From NCBI RefSeq assembly GCF_039555535.1, contig NZ_CP154630.1, positions 3,919,001-3,983,000 on the forward strand: a stretch of 64,000 nt of DNA, in the 5' to 3' direction. A model generated the notes under the pieces. That model did no database searches. It was not told the DNA's origin and was given only the letters and a program-made list of their open reading frames with translations. Both the position numbers and the translations under genes were made by a program. This document shows, in pieces, positions 1-64,000 of the stretch. The stretch's first letter is position 1; every line of letters begins with the position of its first letter. Origin of the DNA: Stenotrophomonas maltophilia. Lineage in GTDB: Bacteria > Pseudomonadota > Gammaproteobacteria > Xanthomonadales > Xanthomonadaceae.

Positions 1-2714
1 CAACCAGCCGACGCATCCTCGCTGAACTCATCGTAGCCGACCTGCAGGAAACGACTACCCTGCTCCATCTGCTCGATCCGGGCATTGGTGGCAAACAACT
101 GCCCACCATTCACCGCATCCGTACTGGCAGCCGAGCTGATATCCCCCGGACCAACGCCTTTCACCACAGCACCTTCAAGGTCAACCAGGGTCCGGTCAGC
201 ATTGAACTTCACCACGCCTTCCAGATCCGGTTCGAAGCCATCGAACTCGGCGCGCAGGCGGTCCAGATCCACGCGATGGCCAGCCAGACGATCAGCATGA
301 TCCACCAACTGCAGATCCTGGGCCTCGTTCCGCGCCTCTGCCGAGCCTACGCGCTCGTTGGTGGCAAACAGCTGCTGACCGGTCACCGCATCGGTGCTCG
401 ATGCGCCCAGGATGCCGTTGGCGACACTCTGGATGCGGCGGCGCGCACCATTCTTGTTGGACACGTCCAGTACGGTGCCGGTGTTCTCGGCGCCCAGGCG
501 GACCTGGCCACTGGCCGACACCTGCCCGATCAGACCGGCCACCGTACCCACCTGGCTGATGGCGCTGTCGGCCGCCGTCTTCGCGGCAGTTGCCGTGGAC
601 TGTGCGGTGGTCACCGCCGTGTTGGTGGCATGCAGCTGCTGGCCAGTCACGGCATCGGTGCTGGATGCACTGAGCGTGGCATTGGCCACGTTGCTGATGC
701 GGCGGGCAGCACCATTCTTGTTGGCTACATCCAGCACGGTGCCGGTGTTCTGCGCACCCAGGCGCACATTGCCGCTGGCCGATACCTGCCCGACCAGACC
801 GGCCACGGTGGTCACCTGACCAAGGGCATTGTCGGCGGCCGCCTTGGCCGCGGTAGCGGTGCTACTCACGCTGGTCAGTGTGGTGTTTGTCGCGTGCAGC
901 TGCTTGCCGGTAACGGCATCGCTGCTGGTTGCGCTGAGGGTGCCATCGTTGACATTCACAATGCGGCGCTTGACCGTGTCGTTGCCGACCGAAATCTGAT
1001 TCACACCGGTGGTTCGCGAGTTGCTGCCGAGCGCAACGCTGCCGGCAAAGCTGGACACCGCGTCGTCACCCAGCGCAACCGCATTCGATGCGGAGGCCAT
1101 GGCGTCCATGCCCATGGCAATGGAGCGATTACTCAACGCCCTCGCGCGATAGCCGATGGCCGTGGCTGCATTCGCACTCCAACTGCCTGAGCCGATCGAA
1201 GTTGCCCCAACACCATTGTTGTTCTCGCCATCGGCACCTACGCCCGCCCGTGCCTTCGGCCCCAGAGCGATACTGTCACGGCTGTAGGCAGCGGCGTTGG
1301 TTCCCAGGGCAACTGCAGCCGAATCGCCAGTGCCACCGGCCAAGGCCGAACGGCCGAGCGCCAGCGCCTGCGCATCCACGCGCGCCGCGACAGTGTCCGC
1401 CGCGCCCTTCGCTGCCGTTGCCGTGGTCTGCGCCGTGGTCACCGCAGTGTTGGTGGCATGCAGCTGCTTGCCGGTGACTGCTTCGGTGCTGGTGGTGCTG
1501 AGGGTGGCGTCGGCCACCCCGGTCAGCTTGCGGTTGGCGTTGGACTTGTTGCGGATGTCCAGTTGGGTGCCGGTGTTGTCACCGCCCACGCGTACGGCAC
1601 TGCTGGCCGAGGTCTGGGTGACCAGTCGCGTGTTGACCAGTGCCTGGTCGGCAGCGGTCTTTGCGGCATTGGCCGTATTGGTCGCGGTGGTGACGTTCTG
1701 GTTGGTCGCGTAGAGCTGCTGGCCAGTTACCGCATCGGTACTGGTGGTGGACAAACGCGCGTCTGCCACGTTGACGACTCTGCGCTTGGTGCTGCTGCTA
1801 CCCACCGATACCGAATTTGATTCGGTCGCCTCTGAGTTGATACCCAGCGCAACCGAGCCGGTTGCGAGTGCCTTGGCATGGTGCCCCAATGCGACGCCAT
1901 TGTATTCCGCGCGAGCATTGCCGCCGAGGGCAACGGCGCCGGAGTATCCGGCTGTGCCCGCGAAGGCATTGCCGCCGATCGCGACACGTGAGGTGCCAGC
2001 CTGACTTTCCACGGTACGAGCACCACTACCGAATGCCATCGAATTGAGGCCGTACGCGCGCGCATCATTTCCTACAACCGTAGTACCGATACCGTTGCCA
2101 ATAGCCGTGGCGCCGATGATGGTGCTGTATCCAGCAAGTGCCTTGGCGTCGTATCCAAATACAGAAGTGAAGTCACCACGAACATTGATACCGTGTCCGA
2201 AGGACGTGGAGTAGTGGCCGCTCACGTCGATGGCAACGCCGGTGTGCAGAACGTCTTTTGAGCTATAGTTCACTTTGCTCCCTACGAAGTTTTCAATGGA
2301 CCCGTAGGAAGGTGTACACCGGTAGTAGGTCCCGCCCAGGTCCCCGTCACAGGATTCGTTGAACATGGCATAGCCACCGAGGGTGGATCCATTGGCCATC
2401 GGCATCTGGCCCATTACACCTACCCTGGATTCATACCCCGCATGTGCCGCCGAGCGCATCGCCTCCTGCATGGCAAGCTGGGTGGCGGGTGCCCCCAGGT
2501 CATTGCCTACGATTTCCAGTGGCGCCTCGCCATCTTCATTTTCGCTGCCACGCTCCGATGCAACAGACAGCAGGGGTGTGCCAAGCAGCATCAGCAGCAC
2601 GCTGGCCAGTGCGCGCGGGCCAGCAGCACGCTTGCCACGCGCCGCGGCCAACTCACTGGCCACCACCCAGCACTGCCGCGCAGTGCACCAGATACGACGA
2701 TAGATCCTGTTCAT
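1..2714 (-). CDS. YadA-like trimeric autotransporter adhesin, partial (C-terminus outside window)
   Basis: Trimeric autotransporter adhesin (type Vc secretion) that reads leftwards and runs off the window, so about 904 N-terminal residues are seen and the C-terminal beta-barrel anchor is not. The start at 2714 has AAGGAG seven bases upstream. Residues 1-28 (MNRIYRRIWCTARQCW...) are the extended signal peptide region of large autotransporters, followed by a hydrophobic core (VLLMLLGTPLLSVAS). Head repeats of the type VALG/AIGGNA lie at about residues 170-310. At least six neck motifs of the form (T/S)(D/E)AV(T/N)G(Q/K/G)QLxATN are encoded near 1731, 1478, 911, 645, 380 and 110, mostly 253-270 bp apart, so the stalk is made of near-identical DNA repeats that could recombine. 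It lies downstream of the pilus operon, separated by a terminator. The family role is adhesion to host or abiotic surfaces; the ligand here is unknown. Confidence 0.9.
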   Translation of the reverse strand, partial: MNRIYRRIWCTARQCWVVASELAAARGKRAAGPRALASVLLMLLGTPLLSVASERGSENEDGEAPLEIVGNDLGAPATQLAMQEAMRSAAHAGYESRVGVMGQMPMANGSTLGGYAMFNESCDGDLGGTYYRCTPSYGSIENFVGSKVNYSSKDVLHTGVAIDVSGHYSTSFGHGINVRGDFTSVFGYDAKALAGYSTIIGATAIGNGIGTTVVGNDARAYGLNSMAFGSGARTVESQAGTSRVAIGGNAFAGTAGYSGAVALGGNARAEYNGVALGHHAKALATGSVALGINSEATESNSVSVGSSSTKRRVVNVADARLSTTSTDAVTGQQLYATNQNVTTATNTANAAKTAADQALVNTRLVTQTSASSAVRVGGDNTGTQLDIRNKSNANRKLTGVADATLSTTSTEAVTGKQLHATNTAVTTAQTTATAAKGAADTVAARVDAQALALGRSALAGGTGDSAAVALGTNAAAYSRDSIALGPKARAGVGADGENNNGVGATSIGSGSWSANAATAIGYRARALSNRSIAMGMDAMASASNAVALGDDAVSSFAGSVALGSNSRTTGVNQISVGNDTVKRRIVNVNDGTLSATSSDAVTGKQLHATNTTLTSVSSTATAAKAAADNALGQVTTVAGLVGQVSASGNVRLGAQNTGTVLDVANKNGAARRISNVANATLSASSTDAVTGQQLHATNTAVTTAQSTATAAKTAADSAISQVGTVAGLIGQVSASGQVRLGAENTGTVLDVSNKNGARRRIQSVANGILGASSTDAVTGQQLFATNERVGSAEARNEAQDLQLVDHADRLAGHRVDLDRLRAEFDGFEPDLEGVVKFNADRTLVDLEGAVVKGVGPGDISSAASTDAVNGGQLFATNARIEQMEQGSRFLQVGYDEFSEDASAG

Positions 2715-2736
2715 GGTGTCTCCTTAACAACCAAGG

Positions 2737-2772
2737 GAAAAGAAGCCCGTCGCAGCGCGCTGCCGCGACGGG
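2737..2772 (-). terminator. Rho-independent terminator of the pilus operon
   Basis: On the minus strand CCCGTCGC (2765-2772) and GCGACGGG (2746-2753) can pair around an 11-base loop and are followed by CTTCTTTTCC. It lies between the chaperone stop (2782) and the adhesin start (2714), so it should separate the two transcripts. Confidence 0.55.
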
Positions 2773-2781
2773 GCGAGCGCT

Positions 2782-3480
2782 TCAGAGCGCGAGGGCCTGC
2801 ACGTGTTCGCGATAGCCATCGCGGGTCAACCGATAGCGCAGCTGCAGGCGATGGCCGGGCTTCGGGGTAAAGGGCAATTGCAGGGACGCACCGGGGTAGA
2901 GGCTGCGTGAGACGTCATGGGCGGTGCAGGCGCCGGCCGCATCGCAGTCGGCCACGCTGGTCAGGCCCACGCGCAGGGTTCCGGTATTGACCAGGCTGTT
3001 GCCCTGCACGCGCACGTCCACATGCCCGTTGGCCGGCACCACGTTCACCAGCGCCCCCCAGATCAGGCTCATGCCCACGGCAGCGCGGGTGGCCGGATCG
3101 TCCGGCTCGGCATCATCAGGACCGCGCACACCTTCGAAGTACACGCGGTAGGCGGTCTCCTTCTCCACCGGCTGCAGCGGAATGATCCGGATCAGGCGAT
3201 TGCCGCCACCGGCCAGGGCGAACTTGCCCGGGGTGATGGCAATGGCCGCGTCGGCTGGCTCGATCTCGATTTCCTGCTCGTCGCTACTGGCCGGATCGTC
3301 GATGCGGCGAACAGTGGCCTGCACGTATTGCGCCGTGGTGGATTGCGAGTACACGCGGATCTGCGCGCCCTTCCGGGCCTCGACCGAGGTACGCATCGGA
3401 TGCACGGTGAGGTTGGCGTGGGCGGGCGCGGCTGCAAGCAGCAGCGCGCAGGTGAACAGGCAGGACAAGGCGGGATGCAT
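2782..3480 (-). CDS. CS1/alpha-type fimbrial periplasmic chaperone
   Basis: Periplasmic chaperone of a chaperone-usher pilus, 232 aa. It would bind pilin subunits after Sec export and pass them to the usher. The start at 3480 (MHPALSCLFTCALLL) is chosen over upstream ATGs because GGAG lies six bases before it and it gives a clean signal peptide cleaved near AHA-N at about residue 22. The mature part has an immunoglobulin-like pattern (LTVHPMRTSVEARKGAQIRVYS, ANGHVDVRV) and a Cys pair (CDAAGAC) near residue 180. It is the last gene of the order pilin-usher-adhesin-chaperone and overlaps the annotated end of the adhesin gene by a few codons only upstream of the chosen start. The family assignment rests on operon context as much as on the protein itself. 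Confidence 0.8.
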   Translation of the reverse strand: MHPALSCLFTCALLLAAAPAHANLTVHPMRTSVEARKGAQIRVYSQSTTAQYVQATVRRIDDPASSDEQEIEIEPADAAIAITPGKFALAGGGNRLIRIIPLQPVEKETAYRVYFEGVRGPDDAEPDDPATRAAVGMSLIWGALVNVVPANGHVDVRVQGNSLVNTGTLRVGLTSVADCDAAGACTAHDVSRSLYPGASLQLPFTPKPGHRLQLRYRLTRDGYREHVQALAL

Positions 3481-3497
3481 AGTGAGCTCCATCGACG

Positions 3498-4631
3498 TCA
3501 CGGGCGGGAGGTAGGCAGGCGCAGTTCGACCTTCAGATCGCCCTGGTAGGCACCAGAACGTTTCTCGTCGATGGGTACGCGTGGGGTATCGAGGGTGAGT
3601 GGCGTGGGTACGCAGAACACCGGCTGCGACATCCCTGGCAACATCACCAGGCGCAGCCGCGCCGTATCGATGTTGCGCAGTTGTTCTTCCACCCCGTTGC
3701 GCAATGGAATGCGCGCGCCGTTGTGGTCGAGGGTGACGGTGTAGTCCATGCGTTGGCTGTCACCGCCGGCACCGTCGGTATGCCAGACCGAATAGCCGGT
3801 GGGCCCCGGAGGGCGCGTGCCGCTGTCGCGCACGGTGACCCCCAGGTACTCGCTCTGCGAACCCAGGCCGTCGTACAGGCACATGTCCAGATGCGCACGG
3901 CCACCCACGGTTCGGGCAATGGGGTCGTAGCTGAGATTGAGGCCTACGGTGGGCGCGGCTTCCTGGAACTCGGGCAGGTAGATGGAGACCGCGTCGTAGT
4001 CGGTGATGGTGAGTGTGAAGCGGTAGGTGTACGTGGCGAGGTTGCGGGCGTCGGGGGTGTTCGCGCGGAGTTCGAGCGTCGCGGTCCAGATGCCGGCGAC
4101 GAGTTTCTCAAGCTCGGTTGCGAAGAGAGCGATCTGCGCGCCAGTACCCACTGCAGAATCAGTCGAACATTCTGGCGCGAACGTCGACCACGGCGCCCGG
4201 ATACCTTCCTGCCAGAAGTCACCAAGACAGGACCGCCCACTGAGTGCCCTCTCGAGTCCAGCCTGCAAGCCGAGCTCGACGCGCATGTTTGATCTCGCCT
4301 CAACGAACTCAAGCGGTATGGCTCTTGTCCCCAGCAGAATATCGAGGAAGCCCTCCACCGGGCACCGCCCCCTCTCCGCGCTACTATCCGAAACACACGT
4401 CAGATGCAGCTCGCCATAGCGCTTACCCGGATCCACATGGTCGTACGCCAGCAGCGTGCGCGGCGGCATCAACACGATGTCCCCCGGCATCGCAGACCGA
4501 TCCCAACTCATCACGATGTCGCGATGCTCATCGGTCGGATGCGTTTCCGGTGGCCGCTGTGCCATCGCCTGCGGCACCACCAGCACCAGCGCACTGAACA
4601 GCATCAGCCACCACCACAGCCACCGGCTCAT
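3498..4631 (-). CDS. CS1-type pilus tip adhesin / minor subunit (CblD/CfaE-like)
   Basis: Predicted minor pilin or tip adhesin of the alpha-fimbrial operon, 377 aa. The start at 4631 (MSRWLWWWLMLFSALVLVVPQAMA) gives a signal peptide of about 24 residues, and its ATGA overlaps the usher stop (4628-4630), which suggests translational coupling. An upstream in-frame start would add an unlikely Arg/Pro/Ala-rich extension inside the usher gene. The mature protein contains several Cys residues (LTCVSDSSAERGRCPVEG, SCLGDF, FAPECS, LDMCLYDG, VFCVPTP) that could form disulfides in the periplasm. The length fits two-domain tip adhesins of the CS1/CFA/I and cable pilus families. I assign it by position between usher and chaperone, size and signal peptide; sequence similarity to CblD/CfaE was not tested. 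Confidence 0.7.
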   Translation of the reverse strand: MSRWLWWWLMLFSALVLVVPQAMAQRPPETHPTDEHRDIVMSWDRSAMPGDIVLMPPRTLLAYDHVDPGKRYGELHLTCVSDSSAERGRCPVEGFLDILLGTRAIPLEFVEARSNMRVELGLQAGLERALSGRSCLGDFWQEGIRAPWSTFAPECSTDSAVGTGAQIALFATELEKLVAGIWTATLELRANTPDARNLATYTYRFTLTITDYDAVSIYLPEFQEAAPTVGLNLSYDPIARTVGGRAHLDMCLYDGLGSQSEYLGVTVRDSGTRPPGPTGYSVWHTDGAGGDSQRMDYTVTLDHNGARIPLRNGVEEQLRNIDTARLRLVMLPGMSQPVFCVPTPLTLDTPRVPIDEKRSGAYQGDLKVELRLPTSRP

Positions 4632-7348
4632 CGCGCACCTCCCGCGGCAGCCTGCTGGCTGCTGGCGATCAACGCCTTTTCCTGCAGCAACCGCGTCACC
4701 CGCGCCTGCTGGCGGATGTCCGCCGGCAGCTGCGCCACGTTCAGCGGTTCGCACTGCACGGCACCCACCAGCAGCACTACCTGGCGGCGCTCGCGCACCT
4801 GCAGCGGGCATTGCAGCAGGCGGTCGTCCTGCAGCAGGTACAGCACCGCTTCGCGGCGCGGGAAGTCGGCCACGAAGCCGCCGTTGCTGCCGGTGCCCGG
4901 CACCGGTGCGTTGAGGATGCGGGCACCGCGCAGCGGCGTGCCGGCCAGGTCGTGCGCATTGCCGATGAAGGTGTAGGTCACTTCAATCGGTACCGGCATG
5001 CGCAGCAGCTTGCCGGGCGGCAGGAACAGCGGGCGCGCGCCGCCCACGCCGGTCACGCGGATGGAGGCGATGCTGTCCAGTGCGCTGGCATCCTGCACTT
5101 CGGCACGATGCGACTGGTACGCCGACACCGGCAGCAGCCGGCGGTCGCCCAGCTTCAGGCGCTGGCGGCGCAGGCCGCCCACCTGCAGTTCGGCGGCCAC
5201 GCCGGTCAGTTCCAGGTCGTCGGTGCCATCCACCTGCACGGCCAGGCCTGCATCGGCGCCCAGGCCGCCGCCCCAGTACAGGCCGCGCGAACCGAGCGCC
5301 ACGCCGGAACTGTGGGTGGCGCTGTAGGCCAGCTCATCGCGCCCGCGCTGCTGGTAGTGCGACACGGTGGCGCCGGTGTGGCCGATGCGGTTCTGCAGCT
5401 GCCCGCTGAGCGTGGCGCTGTAGCGGTCGCTGTTGTTGCCGCGCAGTTCGGCGGACAGTTCGCGGAACTGGTCGTCGTGATCCTGGCGCAGGCTCTGTGC
5501 CACGCTGTAGGTCACATCCGGGCGCTGGTGCCGCGGCTGGCGCAGGTCCAGCCCGTAGCGGCGCTGCGCGGTGCCGCGCTCGCCCTGCTGCAGGCGGGTG
5601 AGGGTAAGGGTGAGAAACACGCCACGGTCGCGGCTGCTGCGCAGGCTGCCGTCGTTGTGCTGCTGCCACACGCCCACGCGTGTGGAGGCGCTGAAGTCGC
5701 CCCAGCGTTCACTGCGGTTGTAGCTGGCCTGCCAGGTACGGCTGAGCTGCGGTTCGCGGCTGGGACGCGGCGCCCACGGCGGCAGCAACGGGTCCAGGCC
5801 GTACAGCGGATCGTCGATATCGCCGGGGATGCCCACGCCCTGCCGCCAGGTCTGGCGCCGGGTATAGGCCAGGTAGGCATGGCCACCGGCCACCGGCAAC
5901 GCCACCGAGGCGCTGAGCGAATCGGCGCAGCCGAGCTGGTCGCGGGCATCGTCGCGGAACTCGCAGGCCTTGCCGCGCATGCGCTGCTGGTACAGGTTCC
6001 AGGATGCGTGGCGGCGGTAGGACAGCTGGTGCTGCTGCCCGCGGCTGCCATCACTGCCCTGCATGCCGCTGAAGCTGGCGCGGATCTCCTGCGTGGCGAA
6101 CACCCGGCGCAGGTCCACGCGCAGTTCGCCATAGCTGAAGCCCGCCAGGTCGGCCACGCCAGCGGTGACGGTGGCGCTGCGGCCCAGCGGCACGCGCACA
6201 CCGGCCATGGCAGCCATCTCGCCATCGAACTGGTCGCTGCGGCGCTCGCTGCGGCGGCCGCCCTGCATGAACCACTGCACGCTGCTGTCGGCCCAGTCGC
6301 CGCCCTTGTCGAAGGGCGCTTCTTCGCTGCGTACCAGCACACCGTCTTCGTAGATGCGCAGGGTGACGGTGTAGTTGCCGAACGGGAAACGCCGCGTATC
6401 GATCTGGTTGATGCCGGCCTGCAGGTAATAGGTCTGCAGCAGGCGCTGGCCATCGAAGGCATCGACGCGGGCATCGCGCGCCAGCAGCACGGTCAGTGGC
6501 GTGGCCTGCACGGCCGCTTCGCTGTCCACGTAGGCCTGGGTGGTGCCGATGCGCAGGCCCTGGAAGCGGTCCAGCGGCAGCATGCTGAAACTGAAGGTGC
6601 CGCCCTGCGGGCTGGACAGGTTGCGGCGGTCCATGCGCCCGGCCTGCAGGTAGTGCTCCGGGCCGATGTCGTGCCGGTAGTAGGCGTTGTCCAGCTGGAA
6701 GTCGTGTCGCGTGCGCTGGTTGCGGTAGCGCTGGTGGCTGAAGGTCCAGTTGGCCGAGACATGGCCACGCTCGAACACCCCAAGTACGCCCGCACCCTGC
6801 GCGGCCAACGCCTGGTAATCACGGCCGCCACTGAGGTTGACCGTCTGCTGGTGCAGGAAGGCGTTTTCGGCGTTGGCGCTGACCTGGTGGTGGCGCTGCG
6901 CGGCCGGCTCGCCGGGAATCCATTGGCGGGCGACGAACAGGCGCACCGCGCCCTCGCCCTCGTCATACAGTGCGCGCACGGCGGTGGGGTCCTCCGGGGG
7001 ATCGAGATAGCCGCAACCGGCGGCGGCACCGCCGTAGCGGCAGGCCAGGTGGCTGTTGCGCGGCAGCGGCTGCGACAGCGCCGGCAGCAGCGCCGCCTGT
7101 GCCTCGGCCGGCAGCTGCAGCGCCTGCAGCGCCTCCGCAGGCGCTTCCAGCTGCACGTGGTCGAGGGTGACGCGCACGGGCATCAACCCGGTCGAACGCC
7201 CGAACAGGCGCACGTCCAGCTGCTCGGTCTGGCCTTCAACCAGATCCTCGAAGCCGGCGGGAACGCCGCGTGCCGCGACCAGCGGTGCGGACAACGACAG
7301 GGCGAGCGCGAGCGCCAGCCGGGTGACGGCGGGGGCAGAAGCTTTCAT
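4628..7348 (-). CDS. CS1/alpha-type pilus outer-membrane usher (TcfC/CfaC-like)
   Basis: Outer-membrane usher of about 906 aa that would receive chaperone-bound subunits and extrude the growing pilus. The start at 7348 (MKASAPAVTRLALALALSLSAPLVAARG) encodes a signal peptide; an ATG ten codons upstream is less likely because it precedes that signal. The body is rich in alternating Tyr/Arg/Gln beta-strand segments (QLDNAYYRHDIGPEHYLQAG, YRRHASWNLYQQRMRG), as in a large beta-barrel, with a plug-like region after about residue 300 and a small C-terminal domain. Four Cys residues occur in CRYGGAAAGCGY and CEFRDDARDQLGC. The length is like alpha-family ushers, which are slightly larger than FimD. 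The gene lies between the pilin (7399) and adhesin (4631) genes. Confidence 0.85.
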   Translation of the reverse strand: MKASAPAVTRLALALALSLSAPLVAARGVPAGFEDLVEGQTEQLDVRLFGRSTGLMPVRVTLDHVQLEAPAEALQALQLPAEAQAALLPALSQPLPRNSHLACRYGGAAAGCGYLDPPEDPTAVRALYDEGEGAVRLFVARQWIPGEPAAQRHHQVSANAENAFLHQQTVNLSGGRDYQALAAQGAGVLGVFERGHVSANWTFSHQRYRNQRTRHDFQLDNAYYRHDIGPEHYLQAGRMDRRNLSSPQGGTFSFSMLPLDRFQGLRIGTTQAYVDSEAAVQATPLTVLLARDARVDAFDGQRLLQTYYLQAGINQIDTRRFPFGNYTVTLRIYEDGVLVRSEEAPFDKGGDWADSSVQWFMQGGRRSERRSDQFDGEMAAMAGVRVPLGRSATVTAGVADLAGFSYGELRVDLRRVFATQEIRASFSGMQGSDGSRGQQHQLSYRRHASWNLYQQRMRGKACEFRDDARDQLGCADSLSASVALPVAGGHAYLAYTRRQTWRQGVGIPGDIDDPLYGLDPLLPPWAPRPSREPQLSRTWQASYNRSERWGDFSASTRVGVWQQHNDGSLRSSRDRGVFLTLTLTRLQQGERGTAQRRYGLDLRQPRHQRPDVTYSVAQSLRQDHDDQFRELSAELRGNNSDRYSATLSGQLQNRIGHTGATVSHYQQRGRDELAYSATHSSGVALGSRGLYWGGGLGADAGLAVQVDGTDDLELTGVAAELQVGGLRRQRLKLGDRRLLPVSAYQSHRAEVQDASALDSIASIRVTGVGGARPLFLPPGKLLRMPVPIEVTYTFIGNAHDLAGTPLRGARILNAPVPGTGSNGGFVADFPRREAVLYLLQDDRLLQCPLQVRERRQVVLLVGAVQCEPLNVAQLPADIRQQARVTRLLQEKALIASSQQAAAGGAR

Positions 7349-7398
7349 GGGGGCGACCAGAAGCGGCCGGCCCGACACCCGGGCCGGCGCGGGGGGAC

Positions 7399-7902
7399 TT
7401 ACGGGCTGGTGGTCTTCTGCTTCATGGCGATGCTGACCATGCCCTGGAAGCTGTCAGCCACGTCGATGGCACCCGGGGTCTTCTGCGCGATCTGCAGCGG
7501 CATGGCGACCGAAGCGCCCGGCAGTGCGCCGTCGAACAGGTCGGCGGCCAGGTAATCGGTGGCGGCCAGGCCCAGCTCGCGACTGTTGAGGCTGACCGAC
7601 AGCGGTACCGACGGCGTGCCCGGGGCATTACCGATCAGCACCGGCTCGTTGATCAGGCGCACTTCGATGTCCTTGTCGATGTCGTTGGAATAGATGCGCA
7701 CCTGCTGCGACCACGGAATCAGGCCACGGCCCGGGGCGTGGTCCAGCTTGACGGCGTCCGGCAGCGGGCTGCCATCGGCCTGCAGCAGGGCCAGGGTCGG
7801 GTCGACGTCGGCCAGGACGGTGATGTGGGTTTCGGCGGCATTCGCGGACAGCGAAGCAGTGACCAGCGCTGCAGCCAGCGCGGCCTTCTTGAGCATGTGC
7901 AT
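7399..7902 (-). CDS. CS1-type major fimbrial subunit (pilin)
   Basis: Major pilin of a CS1/alpha-type fimbria, 167 aa. The signal peptide is MHMLKKAALAAALVTASLSANA with cleavage before AETHITV. The mature part (ITVLADVDPTLALLQADGSPLP, LIPWSQQVRIYSNDIDKDIEVRL, ...DSFQGMVSIAMKQ) has the size and layout of the CFA/I-CS1-CblA pilin family, which lacks the disulfide of type 1 pilins, and indeed no Cys is present. ATG codons at 7902 and 7896 are both possible starts; GAGAGA lies before them. It is the first gene of the operon and, being the most abundant subunit, should have the main promoter upstream in the AT-richer 7970-8180 region. Confidence 0.85.
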   Translation of the reverse strand: MHMLKKAALAAALVTASLSANAAETHITVLADVDPTLALLQADGSPLPDAVKLDHAPGRGLIPWSQQVRIYSNDIDKDIEVRLINEPVLIGNAPGTPSVPLSVSLNSRELGLAATDYLAADLFDGALPGASVAMPLQIAQKTPGAIDVADSFQGMVSIAMKQKTTSP

Positions 7903-8177
7903 GGGTGTCTCTCTCGGACAGGGGGAATAGTCGAAAGCCTCCCTTCCGGCATGACCGGAAGGGAGGCGCCGCCTGCAGAGGTGGTTGCCGGCGACGGAGA
8001 GAATGTTAGAAACCCTGCGAGCCGCAGACTATTCAAGCATTCCTAAAAAGTTGAACGTTAAGAAGGATCCTAGAGGCCGTTCAATGTTTGAGGGTTATGC
8101 AATTTTCCTCATCTGCTGAATGCAAGAAACTTCATTGCAGGATGAAAAGACTTCTGGTGATGTGCTTCGGATCTGCT
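7903..8177. promoter_or_regulatory. AT-richer upstream region of the pilus operon with a 13-bp hairpin
   Basis: Gene-free stretch before the pilin. A perfect inverted repeat, GCCTCCCTTCCGG (7937-7949) with CCGGAAGGGAGGC (7955-7967) around a five-base loop, lies 35 bases upstream of the pilin start and would be in its 5' leader. The part from about 7990 to 8180 is visibly less GC-rich than the surroundings. I could not assign a -35/-10 pair with confidence. Confidence 0.45.
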
Positions 8178-8212
8178 CAAAAAGCGTCAGGCCGCGTCGC
8201 GGCGGCCTGACG
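8178..8212 (-). terminator. Rho-independent terminator after the small membrane peptide gene
   Basis: On the minus strand an 11-bp stem CGTCAGGCCGC / GCGGCCTGACG (8185-8212) is followed by CTTTTTG. It ends the transcript of the 354-aa membrane protein and the 23-aa peptide. Confidence 0.75.
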
Positions 8213-8234
8213 GGTTCCACTCAACGATGCACTC

Positions 8235-8306
8235 TCAGAAGAAGATTGCGTACAGGATCAGCAGCGGAATCGGCACGCCCAACAGCCAGAGCAGAATCAT
8301 TTTCAT
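8235..8306 (-). CDS. 23-residue hydrophobic membrane peptide
   Basis: Very short gene: MKMILLWLLGVPIPLLILYA followed by IFF and a TGA stop. The whole peptide is one hydrophobic segment with an internal VPIP kink and a basic N-terminus, as in single-pass small membrane proteins. Support for its reality: a strong AAGGAGA ribosome binding site seven bases before the ATG, a position 27 bases downstream of the membrane protein gene on the same strand, and a good terminator just behind it. It probably acts with, or in the same membrane as, its neighbour. No function can be given from sequence alone. Confidence 0.7.
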   Translation of the reverse strand: MKMILLWLLGVPIPLLILYAIFF

Positions 8307-8333
8307 GGCAGGTCTCCTTGCATGGAATGCGGG

Positions 8334-9398
8334 TTACAGGTCGCGGCGGCGGCCGCCCCAGGTGGCGCTGAGGCTGGCGAAGAACGCGCCGATCAGCAGG
8401 GTGATGAACAGCCACAGCGCGGCATGCGCTGCGGCCTTGCGGGCATCGTCGGCCGCCTGCTTGGCGGTGGTCTTTGCCTTCTCCAGCGCGGCACGCATGC
8501 GCGTCTGTACATCGGTCACACGGGCCTGCGCTTCGGCCTGGCTCATGCCGGTTTCGCGCGCGATGAGCTGCGACAGGTACTGGGTATCGGCCGGGTCGAG
8601 GCCATCGCCCTGCAAGCTGTTGACGATGATGCGGTTCACTTCGGCGCGCAGTTCACGACGGTCGCTGGCCGGTGCACGGACCGGCATCGGGCGCGGCGGC
8701 GCCATGCCAACCTCGCGCGGGCCCGCATTCGGTGCCGGCGGCGGGGCCGCGTTCGGATCCATCGGCGCGCCCGGCGGTGGCGGCGCCGCGGGATCGGCAG
8801 CACCGGCGTTGGTGGCACTGCGGAACAGGGAATCCACCCAATAGTTGAGGTCGCCTTCCGGTGCGGCTGCGGCGGCGCTACCGGCACCTGCGGCGGCAAC
8901 ACCGGCCGTGGATGCAGCGGCGCCTGCAGTGGCGCCGGCCACCTTCGCGCCCGTGCCGAGCACGCCGCCGATGGCCGAGGTCAGCAGGCCCGCAGTCAGC
9001 AGCGTGGCCACCGCCCACGACACGAAGCCGTGCGCGGTATCGCGGAAGTAGGTTTCATCGCCATGGATCTGCGTCCACTTGGTGCGCAGGCGGCCAGCCA
9101 GGTAGCCGCCCAGGCCGGACGCGGCCAGTGCGGTGAAGGTGAGCCAGGCGATGCTGGACCAGCCGAAGGTTTCCTTGCTGACGCCTTCGAACGACCACGG
9201 CGACACCGAGGAGAGGCCAAGGCCGACACCGAGGATGAGCAGGATGAGGGAGAGTGCGGCGGCGGCGACGGCACCGGCGAAAATCGCGCTCCAGGACACG
9301 GCGCTTTCGCTGGCGGGTGGCACGATGGGGGCGGTGACGACAGTGGCGACGTCGGGGCCGAGCGCGCCGCGCTCGGGTGGATCGAATCGGGTACTCAT
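8334..9398 (-). CDS. Hypothetical multi-pass inner-membrane protein with long cytoplasmic or periplasmic Ala/Pro-rich loop
   Basis: Membrane protein of 354 aa with no function I can assign. Membrane segments are visible at about residues 35-60 (SAIFAGAVAAAALSLILLILGVGL), 80-102 (SIAWLTFTALAASGLGGYLAG), 127-150 (FVSWAVATLLTAGLLTSAIGGVLG), 155-175 (Ala-rich) and 325-345 (HAALWLFITLLIGAFFASLSA). Between the fourth and last segment lies a Pro/Ala-rich stretch (DPAAPPPPGAPMDPNAAPPPAP) and a helical region with many Ala/Arg/Glu residues (LIARETGMSQAEAQARVTDVQTRMRAALEKAKTTAKQAADDARKA) that may form a coiled coil. The gene precedes the 23-aa peptide and the two share a terminator, so they form a two-gene unit. 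Confidence 0.75.
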   Translation of the reverse strand: MSTRFDPPERGALGPDVATVVTAPIVPPASESAVSWSAIFAGAVAAAALSLILLILGVGLGLSSVSPWSFEGVSKETFGWSSIAWLTFTALAASGLGGYLAGRLRTKWTQIHGDETYFRDTAHGFVSWAVATLLTAGLLTSAIGGVLGTGAKVAGATAGAAASTAGVAAAGAGSAAAAAPEGDLNYWVDSLFRSATNAGAADPAAPPPPGAPMDPNAAPPPAPNAGPREVGMAPPRPMPVRAPASDRRELRAEVNRIIVNSLQGDGLDPADTQYLSQLIARETGMSQAEAQARVTDVQTRMRAALEKAKTTAKQAADDARKAAAHAALWLFITLLIGAFFASLSATWGGRRRDL

Positions 9399-9512
9399 TG
9401 CGTGGATGCTCCGTCTCGGACGCTGCGGGTGCAGCTGGCGTCCTGAGGCTGCGCGAGCGGTCGTGAAGCTGGCGAGACCCTTGAATCACGCGGTCTTTGC
9501 GCGGTGAAGCGT

Positions 9513-9624
9513 GTGCCAACCAAGGTTGGCACCTACCGAAGGCGGATGCGGTGGTAGATCCACGCCATGCGTGGATGATTTTCTGCGAACACCACAGAAC
9601 GTGCCAACCAAGGTTGGCACCTAC
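9513..9624. repeat. Cluster of three SMAG-like palindromes
   Basis: Three short inverted repeats sit in the 288-bp gap between the membrane protein and gltA: GTGCCAACCAAGGTTGGCAC plus CTAC at 9513-9536, GTAG plus ATCCACGCCATGCGTGGAT at 9554-9576, and a second copy of the first at 9601-9624. Each has the terminal GTAG (or CTAC) and hairpin of S. maltophilia SMAG elements. Confidence 0.85.
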
Positions 9625-9632
9625 CACAAGCG

Positions 9633-9663
9633 CAAAAAAAACGCCCCGCGGATGCGGGGCGTT
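9633..9663 (-). terminator. gltA terminator
   Basis: Minus strand: AACGCCCCGC (9654-9663) pairs with GCGGGGCGTT (9640-9649) around a four-base loop, followed by a run of about eight T. It lies 24 bases after the gltA stop. Confidence 0.9.
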
Positions 9664-9686
9664 CTCGGCACAACCTACGCAGGCGA

Positions 9687-10964
<1,278 letters not shown>

Positions 10965-11053
10965 TGTGTGCGCTCCTTCATGGGAAGGCGCCTGCCCAAG
11001 CGCATTGGTCAGGCACGTGAATGACGTCCTCGGCCTGTGCCGGGGATCAGGTC

Positions 11054-11062
11054 ATTATCGCA
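11054..11062 (-). promoter_or_regulatory. Candidate extended -10 promoter of gltA
   Basis: Minus-strand TGCGATAAT about 90 bases before the gltA start. No good -35 is seen at 17 bases, so this would be an extended -10 promoter. Confidence 0.35.
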
Positions 11063-11204
11063 CAGCAGCATTTGTCGGGTGCTAGACGGAAGTCGTATAC
11101 GACAGGCGGCCAGACGCCGGCCGTTGAGCGGCCCGGATCGGCAAAAGCGCTGTCATACGAACGCAGTGTTCCGTCCATCCAAACGCCCGTTGGGCAGGCG
11201 TTGG

Positions 11205-11237
11205 GGAAAAACAAACGGCCGCGCAGAGCGCGGCCGT
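11205..11237 (-). terminator. rpmE2 terminator
   Basis: Minus strand: ACGGCCGCGC and GCGCGGCCGT (11215-11237) pair around three bases and are followed by TTGTTTTTCC. It starts 24 bases behind the L31 stop. Confidence 0.85.
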
Positions 11238-11260
11238 CGGTTCGAAGCTGGATCGACAGA

Positions 11261-11503
11261 TCAGCGCGCGTAGCGCTTCTGGAACTTGTCGATACGGCCC
11301 GAGGTGTCGATGACCTTGTGCTTGCCCGTGTAGAACGGGTGCGAAGCCGAGGAAATTTCAACCTTCACCAGCGGGTAGTCGTTGCCGTCTTCCCACTTGA
11401 TGGTTTCCTTCGTCGCCATGGTCGAGCGGGTCAGGATCTTGAAATCGGAGGTGACGTCATGGAAGACGACGTCGCGGTAGTTCGGATGGATATCGGCCTT
11501 CAT
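11261..11503 (-). CDS. rpmE2: 50S ribosomal protein L31 type B
   Basis: Ribosomal protein of the large subunit at the intersubunit bridge, 80 aa. The sequence [20 protein letters not shown] lacks the Cys pairs of the zinc-binding form, so this is the type B (Zn-independent) paralogue, which in many bacteria replaces the zinc form when zinc is low. Conserved parts are [21 protein letters not shown] and the basic end FQKRYAR. It has its own promoter (TTGCCC, 18 bp, TATAAT) and terminator. No Zur box was recognised, and whether a zinc-binding L31 exists elsewhere in the genome cannot be seen here. Confidence 0.95.
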
Positions 11504-11541
11504 GGGCTCACACCGTAAATGGGCTGGTGGTCAAGAGCGGC

Positions 11542-11571
11542 ATTATAAGCACCGGTTGCCGCCCGGGGCAA
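11542..11571 (-). promoter_or_regulatory. Sigma-70-type promoter of rpmE2, overlapping a perfect hairpin
   Basis: Minus strand TTGCCC (11566-11571), 18-base spacer, TATAAT (11542-11547), 38 bases before the rpmE2 start. The same bases are part of the stem CACCGGTTGCC / GGCAACCGGTG (11550-11577), which also lies 14 bases behind the nucleoside hydrolase stop and may act as its transcription end. Confidence 0.6.
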
Positions 11572-11591
11572 CCGGTGCCGGGCAATTGACT

Positions 11592-12530
11592 TCAGTCCGC
11601 GCCCAGGGCCTGGCGCACCAGGGCCTCGAAACGCTGCTGGTCGTAGGCCATCAGCAGATCGCAGTTGTCCGGCTGGCCGGTCTGGCGGTTCCAGTCGACG
11701 ATGGTGGCACCGCGGCTGAACGTGCCGTTCAGTTCCACGTTCAGCGGACGCGATTCCACCTGCAGCTGCCCTTCCGGGTTCAGCGCCCAGGCCATGGCCA
11801 CCGCATCGGCGGTGTACCAGCGGCCGCCCTTGGCGTCTTCCGACAGCGCGCGGGTCTTGCGCGAGATCAGCTCGTAGAAGCGGGCGCGATCGGAATCGGC
11901 CTGCAGCCACTGCTCGGCATCTTCCAGCGGCAGGCCGTGGGCGACGGTGGCTTCCCAATCCGACACCAGCAGGTGCTTGAACGAGGTGAACACCACGTGC
12001 GCCGCTTCCGGGTCGAAGGCGATGTTGAATTCGGCCGCCGGGGTGATGTTGCCGTGGCAGGTGACCGCGCCGCCCATCACCACGATGCGCTTGATGCGCT
12101 GTGGCAGGGTCGGGTCCAGCTTCAGCGCCAGTGCCAGGTTGGTCAGCGGGCCGAGCATCACCAGCATCAGTTCGCCGGCGTGCTCGTGCGACAGGCGCAG
12201 GATGGCCAGCGCGGCGTGCTCGGCTTCGGCCTGGCGGCTGGGCGGCGGCAGGTCCACGTCGCCGTAGCCATCACGGCCATGCACGTGGGCAGCGTCGACG
12301 GAGGGATGCAGCAGCGGATCCGGGCTGCCGGCAAACACCGGCACGTCGGTGCGGCCGACGATGTCGCAGAGCTTGAGGGCGTTGCGGACGGTGTATTCGA
12401 GGCCGACATTGCCGGCGGCGATGGTCAGGGCGACCACGTCGTGCCGTTCATCGGCGAAGGCCATCAGCAGGGCCAGGGCGTCGTCCACACCGGGGTCGGT
12501 GTCGATCAACAGCGGGATCTTGTGGGTCAT
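11592..12530 (-). CDS. Inosine-uridine preferring nucleoside hydrolase family protein
   Basis: Calcium-dependent ribonucleoside hydrolase that splits N-glycosidic bonds of nucleosides for purine and pyrimidine salvage; 312 aa. The start at 12530 gives the family hallmark MTHKIPLLIDTDPGVDDALAL, where the DxDPGxDDA motif binds Ca2+ and ribose. Other family blocks are LVMLGPLTNLALAL, RIVVMGGAV, and AEFNIAFDPEAAHVVF. His of the catalytic pair is probably in VDWNRQTGQPDN or the preceding region and was not pinned down. The reading frame is open far upstream, but that extension covers a repeat-rich region and has no coding features. The gene is preceded by about 600 bp of repeats, so it is likely transcribed alone. 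Substrate specificity cannot be told. Confidence 0.9.
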   Translation of the reverse strand: MTHKIPLLIDTDPGVDDALALLMAFADERHDVVALTIAAGNVGLEYTVRNALKLCDIVGRTDVPVFAGSPDPLLHPSVDAAHVHGRDGYGDVDLPPPSRQAEAEHAALAILRLSHEHAGELMLVMLGPLTNLALALKLDPTLPQRIKRIVVMGGAVTCHGNITPAAEFNIAFDPEAAHVVFTSFKHLLVSDWEATVAHGLPLEDAEQWLQADSDRARFYELISRKTRALSEDAKGGRWYTADAVAMAWALNPEGQLQVESRPLNVELNGTFSRGATIVDWNRQTGQPDNCDLLMAYDQQRFEALVRQALGAD

Positions 12531-12604
12531 CGTTGCCGTCTTCAGATCGGCAACGAAGTGTGGACCGGGATGATGACCGTTGCAAGTATGTGGGTTCGGG
12601 TTCG

Positions 12605-12930
12605 GCAGGGCGGCGCCCTGCACCCGCAGAGGCAACAGCAGAGGCAACATCAGCAGCAACGGCAAAAGCTGATTTCCTGGGGTTGGCGGGGTGGGTCCGG
12701 CTGCGGGGGCACTGTAAACCCGTCCATGGGGGCTTGGTCGCGGCTTGCTCGTGTGCGCTGTCCTGCGCACACGGCAAGACCGGGGTTGGGCGTCCTGCCC
12801 AACCCGCCCGAGGCATGCCTCGGGCCCATGCCGCTCACACCCCCGCAACCGGCCCCACCCCGCCTTCGACAGACCCTGCAGTCTGTCGGAACGGCGTCCT
12901 GCCTTGGTAGGTGTCGACCTTGGTCGACAC
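12605..12930. repeat. Composite inverted repeat, copy A
   Basis: Long structured repeat in the 599-bp gap between the hydrolase and recG. It has a GC hairpin (GGGCGGCGCCC), a CAACAGC/CAACATCAGC stretch, then outer arms GGCGGGGTGGGTCCGGCTGC (about 12683) and its imperfect reverse near 12846-12870 (CAACCGGCCCCACCCCGCC), a conserved core GTAAACCCGTCCATGGGGGC, and inner mini-hairpins (GTGTGCGC, GGGTTGGGC, CCCGAGGC types). It ends at a SMAG palindrome. Copies B and C match in order and sequence. Confidence 0.75.
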
Positions 12931-13070
12931 ATCCATGCGATGCGTGGACGAACATGGAAATGATCGAAAAGGCTGTCTGTAGAGTCGAGCCATGCTCGAC
13001 TCACGCGCGCAGCGCGAACGGCAGCCGAGCACGGGCTCGGCTCTACAGTAGATCCACGCCATGCGTGGAT
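12907..13070. repeat. Cluster of SMAG-like palindromes
   Basis: GTAGGTGTCGACCTTGGTCG at 12907-12930, ATCCATGCGATGCGTGGAC at 12931-12949, GTAGAGTCGAGCCATGCTCG at 12979-13002, an inverted copy ending CTCTAC at 13023-13046 and GTAGATCCACGCCATGCGTG at 13048-13070. The third and fourth are head-to-head and could fold into one larger stem. Confidence 0.85.
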
Positions 13071-13085
13071 GAGCATGTCGGGAAT

Positions 13086-13124
13086 GGGGTCAGATCCCTT
13101 TGCTGCGCAAAGGGATCTGACCCC
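13086..13124. repeat. Perfect 18-bp hairpin of the GGGGTCAGATCC family, copy 1
   Basis: GGGGTCAGATCCCTTTGC, loop TGC, and the exact reverse complement. It begins six bases behind the recG stop codon. It could act as a transcript end or mRNA stabiliser, but there is no T-run. Two relatives lie at 24374 and 43993. Confidence 0.85.
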
Positions 13125-13129
13125 GTGCA

Positions 13130-15241
13130 TTACGCCGAGGCGTAACGCACGGCGGTGCCGATCCAGCGCTGTACCACGCGGTCGGCCAGCGCGGGTTGCT
13201 GGGCCAGCAGGCGCTCGGCCAGGTCGTGCACGCCGGGCAGCAGCCCGGCGTCGCGGGCCAGATCCGCGATGCGGAAGCCGGCCAGGCCGGTCTGCCGCGT
13301 ACCCAGCAGTTCGCCGGGGCCACGCAGCTCCAGATCTTTTTCGGCGATGACGAAGCCATCGTTGGTTTCGCGCATGGTCTGCAGGCGTTCGCGCGCCATC
13401 TGCGAAAGCGGCGCCTGGTACAGCAGCACGCAGCGCGATACCGCCGAACCGCGGCCAACACGGCCACGCAGCTGGTGCAGCTGGGCCAGGCCCAGGCGTT
13501 CGGCGTTCTCGATCACCATCAACGAGGCGTTCGGTACGTCCACGCCCACTTCGATCACCGTAGTTGCGACCAGCAGGTCGATGTCGCCGGCCTTGAACGC
13601 CACCATCGTCGCCAGCTTCTCGGCGGCTTTCAGGCGGCCATGCACCAGCCCGACGCGCACGCCGGGCAGCAGCGCCTGCAGTGATTCGTAGGTTGCCTGT
13701 GCGGGGGTGGCATCCAGCTCTTCGCTTTCCTCGATGAGCGTGCACACCCAATACACCTGCCGCCCTTCCTGGCAGGCCAGCGCAATGCGCTCGATCAGCT
13801 CCGGGCGACGGTCATTGTTCAGTGCGACGGTCTGCACCGGCGTGCGCCCCGGCGGCAGTTCATCGATGGCCGAGACATCCAGATCCGCGTATTCGGACAT
13901 CGCCAGCGTGCGCGGAATCGGTGTGGCGGTCATCACCAGCTGGTGCGGGACGCTGTTGCCGCCCGCGCCCTTGTCACGCAGGGCCAGGCGCTGGTGCACG
14001 CCGAAGCGGTGCTGCTCGTCAACGATGGCCAGGGCCAGGTCCTGGAACACCACCGCTTCCTGCATCAGCGCGTGGGTACCGACCACCACCTGCGCTTCGC
14101 CATTGGCGACCTGTTCCATCACCTTGGCGCGCGCCTTGCCGGTGACCTTGCCGGCCAGCCACGCGATGCGCACACCGAGCGGTTCCAGCCAGCCGCGCAG
14201 GTTGTTGAGGTGCTGCTCGGCCAGCAGCTCGGTGGGTGCGGCCAGTGCGACCTGCTTGCCCTGCTCCACCGCCAGCATCGCCGCCAGCGCGGCGACGACA
14301 GTCTTGCCGGAGCCGACATCGCCCTGCACCAGCCGCAGCATCGGGCTGGGCCGTGCAAGGTCTTCGCGGATCTGCTTGAACACACGCGCCTGCGCACCGG
14401 TCAGTGCAAAGGGCAGCTGTTTCAGCAACGCCTTGGCCAGCTTGCCGGGGCCGGCCAGCGGTGGTGCATGGTGGGCCTGCAATGCAATGCGCTGGCGGCG
14501 CAGGCTGAGGTGGTGGGCCAGCAGTTCTTCCATCGCCAGGCGGCGCTGGGCCGGATGAGTGCCGGCCGCCAGCGCGGCCAGATCGGCATCGGGCGGTGGC
14601 CGGTGCACGGTCAGCAGCGCGCTGCGCAGCGATGGCAGGCCGAGGCCATCGAGCCAGCCACTGGGCAGCAGTTCCAGCGTGCTTTCCTCGGGCAGGCGGT
14701 CCAGCGCCTGGCCGATCAGCTTGCGCATCGTCATCGGGCCCACGCCTTCGACGGTGGGATACACCGGGTCGAGGCGGTCGCCGAGTTCGGGATCGTCGTT
14801 GCGGCCCAGCACCTGGTAGCTGGGGTGGACGATTTCCAGGCCAAGGTGGCCGGGCTTGGGCGTGCCGAAGCAGCGCAGCCGGTTGCCGACCGCGAACTGG
14901 CCGACCTGCTGCTGGCGGAAATGGAAGAAGCGCAGCACCAGGGTGCCCTGCCCTTCGTCTTCCACCGCCACCTTCAGCATCGGCCGGTAGCGCATGCCGC
15001 GCTCGACCGCGACCACCCGCCCCTCCACCTGCGCCGGCACGCCGTTGCGCAGGTCTTCGATGCGGGTCAGCCGGGTGCGGTCTTCATAGCGCAGCGGCAG
15101 GTGAAGCCAGAGATCCTGCAGGGTGGCCAGGCCACGCGCCTGCAGTTTGGCGGCCACGGCCGGACCGACGCCAGCGAGCATCGCCAGGGATGCTTCGCCG
15201 GACGGTGACAGGACCGGGGTGACCGCCGCCTTGCGTGCCAC
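13130..15241 (-). CDS. recG: ATP-dependent DNA helicase RecG
   Basis: Branched-DNA helicase that regresses stalled forks and processes Holliday junctions; 703 aa, the usual length. Order: N-terminal wedge domain with OB-fold (about 60-170, including RYEDRTRL and the LRFFHFRQQQ block), helicase core with Walker A GDVGSGKT at 307-314, DEQH at 408-411, TATPIPRT at 438-445, and motif VI region QLRGRVGRG near 590. The initiation codon is probably GTG (15239-15241); it lies seven bases after the ridA stop, which suggests co-transcription. The order gmk-rpoZ-spoT-x-recG is like E. coli, with ridA in the place of trmH. A perfect hairpin follows the stop. Confidence 0.97.
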   Translation of the reverse strand: MARKAAVTPVLSPSGEASLAMLAGVGPAVAAKLQARGLATLQDLWLHLPLRYEDRTRLTRIEDLRNGVPAQVEGRVVAVERGMRYRPMLKVAVEDEGQGTLVLRFFHFRQQQVGQFAVGNRLRCFGTPKPGHLGLEIVHPSYQVLGRNDDPELGDRLDPVYPTVEGVGPMTMRKLIGQALDRLPEESTLELLPSGWLDGLGLPSLRSALLTVHRPPPDADLAALAAGTHPAQRRLAMEELLAHHLSLRRQRIALQAHHAPPLAGPGKLAKALLKQLPFALTGAQARVFKQIREDLARPSPMLRLVQGDVGSGKTVVAALAAMLAVEQGKQVALAAPTELLAEQHLNNLRGWLEPLGVRIAWLAGKVTGKARAKVMEQVANGEAQVVVGTHALMQEAVVFQDLALAIVDEQHRFGVHQRLALRDKGAGGNSVPHQLVMTATPIPRTLAMSEYADLDVSAIDELPPGRTPVQTVALNNDRRPELIERIALACQEGRQVYWVCTLIEESEELDATPAQATYESLQALLPGVRVGLVHGRLKAAEKLATMVAFKAGDIDLLVATTVIEVGVDVPNASLMVIENAERLGLAQLHQLRGRVGRGSAVSRCVLLYQAPLSQMARERLQTMRETNDGFVIAEKDLELRGPGELLGTRQTGLAGFRIADLARDAGLLPGVHDLAERLLAQQPALADRVVQRWIGTAVRYASA

Positions 15242-15248
15242 GTGGCGG

Positions 15249-15635
<387 letters not shown>

Positions 15636-15692
15636 GGGTCGCTCCGGTGCGTTGGGGGAAAACAGAGCGGTGATTGTACCGGGTGGGGGTGC

Positions 15693-15835
15693 ATCCACGC
15701 ATGGCGTGGATCTACGGCAATCCGGTCATGTGATGCGCCGTCTGTAGAGCCGAGCCCATGCTCGGCTGCCTCGGGCTGGAGCAGCCGAGCATGGGCTCGG
15801 CTCTACAGAAAGCATCCACCCATGGCGTGGCTCTA
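15693..15835. repeat. Four SMAG-like palindromes between spoT and ridA
   Basis: Elements at 15693-15715, 15744-15768, 15783-15806 and 15813-15835. The second and third are head-to-head (GTAGAGCCGAGCCCATGCTC ... and inverse). The last one ends in CTAC at 15832-15835, and its TAG on the minus strand is the spoT stop codon. Confidence 0.85.
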
Positions 15836-17995
15836 CTGGCGGCGCACCGACTGCACGACCGACAGGCGGCGCAGGCGGCGCATCACTTCGGCCAGGTGGT
15901 TGCGGTCGCGTACCTGGATGTTGAACGCCAGCACGGCGGCGTTGAAGTCGCGGTCCAGGTAATCCACGCGCTCGATGTTGGAGTGGCTCTGCGCGATCGC
16001 CGCGGCCAGCTGCGCCAGCACGCCGGTGCCGTTCTCCACTTCCACCACCAGCGAGGTGTCGTAGTCGCCGGAAACGGTGGTGTCCCAGCCGATCGGCACC
16101 CAGCGCTCGGGCGACTTGCGCAGCTCGGCCAGGTTCGGGCAGTCCATGCGGTGCACCACGATGCCCTTGCCGGCGGTGTGGTAGCCCATGATCTCGTCGC
16201 CGGGAATCGGCTGGCAGCAGCCGGCGAAGGTGACCACGCCGCGCTCGCTGCCGTTGATCAGGATCTTTTCCTGCGAATGGTGGCGCGAATGCGGACCGCC
16301 CCGCAGTTCGGCGTAGGCCATCAGTGCCTGCGCGGCCTGGGTCGGCATCCAGTTGCCCAGCGCGACCTCGGCCAGCAGGGCTTCCAGGCGCGGGAAGCGG
16401 TGTTCGGTGAGGAACGCATCCAGGCGCCCCTTCGGCAGCCGTTCCAGCGAGGAATCCATCGCTTCCAGCGCGCGGTCCAGCATGCGGTGACCCAGCTGCA
16501 CGGCGTCTTCGTGTTCCAGCTGCTTCAGCTGGTGGCGGATGGCGGTGCGTGCCTTGCTGGTGACCACGAATTCCAGCCACTGCGGTTTCGGCGTGGCCGA
16601 GCGTGCGGTGATGATCTCCACCGACTGGCCCGACACCAGCTTGGTGCGCAGCGGCACCAGCTTCTTGTCCACGCGCGAGGCCACGGCCATGTTGCCGACG
16701 TCGGTGTGCACGGCGTAGGCGAAATCGAGCGCGGTGGAGTTGCGCGGCAGGGCCAGGATCTTGCCCTTCGGCGTGAACAGGTAGACCTCGTCCGGGAACA
16801 GGTCGACCTTGACGTTGTCGAGGAACTCCAGCGAGGAACCGGCGGCGCGCTGCGAGTCGATCAGTTCGACGATCCAGGCATGTGCACGGCTCTGCGCGCT
16901 GTTGGGCGAATCGCCGCCGAACTTGTAGGTCCAGTGTGCGGCCACGCCACGCTCGGCGATCAGGTCCATTTCCTCGGTGCGGATCTGCACTTCGATCGGC
17001 GAGCCGTACGGCCCGAACAGCACGGTATGCAGCGACTGGTAACCGTTGGCCTTGGGAATGGCGATGAAGTCGCGGAAGCGGCCATCCAGCGGCTTGAAGG
17101 TGGCATGTACCGAACCCAGCGCGTGGTAGCAGCTGGGCACGCTGCGCACGACCAGGCGGAAGCCGAACACGTCCATCACCTGGTCGAAGGATTTGTTCTC
17201 GTCGCGCATCTTGTTGTAGATGCTCCACGGGGTCTTGATGCGGCTGATCAGCCGATGCTCGATCCCCTCCTTGGCCAGGCGCTGCGACAGCTGCACTTCC
17301 ACCTGCGCCATCGCCTCGCGGCGCACCACCGGCTGGCTGCGGATGTGCTTTTCGATGATGGCGTGGCGCCACGGGTACAGCGCCTTGAAGCCCAGGTTCT
17401 GCAGCTCGCTCTTGACCAGGCTCATGCCCAGGCGCTGGGCGATGGGCGCATAGATCTCCAGCGTCTCGCGGGCGATGCGACCGCGCGCTTCGCGGCTCTG
17501 CGCGCCCAGCGTGCGCATGTTGTGCAGGCGGTCGGCCAGCTTGATCATGATCACGCGCAGGTCGCGCGACATCGCCAGCAGCATCTTGCGGAAGCTCTCG
17601 GCGGCCGCTTCCTGGCGATCGCGGAACTTCAGCTTGTCCAGCTTGGTCACGCCGTCGACGAGCTCGGCCACGGCTTCGCCGAACTCGGCGGCCAGCGCCT
17701 CGCGGGTCAGCGGGGTGTCTTCGATGGTGTCGTGCAGGATCGCGGCGATCAGCGCTTCCACGTCCAGGCCGAGCTCGGCCAGCACCTGGGCCACGGCCAC
17801 CGGATGGGTGATATAGGGCTCGCCCGACTTGCGCGTCTGTCCAGCGTGCGCGGAGGCTCCGACTTCCCAGGCACGGCGCAGCAGGGGCAGCTGTTCCGGC
17901 GGCAGATAGTGGGCGGCGCGTTCAAGCTGGAGGACGTAGTCGGGTACGGCGGCAGCGGGGGCTGCGGCGACCTTGGCAGTGGGGCCTGGGTTCAT
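15833..17995 (-). CDS. spoT: Bifunctional (p)ppGpp synthetase/hydrolase
   Basis: Makes and degrades the alarmone (p)ppGpp in response to nutrient stress; 720 aa, cytoplasmic. Order: HD hydrolase domain (HAGQTRKSGEPYITHP at 50-65, ILHDTIED at 86-93, KLADRLHNMR at 152-161), synthetase domain (RIKTPWSIYNKM near 252, KANGYQSLHT near 315, EVQIRTEEMD), TGS domain (VYLFTPKGKILALPRNSTALDFAYAVH), and a C-terminal ACT domain. The charge motif that separates the classes reads RFRD at 306-309, close to the RxKD of bifunctional Rel/SpoT and unlike ExDD of RelA. With intact HD residues this supports both activities. The gene follows rpoZ with a hairpin between, and its stop codon lies in a SMAG repeat. Confidence 0.97.
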   Translation of the reverse strand: MNPGPTAKVAAAPAAAVPDYVLQLERAAHYLPPEQLPLLRRAWEVGASAHAGQTRKSGEPYITHPVAVAQVLAELGLDVEALIAAILHDTIEDTPLTREALAAEFGEAVAELVDGVTKLDKLKFRDRQEAAAESFRKMLLAMSRDLRVIMIKLADRLHNMRTLGAQSREARGRIARETLEIYAPIAQRLGMSLVKSELQNLGFKALYPWRHAIIEKHIRSQPVVRREAMAQVEVQLSQRLAKEGIEHRLISRIKTPWSIYNKMRDENKSFDQVMDVFGFRLVVRSVPSCYHALGSVHATFKPLDGRFRDFIAIPKANGYQSLHTVLFGPYGSPIEVQIRTEEMDLIAERGVAAHWTYKFGGDSPNSAQSRAHAWIVELIDSQRAAGSSLEFLDNVKVDLFPDEVYLFTPKGKILALPRNSTALDFAYAVHTDVGNMAVASRVDKKLVPLRTKLVSGQSVEIITARSATPKPQWLEFVVTSKARTAIRHQLKQLEHEDAVQLGHRMLDRALEAMDSSLERLPKGRLDAFLTEHRFPRLEALLAEVALGNWMPTQAAQALMAYAELRGGPHSRHHSQEKILINGSERGVVTFAGCCQPIPGDEIMGYHTAGKGIVVHRMDCPNLAELRKSPERWVPIGWDTTVSGDYDTSLVVEVENGTGVLAQLAAAIAQSHSNIERVDYLDRDFNAAVLAFNIQVRDRNHLAEVMRRLRRLSVVQSVRRQ

Positions 17996-18036
17996 GCCCG
18001 AAGCCTATTCCAGCGCGACGTTTACGGCAAATCCTG

Positions 18037-18068
18037 AATGCGAAACAGCCCGCACGGGGCGGGCTGTT
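18037..18068 (-). terminator. Hairpin between rpoZ and spoT
   Basis: Minus strand AACAGCCCGC and GCGGGCTGTT pair (18044-18068), followed only by TTTCGC. It could reduce read-through from rpoZ into spoT or end the rpoZ transcript. Confidence 0.45.
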
Positions 18069-18100
18069 CGGCGATCCAGCAATGACGTTGATCGATGCGA

Positions 18101-18400
18101 TCAATCGTCGTTCTTGGACATGTCTTCGTCGGCGACCACTTCGGCGGCGGCCCACTCCAGCGCTTCGCGCTCGGCGCGCTCACGCTCGGCCTTCTCGACT
18201 TCGTCGATCAGCGCGTTGTCGATCTTGCGGGCGGCGATTTCGCGCAGCGCCAGCACGGTCGGCTTGTCCTCGGTCTCGCTGTTGTCCAGCGTGGCCTGCA
18301 CGCCGTTGGCGAGCTGGCGGGCACGCTTGGAAGCCATCATGACCAGTTCGAAACGGTTGTTAACGACTTCCAGGCAATCTTCTACGGTGATGCGGGCCAT
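18101..18400 (-). CDS. rpoZ: DNA-directed RNA polymerase omega subunit
   Basis: Small subunit that helps assembly of RNA polymerase through beta-prime and forms part of one ppGpp site; 99 aa. The typical N-terminus [20 protein letters not shown] and the [11 protein letters not shown] block are present, as is the [13 protein letters not shown] segment; the acidic C-terminal tail is variable in this family. ATG at 18400. It lies between gmk and spoT on the same strand, the order seen in E. coli, which fits a link between the alarmone enzyme and its target. Confidence 0.97.
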
Positions 18401-18510
18401 ACGGGCTCCCGGCGACCGGTCGGCCGCTCAGTCGAATGAGGGAAAGGGGACGGAGTGTACTGGCAGGGGCTGGACAAAATCAAGCCAACCCCCACCCGAT
18501 TCTTTTGGAA

Positions 18511-19176
18511 TCAGTCAGTTGCACCCGGATCGGGGGTCAACAGGGCCTGGATCAGGCCGGCATGGCGGACCTTCTGGGCCTCCCGGCGCAGGCGGCTGGC
18601 AGTGAAGATGGCGCACAGCTCGTCCACCGCGGTGTCGAACACCTCGTTGACGATGACGTAGTCGAACTCGTTGAAGTGAAGCATTTCATCGCGGGCCGCG
18701 CCCAGGCGCTGGGCGATGACCGCCTCGCTGTCCTGGCCGCGCTTGCGCATGCGGTCCTGCAGGGCCTGCCTGGACGGCGGCAGGATGAACACGGTGACCG
18801 TGCCCGGCACCAGCTGGCGCACCTGCTGGGCGCCCTGCCAGTCGATTTCCAGCAGCACGTCCTGACCCGCGGCCAGCTGCGGCTCCACCGACTGCCGGGC
18901 GGTGCCCTTCCAGTCACCGTGCACCCAGGCATGCTCGAAGAAGTCGCCGGCGGCGATCATTTCCTCGAACTTTTCCGCAGAGACGAAATGGTAGTGCTGG
19001 CCGTTCACTTCACCCGGACGCATCGCGCGCGAGGTGAAAGAGATCGACAGGGCGATCTGCGAGTCACGCGCCAGGGTGGCATTGACGATGCTGCTCTTGC
19101 CGGCGCCGGACGGGGCGGCAACGATGTACAGCGTGCCGCGCGCAACGGCGTCCGACGACTTCGACGGGGCGCTCAT
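18511..19176 (-). CDS. gmk: Guanylate kinase
   Basis: Phosphorylates GMP to GDP with ATP, feeding GTP, dGTP and (p)ppGpp pools; cytoplasmic. The chosen start at 19176 (MSAPSKSSDAVARGTLYIVA) gives 221 aa, near the usual length; the frame is open further upstream but that part is not conserved-looking. P-loop APSGAGKSS is at about residues 19-27, the GMP-binding part is SISFTSRAMRPGEVNGQHYHF with Arg, Tyr and Glu following, and the lid contains the RMRKRGQDSEAVIAQRL block. First gene of the gmk-rpoZ-spoT group. Its promoter lies in the 292-bp divergent region shared with fdnG. Confidence 0.96.
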   Translation of the reverse strand: MSAPSKSSDAVARGTLYIVAAPSGAGKSSIVNATLARDSQIALSISFTSRAMRPGEVNGQHYHFVSAEKFEEMIAAGDFFEHAWVHGDWKGTARQSVEPQLAAGQDVLLEIDWQGAQQVRQLVPGTVTVFILPPSRQALQDRMRKRGQDSEAVIAQRLGAARDEMLHFNEFDYVIVNEVFDTAVDELCAIFTASRLRREAQKVRHAGLIQALLTPDPGATD

Positions 19177-19397
19177 GCGGCGGATCCAACGGGTTGATTT
19201 CGCAAAATTTTTCCTCGGTGTTCCAGATCCGGCGCGGACGATCGCGCCAGGATGGCGGGGGCTGCGCGGAACATCCTGGAACCAGGCCCGGCAGACGCTT
19301 CCCCGGGGTGCGGGCACGCAACTTTACCAGAGCGGCCCCTTTTCGCGCCCGTCCGGCCGGTACCGGCCCTAGTGCCACATGGGCATCCGGGGGCCTG

Positions 19398-19406
19398 TGC
19401 TATAAC
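19398..19406 (+). promoter_or_regulatory. Candidate extended -10 promoter of the fdn operon
   Basis: TGCTATAAC at 19398-19406, which would start transcription about 19412-19413, giving a 56-base leader before fdnG. No clear -35 or FNR site was found at the expected positions. Confidence 0.4.
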
Positions 19407-19468
19407 CGGCGCGTACCTACCGACAGCCGGGTGGTCTGCGTGCCGCCCCGCCATCCAAGGAGAACGGC

Positions 19469-22400
19469 ATGCCCTCGATGAGTCGCCGCCAGTTCCTGAA
19501 GGTCACCGGGACAACCCTGGTGGGCTCCAGCCTGGCTTTGATGGGCTTCGCGCCCGGCATCGCGCTCGCGGAGGTCCGGCAATACAAGCTGACCCGCGCG
19601 ACCGAGACCCGCAACACCTGCACGTACTGCTCGGTGGCCTGCGGCATCCTGATGTACAGCCTCGGCGATGGCGCCAAGAACGCCGAGCCGAGCATCTTCC
19701 ATATCGAGGGCGACCCGGACCATCCGGTCAACCGCGGCACGCTGTGCCCGAAGGGGGCCGGCCTGGCCGACATCATCCACAGCAAGTCGCGCCTGCTCTA
19801 CCCCGAGTACCGCGCGCCGGGCTCGAACGAGTGGAAGCGGCTGAGCTGGGACGATGCGCTGGACCGCATCGCGCGGCTGATGAAGGAAGACCGCGACGCC
19901 AACTTCGTGCAGAAGAACGAAGCCGGGCAGACGGTCAACCGCTGGCTGACCACCGGCATGCTGGCCGCCTCGGCCACCAGCAATGAAACGGCGGTGCTGA
20001 CCCACAAGGTCGTGCGCTCCCTGGGCATGCTGGCATTCGACAACCAGGCACGTGTCTGACACGGCCCGACGGTGGCAGGTCTTGCCCCGACGCTAGGCCG
20101 TGGTGCGATGACGAATCACTGGGTCGACATCAAGAATGCCGACCTGATCCTGATCATGGGTGGCAATGCCGCCGAGGCGCACCCGTGCGGGTTCAAATGG
20201 GTAACCGAGGCCAAGGCACACAACAAGGCTCGCCTGATCGTGGTCGACCCGCGCTTCAACCGCTCGGCCGCGGTGGCCGACGTGTACGCGCCGATCCGTA
20301 CCGGCACCGACATCGTGTTCCTGGGCGGCCTGATCAACTACCTGTTGACCGAGGACCGCATCCAGCACGAGTACGTGCTGAACTACACCGACATGTCGTT
20401 CCTGGTGAAGGACGAATTCGCCTTCAAGGACGGCCTGTATTCGGGCTACAACGCCGAGAAGCGCAGCTACGACCGTTCCAGCTGGGACTACGTGTACGGC
20501 GATGATGGCTTCGTGCGCAGCGACCCGACGCTGAAGGACCCGCGCTGCGTCTACACCCTGCTCAAGCAGCACTATGCGCGCTACACCGTGGAGATGGTCG
20601 AGCGCATCTGCGGTACGCCGGCCGACAGCATCCGCCAGATCTGGGACATGATCGCGTCCACCGCCGGCAAGGACAAGGCAATGACCATCCTGTATGCGCT
20701 GGGCTGGACGCAACACTCGATCGGCGCGCAGAACGTGCGTGCCGGCACCATGGTGCAGCTGCTGCTGGGCAACATCGGCGTGGCCGGTGGCGGCATGAAC
20801 GCACTGCGCGGACATTCCAACATCCAGGGCCTGACCGACATCGGCCTGATGTCCGACCTGCTGCCCGGCTACCTGACCCTGCCGAAACAGGACGAGCAGG
20901 ACTACGACGCGTACATCGCAAAGCGCACCCAGAAGCCGCTGCGCGCCAACCAGATGTCGTTCTGGCAGAACTACCCCAAGTTCCACGTCAGCCTGATGAA
21001 GTCGTGGTGGGGCGACGCCGCCACCGCCGACAACAACTGGTGCTTCGACTACCTGCCCAAGCTCGACAAGCCGTACGACATGCTGCAGGCGTACGAGCTG
21101 ATGAACGAAGGCAAGATCCATGGCTACATCTGCCAGGGCTTCAACCCGCTGGCCTCGGCGCCGAACAAGGGCAAGCTGATCAGCGCGTTCTCCAAGCTGA
21201 AGTTCATGGTCAGCATGGACCCGCTGGAAACCGAGACCATCGCGTTCTGGCAGAACCACGGCGCGCTGAACGATGTCGACCCGAGCACGATCCAGACCGA
21301 GGTGTTCCGCCTGCCGACCACCTCGTTTGCCGAGGAGAACGGCGCGGTGGTGAATTCCTCGCGCTGGCTGCAGTGGCACTGGAAGGGTGCCAACCCGCCG
21401 GGCGAAGCGCGCAGCGACATCGAGATCATGTCCGAGCTGTTCCATCGCATCAAGGCGCTGTACGAGAAGGACGGCGGCGCCTGGTGGGAACCGGTGCGCG
21501 ACCTGGCCTGGAAGTATTCCAACCCCGAGGCACCGACGCCGGAAGAGCTGGCGATGGAATACAACGGCAAGGCGCTGGTGGATGTGTTCGACCCGAAGGA
21601 CCCGACCAAGCTGGTGCGCAAGGCCGGCGAGCAGCTGGCCGCGTTCGGCGACCTGCGCGACGACGGCAGCACCTCCTCCGGCTGCTGGATCTACATCGGT
21701 GCCTGGGGCCCGACCGGCAACATGATGGCGCGGCGTGACAACAGCGACCCGACCGGCATCGGCAATACCCTGGGCTGGGCGTGGGCGTGGCCGGCCAACC
21801 GTCGCGTGATGTACAACCGCGCTTCGTGCGACGTGGCCGGCCAGCCGTTCGATCCGCGGCGCACGTTGCTGGCCTGGAACGGCAAGAACTGGGGCAGCGT
21901 GGACGTGCCGGACTTCAAGGCCGACGAAGACCCTGCCGGTGGCATGGGCCCGTTCATCATGAATCCGGAAGGCATCGCCCGCTTCTTCGCCAAGGCCGGC
22001 ATGGCCGAAGGCCCGTTCCCGGAGCACTACGAACCGTTCGACACGCCGCTGCGCAGCAACCCGCTCAGCCCCGGCCAGGCGCAGACGCTGAACAACCCGG
22101 CCGCCCGCGTGTTCGCCAGCGACCGGGCGCAGATCGGCTCGCCGGACGAGTTCCCGCACGTGGCCACCACCTACCGCCTGACCGAGCATTTCCACTTCTG
22201 GACCAAGCACGGCAAGCTCAACGCCATCATCCAGCCCGAGCAGTTCGTCGAGATCGGCGCCGCACTGGCCGACGAGCTGGGCATCAACAACGGCAGCCGC
22301 GTGCGCGTGAGTTCCAAGCGCGGCCATATCGAAGCCGTGGCGATGGTGACCAAGCGCATCAAGGCCCTGCAGATCGATGGCAAGACCGTGCACCAGGTGG

Positions 22401-22537
22401 GCATTCCGATCCACTGGGGTTTCCTCGGTGCAGCCAAGCCCGGCTACATCGCCAATACGCTGACCAATGCCATCGGTGACGGCAATTCGCAGACGCCCGA
22501 ATCGAAGTGCATCCTGGTCAAGGTCGAGAAGGTGTAG
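19469..22537 (+). CDS. fdnG: Formate dehydrogenase-N major subunit, selenoprotein with in-frame UGA at 20057-20059
   Basis: Catalytic subunit of membrane-bound respiratory formate dehydrogenase, oxidising formate to CO2 with a bis-MGD molybdenum (or tungsten) cofactor; 1022 aa including selenocysteine. The start has AAGGAG seven bases upstream. A Tat signal ([10 protein letters not shown]) covers residues 5-34, so the folded protein goes to the periplasm. The [4Fe-4S] ligands are C51, C54, C58 and C93. Residue 197 is encoded by TGA in the context [30 protein letters not shown], identical in layout to E. coli FdnG Sec196. The reading frame continues without interruption to 22537 with family-conserved sequence, so this is not a pseudogene or frameshift. 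A SECIS hairpin with loop GGTCT follows the TGA. It is followed 10 bases later by fdnH. Confidence 0.96.
20057..20100 (+). promoter_or_regulatory. SECIS element and selenocysteine UGA of fdnG
   Basis: The TGA is followed by a bacterial-type SECIS. The apical hairpin is GGCA-GGTCT-TGCC (20073-20085), with GGCC (20062-20065 region) and GGCC near 20096-20099 able to close an outer stem. The GGUCU loop about 16 bases behind the UGA is the SelB-binding feature known from E. coli fdnG and fdhF. Base pairing was judged by eye. Confidence 0.85.
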
Positions 22538-22547
22538 GAGACACGCC

Positions 22548-23465
22548 ATGTCACTGCAATCGCTGGACATCATCCGCCGCTCGGCCACCACCACGCCCTC
22601 GCCACAGGCGCGCAGCGCACACACCGGCCAGGTCGCCAAGCTCATCGACGTGAGCAAGTGCATCGGCTGCAAGGCCTGCCAGGTCGCGTGCATGGAGTGG
22701 AACGACCTGCGCGACGAAGTCGGCAGCTGCGTCGGCAGCTACGACAATCCGCCGGACCTCAGCGACCAGTCGTGGACGGTGATGAAGTTCCGCGAATACG
22801 AGGACGAGAAGGGCAAGCTGGAGTGGCTGATCCGCAAGGAAGGCTGCATGCACTGCAGCGACCCGGGCTGCCTGAAGGCCTGCCCCTCGCCCGGCGCGAT
22901 CATCCAGTACGCCAACGGCATCGTCGACTTCCAGGAAGAGAACTGCATCGGCTGCGGCTACTGCGTGACCGGCTGCCCGTTCGATGTGCCGCGCATTTCC
23001 AAGAAGGACCACAAGGCCTACAAGTGCACGCTGTGCTCGGACCGGGTGGCGGTGGGCCAGGAGCCGGCCTGCGTGAAGACCTGCCCGACCGGCGCGATCA
23101 CCTTTGGCAGCAAGCAGGCGATGACCGAACATGCCGCCGGCCGCGTCGAAGACCTGAAATCACGCGGCTACGAGAACGCCGGCCTGTACGACCCGCAGGG
23201 CGTGGGCGGCACCCACGTGATGTACGTGCTGCAGCACGTGGACAAGCCGGAGCTGTATGCCGACCTGCCCAAGGACCCGCGGATCAGCCCGATGGTGGAG
23301 ATCTGGAAGGGCGTGGCCAAGCCCTTGGGCGTGCTGGCGATCGCCGCCACCGCCTTCGCCGGGTTCCTGCATTACATCGGCATCGGCCGCAATACGGTCA
23401 ATGACGAGGAGGAAGAAGAAGCCGAGCACGAGGCGAAGAAGATCGAAGAGGAGCAGCGGCCATGA
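22548..23465 (+). CDS. fdnH: Formate dehydrogenase-N iron-sulfur (beta) subunit
   Basis: Electron-transfer subunit of formate dehydrogenase-N, 305 aa. It carries electrons from the Mo/Se site to the cytochrome b subunit through four [4Fe-4S] clusters. Four Cys groups are visible: [11 protein letters not shown] at 38-48, [27 protein letters not shown], and [22 protein letters not shown] single C-terminal membrane helix ([22 protein letters not shown]) anchors it from the periplasmic side. The start at 22548 is ten bases after the fdnG stop and preceded by GGAGA. The 3' end overlaps fdnI by ATGA. Confidence 0.96.
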
Positions 23466-24109
23466 AGTACGCACCGCACCCGCGACAGATCATCCGCTAC
23501 CGCGCGCCGACCCGCATCAACCACTGGATCGTGGCGATCTGCTTCGTACTGACAGCCTTGTCCGGGCTGGCATTGTTCCACCCTGCCCTGTTTCCGCTGA
23601 CGCAGCTGTTCGGCGGCGGACCGTGGACGCGCATCCTGCATCCGTTCATCGGCCTGGCGATGGTGGTGGGCTTTGCGCTGCTGGCGTTCCGCATGTGGCG
23701 CGACAACCTGCCGAGCGCCGACGATGGCAAGTGGATGCGCGGCATGCGCGATGTACTGCGCAACGAAGACGAGCGGCTGCCACCGGTGGGCCGCTTCAAT
23801 GCCGGCCAGAAACTGCTGTTCTGGGCCATCATCGGTTGCCTGTCGGCGCTGTTGCTGACCGGCTTCGTGATCTGGCGGCAGTACTTCAGTCATTTCTTCC
23901 CGATCGGGGTGATCCGGTTCTCGGTGCTTGCCCATGCGCTGTTCGGCTGGGTGCTGATCTGCGCGATCGTGGTGCACATCTATGCGGCGATCTGGATCAA
24001 GGGGTCGGTGCGGGCGATGACGCAGGGCAAGGTGACCTACGGGTGGGCGTACAAGCACCACCGGCAGTGGTTCCGCGACATCCTGCGCGGGCGGCGGGAA
24101 CAGGGCTAG
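23462..24109 (+). CDS. fdnI: Formate dehydrogenase-N cytochrome b556 (gamma) subunit
   Basis: Membrane cytochrome b that takes electrons from FdnH and reduces quinone, 215 aa. Four hydrophobic segments are seen ([81 protein letters not shown]). Candidate haem ligands are the His residues in INHW, LHPFIG, AHALFGW and VHIYAA. The gene starts within the fdnH stop (ATGA), so it is translationally coupled. It ends the first transcriptional group; repeats fill the next 388 bases. Confidence 0.95.
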
Positions 24110-24110
24110 C

Positions 24111-24351
24111 GGCAGGGCCTGCGGCCCTGCACCCGCTTCAGGCCAATGCAACAGCAACAGCGGCTATCCGTAGGACGGCGGGGTGGGTCCGGTTGCGGGG
24201 GACGCCGTAAACCCATCCATGGGGGCTTGGCCGCGGCATCCATGCCGCGGACACCCCCGCAACCGGACCCACCCCGCCTTCGACAGTTTCCTGCGATCTG
24301 TCGGGACGGCTTTCTGCGCTGCTTTTGGTGGGTGTCGACCTTGGTCGACAC
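24111..24351. repeat. Composite inverted repeat, copy B
   Basis: GGGCCTGCGGCCC hairpin, CAACAGCAACAGC stretch, outer arms GGCGGGGTGGGTCCGGTTGC (24179 on) and GCAACCGGACCCACCCCGCC (near 24259-24278), core GTAAACCCATCCATGGGGGC, inner hairpin CCGCGGCAT-CC-ATGCCGCGG, then TTCGACAG, and a SMAG palindrome at 24328-24351. The arms are a perfect 20-bp inverted repeat. It fills most of the gap between fdnI and fdhE. Confidence 0.8.
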
Positions 24352-24373
24352 GATGAACACGGCAACAACCGAG

Positions 24374-24414
24374 GGGGTCAGATCCGATTTCCTCTGGAAA
24401 ACGGATCTGACCCC
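24374..24414. repeat. Long hairpin of the GGGGTCAGATCC family, copy 2
   Basis: GGGGTCAGATCCGATTTCC, loop TCT and GGAAAACGGATCTGACCCC, one A-A mismatch in an otherwise full stem. It lies 84 bases upstream of fdhE. Confidence 0.8.
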
Positions 24415-24497
24415 GACCTTTCAAATGGCCGGCGTCACGCTGGACGCCAGCGCTGACAACGGCGAGGATGGAGGCTGGTTCTTCCGGCTGGCCCTGC

Positions 24498-25481
24498 ATG
24501 GCGCAACGCATCCTTGAACCCGGTGAGATCGAGACGCTGGCCTCGCGCGATGTTCCGCGCATCATCCTGCCCGATGCGGCATCGCTGTTCGCCGAACGCG
24601 CGGCGCGGCTGCGCAGCCTGGCTGTGCACAGCGCCATCGGTGGCTACCTGCAGCTGCTGGCGGCGCTGGCCGATGCGCAGCAGGCACTGCTGGATGAGTT
24701 GACGCCGCAGCAACGCGAGGAGGTTCAGACACAGGCGCGTGCACAGCAGTCGACTGCGGCCGCCAGTGCCGGGATGCCGTTACGCCCGGCCAATACCCTG
24801 CAACTCGATGGCTGCTGGCGCAACTGGCTGCGCACGCTGTGCCAGCACTGTGCCGACGAAGCCGGGCTTCCGGTGGAAACCCGGCAGGAGCTGCAGCGCG
24901 TCGCCGCTGCCGACGATGCCTGGCTGGATGCGCAGGCCCATGCCGTGCTGGAGCGTGATGACGCGCCATCGGTGGACGCGGTTGCAGCACTGCTGGTGAT
25001 GAACGCACTGCAGGTCTACTGGGCAGTGCTCGCGGCCAGCTTCCGGCCCACCGACCTCAAGCCACTGGCGGATGCGCCGGGGCTGTGCCCGCTGTGCGGC
25101 ACGCTGCCGGTGGCCAGCGTGGTGCAGGCGCGCCCGCCCTACGCCTCCTATCGTTACCTGTCATGCTCGCTGTGCGCCTGCCAGTGGCATTACGTGCGCG
25201 TGCAGTGCAGCCAGTGTGGTGCCGCCGGCAAGGACATCGCGTATCGCGCCTTGGCCGAGGTGGACGGCGACAGCGGCGAGGCGGTGCGCGAGAGTGCGGT
25301 GCGTGCCGAGACGTGCGACCACTGCCACAGTTATCGCAAGATCCTGTATCTGGAGAAAGACCCGTCACTGGAGCCGGCGGCTGATGACCTCGGCACACTG
25401 GCGCTGGATCTGCTGCTGGCCGAGGAAGGCTATGCGCGTTCCAGCCAGAATCCGCTGCTGTGGCAATCCGACAGCGACTGA
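24498..25481 (+). CDS. fdhE: Formate dehydrogenase accessory protein FdhE
   Basis: Rubredoxin-like accessory protein needed for maturation of Tat-exported formate dehydrogenases; it binds the catalytic subunit before export. 327 aa with start at 24498 (MAQRILEPGEIETLASRDVP). Four CxxC groups in the C-terminal half bind iron: LCPLCGTLP, LSCSLCACQW, QCSQCGAAG, and TCDHCHSY. The C-terminal LDLLLAEEGYARSSQNPLLW is family-typical. It lies between the fdn genes and selA on the same strand and may be co-transcribed with selA, whose start is only four bases after its stop. The sulfurtransferase FdhD, also needed, is not in this window. Confidence 0.94.
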   Translation: MAQRILEPGEIETLASRDVPRIILPDAASLFAERAARLRSLAVHSAIGGYLQLLAALADAQQALLDELTPQQREEVQTQARAQQSTAAASAGMPLRPANTLQLDGCWRNWLRTLCQHCADEAGLPVETRQELQRVAAADDAWLDAQAHAVLERDDAPSVDAVAALLVMNALQVYWAVLAASFRPTDLKPLADAPGLCPLCGTLPVASVVQARPPYASYRYLSCSLCACQWHYVRVQCSQCGAAGKDIAYRALAEVDGDSGEAVRESAVRAETCDHCHSYRKILYLEKDPSLEPAADDLGTLALDLLLAEEGYARSSQNPLLWQSDSD

Positions 25482-25484
25482 TCG

Positions 25485-26909
25485 ATGGCTGCCATGTCCC
25501 TCCCCCCGGCATCGGTCGCCGCCCTGCCCTCGCTGGACCGGTTGCTGCGCCTGCCTGCACTGGCAGCACTGATCGAACGCCACGGCCGCAGCCGCATCAC
25601 CCAGCTGCTGCGTTCGCACCTGCAGGGGCTGCGCGACCGTATCGGCGCCGGCCAGCTGTCGACCGCGCAGCTGCAGGAAGTGGTTGGCGGTCCGGCGCTG
25701 GTTGCGGCGGTCGAGGCCGCGCTAGCGGCCGATGCACGGCTGGATCTGCAGCCGATGTTCAATCTGACCGGCACCGTGCTGCACACCAATCTCGGCCGCG
25801 CATTGCTGCCCGATGCCGCCGTGCACGCGGTCAGCCGCGCGATGACCGCGCCGGTGGATCTGGAGTTCGACGTCATCCGTGGCCGTCGCGGCGACCGCGA
25901 TGCACGGGTGCAGGCATTGATCTGCGAGCTGACCGGCGCCGAAGCCGCCACCGTGGTCAACAACAATGCGGCAGCGGTCCTGCTGCTGCTCAACAGCCTG
26001 GCCAACCGCCGTGAGGTGGTGGTGTCGCGCGGCGAGCTGGTGGAGATCGGCGGCGCTTTCCGCATCCCGGATGTGATGCGCAGCGCGGGCGCGCGGCTGC
26101 TGGAAGTGGGCACCACCAATCGCACACACCCGACCGACTTCACCAACGCCATCGGCGCGCGCACAGCGCTGCTGATGGAGGTGCATGCCAGCAACTACGC
26201 AATCACCGGTTTTACTGCCAAAGTTGACACTGCGACGATGGCGGACATCGCGCACGAACATGGCTTGCCGTTGGTCGTGGACCTGGGCAGTGGCAGCCTG
26301 TGCGATCTGGCGGCCTTCGGGCTGCCGCACGAGCCCACCGTGCAGGAAGCGCTGGCCGCTGGCGCCGATCTGGTTTCGTTCAGTGGCGACAAGCTGCTGG
26401 GTGGTCCCCAGGCCGGCATCATCGCCGGCCGCGCTGACCTGATTGCGCGGATCAACCGCAACCCGCTCAAGCGGGCACTGCGCATGGACAAGATGGGCCT
26501 GGCCGCACTGGAAGCGGTGCTGGCCCTGTACCGCGAACCGGAGCTGCTGGCGCAGCGGCTGCCGACCCTGCGTATCCTGTCGCGTACGCACGACGATGTT
26601 TCTGCGCAGGCGCAGCGTCTGCTGCCGCAGGTGCGCGCCGGGCTGGCAGCAGACTACAGCGTCGAATGTGCAGCGATGCACAGCCAGATCGGCAGCGGCG
26701 CGCAGCCACAGGCGCAGCTGGCCAGCGCCGGACTGCGCATTGCCAGCGCACGCCGTGGCGGACTGGATCGCCTGGCCAAGCGCTTGCGTCAGCTACCACG
26801 CCCGGTGCTGGGCCGCATTGCCGATGACGCGTTGTGGCTGGACCTGCGCTGCCTGGAACCCGGGGACGAAGCGGCCTTCCTCGCCCAATGGAGCGCGCTG
26901 CAGGCATGA
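25485..26909 (+). CDS. selA: L-seryl-tRNA(Sec) selenium transferase
   Basis: PLP-dependent decameric enzyme that converts seryl-tRNA(Sec) to selenocysteyl-tRNA(Sec) using selenophosphate. 474 aa; a second in-frame ATG three codons later is also possible. The PLP lysine is Lys303 in [15 protein letters not shown]. Other family blocks: [16 protein letters not shown] near 93, [11 protein letters not shown] near 157, EVGTTNRTH near 207, and [12 protein letters not shown]. The stop overlaps the selB start by ATGA, so both are made together. Confidence 0.97.
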
Positions 26910-28837
26910 TCGTCGGCACCGCCGGGCATATCGACCATGGCAAGACCAGCCTGGTGCGGGCACTGACCGGCATCGAAACCGATCGCCTGCAGGAAGAGCG
27001 TACGCGCGGCATTTCCATCGAACTGGGCTACGCCTATGTTCCGGTGGAAGCCGCGGACGGCGAAGCCCCCGCAACCACGCTGGGCTTCGTTGATGTGCCC
27101 GGCCATGAGCGCTTCGTGCACACGATGGTGGCCGGTGCGACGGGCATCGATGTTGCCCTGCTGGTGATCGCCGCCGACGACGGCGTGATGCCGCAGACCC
27201 GTGAGCACCTGGCGATCCTGCAGCTTCTGGGCGTGGACCGCGGTGCGGTGGCCCTGACCAAGATCGACCGCGTGGATGCCGCGCGCCAGGCCCGGCTCGA
27301 GATCGAGATCGCTGCCCTGCTGGCCGGCACGCCGCTGCAGGATTCCCCTGTATTCACCTGCAACAGCACCGCACCCAACGATGCTGGCATCAACGCACTG
27401 CGTGCCCAGCTGCATGCCTGGGCCGCAGCCGATGCCAGCGCGCGGCAGGCCAGGCTGCGCGGCGAACTGTTCCGCATGCCGGTGGACCGCGTGTTCTCGC
27501 TGGCCGGCCACGGCACGCTGGTGACTGGCGCTGTGCACGGCGGCATCGCCACTGTTGGCGAGCACCTGCAGCTGATGCCAGGCGCCACCGACGTACGCGT
27601 GCGAAGCATCCACGCGCAGAACCAGGCCAGCGACCACGCGATGGCCGGGCAACGCTGCGCGTTGAACCTGGCCGCAATCGCCCGCGACGACATCCACCGC
27701 GGCGACTGGATCGCCGACCCGCGCGCACTGCTGGCCACCACCCGCGTTGATGTGCGCCTGCGGCTCTCCGCGCTGGCACCGCCGCTGCGCGACTGGGCGC
27801 CGCTGCATATCCACTGGGGCACGATGCACCGGCAGGCCCATGCAGTGCTGCTGGAAGATCGTGACCACGGCAATGGACAGCTCGTGCAGCTGGTGTTCGA
27901 CGCGCCGGTATGCGCGATGTGCGGCGATCGCTTCATTGCCCGCGATTCGGCGGCAACCCGTACGCTGGGCGGCGGTGTGGTACTCGATCCGGATCCGCCA
28001 CAACGGCGGCGGCGCAGCCCTGCACGCCTGGCGTGGCTGGTGGCGCTGGAACAGCTGGCCACCAGCGCAGATGTTGGCCCGCTGCTTCAGCAGGCGCCCT
28101 CCGGAATTCCATTGGCCGCGCTGCAGCGCTACTGCCGGCGCGCCGCCGAACAGATCGATCTTCCTGCAGGCGCGCAGCGCATCGCCACCCGCGACGCCAC
28201 TGTGGTCATCCTCGCTGCGCACTGGCAGGTGCTGCGCGAACAGGTAATCGCCTCACTGCGTGGCTGGCATGAACGACGCCCTGACGAACCCGGTGTCGAC
28301 AGCGGGCGCCTGCAGCGCAGCACCCTGCCTGCGCTGGCAACGAGCCTGTGGAACGCGCTGCTCCAGGACCTGCTGGACGACGGCAGCGTGCAGCGCGTGG
28401 GCGCCTGGTGGCGCCTGCCCGGCCATGACCACGCGCCACCGGAACGCGAGCGCCTGCTGCTCGAACGCGTGCTGCCGCAGCTGCATGACGGCGGTTTCGA
28501 TCCGCCATGGGTGCGCACCCTGGCCGCCGGCTTCGGTCTGGTCGAAGACGAGGTCCGCGCCGCCCTGCGCCGCGCCGCAGCGCGCGGTGAACTGTTCCAG
28601 GTAGTACCGGACCTGTTCTATGCGCCGGCCCGCATTGCCGAGCTGGCCGCGATCGTCGCGCAGCTGTCGCAGGCCACCGGCACGGTGGATGCGGCCGCTT
28701 TCCGCGATGCCATCGGCCTGGGCCGCAAGCGCAGCATCCAGATCTTGGAGTTCTTCAATCGCGTTGGCTACACTCGACGCGTCGGTGACCAGCATCGGCC
28801 ACGCGGCGATCTGCAATGGAACGCAGCCCGCGACTGA
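26906..28837 (+). CDS. selB: Selenocysteine-specific elongation factor SelB
   Basis: GTPase that delivers Sec-tRNA(Sec) to the ribosome at UGA codons marked by a SECIS hairpin; 643 aa. N-terminal EF-Tu-like domain with GHIDHGKT at 7-14, the DVPGHERF block near 65 and TKID near 121, then two beta-barrel domains, and C-terminal winged-helix repeats (for example [28 protein letters not shown] and [33 protein letters not shown]) that bind the SECIS RNA. Length close to E. coli SelB. The start overlaps the selA stop. The tRNA-Sec gene lies 24 bases downstream. Confidence 0.97.
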
Positions 28838-28861
28838 GTCGACCGGTACCGCGGTACTTTC

Positions 28862-28957
28862 GGAAGGCATGCGCATCCGGGCATGCGGCTGGGCTTCAAA
28901 CCCAGTAGGGGGCGTCGATCGTTCCCTGGTAGGTTCGACTCCTGCTGCCTTCCGCCA
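28862..28957 (+). tRNA. selC: tRNA-Sec (anticodon UCA)
   Basis: Selenocysteine tRNA of 96 bases with encoded CCA. The acceptor stem is eight base pairs (GGAAGGCA with TGCCTTCC), as in bacterial tRNA-Sec, followed by discriminator G. The anticodon arm is CTGGG-CTTCAAA-CCCAG with anticodon TCA at 28896-28898. A long variable arm (GGGGGC...GTTCCC) and T-loop GGTTCGACTCC are present. It lies between selB and selD on the same strand. Confidence 0.97.
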
Positions 28958-28983
28958 TTCGTGTTTCCGCAGGAGATGTCGGC

Positions 28984-30063
28984 ATGGCCACGCACGCGCA
29001 GTCCCCCGCTCCTTCAACGGCCGATGCCCCGCAACGCCTGACCTCGCTGGCGCACGGCGGCGGCTGCGGCTGCAAGATCGCGCCGGGCGTACTGACGGAA
29101 CTGCTGCGCGGCGCTCCAGCGCTTCCGGCACCAGCTGAACTGCTGGTCGGCCGCGAGACCAGCGACGATGCGGCGGTATACCGCCTTGATGACCACCAGG
29201 CGATCGTCGCCACCACCGATTTCTTCATGCCGATTGTCGACGACCCGTTCGACTTCGGCCGCATCGCCGCCACCAATGCGTTGTCGGACCTGTACGCGAT
29301 GGGCGCACGGCCATTGTTCGCACTGGCCATCGTCGGCATGCCGATCAACACCCTGCCGCAGGACACCATCCGCAGCATCCTGCAGGGCGGCGAACGCGCC
29401 TGCGCCGATGCCGGCATCGTGGTGGCTGGTGGCCACAGCATCGATTCGGTGGAACCCATCTATGGCCTGGCCGCGATCGGCATGCTCGATCCACAGCGAC
29501 TCAAGCGCAATGCCGATGCCCGCGCCGGCGACGTGCTGGTTCTGGGCAAGCCGTTGGGCGTGGGCGTGTATTCGTCAGCACTGAAAAAAGAAGTGCTGGA
29601 TGCCGACGGCTACCAGCAGATGCTCGAGTCGACCACCCGACTTAACACCGTGGGCGTCCCGCTGGCCGCACTGGACGGCGTGCACGCGATGACCGACGTG
29701 ACCGGTTTCGGCCTGCTCGGCCACCTGCTGGAAGTGTGCCGCGCCAGTGGTGTCGCTGCCGAGGTGGACAGTGCCCAGGTGCCGCTGCTGCCTCAGGCCC
29801 TGCAACTTCTGCAGCACGGCTGCGTGACCGGCGCGTCCCACCGCAACTGGGCCTCGTATGGCGCCGACGTGCGCTTCGCCGACGGGTTGCCAGCACACTG
29901 GCAGCCACTGCTGACCGACCCGCAGACCAGCGGCGGCCTGCTGGTGTCCTGTGCCCCGGAAGCAGTGGATGCGGTGCTGGCCTGTTTCCACGACGCAGGG
30001 TTCGGCCACGCGGCCGTGATCGGCGGCTTGAGCACTGGAACACCGGGCGTCAGCCTGCGCTGA
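28984..30063 (+). CDS. selD: Selenide, water dikinase (selenophosphate synthetase)
   Basis: Makes selenophosphate, the selenium donor for SelA and for selenouridine in tRNA, from selenide and ATP; 359 aa. The catalytic region reads HGGGCGCKIAP with Cys28 in the position of E. coli Cys17 and Lys31 in that of Lys20, so this is the Cys form and not itself a selenoprotein. Other blocks: TSDDAAVYRL near 59, TTDFFMPIVDDPFDFGRIAATNALSDLYAMGA near 79, GGHSID near 148, DVTGFGLLGHL near 238, and DPQTSGGLL near 312. GGAG lies nine bases before the start. A strong terminator follows, closing the selenocysteine block. Confidence 0.97.
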   Translation: MATHAQSPAPSTADAPQRLTSLAHGGGCGCKIAPGVLTELLRGAPALPAPAELLVGRETSDDAAVYRLDDHQAIVATTDFFMPIVDDPFDFGRIAATNALSDLYAMGARPLFALAIVGMPINTLPQDTIRSILQGGERACADAGIVVAGGHSIDSVEPIYGLAAIGMLDPQRLKRNADARAGDVLVLGKPLGVGVYSSALKKEVLDADGYQQMLESTTRLNTVGVPLAALDGVHAMTDVTGFGLLGHLLEVCRASGVAAEVDSAQVPLLPQALQLLQHGCVTGASHRNWASYGADVRFADGLPAHWQPLLTDPQTSGGLLVSCAPEAVDAVLACFHDAGFGHAAVIGGLSTGTPGVSLR

Positions 30064-30071
30064 TGCGCGGG

Positions 30072-30105
30072 AACGACAAGGGCGCCCGAAGGCGCCCTTG
30101 TCGTT
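30072..30105. terminator. Bidirectional terminator between selD and yicC
   Basis: AACGACAAGGGCGCC, loop CGAA, and the exact reverse complement GGCGCCCTTGTCGTT, a 15-bp stem between two convergent genes (selD stop 30063, yicC stop 30121). Confidence 0.85.
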
Positions 30106-30120
30106 TCGCTGGGTGCAGCA

Positions 30121-30981
30121 TCACTCGATGTTCTGCACCTGCTCGCGGATCTGGTCGATCAGCACCTTCAGTTCCACCGCCGCATTGGACGTGCGGCTGT
30201 CCACCGACTTCGAACCCAGCGTATTGGCTTCGCGGTTGAACTCCTGCAGCAGGAAGTCCAGGCGGCGGCCGACCGGCTCGCGCTGCTTGAGCACGCGGCG
30301 GATCTCGACGATGTGGCTGCCGAGGCGGTCCAGTTCTTCATCCACGTCCAGCTTCTGCAGCCACAGCACCAGCTCCTGCTCGGCACGGCCCGGGTCGACC
30401 GGGTGCGGCAGGTCAGCCAGGCGTGCGGCCAGCTTGGCGCGCTGGCCGTCGCGAATGGCCGGAATCAGGGTGCGCACTTCGGTGGCGATGCGTTCGATGC
30501 CGTCCACCCGCTCGCTGATGGCGGCGGACAGCTTTCCGCCTTCACGCTCGCGGGCCTCGACGAAGCCGTCCAGCACCTGGTCCAGCAGGGCCAGTGCCTC
30601 GGCCTGCAGGGCAGCGGCATCGGTGGCCTCGCCGCGGGTCACGCCCGGCAGCTGCAGCAGGTCGGTGAAGCTGACCTGCAGGTTGGGGAAATCCGAGGTC
30701 AGCCGGTGCGCCAGGCGTCCCAGCTGGCCCAGCAGGGCTTCATCCACCTGCAGGTTGGCCGCCGCTTCCGGCGCACGCAGGCGCATCACCAGATCCAGCT
30801 TGCCGCGGCTCAGGCGCGCGGCAATGCGCTCGCGCAGCTGCGGTTCCAGCGCCCGCAGTTCCTCGGGCAGGCGGGTGCCGACCTCCAGGAAGCGGTGGTT
30901 GACCGAGCGCAGCTCGCAGCCCAGCGTGCCCCACGGGGTGACCCGCTCGCCGCCGGCGTAGGCGGTCATGCTTCGAATCAT
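30121..30981 (-). CDS. yicC: YicC/YloC family endoribonuclease
   Basis: Conserved protein of 286 aa; family members are endoribonucleases linked to RNA turnover in stationary phase. The start [20 protein letters not shown] matches the family start exactly. Conserved C-terminal end: [40 protein letters not shown], which carries acidic residues probably involved in metal binding. It is divergent from rph, as in E. coli. In many proteobacteria it lies beside gmk, but here about 11 kb of selenocysteine genes separates the two. Confidence 0.92.
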
Positions 30982-31105
30982 GGATTGTGTCCGGTGCGTG
31001 CAAAGGGGGAATGGTACCCTAGCGCCCTCACCAGAGCCCCCTCGCCCGCCCCGTGAAGGCCGCGGGCGTGGCGGCGTACTCCCTCGCCACTACGGAACCC
31101 GCACC

Positions 31106-31831
31106 ATGTCCGATTCCCGCCCCAGCGGCCGCCAGCCCGACCAGCTCCGCCCGGTCGTCATCCAACGCGGCTTCACCCGCCACGCCGAAGGTTCGGTGCT
31201 GGTGTGCTTCGGTGAAACCCGTGTGCTGTGCACCGCCAGCGTCGAGAACCGCGTGCCGGGCTTCCTGCGCGGCAAGGGCGAGGGTTGGGTCACCGCCGAG
31301 TACGGCATGCTGCCGCGCGCCACCCACACCCGCAGCGACCGTGAAGCGGCCCGTGGCAAGCAGGGGGGCCGCACGCTGGAGATCCAGCGCCTGATCGGCC
31401 GCAGCCTGCGCGCCTGCGTGGACCGCAACGCGCTGGGCGAACGCACCATCACCCTGGACTGCGACGTGCTGCAGGCCGACGGTGGCACCCGCACCGCCGC
31501 CATCACCGGCGCCTACGTGGCCCTGGTCGATGCGGTGAACGTGCTGATGAAGCGCGGCGACATCAAGCGCAACCCGATCCTGGGCGCGGTGGCCGCCGTG
31601 TCGGTGGGCGTGTACCGCGGCACCCCGGTGCTGGACCTGGACTACGCCGAAGACAGCGACTGCGACACCGACATGAACGTGGTGATGAACGACGGTGGCG
31701 GCTTCATCGAGCTGCAGGGCACCGCCGAAGGCCATGCCTTCCGCCGCGACGAACTGGACGCGCTGCTGGGCCTGGCCGAAAAGGGCGTGGCCGAACTGCT
31801 GGCCGCACAGCAGGCGGCGCTGTCGGCATGA
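31106..31831 (+). CDS. rph: Ribonuclease PH
   Basis: Phosphate-dependent 3'-5' exoribonuclease that trims tRNA 3' ends; 241 aa with start at 31106 ([20 protein letters not shown]). Conserved active-site blocks: [63 protein letters not shown], and [17 protein letters not shown]. The stop overlaps the start of the following VOC gene (ATGA), and that gene overlaps rdgB in the same way, so the three are translationally coupled. Confidence 0.96.
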
Positions 31832-32217
31832 ACCGGCGCCTTGCCCTGACCACCCTGGTGGTGGCCGATTACGACGAAGCCATCGCCTGGTACACCGGCA
31901 AGCTCGGCTTCACGCTGCTGGAAGACATCGACCAGGGCCACAAGCGTTGGGTGGTGGTCGGCCCGACCGACGGCAGCGCCGCCGCCCTGCTGCTGGCGCG
32001 TGCCAGCGACGAGGAACAGCGCAGCCGCATCGGCAACCAGACCGGTGGCCGGGTAGCCTTCTTCCTCAACACCGACGACTTCCACCGCGACCACGCGGCG
32101 ATGCTGGCCGCCGGCGTCGAGTTCCTGGAAGCGCCGCGCGAAGAACCCTATGCAACGGTTGCGGTGTTCCGCGATCTGTATGGCAACACCTGGGACCTGC
32201 TGGAGCCCCGTCAATGA
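31828..32217 (+). CDS. VOC (glyoxalase/bleomycin resistance) superfamily protein
   Basis: Small cytoplasmic protein of 129 aa with one vicinal-oxygen-chelate domain. The pattern is typical: [31 protein letters not shown] at the start, [25 protein letters not shown] in the middle, and [21 protein letters not shown] at the end, where the D-x-x-G-N segment and a terminal Glu are usual. No substrate can be assigned. It sits between rph and rdgB with four-base overlaps at both ends, so its expression follows these house-cleaning genes. Confidence 0.85.
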
Positions 32218-32810
32218 AGAAACTGGTACTGGCCAGCCACAACGCCGGCAAGCTGGTGGAGATGCAGGAGATCCTTGCCGACCTGCCGCTGCAGATCACC
32301 TCGGCCGCCGAACTCGGCCTGGGTGACGTGGAAGAAACCGGCCTGACCTTCGTCGAGAACGCGCTGCTGAAGGCGCGCGCGGCCTGCGAAGCAACCGGCC
32401 TGCCGGCGCTGGCCGATGATTCGGGCCTGATCGTCGATGCCCTCGGCGGTGCGCCGGGCCTGTACAGCGCGCGCTATGCCGGCCACCCGACCAACGCGGC
32501 GGCCAACAATGCCAAGCTGCTGGAAGCGATGGCCGATATTCCCGATGGCCAGCGCAGCGCCCGCTTCTATGCGGTGATCGTGCTGCTGCGCCACGCCACC
32601 GACCCGCAGCCGCTGATCTGCGAAGGCCGCTGGGAGGGCCAGATCATCCGCGAGCTGCGCGGCACGAATGGTTTCGGCTACAACCCGGTGTTCATGGACA
32701 CCACCCACGGCCTGACCGCCGCGGAAATGGAGCCGGCGCTGAAGAACGCCATCAGCCACCGCGCCCTCGCCCTGCAGCAGCTCAAGCAGCGGCTGGCGAC
32801 CCTGTACTGA
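32214..32810 (+). CDS. rdgB: dITP/XTP pyrophosphatase (RdgB/HAM1 family)
   Basis: Removes non-canonical purine nucleotides (dITP, XTP) by hydrolysis to monophosphates, which keeps them out of DNA and RNA; 198 aa. Start [20 protein letters not shown] carries the SHNxGK nucleotide-binding motif. Further signatures: ETGLTFVENALLKARAA, LPALADDSGLIVDALGGAPGLYSARYAG, EGRWEGQI, GFGYNPVF, and AISHRALA. Overlaps the VOC gene by ATGA. A SMAG palindrome follows before hemW. Confidence 0.96.
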   Translation: MKKLVLASHNAGKLVEMQEILADLPLQITSAAELGLGDVEETGLTFVENALLKARAACEATGLPALADDSGLIVDALGGAPGLYSARYAGHPTNAAANNAKLLEAMADIPDGQRSARFYAVIVLLRHATDPQPLICEGRWEGQIIRELRGTNGFGYNPVFMDTTHGLTAAEMEPALKNAISHRALALQQLKQRLATLY

Positions 32811-32835
32811 CGCCCCACCTGATCGAACCAGGGAA

Positions 32836-32857
32836 GCCGGCCAGCGGCCGGCACTAC
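32836..32857. repeat. SMAG-like palindrome
   Basis: GCCGGCCAGCGGCCGGCACTAC between rdgB and hemW, in inverted orientation (ends CTAC). Confidence 0.8.
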
Positions 32858-32868
32858 CGAAGAAGCCC

Positions 32869-34095
32869 ATGCCGCACGCCCACGACCACTGCAACCACCT
32901 GCCCGGCGAAGCCTGCTCCGCTGACCACGACAGCCCGCCGCGGCTGGTGCCGCCACCGCTGTCGCTGTACGTGCACCTGCCATGGTGCGTGCGCAAATGC
33001 CCGTACTGCGATTTCAATTCGCACCAGGCCAAGGGCGAGCTGCCGTTCGATGCCTACATCGATGCACTGCTGCGCGACCTGGACCAGGACCTGCCGCTGG
33101 TCTGGGGCCGGGTGGTGCACAGCGTATTCTTTGGCGGCGGTACACCCAGCCTGTTCCCGCCGGAAGCGATCGACCGCTTCCTGCAGCAGGCCAGCGCGCG
33201 CCTGCGTTTCGCGCCCAATGCCGAGATCACCCTGGAGACCAACCCGGGCACCGCCGAGCACGGCCGTTTCGACCGCTATCGCGCGGCCGGCGTGAACCGC
33301 CTCAGCTTCGGCATCCAGAGTTTCGACGACGCGATGCTCAAGCGCCTGGGCCGCATCCACGACAGTGGCGAAGCCGAGCGCGCGGTGAAGATGGCGCAGG
33401 ACGCGGGCTACGACAACTTCAACATCGACCTGATGTACGCGCTGCCGGAACAGACCCTGGCCGGTGCAGAGGCCGACCTGGAGCGCGCCTTCGCGCTGCA
33501 GCCGGCGCACATCTCGCATTACCAGCTCACCCTCGAGCCGAACACGGTGTTCTTCGCACGGCCGCCGCAGGGCATTCCCGATGAAGACAACGCCTGGGAC
33601 ATGCAGGAGCACTGCCAGGCACTGCTCGCGCAGGCCGGTTTCGGCCAGTACGAAGTCAGCGCCTATGCGCGACCCGGCCGGCAGAGCGCGCACAACCTGA
33701 ACTACTGGCGCTTCGGCGATTACCTGGGCATCGGTGCCGGTGCGCACGGCAAGATCAGTTCAGGCGCCGAAGAACACGTGCTGCGCCGCTGGAAGCTGAA
33801 GCACCCGCAGGCCTACCTGGACAGCGCGGGTACCCCGGCCTCGCTCGGTGGCGACGATGTGATCGCGCCGGAGCGCCTACCGTTCGAGTACATGCTGAAC
33901 CTGCTGCGCCTGCACGAAGGTTTCAGCCTGCGCGATTTCGAGTCGCGCACCGGTCTGCCGTGCAGCGTGCTGGACGCACCACTGGCCGAGGCCGTCCAGC
34001 GTGGCTGGCTGCAGCTGGCGGATGGCCATGTGCAGCCGACCGAACTGGGTCGCCGCTTCACCAACGATGTGGTGAGCCTGTTCCTGGAGGATTGA
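32869..34095 (+). CDS. hemW: Radical SAM family haem chaperone HemW
   Basis: Haem-binding radical SAM protein thought to insert haem into respiratory proteins; 408 aa. The start (MPHAHDHCNHLPGEACSADH) carries a His/Cys-rich extension of about 30 residues before the usual family start LSLYVHLPWCVRKCPYCDFNSH, in which C40, C44 and C47 bind the [4Fe-4S]-SAM cluster. FFGGGTPSLF, ETNPGT, GVNRLSFGIQSF and NFNIDLMYALPEQT follow as in the family. It lacks the extra Cys of HemN oxidase, so it should not be coproporphyrinogen oxidase. The His-rich head could take part in haem or metal binding (inference). Confidence 0.93.
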   Translation: MPHAHDHCNHLPGEACSADHDSPPRLVPPPLSLYVHLPWCVRKCPYCDFNSHQAKGELPFDAYIDALLRDLDQDLPLVWGRVVHSVFFGGGTPSLFPPEAIDRFLQQASARLRFAPNAEITLETNPGTAEHGRFDRYRAAGVNRLSFGIQSFDDAMLKRLGRIHDSGEAERAVKMAQDAGYDNFNIDLMYALPEQTLAGAEADLERAFALQPAHISHYQLTLEPNTVFFARPPQGIPDEDNAWDMQEHCQALLAQAGFGQYEVSAYARPGRQSAHNLNYWRFGDYLGIGAGAHGKISSGAEEHVLRRWKLKHPQAYLDSAGTPASLGGDDVIAPERLPFEYMLNLLRLHEGFSLRDFESRTGLPCSVLDAPLAEAVQRGWLQLADGHVQPTELGRRFTNDVVSLFLED

Positions 34096-34100
34096 TCCTG

Positions 34101-34121
34101 CCGCCGGGCATGGTCCGGCGG
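34101..34121. repeat. Inverted repeat CCGCCGGGCATGGTCCGGCGG
   Basis: Imperfect palindrome just behind hemW, similar to one at 54571 (CGCCGGGCCATGCCCGGCGG). It could be a variant SMAG element or a transcript end. Confidence 0.5.
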
Positions 34122-34215
34122 ATGCGGTTCACGTTCAGCGCTAAAGTAGCGCCGACATCGGCCGACACGGTAGATTCACCAGATCGATCCGCGGGAATCC
34201 GGGTACCGCTCGCAG

Positions 34216-36492
34216 ATGTCAGCTGTCTTTTCCCCAACCCCTGCCGACAAAGCCCGCCTGGCTGCAGCCGACCTGCCGCCGCGGGTGCGCGAACTGCTGG
34301 GCGCGTTGATCGGCCTCTGCCGGCAGACCCTGGCCGCGCCTCTGATCCTGACCGTTGAAGCGCTGGAACAAGCGCTGCTGCACGACGCGGATCGCGCGCG
34401 CAATCCCATGCAGCAGGCGGACCTGATGGCCCAGCGCGGCCAGCTGCACGCCTTCGCCGGCCATTTCCCCGATCGCATGCTCGACGCAGTCGCCGAATCC
34501 CTGGCACGCCTGCGTGACCCTGCGGCGGCGGCGCCGGCGCTTTCCACGCCACCACCGCTGCCCGGCATGCTGGGCCTGTCCCTGGTCGCCGAACACGATG
34601 TCGACCGTGATCTGCTGCTGACCGAGATGGTGCGGCGTGAAACCCTGCGTTCAACCAACTCGCTGAACCTGCTGGGCCAGCGGTTGGGCGTACTCGCCGC
34701 TGCGCCGGCATTCGAGACCGACGCCCTGCCCCTTGCACCGCAGGCCTTGTGTGCAATGGTGCGCAGGCTGGCCGAACAGGACGGCCTCAGCACCGAAGTG
34801 CAGCTGGCGTTGTACCGCAGCTTCGAACGCCAGGTACTGGAGCGCCTGGGCGATGTACTTGATCGTGCCAATGCCCTGCTGTCCCAGCAGGGCGTCCTGC
34901 CCGGGCTGGTCTACACCCCTTACCTGGCACGTTCGGCGAGCACGCGGCGCATCATCACCCAGTCGGTGGGTGGTGGCCGCGCGACGCAGCCCGCCAAACG
35001 TACCGCAGCGCCGCTGACCGGCTGGAACGGGCCGGCTCCCTCCGGCTCGTGGTCGAACCTGCTGCAGGATGCGGTCAGCGACAGTGGTAGCGCCGGCTCG
35101 GCCATCCCCGGGCTGACCACCTCCGCCGGCAGCGCCTTGCACGAACTGCTGCAGCAGGCCCGGCAGGCCAGCGCAGCGCCCGCGCAGAGCGTCGCCGTGC
35201 CCAGCGCCGCCGTAGATGCCGTACTCGCGCGATTGCAGGCCCAGTCCAGTGCCGCCACCGGCGTTGCCGATCTGCAGGCGGCCGTTGTCGCCCAGCTCCG
35301 CAGCGAACATGGCGCACAGGCGCAGCTCGGCAGCCATGACCGTGACAACCTCGACCTGCTGCGCCTGCTGATGCAGCAGGTGCAGCAGCAGCAACGCCCA
35401 GACCCGGTGCCGGCGGCCCTGCTGGCACGCCTGCAGGTGCCACTGGCGCGCGCCGCCATGGCTGACCCCGGCTTCTTCGTGCGTGACGAGCATCCCGCCC
35501 GCGAACTGCTCAACCAGGTCGCCGAAGCCGGCGCCAGCTGGCTGGGCGATGATGATGTCGATCCACAGCTGCTGCAGCGCATGGCGCAGAGCGTGCAGGG
35601 CCTGCTGGGCCAGGACGTCCGTACCCCGGAAGCCTTCGCCACCGCCAACGAGGACGTGCAGCAGCACCAGCGTGCGGCGGTTCACCGCGCCGAGCTGGCC
35701 GAGCGCCGCCACGTCGAAGCCGCGCGCGGCAAGGAACGCCTGGAACTGGCCCGGCGCCAGGCCAATGCACAGATCGACCAGTGCTGTGATGCGCAGGCAC
35801 CGCCGCGCTTCGTGCAGACGCTGCTGCGCCAGGCCTGGGCCGATGCCCTCACCCTGACCCGCCTGCGCCACGGCGATGATTCACCGCAATGGCAGGAGCG
35901 CCTGCAACAGACCCAGCGCATTGCAGCGGTGACCGCGCAGGCCGTGGATGCCCCCGGTGGCACCGATGCCGCGCTGGCCGCCGATGTGGAAGCCGCGCTG
36001 GTGCAGGTGGGCTACCACGCCGAGGAAGCCGCTGCGGTCGCGCGCAGGCTGGCCACGCCCGGCGGCGAGGATGACAGCACCTCGCGTACCGAGCTCAGTG
36101 CGCGCCTGAAGGCGCGCGCGCGGCTGGGAGAACAGGCCGGGCCCACCACCACGGCACCATCCAGCCCGCGCAACGCCGCCGAGGAAGCCGCTTACCAGCA
36201 GCTGTCCGCGCTGCCGTTCGGCAGCTGGTTCGACATCGACAATGGCGATGGCACGCTGCGCCGCCAGCGCCTGTCCTGGTACAGCCTGCTGACCGGCCAT
36301 GCCCTGTTCGTCAATCCGCGCGGACAGAAGATCGCCGATACCGACCTGGATACGTTGGCCCGGCAGATCAGCGCGGGCCGCGCGCAGCTGGTCACCGAAG
36401 ACAAGGGGCGGCTGGTTGATCGCGCGTGGCAGGCCAGCCTCGACGCACTGCGTGCACTGGCCGACGGCCACGCCGGGGAGACATCCGCATGA
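34216..36492 (+). CDS. DUF1631 family protein
   Basis: Large cytoplasmic protein of 758 aa of the DUF1631 family, common in gammaproteobacteria and often close to c-di-GMP-related genes. Almost wholly helical by composition (Ala, Leu, Gln, Arg-rich), without membrane segments or signal peptide. A C-terminal block, LSALPFGSWFDIDNGDGTLR...RLSWYSLLTGHALFVNPRGQK, has beta-rich character and resembles an atypical PilZ-like domain (inference by eye). It overlaps the following PilZ gene by ATGA, so the two are made together and may act in one c-di-GMP-linked process. The role is unknown. Confidence 0.8.
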   Translation: MSAVFSPTPADKARLAAADLPPRVRELLGALIGLCRQTLAAPLILTVEALEQALLHDADRARNPMQQADLMAQRGQLHAFAGHFPDRMLDAVAESLARLRDPAAAAPALSTPPPLPGMLGLSLVAEHDVDRDLLLTEMVRRETLRSTNSLNLLGQRLGVLAAAPAFETDALPLAPQALCAMVRRLAEQDGLSTEVQLALYRSFERQVLERLGDVLDRANALLSQQGVLPGLVYTPYLARSASTRRIITQSVGGGRATQPAKRTAAPLTGWNGPAPSGSWSNLLQDAVSDSGSAGSAIPGLTTSAGSALHELLQQARQASAAPAQSVAVPSAAVDAVLARLQAQSSAATGVADLQAAVVAQLRSEHGAQAQLGSHDRDNLDLLRLLMQQVQQQQRPDPVPAALLARLQVPLARAAMADPGFFVRDEHPARELLNQVAEAGASWLGDDDVDPQLLQRMAQSVQGLLGQDVRTPEAFATANEDVQQHQRAAVHRAELAERRHVEAARGKERLELARRQANAQIDQCCDAQAPPRFVQTLLRQAWADALTLTRLRHGDDSPQWQERLQQTQRIAAVTAQAVDAPGGTDAALAADVEAALVQVGYHAEEAAAVARRLATPGGEDDSTSRTELSARLKARARLGEQAGPTTTAPSSPRNAAEEAAYQQLSALPFGSWFDIDNGDGTLRRQRLSWYSLLTGHALFVNPRGQKIADTDLDTLARQISAGRAQLVTEDKGRLVDRAWQASLDALRALADGHAGETSA

Positions 36493-36863
36493 ACACCCAA
36501 CCGCCCCAGGACACCCGTCGCGCGCCACGCCGCCAGGTCTCGGACCTGGTACCGGTCACCGACCAGATGCGCGACTGCGTGGTGGGTCGCCTTGGCAACG
36601 TGTCCGAAACCGGCATGCTGATGCTGGCCAGTACGCCATTGCGCGAGGACGCGCTGTACCAGCTGCGTTTCCCGTTGCCGATGGGCGATGGCCGCCAGGA
36701 GGCCATCGACGTGGGCGTGCACCTGCTGTGGAGCGAGCCTGCGCACGCCCCTGGGCAGAGCTGGACCGGCTTCCGCTTCCTTACCCTGTCGCGCGAACAT
36801 CGGCAGCTGCTGCGGCAGTGGGTAGGCGAGGACAGCGACGAGGGACCGGTTTCGACGGCCTGA
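36489..36863 (+). CDS. PilZ domain protein (c-di-GMP binding)
   Basis: Small PilZ protein, 124 aa. The c-di-GMP motifs are both present: RRxxR-type at residues 10-15 (RRAPRRQ) and NVSETG at 37-42 fitting (D/N)xSxxG. The rest, LYQLRFPLPMGDGRQEAIDVGVHLLWSE...GFRFLTLSREHRQLLRQWV, is the usual beta-barrel and C-terminal helix. The start ATG overlaps the DUF1631 stop. Expected role: a c-di-GMP receptor acting on its partner, perhaps in motility or biofilm; the target is not shown by sequence. Confidence 0.88.
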   Translation: MNTQPPQDTRRAPRRQVSDLVPVTDQMRDCVVGRLGNVSETGMLMLASTPLREDALYQLRFPLPMGDGRQEAIDVGVHLLWSEPAHAPGQSWTGFRFLTLSREHRQLLRQWVGEDSDEGPVSTA

Positions 36864-36938
36864 GTGCCGGTTCCGGCACAGCGGTTTTCTGCGGTATGCG
36901 GCAGAATCTAGGGCCGTTTTCCGTGTCGAGCCACCGCA

Positions 36939-38270
36939 ATGATCCAGCAAGACCCCGGCGCCCTGTATTCCGACCATCTGGCCGTGCTGTGCCGACGCGC
37001 CGAACAGGCGCTGGCCCGCGGCGGCTTCGACCACCTGGTGGTGCCCAGCGGCACCCTGCACTACCAGGTGTTCGACGACCGCGACTATCCGTACGCGGTA
37101 AATCCCCAGTTCAAGGCGTGGCTGCCGCTCACCCGCGTGCCCAACAGCTGGATCGTGTTCACCCCGGGCAAGCGCCCGGCGGTGATCTTCCACCAGCCCT
37201 TCGACTACTGGCACGTGGTGCCGGACGCGCCCAGCGGCTGGTGGGTGGAGCACTTCGATATCCACATCATCCGCAAGCCCGAAGAGGCGCTGGCCCTGCT
37301 GCCGGCCGATGCGGCGCGCTGCGCGATCCTGGCCGAGCCGCAGAGCGCGCTGGGTGCTTTCGTGCCGAACAACCCGGCGCCGGTGGTGAACTACCTCGAA
37401 TGGCATCGTGGCAGCAAGACGCCGTATGAGATCGCGTTGATGCGCCAGGCGCAGGTGCTGGGCGTGCGCGGCCACCGTGCCGCCGAAGCCGCGTTCCGCA
37501 ATGGCGCCGACGAATTCAGCATCCACATGGCTTATTGCCAGGCCGTCGGCCAGGATGCCAACGAACTGCCCTACGGCAACATCGTGGCCCTGAACGAGCA
37601 CGCTGCGGTGCTGCACTACACCGAGCTGGGCCGCAAGGCACCGCAGCCGCTGCGCAGCTTCCTGATCGACGCCGGCGCCAGCGCGCACGGCTATGCCAGT
37701 GACATCACCCGCACGTACGCCGCGCACGGCCACGACGAATTCGCCGCGATGATCGCCGCCGTCGACGCCGCCCAGCAGCAGATGTGCGCAGCAGTTCGCC
37801 CGGGCTTCGACTACAAGCAGCTGCATGTGGATGCACATCTTTCGCTGATGGGCGTGCTGAAGGACTTCGGCGTGATCAAGGTCTCGCCGCAGACTGCGCT
37901 GGAAACCGGCGTCAGCGCCGCGTTCTTCCCGCACGGCATCGGTCACCTGATCGGCCTGCAGGTGCATGACGTGGCCGGCTTCGCCGCCAGCGACGAAGGT
38001 GGCCGCATCGAGCGCCCGGCCGGTCATCCCTACCTGCGCCTGACCCGCGTGCTGGAGCCGGGCATGGTGGTGACCATCGAACCGGGCCTGTACTTCATCG
38101 ACATGCTGTTGAACGAAGTGAAGGATGCCGGCCATGGCGATGCGATCAACTGGGACCGCGTGGACTTCTTCCGCCCGTATGGCGGCATCCGCATCGAAGA
38201 CGAAGTGCTGTGCACCGAGGGCGAGGCGGACAACCTGACGCGGCCGGAGTTTGCGGCGGCCAACGGCTGA
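36939..38270 (+). CDS. pepQ: Xaa-Pro dipeptidase
   Basis: Metallopeptidase of the M24 (pita-bread) family cleaving Xaa-Pro dipeptides; 443 aa, the length of bacterial prolidase. Metal ligands visible in order: Asp in FLIDAGAS, Asp in YASDITRTY, His in FFPHGIGHLIGLQVHDV, Glu in MVVTIEPGLYFIDML, and Glu in GGIRIEDEVLCTEGE. N-terminal domain WLPLTRVPNSWIVFTPGKRPAVIFHQPFDYWH is like E. coli PepQ. It is followed by a repeat-rich gap and faces the related pepP gene tail to tail. Confidence 0.94.
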   Translation: MIQQDPGALYSDHLAVLCRRAEQALARGGFDHLVVPSGTLHYQVFDDRDYPYAVNPQFKAWLPLTRVPNSWIVFTPGKRPAVIFHQPFDYWHVVPDAPSGWWVEHFDIHIIRKPEEALALLPADAARCAILAEPQSALGAFVPNNPAPVVNYLEWHRGSKTPYEIALMRQAQVLGVRGHRAAEAAFRNGADEFSIHMAYCQAVGQDANELPYGNIVALNEHAAVLHYTELGRKAPQPLRSFLIDAGASAHGYASDITRTYAAHGHDEFAAMIAAVDAAQQQMCAAVRPGFDYKQLHVDAHLSLMGVLKDFGVIKVSPQTALETGVSAAFFPHGIGHLIGLQVHDVAGFAASDEGGRIERPAGHPYLRLTRVLEPGMVVTIEPGLYFIDMLLNEVKDAGHGDAINWDRVDFFRPYGGIRIEDEVLCTEGEADNLTRPEFAAANG

Positions 38271-38299
38271 GCCCCTCGTGGTTGGGCGCTGAATTCAAA

Positions 38300-38516
38300 A
38301 TGCCGTGCTTGGCGGGGCGGGTGAGCCATGCAGGGGACGCTGCAAGTACGTCCCTGTAAGCTCGATGGCGCCATCCATGGCGCCAACGCCCCTGCATGGC
38401 CCACCCGCCCCACCTTTGACAGTTTCCTGCCGCGTCCAACCACGGAAAAGAAAAAAGAAAAGCAGAAGCGGATCGCTTGCTGCGCTCGCTCTGTGTCGAC
38501 CAAGGTCGACACCTAC
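38300..38516. repeat. Composite inverted repeat, copy D (divergent)
   Basis: Outer arms GGCGGGGCGGGTGAGCCATG (38311 on) and CATGGCCCACCCGCCCC (near 38394-38410), inner hairpin GATGGCGCCATCCATGGCGCC, then TTTGACAGTTTCCTGC and a SMAG palindrome at 38493-38516. It shares the arm ends and tail with copies A-C but not the core. Confidence 0.6.
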
Positions 38517-38622
38517 CAACAGCCGCGCGAACCAACAACCGCAATTGCCAGTAGATCCACGCCATGCGTGGATGATTCATTCGATGTCTGACAGATGTGC
38601 CGACCAACGGTCGGCACCCACC
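38493..38622. repeat. Three SMAG-like palindromes
   Basis: GTGTCGACCAAGGTCGACAC with CTAC at 38493-38516, GTAGATCCACGCCATGCGTG at 38551-38573 and GTGCCGACCAACGGTCGGCAC at 38597-38622. Confidence 0.85.
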
Positions 38623-38828
38623 AACAGCCGCGTGAACCTGTCGAAGGCGGGGCACTGTGGGTTTGCGGGGTGTGAGCCGCATGGATGCGGCGACCAAGCC
38701 CCCATGGACGGGTTTACGGCGTCCCCGCAAACCCACAGTGCCCCGCCATCCCACGGAATGCCCGCTGTTGCTGTTGCTTCGGATGTTGCCCTGGCTTGAA
38801 GCAGGTGCAGGGCTGCAAGCCCTGCCGA
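38597..38828. repeat. Composite inverted repeat, copy C (opposite orientation)
   Basis: Read on the minus strand: GGGCTTGCAGCCC hairpin, CAACAGCAACAGC stretch, arms GGCGGGGCACTGTGGGTTTGC and reverse, core GTAAACCCGTCCATGGGGGC, inner hairpin GCCGCATCCATGCGGC, and TTCGACAG. It lies between the convergent pepQ and pepP genes. The arm sequence differs from copies A and B, but both arms changed together, so pairing is kept. Confidence 0.75.
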
Positions 38829-38835
38829 TAACCCC

Positions 38836-40164
38836 TTACCCCGCCATCACCGCTTCGATCTCGTCGGCACTGCGCGCCAGCCCTTCGGTCAGCACCCGAT
38901 GGCCGTCGCCGGTAATCAGCACGTCATCCTCGGTACGGATACCGATGCCGCGCCAGCGCGGTTCCACCGTCGTGTCATCCACGCCGATGTACAACCCCGG
39001 CTCGATGGTGAACGCCATGCCCGGCTCCAGCAAGCGCGAGTCGCCCGCCAGGCGGTAATCGCCCACGTCGTGCACGTCCATGCCGATCCAGTGCCCGGTC
39101 TTGTGCCGGTAGAAGCGCTGGTACAGGCCTTCGGACAGGTTCTTTTCCAACGTGCCCTTCAGCAGGCCCAGCCGCAGCAGGCCCTCGGTCAGGGTCTGCA
39201 CTGCGGCGAGGTGGCCGGCCTCGTACGGCACGCCCGGCTTGGCCTGCGCCAGCGCCGCGGTCTGCGCCTCGCCCACCAGATCGTGCAGCGCGCGCTGCTC
39301 GGCACTGAAGCGGCCATTCACCGGGAAGGTGCGGGTGATGTCGCTGGCATAGCCGCGGTACTCGGCACCGGCATCGATCAGCACCAGCTCACCATCGCGC
39401 GAACGCGCGTTGTTGTCGCGGTAATGCAGGATGCAGCCGTTGCGGCCGGCGCCGACGATGCTGCAGTACGCAGGCACGGCATCGTTGGCGCGGAACACGC
39501 GCTCCAGCTCGGCCTGCAGTTCGTATTCGTGGATACCCGCCCTGGCCGCCCGCATCGCCGCCAGGTGCGCACGCACGCTGATCTGCGCGGCATGATGCAT
39601 CAGCGCCACCTCCGCGCCGGACTTGAACAGGCGCTGCTCGTGCAGCAGGTGGCCCAGCTCCAGGAACTCATGAGGTGGCTGCGCGCCGTGGCGCACCTGC
39701 GAACGCACGCGGTTGACCCAGCCGATCAGTTTCAGGTCGAAGTCGGCATCGCGGCCGAAGTGGTAGTAGACGCGCGAGCGCCCTTCCAGCAGGCCCGGCA
39801 GGATGTCGTCCAGATCGTCGATCGGGTAGGCATCGTCCATGCCGTAGTGCGCCACCGCCCCTTCCTGGCCGGCACGGCTGCCATCCCAGGCCTCGCGCTC
39901 GGCATCGCGCTCGCGGCAGAACAGGATGGCTTCGCCGTGGCGGCGGCCCGGGATCAACACCAGCACCGCTTCCGGCTCCGGGAAACCACTCAGGTACTGG
40001 AAGTCCGAATCCTGCCGGAACGGGTAATGGGTATCGAGGCTGCGCACCTTCTCGGCCGCGGCCGGCAGCACCAGGATCGCGTCCTCGCCGGCCATGTCCA
40101 TCAGCTGGCGGCGACGACGCTTGTATTCGCCGGCCGCGATGCCGGTGCGCTGCTTGATATCCAT
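38836..40164 (-). CDS. pepP: Xaa-Pro aminopeptidase P
   Basis: Manganese M24 peptidase that removes N-terminal residues before proline; 442 aa. N-terminal AMP_N domain MDIKQRTGIAAGEYKRRRRQLMDMAGEDAILVLPAA, then catalytic domain with metal ligands in ELVLIDAGAEYRGYASDITRTFPV, TGHWIGMDVHDVGDY, MAFTIEPGLYIG, and GIGIRTEDDVLITGDG. The start overlaps the stop of the upstream ygfB-like gene by one base (TGATG). The order ygfB-pepP divergent from zapA is as in E. coli. Tail-to-tail with pepQ. Confidence 0.95.
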   Translation of the reverse strand: MDIKQRTGIAAGEYKRRRRQLMDMAGEDAILVLPAAAEKVRSLDTHYPFRQDSDFQYLSGFPEPEAVLVLIPGRRHGEAILFCRERDAEREAWDGSRAGQEGAVAHYGMDDAYPIDDLDDILPGLLEGRSRVYYHFGRDADFDLKLIGWVNRVRSQVRHGAQPPHEFLELGHLLHEQRLFKSGAEVALMHHAAQISVRAHLAAMRAARAGIHEYELQAELERVFRANDAVPAYCSIVGAGRNGCILHYRDNNARSRDGELVLIDAGAEYRGYASDITRTFPVNGRFSAEQRALHDLVGEAQTAALAQAKPGVPYEAGHLAAVQTLTEGLLRLGLLKGTLEKNLSEGLYQRFYRHKTGHWIGMDVHDVGDYRLAGDSRLLEPGMAFTIEPGLYIGVDDTTVEPRWRGIGIRTEDDVLITGDGHRVLTEGLARSADEIEAVMAG

Positions 40165-40712
40165 CAGTTCAGGCGCTGCCGATGGCGCGCGGCCAGCACC
40201 ACGTCGCCGTGCAGCAGCAGCACCGCCACGCGGATGAACTCCTCGATCTCCGACAGGGCTTCGTCGTCATCATCGCCGCCGGCCTCGAAATCCTCGCTGG
40301 ACGCACGCGCCAGGCTGGCCATGTCGGTCAGCGCTTCTTCGCCCTCTTCGGACAGGGCCGGGCGGCGGCCGCCGCTGCCCAGGCCGAAGCCGCCCAGGAA
40401 CGAGCGGGTCCAGCTGAACATGGCATCGGCCTGCGCGGACACGTCGTCGGTGTCGGTCAACAACAGTTCGAAGGCGAAGTCGCGGTCTTCCAGCTGCTTG
40501 ATGGTGGCCTGCAGCAGCTGCCCCAGCACGCTGCCGGCGGCCACCGGCGGCAGGTTGTCGTCGGCCAGCACGCGCGCCGGCCAGTCGTTGCCGGGGGCGC
40601 CGCCGGCGGCCAGCCAGCCGCACAGCGCGCCGTGCAGTTCGGCAGCGGTGGCGCCCAGGCCCAGTTCCTGGCTGGCGCGGGTAACGTCGTCGACGGAGGG
40701 AAGTTCGGTCAT
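40164..40712 (-). CDS. ygfB: UPF0149 (YgfB/YecA) family protein
   Basis: Conserved protein of 182 aa, start at 40712 (MTELPSVDDVTRASQELGLG). Family blocks: AAELHGALCGWLAAGG near residue 26, FSWTRSFLGGFGLGSGG near 98, and EALSEIEEFIRVAVLLLHGD near 150. The acidic stretch GGDDDDE lies before the last block. It is coupled to pepP. In E. coli and Pseudomonas the same gene pair occurs; the molecular role is only partly known, so I keep the family name. Confidence 0.9.
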   Translation of the reverse strand: MTELPSVDDVTRASQELGLGATAAELHGALCGWLAAGGAPGNDWPARVLADDNLPPVAAGSVLGQLLQATIKQLEDRDFAFELLLTDTDDVSAQADAMFSWTRSFLGGFGLGSGGRRPALSEEGEEALTDMASLARASSEDFEAGGDDDDEALSEIEEFIRVAVLLLHGDVVLAARHRQRLN

Positions 40713-40866
40713 CGTGCGGCTCGTTCGGATAAGGAAACCCGGGACGCGCACGCGCGCGCCCGTGAGACCCGGTAGTGTAGCAACCCGACGGCATCCTCTC
40801 CGCAGCTGTCCAGCCTTGCTGCGACAACGCTTGACCGCCCTTACCCGGCTTGCCTATCGTGCCCGC

Positions 40867-41088
40867 ATGGAACCCGCCGATCCCCTTGCCCAGCTGCAGG
40901 ACTTCGCCGCCCGCGTGGAGGCGTTGCTTGAACGCAACCAGCGCCTGGCCGAGGAGAACCGCAGCCTGCGCCACCAGCAGGAACAGCTGGTGGCCGAGCG
41001 TTCCACGCTGCTGGCCAAGAACGAGCAGGCACGCTCGCGGGTGGAAGCAATGATCAGCCGGCTCAAATCCCTGGAGCAGCACACATGA
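40867..41088 (+). CDS. TIGR02449 family coiled-coil protein (ZapB-like)
   Basis: Small protein of 73 aa that is almost wholly one coiled coil (LAQLQDFAARVEALLERNQRLAEENRSLR...). It ends within the zapA start (ATGA overlap). Proteins of this family are regularly encoded just before zapA in gammaproteobacteria, which suggests a part in Z-ring assembly similar to ZapB; that role is inferred. Start at 40867 (MEPADPLAQL); the frame is open far upstream but lies antisense to pepP and ygfB. Confidence 0.85.
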   Translation: MEPADPLAQLQDFAARVEALLERNQRLAEENRSLRHQQEQLVAERSTLLAKNEQARSRVEAMISRLKSLEQHT

Positions 41089-41381
41089 GCGCCGAACCGG
41101 TCAGTGTCCGCATCCTCGATCGTGAATACACGGTGGGCGTCGGTGGCGATGAACGCGACAGCCTTATGGCGGCCGCGCGCCTGCTCGATGCGCGCATGCG
41201 CGAGATCCGCGGCAGCAACCGCATGGCCGCCGTCGATCGCGTTGCCGTGCTGGCCGCGCTGAACCTGGCCCACGAACTGCAGCAGCTGCGCGACGAGAAC
41301 GCCCGCCAGGCGGTGGCCCTGCAGCAGACGCTGGCCGACCTGAACCGGCGCCTGGACCGCGCCATCGACAGCGGCGCCTGA
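41085..41381 (+). CDS. zapA: Cell division protein ZapA
   Basis: FtsZ-binding protein that bundles protofilaments at the division site; 98 aa. N-terminal globular part EPVSVRILDREYTVGVGGDERDSLMAAARLLDARMREIR, including the conserved Arg-rich helix and RMAAVDRVAVLAALNLAHEL, then a C-terminal coiled coil (QQLRDENARQAVALQQTLADLNRRLDRAI). Coupled to the TIGR02449 gene. The 6S RNA and fau follow, as in E. coli. Confidence 0.95.
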   Translation: MSAEPVSVRILDREYTVGVGGDERDSLMAAARLLDARMREIRGSNRMAAVDRVAVLAALNLAHELQQLRDENARQAVALQQTLADLNRRLDRAIDSGA

Positions 41382-41465
41382 AGATCGTGCACAACGCGTC
41401 TTCTCATATCTGAATTGGCACGGACTGTTGCCGACGAACGGCCTATCCAGATTCTGCTCGCTGGC

Positions 41466-41471
41466 TATAAT
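41466..41471 (+). promoter_or_regulatory. -10 box of the 6S RNA promoter
   Basis: Consensus TATAAT seven bases upstream of the predicted 6S 5' end at 41478. No good -35 box is seen at 17 bases. Confidence 0.7.
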
Positions 41472-41477
41472 GGCCAC

Positions 41478-41665
41478 GCGTTCTCTGCGGTACTCGACGG
41501 CATGTGCAAACATTCGCCTTGTCCCTTAAGAACGACACCGGGAGCGCGACAGCGCCGGGAGTGCAGGTCCGCCTTGTAGCGGGAAGCCCGATGGTTCTCC
41601 AGCGTTCCCACTTGAGCCCCCGGGTTCAAGGTCGTTTCGCATGCATCGACATTGCGGAGAATGCA
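41478..41665 (+). ncRNA. ssrS: 6S RNA
   Basis: Regulatory RNA of about 187 nt that mimics an open promoter and holds sigma-70 RNA polymerase in stationary phase. The closing stem pairs GCGTTCTCTGCGG (41478 on) with TTGCGGAGAATGC (to 41664). The 3' half has the hallmark CACTTGAGCCCCCGGGTTCAAG hairpin, like CCTTGAACCAAGGGTTCAAG of E. coli, and the central region around 41530-41620 supplies the large bubble flanked by GC-rich arms. The place between zapA and fau is the classical one. Confidence 0.93.
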
Positions 41666-41675
41666 ATATTCCAGC

Positions 41676-41710
41676 AAGGGCGGCGTCTTCGGGCGTCGCC
41701 CTTGTTCTTT
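41676..41710 (+). terminator. Terminator after 6S RNA
   Basis: AAGGGCGGCGTC-TTCG-GGCGTCGCCCTT hairpin with UUCG-type loop followed by GTTCTTT. Two bases within the upper stem pair imperfectly. It lies 38 bases before fau, so 6S RNA may be made separately from it. Confidence 0.75.
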
Positions 41711-41747
41711 GCGGCACAATGACGGCTGTTCCTTGCCGCACGCTGCC

Positions 41748-42337
41748 ATGACCGACCCGCGCCAGGCCCTGCGCCACGACCTGCGGCAACGCCGCCGCGA
41801 CCTTTCCGCCGCTGCGCGCATTGCCGCCGCCGAATCGCTTGCCGACGCCCTGCTCGCCCTGCCGTTCGCCCCGCGCGAAGGCGCCGTGGCCGGCTATTGG
41901 GCGCTGGATGGCGAAATCGCCCTTCACCGCTGGCAGCTGCAACTGCCCGAAGGCCTCACCTACTGCCTGCCGGTGCTGGCCGGTGAGGTGCTGCGCTTCG
42001 CACCGTGGCGGCCGGGGCAGCCGCTGACCAGCAACCGCTACGGCATTCCCGAACCGGACGTGGCGCTGGAAGACACCCTGGAACCGGCACAGATGGCGCT
42101 GGTAGTGACCCCGCTGGTGGGCTTCGACGCGCAGTGCCGCCGGCTGGGCATGGGGGGCGGCTGGTATGATCGCAGCTTCGCCTTCCGCCACGACCGGCCG
42201 GCGCCGCCCTGGCTGGTCGGTGCTGCGTTCGCGGTGCAGCAGGTCGAGGCCTTGCCGGTGGCGTCGTGGGACGTGCCGGTGGACGCGATCTGCACCGAAG
42301 ACGGCACCCTGTTCCCCTCCGCTGCCCCCGTGAACGC

Positions 42338-42341
<4 letters not shown>
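41748..42341 (+). CDS. fau: 5-formyltetrahydrofolate cyclo-ligase family protein
   Basis: Converts 5-formyl-THF to 5,10-methenyl-THF with ATP (folate one-carbon pool); 197 aa. Start MTDPRQALRHDLRQRRRDLS; the basic N-terminus is family-typical. Signature residues: YGIPEPDVALEDTLEPAQMALVVTPLVGFDAQCRRLGMGGGWYDRSFA contains the ATP-binding GxGGGxYDR-like motif. Position behind the 6S RNA is conserved (ygfA in E. coli), where it has been linked to persistence. It overlaps the EVE gene by ATGA. Confidence 0.93.
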
Positions 42342-42817
<476 letters not shown>

Positions 42818-42840
42818 TTCCCTGCCTGAGAGTTCTTCCC

Positions 42841-43488
42841 ATGTCCGAAGCCAAGCGCCTGGCCGCCGAGAAAGCCATCGAGTACGTTGAAGACGGCATG
42901 ATCGTCGGTGTCGGCACCGGTTCCACCGTGGCCTATTTCATCGATGCGCTGGCCCGCATCCAGCACCGCATCAAGGGGGCCGTGTCCAGCTCCGAGCAGA
43001 GCACCGCGCGCCTGAAGCAGCACGGCATCGAGGTGATCGAGCTGAACCACAGCGGCAACCTGTCGCTGTACGTGGATGGCGCCGATGAGTGCGACGCTAA
43101 CAAGTGCCTGATCAAGGGCGGCGGCGCCGCGCTGACCCGCGAGAAGATCATCGCCGAGGCCAGCGAGCGCTTCATCTGCATCGTCGACCCGAGCAAGCAG
43201 GTGCCGGTGCTGGGCAAGTTCCCGCTGCCGGTGGAAGTGATCCCGATGGCGCGCAGCCTGGTCGCCCGCCAGATCCGCGACATGACCGGCGGCCAGCCAA
43301 CCTGGCGCGAAGGCGTGGTCACCGACAACGGCAACCAGATCCTGGACATCCACAACCTGCAGATCACCGATCCGGAAAAGCTGGAGCGCGAACTCAACCA
43401 GCTGCCGGGCGTGGTCTGCGTCGGCCTGTTCGCACGCCGCCGCGCCGATGTGGTGATCGTCGGTGGCGAGCCACCGGTCGTGCTCTGA
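42841..43488 (+). CDS. rpiA: Ribose-5-phosphate isomerase A
   Basis: Interconverts ribose 5-phosphate and ribulose 5-phosphate in the pentose phosphate path; 215 aa, usual length. The start [20 protein letters not shown] at 42841 follows the EVE stop by 23 bases. Conserved phosphate and active-site residues: [53 protein letters not shown] (with the catalytic Asp and Lys in DGADE and KGGGAA), and [11 protein letters not shown]. Confidence 0.97.
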
Positions 43489-43509
43489 CCCTTTCGAAGG
43501 ATCCTGACG

Positions 43510-43956
43510 ATGTCGCTGTTGCGTTCGCTGCTGATGCTTCCGCTGCTGGCCCTGGCCGGCTGTGCCACCGACGCGGCCCGCCATTGGGTCGAACTGGATG
43601 GCGCCCGCTACCAGGTCGAGCTGGCCACCAACGATGAAACCCGCGCGCGCGGGCTGATGTTCCGCGACCAGATGGCGGCCGACCACGGCATGCTGTTCAT
43701 CCACGACCGCGAGGAAATGCAGGCGTACTGGATGAAGAACACCAAGATCGCGCTCGACATCCTGTACTTCGACAGCGAGCGCAGGCTGGTCAGCCAGCAG
43801 CGCGACGTACCGCCGTGCTCGGCCGGCGACATGTGCCCGCCGTATCCCAGCGGTGGCCCGGCCCGGTACGTGCTCGAGCTCAACGCCGGCCAGGCCGAGA
43901 AGCTCAAGCTGAAGGACGGCACTGCGCTGACCTTCGGCCCGGGCATCGAAAAATAA
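43510..43956 (+). CDS. DUF192 family lipoprotein
   Basis: Envelope protein of 148 aa with a lipoprotein signal (LPLLALAGC, lipid Cys18). The DUF192 pattern follows: YQVELATNDETRARGLMFRDQMAADHGMLFIHDREEMQAYWMKNTKIALDILYFDSERRLVSQQRDVPPC. Family members are small secreted beta proteins; the role is unknown. The conserved RGLM and WMKNT blocks are intact. Two repeats lie behind it. Confidence 0.88.
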   Translation: MSLLRSLLMLPLLALAGCATDAARHWVELDGARYQVELATNDETRARGLMFRDQMAADHGMLFIHDREEMQAYWMKNTKIALDILYFDSERRLVSQQRDVPPCSAGDMCPPYPSGGPARYVLELNAGQAEKLKLKDGTALTFGPGIEK

Positions 43957-43958
43957 TG

Positions 43959-43982
43959 GTAGTGCCGGCCGCTGGCCGGCAA
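43959..43982. repeat. SMAG-like palindrome
   Basis: GTAGTGCCGGCCGCTGGCCG..., directly behind the DUF192 gene. Confidence 0.85.
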
Positions 43983-43992
43983 TCCAACCTGA

Positions 43993-44036
43993 CCGGGGTC
44001 AGATCCCTTTCGCAAGCGAAAGGGATCTGACCCCGG
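43993..44036. repeat. Perfect 21-bp hairpin of the GGGGTCAGATCC family, copy 3
   Basis: CCGGGGTCAGATCCCTTTCGC, loop AA, and exact complement. It lies 55 bases before the SirB1-like gene. Left 15 bases are identical to copy 1, the loop-proximal part differs but is fully compensated on the other arm. Confidence 0.85.
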
Positions 44037-44091
44037 AATTTTTCACGCGACACCGCTTGAAACCGTCTGCAATTGCCGCCAGTCTGTGGCC

Positions 44092-44937
44092 ATGCAGGAC
44101 CGGATCACACTCCCCGACTGGGATGCACTGGCCGACCTCGAAGACGAGGCGCTGCCACTGTTGCCGACCGCGCTGCTGATCGCGCGCGATGAATACCCCG
44201 ATCTGCAGCCGTCCACCTACGACGCGCTGATCCAGAGCCATGTCGACCACCTGCGCTCGGAAGTGGAGAGCATCGACAACAGCCCCTTGAAGATGGCGGC
44301 GATCAACCGCCACCTGTTCGACGAGCTGGGCTACAGCGGGGACCACGACGAGTATTACGACCCGCGCAACAGCTACCTCAACCAGGTGTTCGAGCGGCGC
44401 CTGGGCAACCCGATCTCGTTGGCGCTTGTGCAGATGGAAGTCGCGCGCCGGCTGGGCATCCCGCTGGATGGCGTGTCCTTCCCCGGGCACTTCCTGGTGC
44501 GCCTGCCGGTGGACGACGGCGTGCTGGTGATGGACCCGTTCAACGGCGGCCGACCACTGGACGTGGACGAACTGCGCGAACGCGCCAAATCACACCTGGG
44601 CGGGCAGATGCCCGATGACCAGGTGCTGGCGCAGATCCTTGACCCGGCGCCGGCGCGCGCGATCCTGATGCGCATGCTGCGTAACCTGCATGGCGTGTAC
44701 GCCGAGGCCGGCGAGTGGGACCGCGCTGCACGCAGTGCCGATCGCCTGCTGAAGCTGGCCCCGGAGCAGGACGACGCGCTGCGGGATCGCGGCCTGGCCT
44801 ATCTGCAGCTGGAATATCTGGCCGGTGCCCGCCACGACCTGGGGCAGTACCTGAAGCGCAATCCCGAGGCCAGCGATGCGCAGTGGCTGCGTGAGAAGCT
44901 GATCGACCTGGGCGGGCCGGTGCCGCGGCTGCATTGA
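44092..44937 (+). CDS. SirB1 family protein (transglutaminase-like plus TPR)
   Basis: Cytoplasmic protein of 281 aa; a GTG two codons upstream is an alternative start. The transglutaminase-like fold is seen in NHLFDELGYSG..YYDPRNSYLNQVFERRLGNPISLALVQMEVARRLGIPLDGVSFPGHFLVRL, but the usual catalytic Cys is absent in this class. The C-terminal part VYAEAGEWDRAARSADRLLKLAPEQDDALRDRGLAYLQLEYLAGARHDLGQYL is a TPR pair. SirB1 genes often lie beside prmC/prfA or kdsA; here the place is different. Exact function unknown. Confidence 0.87.
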   Translation: MQDRITLPDWDALADLEDEALPLLPTALLIARDEYPDLQPSTYDALIQSHVDHLRSEVESIDNSPLKMAAINRHLFDELGYSGDHDEYYDPRNSYLNQVFERRLGNPISLALVQMEVARRLGIPLDGVSFPGHFLVRLPVDDGVLVMDPFNGGRPLDVDELRERAKSHLGGQMPDDQVLAQILDPAPARAILMRMLRNLHGVYAEAGEWDRAARSADRLLKLAPEQDDALRDRGLAYLQLEYLAGARHDLGQYLKRNPEASDAQWLREKLIDLGGPVPRLH

Positions 44938-44946
44938 GGGAGTCGG

Positions 44947-44972
44947 TGTGTGGACCAACGGTCCACACCCAC
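44947..44972. repeat. SMAG-like palindrome
   Basis: GTGTGGACCAACGGTCCACAC followed by CCACC; a second partial copy (AACGGTCCGCACCCAC) follows. Confidence 0.7.
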
Positions 44973-45015
44973 CCCAACGGTCCGCACCCACAGAAGGGCC
45001 TGCAGGCCCTACCGG

Positions 45016-45207
45016 TCAATCGACTTCAACCATCTCGAAATCGGCCTTGGTCACCCCGCAATCGGGGCAGGTCCAGGTCTCGGGGATGTCCTCCCAGCGC
45101 GTCCCCGGCGCGATGCCCTCCTCCGGCAAGCCTTCCGCTTCGCTGTAAAGGAAGCCGCAGACCACGCACATCCAGGTGCGCAAGGTGGTGGGGGTGGCAT
45201 CGCTCAT
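45016..45207 (-). CDS. rubA: Rubredoxin
   Basis: Small iron electron-transfer protein of 63 aa (start at 45207, [21 protein letters not shown]; an ATG eleven codons upstream is possible). Fe ligands are the two CxxCG groups, CVVCGFLY and [11 protein letters not shown]. The middle [22 protein letters not shown] is strongly conserved in rubredoxins. It diverges from thiE with a 67-base gap. Rubredoxins of this type pass electrons to alkane hydroxylases or are part of oxidative stress defence; no partner is seen here. Confidence 0.95.
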
Positions 45208-45274
45208 CGGATAATCAGGGCTGGATTCACGGGCCGCCATTGTCCCATCGCGGCCCACGCACCGGTAGCCATCG

Positions 45275-45901
45275 ATGACTTCTGCTTCCCCGGCGCCCCG
45301 CGGCGTCTACCTGATCACCCCGGACGAGCCCGATACCGCGCACCTGCTGGCCCGTACCGCGCCGCTGCTGGCCGCTGGCGGCACCTGGCTGCAGTACCGC
45401 AACAAGACCGCCAACGACGCGCTGCGGCAGGAACAGGCCACCGCCCTGCAGGCGCTGTGCGCGGAGCGCGGCGTGCCGCTGATCATCAACGACGACCCGG
45501 CGCTGGCCAAGGCCGTGGGCGCGGCCGGCGTGCACCTGGGCGGCACCGACGGTGACATCCCCAGCGCGCGCGCCCTGCTCGGCCCCGACGCCATCATCGG
45601 CGCCTCCTGCTACGACCAGTTGGCCAATGCCGAGAAGGCCGTGGCTGCCGGCGCCAGCTACGTGGCCTTCGGCGCGTTCTTCCCGACCACCACCAAGATC
45701 ACCACCAGCCGCGCCCATACCGACCTGCTGCGGCAAAGCGCCGCACTGGGCGTGCCGCGGGTGGCGATCGGCGGGCTGACGCCGGACAATGTCGGTCCCA
45801 TCATCGACGCCGGCGCCGATCTGGTGGCCGTGGTCAGCGGTATCTATGCCGCACCGGACCCGGTCGCGACCCAGCGCGCCTACCTCGCCCAGTTCGCGTA
45901 A
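45275..45901 (+). CDS. thiE: Thiamine phosphate synthase
   Basis: Joins hydroxymethylpyrimidine diphosphate and thiazole phosphate to thiamine phosphate; 208 aa, TIM-barrel. Family blocks: [10 protein letters not shown] (with Gln, Arg, Lys at the pyrophosphate site), [61 protein letters not shown], and [29 protein letters not shown]. No TPP riboswitch was recognised in the short divergent region. It precedes hemL by 16 bases. Confidence 0.95.
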
Positions 45902-45917
45902 TGCCCAGGAAAGCCCC

Positions 45918-47207
45918 ATGAACCACGACCAGTCCCACGCCCTGTTCTCCCGTGCCCAGCAGCTGCTGCCGGGCGGCGTCAATTCGCCGGTACGTGCGTT
46001 CACGTCGGTCGGCGGCGAGCCGTTCTTCGTCGAGCGCGCCGACGGCGCCTACCTGTACGACGTCGACGGCAACCGCTACATCGATTACGTCGGTTCCTGG
46101 GGCCCGATGATCGTCGGCCACAACCACCCGGCCGTGCGCCAGGCGGTGAAGAAGGCGATCGACAACGGCCTGTCGTTCGGCGCGCCGTGCGCGGCCGAAG
46201 TGACCATGGCCGAAACCATCACCCGCCTGGTGCCGTCGTGCGAGATGGTGCGCATGGTCAACTCCGGCACCGAAGCCACGCTGTCCGCGATCCGCCTGGC
46301 GCGCGGTGCGACCGGCCGCAACCGCATCGTCAAGTTCGAAGGCTGCTACCACGGCCACGGCGACTCGTTCCTGGTCAAGGCCGGCAGCGGCATGCTGACC
46401 CTGGGCGTACCGACCTCGCCTGGCGTGCCAGCCGGCCTGAGCGAACTGACCCTGACCCTGCCCTACAACGACTTCGAGGCTGCCACCGCGCTGTTCGAAC
46501 AGCAGGGCCAGGACATCGCCGGCCTGATCATCGAACCGGTGGTCGGCAACGCCAACTGCATCCCGCCGCGCGACGGTTACCTGCAGCACCTGCGCGAACT
46601 GTGCACGAAGCATGGCGCGCTGCTGATCTTCGACGAAGTGATGACCGGATTCCGCGTCGCCCTCGGCGGTGCGCAGGCGCACTACGGCATCACCCCGGAC
46701 CTGACCACCTTCGGCAAGATCATCGGCGGCGGCATGCCGGTGGGCGCCTATGGCGGTCGCCGCGAGCTGATGCAGCAGATTGCCCCGGCCGGCCCGATCT
46801 ACCAGGCCGGCACGCTGAGCGGCAACCCGGTGGCAATGGCGGCTGGCCTGGCGATGCTGGAACTGATCCAGCAGCCGGGTTTCCACGCCGACCTGGCCGA
46901 ACGCACCGCGCGCCTGTGCGCCGGCCTGGAAGCCGCCGCCGCCGAAGCCGGCGTGGCCGTGACCACCACCCGCGTGGGTGCGATGTTCGGCTTGTTCTTC
47001 ACCAGTGAAAAGGTGGAAACCTATGCGCAGGCCACCGCCTGCGACATCCCGGCATTCAACCGATTCTTCCACGCCATGCTGGACCAGGGCGTGTTCCTGG
47101 CACCGTCGGCGTACGAGGCCGGCTTCCTGTCCAGCGCGCACGACGATGCGGTGATCGAGGCGACGCTGGCCGCCGCACGCGTGGCGTTCAAGGCTGCCAA
47201 GGGCTGA
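45918..47207 (+). CDS. hemL: Glutamate-1-semialdehyde 2,1-aminomutase
   Basis: PLP enzyme of the C5 path that makes 5-aminolevulinate from glutamate-1-semialdehyde, for haem; 429 aa. The start [20 protein letters not shown] is preceded by AGGAAA. Signature: [10 protein letters not shown] near 20, [22 protein letters not shown] near 115, [19 protein letters not shown] near 143, [14 protein letters not shown] near 235, and the PLP lysine in [19 protein letters not shown]. It lies 16 bases behind thiE and is probably co-transcribed. Confidence 0.97.
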
Positions 47208-47221
47208 GCCCAGCTCTGGCA

Positions 47222-47373
47222 GGTGCCAACCTTGGTTGGCATTGCGGTGCACCGTATCCACGCACGGCGTGGATCTACTGCACTGCGTACGGCGATTTAT
47301 CTGTAGAGCCGAGCCATGCTCGGCTCATCGCGCGCAGCGCGGAAAAGAACAGTCGAGCATGGCTCGACGCTAC
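47222..47373. repeat. Four SMAG-like palindromes between hemL and azurin gene
   Basis: GTGCCAACCTTGGTTGGCA at 47223-47241, ATCCACGCACGGCGTGGATC with CTAC at 47256-47278, GTAGAGCCGAGCCATGCTCG at 47303-47326 and AGTCGAGCATGGCTCGACGC with CTAC at 47351-47373. They fill the gap between convergent genes. Confidence 0.85.
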
Positions 47374-47381
47374 AAGCGGCA

Positions 47382-47831
47382 TCAACCGAAGACGAACTTG
47401 CCCTTCATCATCGCGAAGTGGCCGGGGAACGAGCAGAAGAAGGTGTAGTCACCGCCCTTCTGCAGCCCCTGGGTGGAGAAGCGCACGCGCGTGCTCTCAC
47501 CGCCACCGATCACCTTGGTGTGCGCCAGCACGCGCTTGTCGGCCTTCGGCAGGTAGCTGTCGGCCAGGGTCATGCGCATGCCGGCCATCGCCACCGGCTG
47601 GTAATCGGCGGTGCGGGTCAGTACCCAGTTGTGGCCCATGGCAGTGGCGGCCAGCTTGCCGGTGTGGCGCAGAGTCAAGTCCACGGCGGTGCAGTCGGCG
47701 GCGACCTTGATCTCGCGGCTGCTGAAGCTCATCTGGTCGGTGCTGTCGATGCTCACCGCACACACCCGTGCCATCGCCGACGGCGCCAGCATCAGCGCAC
47801 CCAGTCCCACTGCCACCATCCAAGCCTTCAT
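47382..47831 (-). CDS. azu: Azurin (blue copper protein)
   Basis: Periplasmic type 1 copper electron carrier, 149 aa. Signal peptide MKAWMVAVGLGALMLAPSAMA, with the mature protein starting near residue 22. The copper ligands are His67 (MGHNW), Cys133, His138 and Met142 in FFCSFPGHFAMMKGKF; a Cys24-Cys47 pair matches the azurin disulfide. It is 10-20 residues shorter in loops or equal to Pseudomonas azurin and has the LTRTADY block. Start chosen at 47831 because it begins the signal. It could link cytochromes to nitrite reductase or peroxidase, or respond to copper stress. Confidence 0.95.
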   Translation of the reverse strand: MKAWMVAVGLGALMLAPSAMARVCAVSIDSTDQMSFSSREIKVAADCTAVDLTLRHTGKLAATAMGHNWVLTRTADYQPVAMAGMRMTLADSYLPKADKRVLAHTKVIGGGESTRVRFSTQGLQKGGDYTFFCSFPGHFAMMKGKFVFG

Positions 47832-47953
47832 CGTTGCGTCTCCTGCAGGTTCAAGCGCCATTCTAGGCAGGCACCTGCAGCCATGTCTGCGACCGTCTGT
47901 CGCACGCGCACTCCAGGGTTTCCGCACATCGGCCACGATGGCATGCTCGGCCG

Positions 47954-48556
47954 ATGCGGATCGATCTGTTGCTGCTGGATGTGGATGGCGTGCTGGTGCA
48001 GTACCAGCGCGCGCAGCGTGTACTGCACCTGGCGCAGGCGCTGGGGGTTCCGACGCAGGCCGTGCAGGCTGCGCTGTACGACAGCGGCCTGGAAGCCGCG
48101 CATGACAATGGTGCGCTGGATGGCCCGGCCTATCTCGCGCGATTGGGAGAGCTTCTGCACAGGACTGTCGACGTGGACACCTGGACAGCAGCGCGGCAAG
48201 CCGCCAGCCATCCGCAGCCCGCAGTACTGCAACGGCTGCAGGCCCTGCAGCTGCCGATGGCGGTGCTGACCAACAATGGCGCGCTGATGAAGCAGGCGTT
48301 GCCTTCCCTGCTGCCGGAGCTGTTCCCTGCCCTGCTGGGGCGCGTGTTCTGCAGCGCCGATTTCGGCCTGCGCAAACCGGCGCCGGAGGTGTTCCTGCGC
48401 ACGCTGCAGATGCTCGACGCCGCGCCTGCGTACACGCTGTTCATCGATGACCTGTTCGCCAACGTACGCGGTGCACGCGCCGCCGGCCTACATGCAGAAA
48501 CCGTGCACGATGGCCGTGGACTGGGCAAGGTGTTGAAGCGCTATCGGATTGCGTGA
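47954..48556 (+). CDS. HAD family hydrolase
   Basis: Haloacid dehalogenase-like phosphatase of 200 aa. Motif I is LLLDVDGVLV with nucleophile Asp9 and acid Asp11, motif II MAVLTNNGAL, motif III Lys in GLRKPAPEVF, and motif IV LFIDDLFANVRGARAAGLHA. Cap of the small helical type between motifs I and II (residues 15-90). Similar to phosphoglycolate/5'-nucleotidase-like hydrolases; the substrate cannot be read. Start codon ATG at 47954; weak ribosome site. Confidence 0.85.
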   Translation: MRIDLLLLDVDGVLVQYQRAQRVLHLAQALGVPTQAVQAALYDSGLEAAHDNGALDGPAYLARLGELLHRTVDVDTWTAARQAASHPQPAVLQRLQALQLPMAVLTNNGALMKQALPSLLPELFPALLGRVFCSADFGLRKPAPEVFLRTLQMLDAAPAYTLFIDDLFANVRGARAAGLHAETVHDGRGLGKVLKRYRIA

Positions 48557-48562
48557 ACCGCC

Positions 48563-48632
48563 GTAGAGCCGAGCCCATGCTCGGCTGCTGTTGCCTGGCA
48601 TCGCGATGAGCCGAGCGTAGGCTCGGCTCTAC
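48563..48632. repeat. Head-to-head SMAG pair
   Basis: GTAGAGCCGAGCCCATGCTC at 48563-48587 and the inverse, ending CTCTAC, at 48609-48632. Together they can fold into one long hairpin between the convergent HAD and argD genes. Confidence 0.85.
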
Positions 48633-48649
48633 AGATGCCTCTGCTGGCG

Positions 48650-49876
48650 TCAGCGCGCGGCAATGAACGCAGCAATCGCTGCGCGCAGGCGCTTCAGGCC
48701 TTCGGCCACTTCTTCGTCGGTGATGTTCAACGACGGCACGAAGCGAAGCACGTCCGGGCCGGCCTGCAGGGTCAGCAGGCCCTGCTCGGCGGCATGGTCG
48801 AGGATCGCTCCGGCCTGGCCAGCGAAGTCCTTGCTCAGCACCGCGCCCAGCATCAGGCCGCGGCCACGCACGTCGCTGAACACACCGAACTCGTCGTTGA
48901 TGCGGGCGAAGCCATCGCGCAGCGCCTTCGACTGGCGGCTGACATTGGCCGCGATCTCCGCCGAGGCCAGCTTGCGCAGTGCCACGCGGGCGACCGCAGC
49001 GGCCAGCGGGTTGCCACCGAAGGTGGTGCCGTGCGCGCCGAACTGCATGGTCTCGGCTACCTTCGGGCCGGCCAGCATCGCGCCGATCGGGAAGCCACCG
49101 CCGAGTGCCTTGGCCAGGGTGACCATGTCCGGCACCACGTCGTCCTGCCAGTGCGCGAACAGCGTGCCGGTGCGGCCCATGCCGGCCTGGATCTCATCCA
49201 GCACCAGCAACGCGTTGTGCTGGTCGCACAGCTCGCGCACGCGCTTGAGGAAACCGGACTTGGCCGGCATCACGCCGCCCTCGCCCTGGATCGGCTCCAG
49301 CATCACTGCAGCCACATCGCCGGCGGCCATCGCGGTTTCCAACTGCACTTCATCGTTGAAATCGATGTAGCGGAAGCCGCCGGGCAGCGGCTCGTAGCCT
49401 TCCTGGTACTTCGGCTGGGCAGTGGCGGTCACCGCGCCCATGGTGCGGCCGTGGAAGCTGCCGCGGAAGGTGATGATCACCCGCTTGTCGGCCGGGCGGC
49501 CCTGGCTGGAGGCCCACTTGCGGACCATCTTGATCGCCACTTCATTGGCTTCGGCGCCGGAATTGCACAGGAACACGCGCTCGGCGAAGCGGCTGGCCTT
49601 CACCAGCTCCTCGGCCAGGTGCAGTGGCGGCGCGCTGTAGAACACGTTGCTGGTATGCCAGAGCTTGCCGGCCTGTTCGACCAGCGCGGCCACCAGGTCC
49701 GGGTCGTTGTGGCCCAGGCCGCACACGGCGATGCCGGCGGCCAGGTCGATGAACTCACGGCCCTGGCTGTCCCACACGCGGGCGCCCTGGCCTCGCTCCA
49801 GTACCACCTGGCGGGGCTTGTAGACCGGCAGGTAATAGTGCGAAAGGGAGATCAGCGGATCGGTCGCGGCGGTCAT
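48650..49876 (-). CDS. argD: Acetylornithine/succinyldiaminopimelate transaminase family
   Basis: PLP class III aminotransferase of 408 aa for arginine (and possibly lysine) biosynthesis. Blocks: FIDLAAGIAVCGLGHNDPDLV, FLCNSGAEANEVAIKMVRKW near 105, FRGSFHGRTMGAVTATAQPKYQ, LEPIQGEGGV near 200, LVLDEIQAGMGRTGTLFAHW, and the PLP lysine in VTLAKALGGGFPIGAML near 260. Start ATG at 49876. It lies alone; no other arg genes are near, so the exact substrate (acetylornithine versus other) is by family only. Confidence 0.92.
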   Translation of the reverse strand: MTAATDPLISLSHYYLPVYKPRQVVLERGQGARVWDSQGREFIDLAAGIAVCGLGHNDPDLVAALVEQAGKLWHTSNVFYSAPPLHLAEELVKASRFAERVFLCNSGAEANEVAIKMVRKWASSQGRPADKRVIITFRGSFHGRTMGAVTATAQPKYQEGYEPLPGGFRYIDFNDEVQLETAMAAGDVAAVMLEPIQGEGGVMPAKSGFLKRVRELCDQHNALLVLDEIQAGMGRTGTLFAHWQDDVVPDMVTLAKALGGGFPIGAMLAGPKVAETMQFGAHGTTFGGNPLAAAVARVALRKLASAEIAANVSRQSKALRDGFARINDEFGVFSDVRGRGLMLGAVLSKDFAGQAGAILDHAAEQGLLTLQAGPDVLRFVPSLNITDEEVAEGLKRLRAAIAAFIAAR

Positions 49877-49939
49877 GGCAGTCGGCAGGATTCAGGAATC
49901 CCCATTCTCGCGCCGGAACCCCTGCGGCACAATGCGCCC

Positions 49940-50812
49940 ATGCGACCGTTTTCCGCCCCCCAGCTGAACCCCGCCACCGAGACCGGCTGGCGCCGCCGGT
50001 GGTTCGACATCATCTACCGCCACGACACCCGCCCTTCGCGCAATTTCGACCTGATCCTGGTGGTGGCGATCGTCGCCAGCATCCTGGTGGTGATGATCGA
50101 CAGCGTGCAGCACCTGCACGCCGAATGGTCCACCGGCCTGTACATCCTGGAATGGGGCTTCACGATCATCTTCACCGCCGAGTACCTGCTGCGGCTGGCG
50201 GTGGTCAAGCGCCCGCTGCGGTATGCGGTGAGCATCTGGGGCATCATCGACCTGCTGTCGATCCTGCCCGCCTACCTGTCGATGTTCATCCCCGGCGCGC
50301 AGAGCCTGCTGGTGGTGCGCGCACTGCGCATCCTGCGCGTGTTCCGCATCCTCAAGCTGACCCGCTACATCGAGGAAAGCGGCGTACTGATGACGTCGCT
50401 GTGGCGCAGCCGGCGCAAAGTGCTGGTGTTCCTGTTCACGGTGATCACCATCACCATCATCGCCGGCGCACTGATGTACGTGATCGAAGGCCCCGAGCAT
50501 GGTTTCAGCAACATCCCGGCCAGCATGTACTGGGCGGTGGTAACCATGGCCACGGTCGGCTTCGGTGACATCGTGCCGCAGACCGTGCTTGGCCGCTTCG
50601 TCACCTCGGTGCTGATCCTGATCGGCTACAGCATCATCGCCGTGCCCACCGGCATCTACACCGCCGAACTGGCCAGCACGATGCGCGAGGCCGAGTTGGC
50701 CGCGCGCCGTGACGCACGTGGCTGCCCGCAGTGCGGATTGGAAGGCCACGAGCCGGATGCACGGCACTGCCGCAAGTGCGGCGGTGAGCTGCCGGACGCG
50801 TTCAGCCATTGA
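49940..50812 (+). CDS. Voltage-gated potassium channel protein with C-terminal zinc ribbon
   Basis: Six-helix ion channel of the Kv type, 290 aa. Membrane segments S1-S4 at about residues 38-60, 75-95, 105-125 and the S4 charged stretch LRILRVFRILKLTRYIEE near 135, then S5 (VLVFLFTVITITIIAGALMYVIE), pore with the K+ filter TMATVGFGDIVP near 210, and S6 (FVTSVLILIGYSIIAVPTGIY). The cytoplasmic tail ends with CPQCGLEGHEPDARHCRKCGGEL, a small zinc-ribbon-like pair of CxxC, an unusual addition for this family that may bind zinc or mediate assembly. The start at 49940 follows CACAAT, so the leader is short. Confidence 0.9.
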   Translation: MRPFSAPQLNPATETGWRRRWFDIIYRHDTRPSRNFDLILVVAIVASILVVMIDSVQHLHAEWSTGLYILEWGFTIIFTAEYLLRLAVVKRPLRYAVSIWGIIDLLSILPAYLSMFIPGAQSLLVVRALRILRVFRILKLTRYIEESGVLMTSLWRSRRKVLVFLFTVITITIIAGALMYVIEGPEHGFSNIPASMYWAVVTMATVGFGDIVPQTVLGRFVTSVLILIGYSIIAVPTGIYTAELASTMREAELAARRDARGCPQCGLEGHEPDARHCRKCGGELPDAFSH

Positions 50813-50820
50813 GGCACATG

Positions 50821-50841
50821 CCGGCCAGCGGCCGGCACTAC
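50821..50841. repeat. SMAG-like palindrome
   Basis: CCGGCCAGCGGCCGGCACTAC, ends CTAC. Confidence 0.75.
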
Positions 50842-50874
50842 CCCTTGGCGTTTACGCATGGATGCGCGCGCTGC

Positions 50875-51828
50875 TCATCGCATGCGGTTGCTGGTAGTTA
50901 CCAGATCGTTGTAAGCGGCAAGGATCGTTGACTGCGCCCCTTCCGGGTCGGTGGTGAGCCAACTTCCTGACGCCTTCCGTTCTGCCGCCAGCGCTTCGGC
51001 GGTGATCGGCTTGTGCTGCTCCAGGCGCTCGACGCCACGTCCCGCGGTACGCACCAGCTTGTCCGCCGAACGCTGCACGTGGCCCCACATCGGGTCATCC
51101 TTGCCGACGCCACCGTTCTGGATCTCCGTCACCAGTGCCTGGAAGTCAGCCAGCTGCGCGCGCAACGCTGCAACGTCCGGCGCGTCGCTCTGGAACGCCA
51201 TGGCCAGCTGCTTGCCATCGCCCAGCAGGCGAAGATGGTAGTAGGCCAGCGAACGCCCTTCGCTTTCCTCGATCTGCTTCAGCTGCGCGACCCGGCGATC
51301 GTTCTCGTTCTTTTCCAGCGCCACATCCATCGCTTCGCTGGCCCTGAAGAAATCGGCGTAGGCCTGCATCAACGGGGCATGCTGGCTGCGCATCCCTTCA
51401 CCGCCATCACGGCGATAGTCCTCGCGGGTGAAGTAGCCATCGGCACGCTCGACCAGGGTGTTCAATGCCTGGAATGCCTGCTGATAGTCACGCGCGGGGC
51501 CATCCATCGGCAGTGCCGGGGTCTTCGCCAGCGCGTCGGTCAGGGGCTGGCCGCAGTACTCGACGCGGTGCGACAGCACCTTTCCGGGCGAACGCGGCTG
51601 CGCTTCCTTGCCGGTCGGGCCGGCTTCGGGGTCCTTCATCCAGCTGGTGTAGGCCTGGAAGCCCTCGTGGAAGGGCTGTTCAACGCCGTTGTAGCACTCG
51701 ATGTAGGCGTTCACCTTCTCCAGGCCGGGGTCGGCCACCGGCAGCCCTGCCGATCTGTTGCAGCCGCTCAGGCCCGCCACAGCGCCGATCAGCAGCAGCG
51801 GCGCGATACGCAGACAGGACGTCGTCAT
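50875..51828 (-). CDS. DUF3829 family lipoprotein (paralogue 1)
   Basis: Secreted lipoprotein of 317 aa with signal MTTSCLRIAPLLLIGAVAGLSGC (lipid Cys). The body has the helical pattern KVNAYIECYNGVEQPFHEGFQAYTSWMKDPEAGPTGKEA shared with the upstream paralogue. An ATG four codons upstream is possible; 51828 is chosen because GAGAGA lies in front. The two genes are adjacent on the same strand (30 bases apart), look like a tandem duplication, and are likely co-transcribed. Function unknown. Confidence 0.82.
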   Translation of the reverse strand: MTTSCLRIAPLLLIGAVAGLSGCNRSAGLPVADPGLEKVNAYIECYNGVEQPFHEGFQAYTSWMKDPEAGPTGKEAQPRSPGKVLSHRVEYCGQPLTDALAKTPALPMDGPARDYQQAFQALNTLVERADGYFTREDYRRDGGEGMRSQHAPLMQAYADFFRASEAMDVALEKNENDRRVAQLKQIEESEGRSLAYYHLRLLGDGKQLAMAFQSDAPDVAALRAQLADFQALVTEIQNGGVGKDDPMWGHVQRSADKLVRTAGRGVERLEQHKPITAEALAAERKASGSWLTTDPEGAQSTILAAYNDLVTTSNRMR

Positions 51829-51857
51829 GGTCTCTCGCATGAGTACTGGCGCGCCGG

Positions 51858-52850
51858 TCACTGGCGGTTGCTCTGGAAAACGAGCGAGTTGTATTCCTGC
51901 ATCAGCTTGCTGGCCGAACCGCGCGGCGCCATCGACGGCGAATCAAGCATGCGTCGTTCGAAATCGGTGTAAGGCTTTTTCTCGCTGACGCGCTGCAGCC
52001 GCTCCTTGCCTTCGCGCCGGAAATTCTCGGCACCACGTTCGAAGCCTTCCCAGTCCGACTTGCCCGGCTCCTGGTCGGCAACCTTGGCGTGCGCTTCATC
52101 GGAGATGCGATTGAAGGCATCCAGGCGTTCGCGGGCCTTGGCCTGATCGAAATCATCTTCGCTCATCAGATCCATGAGGGCCTTGGCCTCCAGCATCATC
52201 GCCAGGCGGTAGTACTCGCGCGTGCGGCCCTCGGCCTGCTCCAGCGCCTTGAGCTGCTCGCGCTGGGCGGCATCGTTCTGATGCTCCAGCTCGGCATTGA
52301 AGGTTTCGCTGGCAGCCACGAAATCCTTGAAGGCGGCCATCAACGGCGCGTGCAGCTGCTTGCCCTTGGCAAACTGGTCGTCTTCGTAGTCCTGGCGATC
52401 GTAGTAGTCGTGCGCGTCCTTGCTGACCGGCACCAGCGCCTTCAGCGCCTGCTGGTAATGGCCTGCAGCAGCATCGAGTTCGGCCAGCGCCGGCTTGGCA
52501 GCGATCGCCTCGGTCACCGGGGCGTCGCACTGCTTCATGTCGTAGTCGCTGATCTCGAACGGGCCGTACACGTGCGTCTCACGCCCGGTCGGGCCAGCGT
52601 CGACATCCTTGATCCAGCGCGTGTAGGACTGGATGCTGCCGTGGGTCTTCGAATCCAGCGCGTTGAAGCAACCGATGTAGGCGTTGAGCTTGGCGGTCAA
52701 CTGCTGCTGTGTATCGGACGAGGCCGCGCTGGCGTCCGGCGTGCCGGAGGAATCAGCGCCGCCCGCAGCTGCGGGGGCCTTGCCACCGCAGGCGGTCAGG
52801 ATCAACGACAGCGAAGCGGCCAGCGCCGCGACGGAAAGAGTGCGTGACAT
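51858..52850 (-). CDS. DUF3829 family lipoprotein (paralogue 2)
   Basis: Secreted lipoprotein of 330 aa, signal MSRTLSVAALAASLSLILTAC with lipid Cys21, then an Ala/Ser-rich linker. The helical domain LNAYIGCFNALDSKTHGSIQSYTRWIKDVDAGPTGRETHVYGP parallels the downstream gene. It also shares HAPLMAAFKDFVAASETFNAELEHQNDAAQREQLKALEQAEGRTREYYRLAMM with HAPLMQAYADFFRASEAMDVALEK.... First gene of the pair. Confidence 0.82.
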   Translation of the reverse strand: MSRTLSVAALAASLSLILTACGGKAPAAAGGADSSGTPDASAASSDTQQQLTAKLNAYIGCFNALDSKTHGSIQSYTRWIKDVDAGPTGRETHVYGPFEISDYDMKQCDAPVTEAIAAKPALAELDAAAGHYQQALKALVPVSKDAHDYYDRQDYEDDQFAKGKQLHAPLMAAFKDFVAASETFNAELEHQNDAAQREQLKALEQAEGRTREYYRLAMMLEAKALMDLMSEDDFDQAKARERLDAFNRISDEAHAKVADQEPGKSDWEGFERGAENFRREGKERLQRVSEKKPYTDFERRMLDSPSMAPRGSASKLMQEYNSLVFQSNRQ

Positions 52851-52943
52851 GTGCTCACATCCTTGTTGGAAACGATTACAGCCGCGCATTCTAGCGCAGC
52901 AGGCCGAGCGTCGCAGCCCTCGGCCTCTTCCGGTAGTGCGATA

Positions 52944-53771
52944 TCAATCCAGGAACAGATCCGGCAGCAACGGCCGCGACGGGTCCACCGCGTAGCCCGA
53001 AAGATCGGTGACGCCGGCCTGCGCCAGCACTTCATCATCGATCAGGAACTGGCCATGGAAACCGGCCGCTTCGCGCACCAGCACCGCATGCGCCGCGTCG
53101 GCCATGATCTGTGGCGTGCGGCAACCGGCCGCATCCACGCCCGGAATCATGTTGATCGCATCGGTGGCGATCACCGTGCGCGGCCACAGCGCGTTCACCG
53201 CCACGCCCTGCGGACCGAACTCCGCAGCCAGCCCCAGGGTGACGAAGCTCATGCCCATCTTTGCCAGCGTGTAGCCGGTGTGCGGTGCCCACCACTTCGG
53301 CTCCAGGCTCGGCGGTGGTGCCAGGGTGAGGATGTGGGGATTCGGCGCCTGCAGCAGGTACGGCAGGCAGGCCTGCGCGCACAGGAAACTGCCGCGCGCA
53401 TTGACCTGCTGCATCAGGTCGAAGCGCTTCATCGGCGTATCCAGCGTGCCGCGCAGCCAGATCGCGCTGGCGTTGTTGATCAGGATGTCGATGCCACCGA
53501 AGGTATCGACCGTGGCCGCGACGGCCGCCTGCACCTGCTCTTCCTCGCGGATGTCGCACTTCAGCGCCAGGCCCTGCCCGCCTGCCGCCGTCACCGCTTC
53601 GGCAGCGGTGTGGATGGTGCCCGGCAGCTTCGGATTGGGCACCGACGACTTGGCCGCGATGGCCACATTGGCACCGTCGCGCGCAGCGCGCAGTGCGATG
53701 GCCAGGCCGATGCCACGCGAGGCACCGGTGATGAAAAGCGTTTTGCCCTGCAGACTGCCCACGTTCCACAC
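52944..53771 (-). CDS. Short-chain dehydrogenase/reductase (HSDL2-like)
   Basis: NAD(P)-dependent oxidoreductase of about 275 aa. Cofactor motif TGASRGIG near residue 15, NNASA near 100, and active-site pattern with YTLAKMG near 168. The typical catalytic Ser position reads LTLAPPPSLEPKW, and the overall layout resembles HSDL2-like SDRs. The start is uncertain: GTG at 53771 or GTG at 53762, the latter with GGAG ten bases upstream. Substrate unknown. Confidence 0.85.
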   Translation of the reverse strand: MWNVGSLQGKTLFITGASRGIGLAIALRAARDGANVAIAAKSSVPNPKLPGTIHTAAEAVTAAGGQGLALKCDIREEEQVQAAVAATVDTFGGIDILINNASAIWLRGTLDTPMKRFDLMQQVNARGSFLCAQACLPYLLQAPNPHILTLAPPPSLEPKWWAPHTGYTLAKMGMSFVTLGLAAEFGPQGVAVNALWPRTVIATDAINMIPGVDAAGCRTPQIMADAAHAVLVREAAGFHGQFLIDDEVLAQAGVTDLSGYAVDPSRPLLPDLFLD

Positions 53772-53870
53772 TCCAGCGTATGCAATGAGCCGCTAGTATG
53801 CCGCGCCGACGCGGAGTTCACCCGGCCTTGACGATACTCGGGCCTCCAGCCAACGCACGAGGTTCACGCC

Positions 53871-54554
53871 ATGCGCCGTTCCCGCCTGTTGCTGCCTGCC
53901 TTGGGGCTTGCCCTGCTGACTGCCTGCCAGGGCCGTTCGCCGGAACCCGGCAAGGAGACGCCCGCCGGTGACGCGCCCAGCGCGGAGAAGGCTGCCGCCG
54001 ACGGAAAGATGCGCTGGAGCGAGGCCGTGGTCTGGGATGGCGATCTGAACGCATGCCGCCAGGGCGAGAATGCGGCCACCCGGGATTGCCTGCGCGATGC
54101 AATGCGAGCGGGCGGAGCGAGCGCCGAGGCGATCACCGCCGCCGAGCAACTGTCCAGCGCCGGGGAACTGGCGTATGTCACAGCGTGGCATGAGAACGAG
54201 GGGCTGGGCATTGCCACGGTCGAGTATCCCTTCCGGGCCAACACCAACGAAGGCACCCGCCTGGTCGACGCCAGCGGCAAGCGCATCGATGTGGATGCCG
54301 TGCAACTGGACGACACGCTGCGTGCCGACGCGACCGTGCAGGAGCTGCTGAAGGCGAACCCGCAGGCCACGCCGTTCGCGCCTGCGCAGTCGGCCGGAGC
54401 GACACCGCTGGAGGGCGGCGGCATCCGCCTGCTGTACCGCACGCCGCTGCGTGACTGCCACGCCTGCCCGGACGTGGGCCAGCTGCAGATCGCCTATGAC
54501 TTCGATGCCAAGCGCAACTTCATCGGCCAGCAGGTGGTGCCGGCGACGCCGTAA
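53871..54554 (+). CDS. Hypothetical lipoprotein
   Basis: 227 aa with signal MRRSRLLLPALGLALLTAC (lipid Cys19), then a Pro/Ala/Glu linker. No family recognised. Cys pairs CRQGENAATRDC and CHAC are present. The middle reads WHENEGLGIATVEYPFRANTNEGTRLVDASGKRIDV, with a beta-rich look. The reading frame has normal codon use. Confidence 0.75.
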   Translation: MRRSRLLLPALGLALLTACQGRSPEPGKETPAGDAPSAEKAAADGKMRWSEAVVWDGDLNACRQGENAATRDCLRDAMRAGGASAEAITAAEQLSSAGELAYVTAWHENEGLGIATVEYPFRANTNEGTRLVDASGKRIDVDAVQLDDTLRADATVQELLKANPQATPFAPAQSAGATPLEGGGIRLLYRTPLRDCHACPDVGQLQIAYDFDAKRNFIGQQVVPATP

Positions 54555-54570
54555 CCCGGAAACGCCGCGT

Positions 54571-54592
54571 GTCGCCGGGCCATGCCCGGCGG
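54571..54592. repeat. Inverted repeat GTCGCCGGGCCATGCCCGGCGG
   Basis: Palindrome in the 51-base gap between two convergent genes; related to 34101. Confidence 0.55.
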
Positions 54593-54605
54593 ACGCAGCG
54601 ACGCG

Positions 54606-55112
54606 TCATCGATAGGCCTGCACCTGCTTCTGCAGCAGATGCGGCACGATCAACCGGTGCACGGGCGCGACCGGCAGCATGTAAAGGCGGCCAAACGCGT
54701 TGTGCGTATGCACCACCGTCGCCACTTCCAGCACGTCGCCCTGCCATTGCAGGGCCAGCTGTACGCGCAGGTGGCGATCATCGTCTTCCAGCACGATGGC
54801 ATCGTCATCCAGCGACTGCAGGGTGAAGATGCCCAGCCGCTGGCCGGGAGCCGGATCGACAGTATCCTGCACCGCCCGCAACGACCCCAGATGCTTCATG
54901 CCCAGCAAGCGCATGCCGTGGTTGCGCAGCGCCATCAAGCCATCGAACCAGCCCGGAATGGTCGCCGCCATGTCGCGGTAGGCCTGCAGTGCGGTACGCC
55001 CGTCGCGCCGGGTAGTGGCCTGGCATGCGTGCACGAAGTCGGCGCCGGGCAGCTGTGTGCGCAGCACGCTGCCCGCGCTCGGCGGGGCGCTCATCACCTG
55101 CGATGCACTCAC
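54606..55112 (-). CDS. DUF2867 family protein
   Basis: 168 aa from a GTG start at 55112 (162 from ATG at 55094). The GTG overlaps the TGA of the upstream kinase-like gene (GTGA), which favours it. Family pattern: RLGIFTLQSLDDDAIVLEDDDRHLRVQLALQWQGDVLEVATVVHTHNAFGRLYMLPVAPVHRLIVPHLL. No signal or membrane segment. DUF2867 proteins often lie next to polyketide or lipid-related genes; here it is coupled to a RIO-like kinase fold. Confidence 0.8.
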   Translation of the reverse strand: MSASQVMSAPPSAGSVLRTQLPGADFVHACQATTRRDGRTALQAYRDMAATIPGWFDGLMALRNHGMRLLGMKHLGSLRAVQDTVDPAPGQRLGIFTLQSLDDDAIVLEDDDRHLRVQLALQWQGDVLEVATVVHTHNAFGRLYMLPVAPVHRLIVPHLLQKQVQAYR

Positions 55113-55771
55113 GGCTTCGGTCCCTGCCCTTCGTTGTCTTCCCAGTGCAGGATGCGGCGGGTGACGAAGCGATAGACCGGTTTGCCGGTGGCGAACCACA
55201 GCTCACGCACCCACGAGGTGCGCTTGAGCACGCGCTTCTCCACCGGGGTGAGCGATTCACGGCAATACATGCGCTTGTGCTTGAGCAGGTGGCGCAGGTC
55301 CTCGCGCGCCAGCAGGCGCATCCAGCGCGAGCGCGGGTGGCCGATCACTGCCAGCTGGAAGTCGATCAGCGCCGGGCGGCCGTCTTCGGTGACCAGCCAG
55401 TTGGCCTCCTTGGCCAGATCGTTGTGGGCCACGCCGTTCCGATGCAGCTGCTGCAGCAGCCGGCGCGCGGAACGAAACCAGGCCAGGTCGCCGCGCGGCG
55501 GGCGCTGGTACATGGCATCGCCGGCCATGAAGCTGCGGTCGAGGTGGCGGCCATCCCATGCAAGCAACTGCGGCACGTCGGCCATGCCGTGAATATGGCG
55601 CAACGCGCGTGCTTCACGCCGCGCCAGCCACCACGCGGGCAGCCGCAGCCACAGCGGCGTAGCGCGCAGATCGCGGCGCACGAACGGGCCGTTGGGCCCT
55701 TCAACCAGAAGGATCCGGCCGAAACTGTCGGCCTTCAAGGCACGGTGGGGAGCGTCTGGCGTATGCGGCAT
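55109..55771 (-). CDS. Kinase-fold protein (InaA/RIO-like)
   Basis: 220 aa protein with the atypical kinase core: LLQQLHRNGVAHNDLAKEANWLV (HxDL-type catalytic loop with Asp and Asn) and PALIDFQLAV (D of the DFG-like position). Its size and order suggest a RIO/lipopolysaccharide kinase type. Lys for ATP is probably the K or R in FVRRDLRAT. It overlaps the downstream DUF2867 gene. The substrate is unknown. Confidence 0.82.
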   Translation of the reverse strand: MPHTPDAPHRALKADSFGRILLVEGPNGPFVRRDLRATPLWLRLPAWWLARREARALRHIHGMADVPQLLAWDGRHLDRSFMAGDAMYQRPPRGDLAWFRSARRLLQQLHRNGVAHNDLAKEANWLVTEDGRPALIDFQLAVIGHPRSRWMRLLAREDLRHLLKHKRMYCRESLTPVEKRVLKRTSWVRELWFATGKPVYRFVTRRILHWEDNEGQGPKP

Positions 55772-55844
55772 GACCCCATTCTAGGCGATGGCGCCGGTTG
55801 CAAACGGTCACGAAGCGGCTGGGAACCAGTCACGTTCACGCCCC

Positions 55845-55850
55845 TATAAT
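55845..55850 (+). promoter_or_regulatory. -10 box placing transcription start at the ATG of the LssY-like gene
   Basis: Consensus TATAAT ends six bases before the ATG at 55857, so the mRNA should start at or within a base or two of the start codon (leaderless). No clear -35. Confidence 0.5.
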
Positions 55851-55856
55851 CGGGCA

Positions 55857-57854
55857 ATGGACTCTTCATGGATCGACGCCACCCTCGCGTGGATTGCCGC
55901 TCACCCCGTGCTGGCGGGCGCCGTTATCTTCCTCATTGCCTTCTGCGATGCGGTGATCATTCTCGGCGCCATCGTGCCGGCCCTGCCGCTGCTGTTCGCG
56001 GTGGGTGTGTTCATCGGCCTGGGCCAGATCTCCGGGCCGTACGCGGTGGCGGCAGCGGCGCTGGGTGCGTTCGCCGGTGATGGCATCAGCTACTGGATCG
56101 GCCGCCGCTGGGGCGATCGTCTGCGCGGCATCTGGCCGTTCAGCCGCTACCCGCAGCTGCTCGACCGCGGCGAAAACCTGTTCCGCCGCAATGCGTTCAA
56201 GAGCATCCTGGTGGCGCGCTATGTCGGCGCGATCCGCCCGTTCGTACCGGCCATCGCCGGCATGATGAAGATGCCCGCCAGCCGCTACGTGCAGGCCAGC
56301 GGCATCGCCAGCATTTCCTGGGCCGTGCTGTTCCTGGCCCCGGGCTGGATCCTCGGCGAAGCGTATGACGCGGTGGCTGCCGTGGCAGGGCGGCTGGTGG
56401 TGGTGGTAGGCCTGCTGGCGGTGATCCTTGGCCTGGTCTGGGCCATCGTGCTGTACGGCTACCGCTGGTCGGCCGCACGCATGGACAACTGGCTGGCACG
56501 CTTGCTGGACTGGTCCAACCGCCACCCGACGCTGGGCCGCTACACCGTGGGCGTGCTGGACCCGAAGCGCCGCGAATCGGTGCCGCTGGCGATGCTGGCG
56601 TTGATGCTGCTGTTGCTGGGCTGGGGCTGGTTCGCGCTGCTGACCGTGGTGGTCGCGCATGGCGAACCGCTGGCGATCGACCTGCTGGTGCACCAGGCCA
56701 TGCTGGCACTGCGCAATCCGCTGGCCGACTACCCGATGGCCGCGCTGGCGTCGCTGGGGGCGTGGCAGGTACTGCTGCCGGCCACGGCTGCAGCGATGGG
56801 CTACCTGATCTGGCGCCGGCGCTGGATGGCCGCCGCACACTGGCTGGCGGCACTGGCCTTCGGCCTGGCGCTGACCATGCTGCTCGGCGCCACCGTCGAT
56901 GTGGTGCGCCCGGTCGATGCCAGCAGTGGCTTCGGCTTCCCGTCGGTGTCGGTGACCATGGCCACCATCACCTTCGGCTTCTTCGCGGTGCTGATCGCAC
57001 GCGAGATGCCCGGCCGCACCCGCGTCTGGCCGTACCTGATCTCGGGCATCGTGGTCAGCCTGATCGGATTCTCGCGCCTGTACCTGGGCGCGCACTGGCT
57101 GAGCGATGTGATCGGCGGCATGCTGTTCGGCACGTTCTGGCTGCTGGTGCTGGGCATCGCCTATCGCCGCCGCTTCAACCGCTCGTTCTGGGTGAAGCCG
57201 GTGGCGTGGCTGTTCTACGGCGTCTTCGCCGTGGCAGCGATGTGGTACGCGCCGCGCAACATCCCGGTGAAGCTGGAACGCTTCGAACCCACCCTGCCGG
57301 CACCGCAGGCGATGGACATGCAGGCCTGGTGGCAGCGCGACTGGGTGCAGCTGCCGGCGCGTCGCAACGAGTTCGACGACGATCAGCGCTGGCCGCTGGA
57401 CGTGCAGGTGGCCGGTCCGTTGGCACCGTTGCAGGCACAGCTGGAAGCGCGTGGCTGGAAGCGGCAGGACCAGGCTGGCTGGCAGCAGGCGCTGCTGATG
57501 CTGGACAAGAACACCGGTGCCGATGAACTGCCGGTGCTGCCGGCAACCCTGGATACGCGCGTGGAAGCGCTGTTGATGGTGCGCCAGGGCGCGAAGCCGG
57601 ATGAGCGCTATGTACTGCGGCTGTGGCCAGCACCGGCCCAGCTGCAGCCTGGCAACACGCCGCTTTGGCTGGGCAGCGCGCAGACCCTGCGTTACGAACG
57701 CCACTTCGAGTGGATCGGCATGTGGCACCCGCTGCGTGGCGTCGACCCGGCATTGAATGCCGTGAAGGAAGCCGTGCAGGACCTGCCGCAGCGCGAGGAC
57801 GTGCACAGCGAAACCGGGTTGCCGGTGCTGCGGTTGAAGACTACAACGCCCTGA
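55857..57854 (+). CDS. DedA/SNARE-associated plus PAP2-like plus LssY domain membrane protein
   Basis: Fusion membrane protein of 665 aa. Part 1 (about 20-190) is a DedA/SNARE-associated domain (IFLIAFCDAVIILGAIVPALPLLFAVGVF, GDGISYWIGRRWGDRLRGIWPF, RYVGAIRPFVPAIAGMMKMP). Part 2 (about 240-430) is PAP2-like with five to six helices; its third motif SRLYLGAHWLSDVIGG is intact, but motif 1 reads VDVVRPVD without the usual Lys and motif 2 reads PSVSVTMA in place of PSGH, so the phosphatase His is lost. Part 3 (about 450-665) is the LssY C-terminal domain (WWQRDWVQLPARRNEFDDDQRWPLDVQVAG ... FEWIGMWHPLRG). A probable role is in membrane lipid handling. A -10 at the ATG suggests leaderless translation. 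Confidence 0.88.
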   Translation: MDSSWIDATLAWIAAHPVLAGAVIFLIAFCDAVIILGAIVPALPLLFAVGVFIGLGQISGPYAVAAAALGAFAGDGISYWIGRRWGDRLRGIWPFSRYPQLLDRGENLFRRNAFKSILVARYVGAIRPFVPAIAGMMKMPASRYVQASGIASISWAVLFLAPGWILGEAYDAVAAVAGRLVVVVGLLAVILGLVWAIVLYGYRWSAARMDNWLARLLDWSNRHPTLGRYTVGVLDPKRRESVPLAMLALMLLLLGWGWFALLTVVVAHGEPLAIDLLVHQAMLALRNPLADYPMAALASLGAWQVLLPATAAAMGYLIWRRRWMAAAHWLAALAFGLALTMLLGATVDVVRPVDASSGFGFPSVSVTMATITFGFFAVLIAREMPGRTRVWPYLISGIVVSLIGFSRLYLGAHWLSDVIGGMLFGTFWLLVLGIAYRRRFNRSFWVKPVAWLFYGVFAVAAMWYAPRNIPVKLERFEPTLPAPQAMDMQAWWQRDWVQLPARRNEFDDDQRWPLDVQVAGPLAPLQAQLEARGWKRQDQAGWQQALLMLDKNTGADELPVLPATLDTRVEALLMVRQGAKPDERYVLRLWPAPAQLQPGNTPLWLGSAQTLRYERHFEWIGMWHPLRGVDPALNAVKEAVQDLPQREDVHSETGLPVLRLKTTTP

Positions 57855-57880
57855 CCGGTACCGGTGCGCGATCACCCACT

Positions 57881-57972
57881 GTAGAGCCGAGCCCATGCTC
57901 GGCTGCGCTTCCCACGATCCAACAAGCCGAGCATAGGCTCGGCGCTACAGTAGATCCACGCCATGCCTGGAT
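57881..57972. repeat. Three SMAG-like palindromes
   Basis: GTAGAGCCGAGCCCATGCTC at 57881-57905, the inverse at 57925-57948 (CTAC end) and GTAGATCCACGCCATGCCTG at 57950-57972. Convergent gene gap. Confidence 0.85.
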
Positions 57973-58032
57973 GGGGATTCCACGGATACCCCAGCGTGTG
58001 CCCCAAGGTGCACATCCACCCGAGGATGGCTT

Positions 58033-58611
58033 CTACGGCATCCAGCCCAGCAACTGCTGCAGACGCTGGTGCGGATCATCCAGCTGCAGCAGCTGCAACC
58101 GCTGCTGCTCGCTCAGCGGCAGCAGCTCGGCCAGCCGCCAGCCGACCCAGCTGGCCTGGTCCAGCAACGCCGGATTGGCCGGCGCATAGGCCTCACCGGC
58201 CTGCTCGATGATGTGCCCCAGCACCGTGGCCAGCAGTGCATGCTGCGGCCGCAGTTCGTCATCGGGGTCTTCCTCGCACCAGCGCACATCGGCCACCACC
58301 AGCCCGTTGTCGCGCACGCGGGTGCGCTCGACATGGAAACGGCGGGTGCCGCGCAGGCGCAACTGCAGCACACCGTCGGCGCCGACATCGAAGTCTTCGA
58401 TGCGCACCTGCACGCCATAGGCCGCCGGTGTTGCCGGGGCTCCCACTTCCTGGCCGTCGAGGATCAGGCAGACACCGAAGCCTTCGCCACTGCGGCCGCT
58501 GTCGCGCACCAGATCAAGGTAGCGCCGCTCGAACACGCGCAGGCCCACCGCCGCACCCGGTACCAGCGTGGTGTGCAGCGGAAACAGCGGCAGCGAACCG
58601 TCGACGCTCAT
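58033..58611 (-). CDS. Lon protease N-terminal-like (LON substrate-binding) domain protein
   Basis: 192 aa, a single LON domain without protease or ATPase. It starts with LPLFPLHTTLVPGAAVGLRVFERRYLDLV, the family pattern, and continues with EVGAPATPAAYGVQVRIEDFDVGADGVLQLRLRGTRRFHV. The start ATG overlaps the mpl stop (ATGA), so it is coupled to cell wall recycling by transcription. Function of such stand-alone domains is not known. Confidence 0.88.
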   Translation of the reverse strand: MSVDGSLPLFPLHTTLVPGAAVGLRVFERRYLDLVRDSGRSGEGFGVCLILDGQEVGAPATPAAYGVQVRIEDFDVGADGVLQLRLRGTRRFHVERTRVRDNGLVVADVRWCEEDPDDELRPQHALLATVLGHIIEQAGEAYAPANPALLDQASWVGWRLAELLPLSEQQRLQLLQLDDPHQRLQQLLGWMP

Positions 58612-59972
58612 CGGGCCTGCAGCGCGGCGAGGAAGCGGCGCGGTGCGCCGTCGAAGCCACCATTGGACATGAACACCACGTGGTCGCCGCGGCGCGCGCT
58701 GGTCTGCAGCTGCGCCAGCAGCGCGTCGGTATCCGGCACCGCGTGCGCTTCACCACGCACCGCGGCGATCACAGCGGCGGCATCCCAGGCCAGTTCCGGG
58801 CGGTGCAGGAACACCACGTCATCGGCCAGTGCCAGCGAAGGCGCCAGCGCCTGCGCATGTGCGCCCAGCCGCATCGAATTGCTGCGCGGCTCCATGGCAA
58901 CCACGATACGCGCATCGCCGACCTTGGCACGCAGACCTTCCAGCGTGGTGGCGATCGCGGTCGGGTGATGGGCGAAATCGTCGTAGACGGTGATGCCCTC
59001 GTGGCTGCCGATCACTTCCATGCGGCGTTTGACGCTGCGGAAGCGCGCCAGCGCCGGGATCACCTCGGCCGGTGCCACGCCCACCGCATGCGCGGCGGCC
59101 AGCGCGGCCAGGCCGTTGAGCACGTTGTGCCGGCCCAGCAGCGACCACTGCACATCACCCAGCGCCTGCCCGCGGTGGTACACGCGGAACGCGCTGCCAT
59201 CGGCAACCAGCAGTTCCGCATGCCATTCCAGGGTCGGGTCGAAACCGAAGCGCTCGACCGGGGTCCAGCACCCCATCGCCAGCACCTCGGCCACGTGCTG
59301 GTCCTCGCCGTTGACGATCAGGCGGCCACGCGCCGGCACCGTGCGCACCAGATGGTGGAACTGGCGCTGGATCGCCGCCACATCGGGGAAGATGTCGGCA
59401 TGGTCGTATTCAAGGTTGTTGAGGATGGCCACCAGCGGCCGGTAGTGCACGAACTTGCTGCGCTTGTCGAAGAAGGCAGTGTCGTACTCATCGGCTTCGA
59501 CCACGAATTCGCGGCCCTGGCCCAGGCGCGCGGAAACGCCGAAATCCTCGGCCACGCCGCCGATCAGGAAGCCCGGCGAACGCCCGGCGCTTTCCAGCAG
59601 CCAGGTGAGGATGGTGGTGGTGGTGGTCTTGCCATGGGTACCGGCCACGGCCAGGGTGTCGCGGCCCGGCAGTACCTGTTCAGAAAGCCATTGCGCGCCC
59701 GAAATGTAGCGCTGGCCGGCGTCGAGCACGGCCTCCACGGCCGCATTGCCGCGCGAGAGCGCGTTGCCGATCACCACTTCATCGGTTCCGGCCGGCACGC
59801 TGTCGGCGCGATAGCCCTGGTCCAGGGTGATGCCCAGCTGTTCCAGCTGGGTCGACATCGGCGGATAGATGGCCTGGTCGCTGCCACTGACCGTATGGCC
59901 GAGTTCCCGCGCCAGGGCGGCCACGCCGCCCATGAAGGTGCCGGCGATTGCAAGGATATGTACGCTGCTCAT
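58608..59972 (-). CDS. mpl: UDP-N-acetylmuramate:L-alanyl-gamma-D-glutamyl-meso-diaminopimelate ligase
   Basis: Reuses tripeptide released from peptidoglycan by linking it to UDP-MurNAc with ATP; 454 aa, Mur ligase family. Start at 59972 (MSSVHILAIAGTFMGGVAAL). Motifs: IAGTFMGG at 9-16, P-loop VAGTHGKTTTTTIL near 108, LNNLEYDHADIF near 190 (Lys/His region), and DDFAHHPTAIATTLEGLR near 335. It is near MurC but with the Mpl pattern VVEADEYDTAFFDKRSKFVHY. The start is divergent from the candidate sRNA. Confidence 0.95.
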   Translation of the reverse strand: MSSVHILAIAGTFMGGVAALARELGHTVSGSDQAIYPPMSTQLEQLGITLDQGYRADSVPAGTDEVVIGNALSRGNAAVEAVLDAGQRYISGAQWLSEQVLPGRDTLAVAGTHGKTTTTTILTWLLESAGRSPGFLIGGVAEDFGVSARLGQGREFVVEADEYDTAFFDKRSKFVHYRPLVAILNNLEYDHADIFPDVAAIQRQFHHLVRTVPARGRLIVNGEDQHVAEVLAMGCWTPVERFGFDPTLEWHAELLVADGSAFRVYHRGQALGDVQWSLLGRHNVLNGLAALAAAHAVGVAPAEVIPALARFRSVKRRMEVIGSHEGITVYDDFAHHPTAIATTLEGLRAKVGDARIVVAMEPRSNSMRLGAHAQALAPSLALADDVVFLHRPELAWDAAAVIAAVRGEAHAVPDTDALLAQLQTSARRGDHVVFMSNGGFDGAPRRFLAALQAR

Positions 59973-60039
59973 GACCGGGGATTGTGACCGATGACGGCTG
60001 TATAGGGCCAATGTCCGCCCCCGGGTAAGACAAGTCCTA

Positions 60040-60264
60040 CACGGGATGTGAGAAAACTCCAATCTTCTGTCAGGGAATTCCCGATAGCGATGTTCTGTGA
60101 ACCCGGACACAATTCGAACTGCCAGCCGCAGTACCCGAACCGGTCCTACTCCCCAAGAGGCCATCCCCAAGGGAGCTCATGCTGCGGGGCCCTGAGCAAG
60201 CCCTCTGCTGGCGCCTATGAAACGACACAGGCCTGATCCTCGCGGACCAGGCCTGTGTTTTTTC
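60040..60264 (+). ncRNA. Candidate small RNA ending at a strong terminator
   Basis: A 327-bp gap between mpl and adk (both minus) holds a strong plus-strand Rho-independent terminator at 60226-60264 with no plus-strand gene before it. The segment upstream has several possible stems (GGGAATTCCC near 60074; GCTCA...TGAGC near 60176-60198) and short weak reading frames only. The 5' end is not defined; 60040 is an estimate. No known family recognised. Confidence 0.35.
60226..60264 (+). terminator. Strong plus-strand terminator in the mpl-adk gap
   Basis: ACACAGGCCTG (60226-60236) and CAGGCCTGTGT (60249-60259), with inner TCC/GGA pairs, then six T (60259-60264). On the minus strand the stem is preceded by A6 but followed only by CGTTTC, so it could also end adk weakly. 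Confidence 0.8.
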
Positions 60265-60299
60265 GCCCGAAGGGCCGGCAGCGGGCCGGCCCCGCCGGA

Positions 60300-60863
60300 T
60301 CAGGCCTTGATCGCCGCCAGGATGCGGGCTTCGATCTCGTCCAGTTCGCCGACGCCGTCGACGCGGGCCAGGGTGCCACGGCCGGCGTAGAAGTCGACCA
60401 CCGGGGCGGTCTGGTCGTTGTAAACCTGCAGGCGCTGGCGCACCGCTTCCGGATTGTCGTCGGCACGACCCTGTTCCTTGGCGCGACCGGCGATGCGGTC
60501 GACCAGCAGCTCGGTGGCCACGTCCAGCTGCACCACGGCATCCAGCGGCTGGCCGATCTTGGCCAGCAGGCCGTCCATCGCATTGGCCTGGGCCACATTG
60601 CGCGGATAGCCATCGAGGATGAAGCCCTTGGCGACATCGGCCTGGGTCAGGCGCGACTCCAGCATGCCCAGCAGGATGTCATCCGACACCAGGTTGCCGG
60701 CATCCATCACCGTCTTGGCCTGCTTGCCCAGCTCCGTGCCCGCGGCGATTTCCGCGCGCAGCATGTCACCGGTCGAAATGTGGGCGATCCCCAGCTTTTC
60801 CTTCAGGCGCGTCGCCTGTGTCCCCTTGCCCGAACCGGGCGGTCCCAACAGAACCAATCGCAT
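60300..60863 (-). CDS. adk: Adenylate kinase
   Basis: Equilibrates ATP + AMP with 2 ADP; 187 aa, a short-lid form without zinc Cys. Start at 60863 (MRLVLLGPPGSGKGTQATRL). P-loop GPPGSGKGT at 7-15, AMP site ISTGDMLRAEI, GFILDGYPRN near 82, lid starts at RIAGRAKEQGRADDNPEAVRQRL. It lies next to the PPi-dependent pfk, which reads away from it. Confidence 0.96.
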   Translation of the reverse strand: MRLVLLGPPGSGKGTQATRLKEKLGIAHISTGDMLRAEIAAGTELGKQAKTVMDAGNLVSDDILLGMLESRLTQADVAKGFILDGYPRNVAQANAMDGLLAKIGQPLDAVVQLDVATELLVDRIAGRAKEQGRADDNPEAVRQRLQVYNDQTAPVVDFYAGRGTLARVDGVGELDEIEARILAAIKA

Positions 60864-60999
60864 TGACCTGACTCCAACGTGTTGAAAACAAAGAAGGTTC
60901 GCGTCCCGGACGGACCGGTATCGCTGCACCGCAATAGCGCCACTTTACCGCATCCGGGTAATGTCCCTGCAATGTCCTTTCCCCCGAGCAGGTAGACGC

Positions 61000-62256
61000 A
61001 TGCGCAACGGTACTCTCCTCTACGCCCAATCCGGTGGTGTCACCGCCGTCATCAACGCCACGGCGGCGGCGGTGATCGAGCAGGCCCGGACCAAGGGCAT
61101 CAAGGTGCTGGCCGCGCGCAACGGCATCCTCGGCGCGCTGCGCGAGGAACTGATCGACACCAGCAAGGAGAGCGCTGCGGCCATCCGCGCCCTCGCCCAT
61201 ACCCCGGGCGGCGCCTTCGGCTCGTGCCGGGTCAAGCTGAAATCGCTGGACGCCGACCGCGCCCGCTACGACCGCCTGCTGGAGGTGCTGCGTGCGCACG
61301 ACGTGCGCTGGTTCCTCTACAACGGCGGCAACGACTCGGCCGATACCGCGCTGAAGGTCTCGCAGCTGGCCAAGGCCTCCGGCTACGACCTGACCTGCAT
61401 CGGTGTGCCCAAGACCATCGACAACGATCTGGCAGTGACCGACACCTGCCCCGGCTTCGGCTCGGCGGCCAAGTACACCGCCGTGTCGGTGCACGAGGCG
61501 GCGCTGGACGTGGCGGCGATGGCCGAGACCTCCACCCGTGTCTTCATCTACGAGGCGATGGGCCGTCACGCCGGCTGGCTGGCTGCGGCCGCCGGCCTGG
61601 CCGGCAATGGCGAAGACGAAGCCCCGCACATCATCCTGCTGCCCGAGCGCGCCTACGACGAGACTGCGTTCCTGGCCAAGGTGAAGGCGGTGGTCGAGCG
61701 CGTCGGCTACTGCGTGGTGGTGGCATCGGAAGGCATCGCCACCGCCGACGGCCGCTTCGTCGCCGACGCTGGCGGCGGCAAGGACTCGTTCGGCCACTCG
61801 CAGCTGGGGGGCGTGGCCGCGCACCTGGCCGGCCGGGTCAAGGACCAGCTGGGCCTGAAGGTCCATTGGGCGCTGCCCGATTACCTGCAGCGCTCGGCCC
61901 GCCACCTGGCCAGCAGGACCGACTGGGAGCAGGCGCAGGCGGTCGGCAAGGCCGCGGTGCAGCTGGCGCTGAAGGGCCAGAACGGCGTGATGCCGGTGAT
62001 CGTGCGCAGCAGCGACGCTCCCTACCGCTGGAAGATCGAAGCGGCGCCACTGTCGAAGATCGCCAACCGCGAGAAGAAGATGCCGGCCGGCTTCATCCGC
62101 CGCGATGGCTTCGGCATCACGGCCAAAGCGCGTGCCTACCTGTCGCCGCTGATCAAGGGTGAAGCCCCGCTGCCCTACGGTGCCGATGGCCTGCCGAAGT
62201 ACGTCACGCTGAAGAACGTGGCGGTGAAGCAGAAGCTGCCGCCGTTCGAGGGCTGA
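61000..62256 (+). CDS. pfp: Pyrophosphate-dependent 6-phosphofructokinase
   Basis: Phosphorylates fructose 6-phosphate with PPi instead of ATP, reversibly; 418 aa. The phosphoryl-donor site reads GGNDS at 109-113; Asp in place of the Gly of ATP enzymes (GGDGS) is the mark of PPi use. Other blocks: IGVPKTIDNDL at 135-144, PGFGSAAKYTA, IYEAMGRHAGWLAAAA, GFIRRDGFGITAKARAY. Start at 61000; the frame extends upstream by 13 codons but lacks similarity. Xanthomonads are known to use this enzyme as their PFK. It lies close to hppA, another PPi enzyme. Confidence 0.95.
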   Translation: MRNGTLLYAQSGGVTAVINATAAAVIEQARTKGIKVLAARNGILGALREELIDTSKESAAAIRALAHTPGGAFGSCRVKLKSLDADRARYDRLLEVLRAHDVRWFLYNGGNDSADTALKVSQLAKASGYDLTCIGVPKTIDNDLAVTDTCPGFGSAAKYTAVSVHEAALDVAAMAETSTRVFIYEAMGRHAGWLAAAAGLAGNGEDEAPHIILLPERAYDETAFLAKVKAVVERVGYCVVVASEGIATADGRFVADAGGGKDSFGHSQLGGVAAHLAGRVKDQLGLKVHWALPDYLQRSARHLASRTDWEQAQAVGKAAVQLALKGQNGVMPVIVRSSDAPYRWKIEAAPLSKIANREKKMPAGFIRRDGFGITAKARAYLSPLIKGEAPLPYGADGLPKYVTLKNVAVKQKLPPFEG

Positions 62257-62261
62257 CCCGA

Positions 62262-62356
62262 AAAAGGGGACGGAGGGGATTAAGTCGTATCTGCCCTCTG
62301 CCCCCTTCAGCGCCAGCAAAACGTCGAATACGACTTAATCCCCTCCGTCCCCTTTT
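62262..62356. repeat. Perfect 29-bp inverted repeat with 37-bp spacer
   Basis: Arms begin AAAAGGGGACGGAGGGGATT and end in GTCGTAT; left 62262-62290, right 62328-62356. It fills the gap between pfp and the DUF488 gene and has the form of a small terminal-inverted-repeat element. Confidence 0.85.
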
Positions 62357-62367
62357 CGTGGAGGAAC

Positions 62368-62760
62368 ATGATGGCACTGCGTGTTGTTCGACTCGGTACG
62401 CCGCGCGCCGCTGGCGAGGGCCTGCGCATCGGCACGGTGCGCAGGCCGCCACGTGGCGTGCCGCGCAGCGAGTTCGCCCGGCAGGACTGGTATGACGTCT
62501 GGTTCCCGACACTGTCACCCAGCGCGGAACTGGTGAAGCAGGCGCATGAGGCGAAGACGGCCGCCGACTGGAATGCGTTCTTCCGCCACTACAAGGCGGA
62601 GATGAAGGCGCCGGATGCGTCCCACTCGCTGGACCTGCTGGCTGCGATGTCGCAGAACAGCGACCTCAGCGTCGGGTGCTACTGCGAGGATGAGGCGCAC
62701 TGCCAGCGCAAGGCGCTGCGCGAGCTGCTGGTGGCGCGTGGGGCGACGCTGGCAGAGTGA
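62368..62760 (+). CDS. DUF488 family protein
   Basis: 130 aa protein with a second ATG directly behind the first. Preceded by GGAGG, a strong site which lies at the edge of the inverted repeat. Family features: RLGTPRAAGEGLRIGTVRRPPRGVPRSEFARQDWYDVWFPTLSPS, DWNAFFRHYKAEMKAP, and a Cys group CYCEDEAHCQRKALRELL near the end. Function unknown. Confidence 0.87.
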   Translation: MMALRVVRLGTPRAAGEGLRIGTVRRPPRGVPRSEFARQDWYDVWFPTLSPSAELVKQAHEAKTAADWNAFFRHYKAEMKAPDASHSLDLLAAMSQNSDLSVGCYCEDEAHCQRKALRELLVARGATLAE

Positions 62761-62773
62761 CGATTGCAGGGTT

Positions 62774-62795
62774 GCCGGCCAGCGGCCGGCACTAC
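62774..62795. repeat. SMAG-like palindrome
   Basis: GCCGGCCAGCGGCCGGCACTAC, ends CTAC; same sequence as at 32836. Confidence 0.8.
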
Positions 62796-62832
62796 CCGCG
62801 GATGACCGCGTGGGTACACCGCCCACGCAATT

Positions 62833-63336
62833 TCAATTGCAGGCCTTGCCTTCCACCTGCAACTGCGCCGCAAACATCGTCACCTGCGGAATCTGGCCGG
62901 CCGCCGCCTGCTTCTTCGCCTCTTCCAGGTAGATGCGCGACTGGCCCTGCCCGTCCAGCTCGACCTTGTTGCTCGACGGCAGCCGCCACACGCGCACCAC
63001 CGCCTGCTGCGCCGGGCACGCAGCGCTGGGCACACGGATCACATCATTGAGCTTCCAGCCCTTGTCGGCACTCGGCTGGGCCTTGGTGTAGTCGACGAAG
63101 CGCGCGCGCGGCTGGCATTGTTCGCTCGTACGCACCGCAGAGAAGCGATACGGTTCGGCGGCCTGGCCGGTGAATGCACCTTCCAGGCGCGCACAGGCCT
63201 CGGGGATCTGCCGCAGCGTATGCACCACGCCTACCGCCTGTGGTGCACCCACGGCGCGCTGCAGTTCCGGGGTTTCCGCCGCGAAGGCCGGCAGCGCCGG
63301 GACCAGGGCGGCGAGCATCAACAGGGAAAGGCGCAT
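62833..63336 (-). CDS. Hypothetical secreted protein
   Basis: 167 aa with signal peptide [19 protein letters not shown]. No family recognised. Cys residues are near [22 protein letters not shown] and the C-terminal KACN, which could form two disulfides. The frame is in line with GC-rich codon use, and an AAGGAGATACCCC site precedes it. Confidence 0.78.
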
Positions 63337-63644
63337 GGGGTATCTCCTTCAGGACTGTGCGCAGGCTTGCAGAGATTGGCTTAACGGGGTGCAAAGGCCG
63401 TTGGCTCGCGAATCATGCCCAGGGCCCGACGGCATGCGCCGCGGCTCCCAGGCGCCAGTCGAGCATGGCTCGACTCTACAAGTGGCGGCACGCATACTGC
63501 GGGCACCAGGGAATGCTGAACACCGCCATACGTCGGACGACCGCCAAGGTCGGTACGGGTTGGTTCCAGGCTGCAGCCCGTCGTCCCCCTCGTGGTGCCG
63601 TTCATCGCCACTGGATGCCTACATCCATTCTGCGGAGGGGTCTA
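63337..63644. other. 308-bp gap before hppA
   Basis: Contains one SMAG-like palindrome and otherwise no feature that I can support. GGAGGGGTCTA lies before the hppA start and provides its ribosome site. Confidence 0.5.
63457..63479. repeat. SMAG-like palindrome
   Basis: AGTCGAGCATGGCTCGACTC with CTAC. Confidence 0.8.
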
Positions 63645-64000
63645 ATGCTGGAACGTCACGGGCTGTCATTGGCGCTGGGCTGCGCCATCCTCGCAATCCT
63701 GTTCGGAATCGTCTCGGCGCGCTGGATCCTGCGCCAACCCACTGGCAATGAACGCATGGTCGCGATCGCCACCGCGATCCAGGAAGGCGCGCGTGCCTAT
63801 CTCAACCGCCAGTACCTGACCATCGGCGTGGCCGGCGTGGTGCTGTTCGTGCTGGTCGGGGTGTTCCTCAGCTGGTACACCGCGATTGGTTTCGCGGTTG
63901 GCGCAGTGCTGTCCGGTGCCGCCGGCTACATCGGCATGAACGTCTCGGTACGCGCCAACGTACGCACTGCCGAAGCTGCACGCCACGGCATCAGCGCCGC
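63645..64000 (+). CDS. hppA: Proton-pumping (membrane-bound) pyrophosphatase, partial (N-terminus)
   Basis: First 118 residues of a membrane H+-PPase, which uses PPi hydrolysis to pump protons (or Na+). The window ends within the gene. Start [21 protein letters not shown], first membrane helix; then [27 protein letters not shown], the conserved EGAxAYLxRQY block, and two further helices ([49 protein letters not shown]), all as in HppA. GGAGG is about nine bases upstream. With PPi-dependent pfk close by, it forms a PPi-based energy pair. The residue deciding K+ need and H+/Na+ choice is outside. Confidence 0.93.

Follow-up and report, generated by a model that had tools for sequence, protein, structure and literature searches.

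A TwoAYGGAY-related repeat dispersed through the genome of Stenotrophomonas maltophilia has a branched RNA-like fold and is a candidate RsmA/CsrA sponge

The genome of this Stenotrophomonas maltophilia contains approximately 140 units of a dispersed repeat (138 covariance model matches and four insert-bearing copies). The structure of the unit, the strand bias of its arms and its CsrA-type loops are well supported. The best reading of the units, to which we give about an even chance of being correct, is that of a dispersed RsmA/CsrA sponge or tether. According to this proposal each unit would be one structured RNA, in which a clamp stem closes a junction holding two short GGA-loop hairpins 23 nt apart. 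Read-through transcription would copy the unit, whose two loops could then hold one RsmA/CsrA dimer, and with most units in divergent pairs, transcription from either side would yield the folded strand. Together the approximately 140 units would form a dispersed RsmA/CsrA sponge in place of a discrete sRNA of the CsrB/RsmZ type. The units would be kept, exchanged and lost, without being demonstrably mobile. The TwoAYGGAY motif and its predicted CsrA binding were already known (PMC4333381), and what is new here is the copy number, the strict divergent pairing, the relation of arms to core, the cassette differences at orthologous sites and the nested inserts.

The window, meaning the whole stretch of 64,000 nucleotides that was analysed, corresponds to positions 3919001-3983000 of a 4.83 Mb single-contig genome. 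All four sites at which the sequence-only reading had placed copies of the repeat (A, B, C and D) were confirmed, and its expectation of further copies was borne out by searches with core patterns and with a covariance model. Two core patterns, allowing at most three mismatches, gave 87 and 38 matches in the genome (125 in all), and a backwards-pattern control gave 0. The covariance model R1, built from 102 of the 125 pattern-found units, gave 138 matches at E<=0.01, six of which score below 45 bits. The working set of 142 units consists of these 138 matches and four insert-bearing copies from the pattern searches; it is a lower bound, with further insert-bearing copies in L112-L115. The features of the window are as follows.

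12604..12621, unstranded: GC hairpin of copy A, gene side
12685..12864, minus strand: RNA unit of copy A, with arms at 12685-12709 and 12840-12864, the hairpin 2 loop within 12719-12730, and hairpin 1 carrying an insert
12745..12826, minus strand: copy A insert 'cargo 1', nested in loop 1, with hairpin loops AGGAC and AGGACA
12865..12891, unstranded: tail hairpin of copy A, TTCGACAG...CTGTCGGAA
12907..12930, unstranded: GTAG-headed palindrome (SMAG-like) adjoining copy A
24111..24130, unstranded: GC hairpin of copy B, one base past the called gene end at 24109
24177..24278, minus strand: RNA unit of copy B, with arms at 24177-24201 and 24254-24278, hairpin 2 at 24204-24226 and hairpin 1 at 24231-24250
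24279..24306, unstranded: tail hairpin of copy B, TTCGACAG...CTGTCGGGA
24328..24351, unstranded: GTGG-headed palindrome (SMAG-like) adjoining copy B
38314..38411, minus strand: RNA unit of copy D, left half of a divergent pair, with arms at 38314-38336 and 38389-38411 (RF01731, 27.4 bits)
38493..38516, unstranded: SMAG-like palindrome, centre of the C/D pair
38551..38574, unstranded: GTAG-headed palindrome, centre of the C/D pair
38646..38747, plus strand: RNA unit of copy C, right half of the divergent pair, with arms at 38646-38670 and 38723-38747
38807..38826, unstranded: GC hairpin of copy C, gene side

One composite plan had been described for all four sites. The four units do exist, but the flank of copy D has neither the GC hairpin nor the CAACAGC stretch, and the full plan is not universal in the genome: a simple pattern search of 121 of the 133 units, which would miss longer spacers, found a GC hairpin on the gene side, at a distance of up to 90 nt, in 55. 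The outer pieces (GC hairpin, CAACAGC stretch and SMAG-like palindrome) accompany many units, not all. The SMAG or GTAG REP palindromes described from the same species (PMC2613905, PMC3733652) are likewise palindromic and often adjoin units; they are short and have a GTAG head, whereas the unit has no GTAG head, has a branched fold and measures 98-102 bp in B, C and D. A further interspersed palindrome, GGGGTCAGATCC...GGATCTGACCCC, lies near copies A and B at 13086-13124 and 24374-24414, and occurs at other unit loci as well.

To describe the fold, 102 of the 125 pattern-found units were kept in an alignment (A2). Units were excluded if they had under 20 Watson-Crick pairs, if their inner length differed from 52, or if their sequence repeated that of another unit; an earlier alignment (A1) was discarded because its arms contained gaps. 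The 102 sequences align gap-free over 86 columns, and in the consensus fold an outer stem of 17 bp encloses hairpin 1 (7 bp) and hairpin 2 (3+3 bp, interrupted by a five-base bulge). It had been proposed that the arms change on both sides together and that a folded structure is under selection, and both proposals are supported by covariation far above chance: paired cells amount to 97.4% in the aligned units and 68.8% in shuffles, double changes number 798 as compared with 263, and the covariation score is 0.670 as compared with 0.166 for shuffles and at most 0.118 for slid structures. Covariation is found in all four helices, with double changes at 26 of 30 pairs. The clamp stem is variable in sequence and has a median of 25 Watson-Crick pairs, and the unpaired loops and five-base bulge are conserved (133 units). 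The fold of copy A has a z-score of -9.95, and 0 of 100 shuffles were equally stable. When the 133 units were folded without constraint, two GGA loops formed in 87, one in 31 and none in 15.

The strand first read proved to be the wrong one. The folded RNA is the reverse complement of the strand taken in the sequence-only reading, as the arm mismatches indicate: across 133 units the 17-bp stem of the folded strand has 44 G·U, 4 A·C and 30 others. On the strand first read, A·C mismatches predominate in the arms of 125 units, with 52 against 5 G·T and 38 of other kinds. An excess of G·U over A·C recurs elsewhere, at 17:2 among 15 units of other genera and S. rhizophila (the 86-nt ones of 19 units), 31:8 among 44 orthologous-site units and 13:4 among 23 units of other families. 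No wobble bias was seen in hairpins 1 and 2 of the 133 units (3:4 and 2:2), where mismatches are few. Transcription-linked mutation bias may contribute to the bias in the arms, but the tenfold excess is probably more than it would give. At the base of hairpin 1, a tandem GA (GA/GA) is found in 37 of 133 units and Watson-Crick pairs in most of the others.

Both apical loops have the form C-[ANGGAN]-G in 127 of 133 units, loop 1 being CATGGATG in 127 of 133, and the loops are spaced 23 nt apart in 125 of these 127 units and 22 nt apart in two. On the opposite strand two such loops were found in 0 of 133 units and one in seven. Outside Xanthomonadaceae two such loops are present in 21 of 23 and 43 of 48 matches, in two sets that share four units. 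RsmE binds hairpins with ANGGAN hexaloops, as does CsrA, whose dimer bridges sites 10-63 nt apart (PMC7652899). The units have both features, namely ANGGAN hexaloop hairpins and two sites at a spacing within 10-63 nt. SELEX with CsrA yielded RUACARGGAUGU (PMC7652899); this exact sequence occurs in 0 of 133 own units and in 2 of 23 and 5 of 48 matches in the overlapping sets from outside the family. Most own units lack, in hairpin 2, the ACA that SELEX gave without exception; NUACANGGAYGU is present in 39 of 133. The csrA gene was found in 41 of 41 genus genomes searched, with one copy in 40 and two in G029. Among the papers listed by a literature search on CsrA sponges as multicopy repeats, none describes such units by its title.

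The repeat had looked new, but its core is a divergent relative of the TwoAYGGAY motif (RF01731). Searched against the genome, RF01731 gave 23 matches at E<=10 with the best 150 of 302 candidates scored, and all 23 coincide with units in the orientation of the folded strand; 22, including the one on copy D, are full-length. One of 14 control genomes gave a match, and none gave one above the cut-off. The gathering score of 43 was reached by one of the 23 own matches (44 bits), the other 22 falling below it. At the gathering threshold with Rfam filters there were 0 matches in 20 loci from other gammaproteobacterial families and 0 in 15 Xanthomonadaceae loci, including L076, the site of the passing match. 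Because the matches mostly lie below the gathering score, the unit is called TwoAYGGAY-related and not a filed member; the family relation is nevertheless strong. The unit shares with TwoAYGGAY, as described by Weinberg 2010 (PMC2864571) and Gardner 2014 (PMC4333381), two hairpins with AYGGAY loops and a poorly conserved outer stem; two apical AYGGAY-type loops in one branched fold were found in 127 of 133 units, and the tandem GA, another TwoAYGGAY trait (PMC4333381), is seen in part of the units. It differs in its high copy number, divergent pairs, variable arms and loop inserts. In these two descriptions TwoAYGGAY is without tested function, CsrA binding having been predicted for it by Gardner 2014 (PMC2864571, PMC4333381), and among the listed papers that name TwoAYGGAY or RF01731 none was, by title, on Stenotrophomonas.

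A second Rfam family, Ysr224 (RF02770), has a consensus that holds the core of the unit on the strand first read. Its best match was 42.7 bits with E 1.1e-6 (8 loci), and copy B scored 29.7 bits; these are below the gathering score of 70, and the strand is opposite to the one indicated by the wobbles. Rfam may thus hold one element twice, on opposite strands. No unit in the window was detected by Rfam at the gathering threshold. When Rfam was searched by E-value, copy A gave one chance-like match below the cut-off, and copy B gave mostly microRNA-type hairpin matches besides Ysr224, all below cut-offs. Rfam also placed 6S RNA at 41479-41664 and sRNA sX11 at 60119-60266 of the window, and a SECIS_3 element (20054-20112) and tRNA-Sec (28862-28953) flank copy B, marking a selenocysteine locus.

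The sponge RNAs CsrB/CsrC and RsmX/Y/Z, which are discrete sRNA genes with their own promoters, sequester CsrA/RsmA through hairpins with GGA loops. The units likewise have GGA-loop hairpins, but with two loops per unit and dispersed across the genome. A parallel within Xanthomonadaceae is RsmU of Xanthomonas campestris, an RsmA-sequestering RNA processed from an mRNA 3' UTR (PMC7694677); it is likened to the unit by its description, not by sequence, and is a single locus, reportedly without an Rfam homologue.

The variable inner hairpins of copy A, thought at first sight to be exchangeable, are indeed so: they are an 82-bp insert (12745-12826) nested after the AUGG of loop 1 and present at 11 own places. 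Three relatives have this insert 1 too, and the hairpin stems that hold it differ in sequence. When copy A is folded, its loops are AGGAC and AGGACA, and similar loops form when L054 and L112-L115 are folded. Of 14 copies, 13 retain the first AGGA (ACGA in L040) and all 14 the second, and the stem of the insert has changes on both sides in L037 and L116. A second insert lies after the ANGG of loop 2 at nine own loci and in one relative, and no more than half of its copies form a small GGA hairpin; both inserts are present in five own units (L054, L112-L115). Inserts break whichever loop they enter; insert 1 exchanges one GGA loop of the unit for two of its own.

The relation of arms to core was compared using units of 84-88 nt only (127 of 133 own units). 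In genomes of other families (G412, G263 and G359) the inner 52 nt are 83-89% identical within a genome, and the 24-bp arms are 94-98% Watson-Crick paired despite being nearly unrelated in sequence. Arm identity is close to the shuffled level, at 0.41 against 0.30 in G412, 0.39 against 0.35 in G263 (a set of 12 that includes one antisense match, L284) and 0.39 against 0.25 in G359, and one arm pair each is at least 75% alike (of 78, 66 and 28 pairs respectively). Such near-unrelated arms around a conserved core were found in three of the five other gammaproteobacterial genomes examined. The exception was G257, with related arms (0.68 against 0.29 shuffled), and in G422, with no more than three units, two resemble each other. 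Arms in the own genome have a mean identity of 0.51 against 0.38 shuffled, and 1427 of the 8001 pairs reach 75% or more. Since cores stay conserved and arms stay paired while arm sequences differ, there are two alternatives: drift of old copies constrained by selection for pairing, or renewal of the stems by another process. That arms are made de novo at insertion was not supported where orthologs exist, the arms being partly common to strains.

At the C/D site, strains of the S. maltophilia complex keep the flanks and have three kinds of left cassette, in which upper arms and core differ together. A unit pair is present in the same intergenic region of S. rhizophila DE0483, with an AT-rich hairpin 1. 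Orthologous loci were also compared for A in 20 genomes, for B in the 16 of 20 that were readable and for the convergent L101 site in the 12 of 20 with the same gene order, and at all three sites cassettes differ at the same place. Among related arms at orthologous sites, restricted to allele pairs with at least 17 of 24 identical pairs, there were 93 distinct column-state differences: 32 are double Watson-Crick changes (13 of transition type and 19 of transversion type), and the rest involve G·U (23), A·C (9) or other mismatches (29). In Stenotrophomonas sp. RAC2 (L137 near 7415), apparent foreign, transposase-like sequence lies within the core of the site-D unit.

These comparisons bear on a rival, though not all rivals are mutually exclusive, in which perfect arms arise from the mutation process itself, by template switching inside the hairpin together with gene conversion, and not mainly from selection on RNA. 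It would account for arms that are 89-98% Watson-Crick across the six genomes examined while differing in sequence, for the double changes, including those of transversion type, and for cassettes that differ between fixed flanks. We consider it fairly unlikely as the main explanation. It does not predict the strand-specific wobble excess, the conservation of unpaired loops and five-base bulge, or the alternation of tandem GA with Watson-Crick pairs at the base of hairpin 1, and some of the 32 doubles may be allele swaps rather than mutations.

The distribution of the units across genomes was used to consider mobility. Among the matches listed, eight of 40 genus genomes had no match, three had one and 29 had at least 12, the highest copy number being at least 112; the eight gave none although csrA is present. 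Matches were found in at least 31 of 119 genomes of the family, the own genome included, and, in the class Gammaproteobacteria, in at least 56 of 321 genomes or, counted by genus, at least 49 of 242, the family and class searches having stricter filters and few candidates scored per genome. Copy counts per genome are lower bounds, the best 150, 112, 37 or 13 candidates per genome having been scored.

This spread, from 0 to at least 112 copies among 40 genus genomes and into at least 56 of 321 gammaproteobacterial genomes, would suit a non-autonomous mobile repeat resembling a REPIN or MITE, mobilised by a RAYT or another transposase, with a fold that serves transposition rather than regulation. 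Copy number correlates with the count of Y1_Tnp (rho 0.71 over 40 genomes) but equally with genome size (rho 0.70), so that RAYT is at most a candidate mobiliser, and Y1_Tnp is present in six of the eight zero-copy genomes (among the matches listed). The orthologous sites also speak against mobility. The site A unit is lost in L221, L222, L223 and L228, and other DNA replaces it in L215, L216 and L219. The site B unit is lost in L220, L223, L227 and L228 and partly in L221, and L222 is without the whole stretch; at the L101 site the left unit is lost in L306 and both units in L307, a deletion, as part of the left arm is retained there. The absences at A, B, C/D and L101 thus resemble deletions, partial losses or replaced DNA, and no clean empty site was seen at the four sites compared, so the earlier suggestion of a MITE larger than SMAG is not upheld by them. 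In addition, arms in G412, G263 and G359 are rarely alike despite conserved cores, and the GGA loops and wobble bias would be left unexplained. We consider a mobile repeat improbable. The replacing DNA at site A in L215, L216 and L219 exceeds 1 kb and is coding-like.

Close pairs of units (<500 bp) number 46, where 2.1 were expected, and include 92 of the 142 units; 46 of 46 are divergent, with RNA strands pointing apart and a median of 278 bp from start to start; C and D form one such pair, the commonest arrangement. Two-unit loci of other genomes are mostly divergent as well (L122, L127, L128, L131, L132, L250, L269, L270, L271, L276, L287 and L292), with a weaker partner (24 to 64 bits) in four of the 12 (L127, L132, L276 and L292); the exception is L297, with a weak second match (39.7 bits) in the same direction. 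By gene calls from a simple codon-usage script (coding density 0.80 at these loci), 0 of 125 cores lie inside a called gene, and the 3' side of the RNA is nearer to the gene boundary in 120 of 124 units, comprising 43 of the 44 single ones and 77 of the 80 in pairs. The boundary faced is a stop in 80 of 125 units and a start in 45. Of the units between genes of the same direction, 32 have the RNA strand in sense and 30 in antisense orientation, which gives no sign of selection for sense placement and argues against a required cis role in sense transcripts.

The avoidance of genes, the orientation of the 3' side and the divergence of all close pairs could also indicate a transcription-end or antisense-barrier element, a stable hairpin that stops or protects transcripts near gene boundaries, with pairs serving both directions. 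We regard this as unlikely. A terminator scan of two sites found no terminator-like match at the units, with one weak match at the centre of the C/D pair where 0.5 were expected; 45 of 125 units face a gene start, and the ANGGAN loop sequence would be unnecessary for such a role.

A dispersed RsmA/CsrA sponge is favoured by the fold, by the wobble bias, by the loops in 127 of 133 units, by the inner 52 nt that stay alike where arms do not, by the GGA loops of insert 1 and by csrA in 41 of 41 genus genomes. Against it stand the lack of a sigma-70-like promoter at the two sites scanned (a scan limited to that promoter type), the near-equal sense and antisense placement, the eight of 40 genomes without units (among the matches listed), the missing ACA, the loops broken by inserts, the AGGA lost from insert 1 in L040, and the unconstrained folds with one GGA loop (31 of 133 units) or none (15). 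We infer transcription, protein binding and sponge action. A more far-reaching version, which we think rather doubtful, is a genome-wide decoy network in which hundreds of GGA loops would replace CsrB-type RNA and structure-dependent copying would keep the core while rebuilding or exchanging stems, so that many loci would have their own perfect arms. The approximately 140 units, divergent pairing, wobble bias and GGA-bearing inserts make the CsrA hypothesis directly testable. If true, it would supply an RsmA sponge in Xanthomonadaceae, a family in which a BLAST search by Tang et al. 2020 for a CsrB/RsmB-type homologue in Xanthomonas found none (PMC7694677). A repeat with a conserved core and locus-specific arms also bears on the evolution of palindromic repeats.

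It is very unlikely that the unit instead acts as a hairpin of single-stranded DNA that an enzyme recognises, in the manner of integron attC sites, with free sequence, fixed structure and one strand used; near-arbitrary arms around a fixed core and the one-strand wobble bias would fit, but the loops match the site of an RNA-binding protein and insert 1 repeats the GGA loops.

Long runs of G and N were observed at unit positions in the draft assemblies L309 and L152, which suggests that the hairpins of the units disturb assembly or sequencing.
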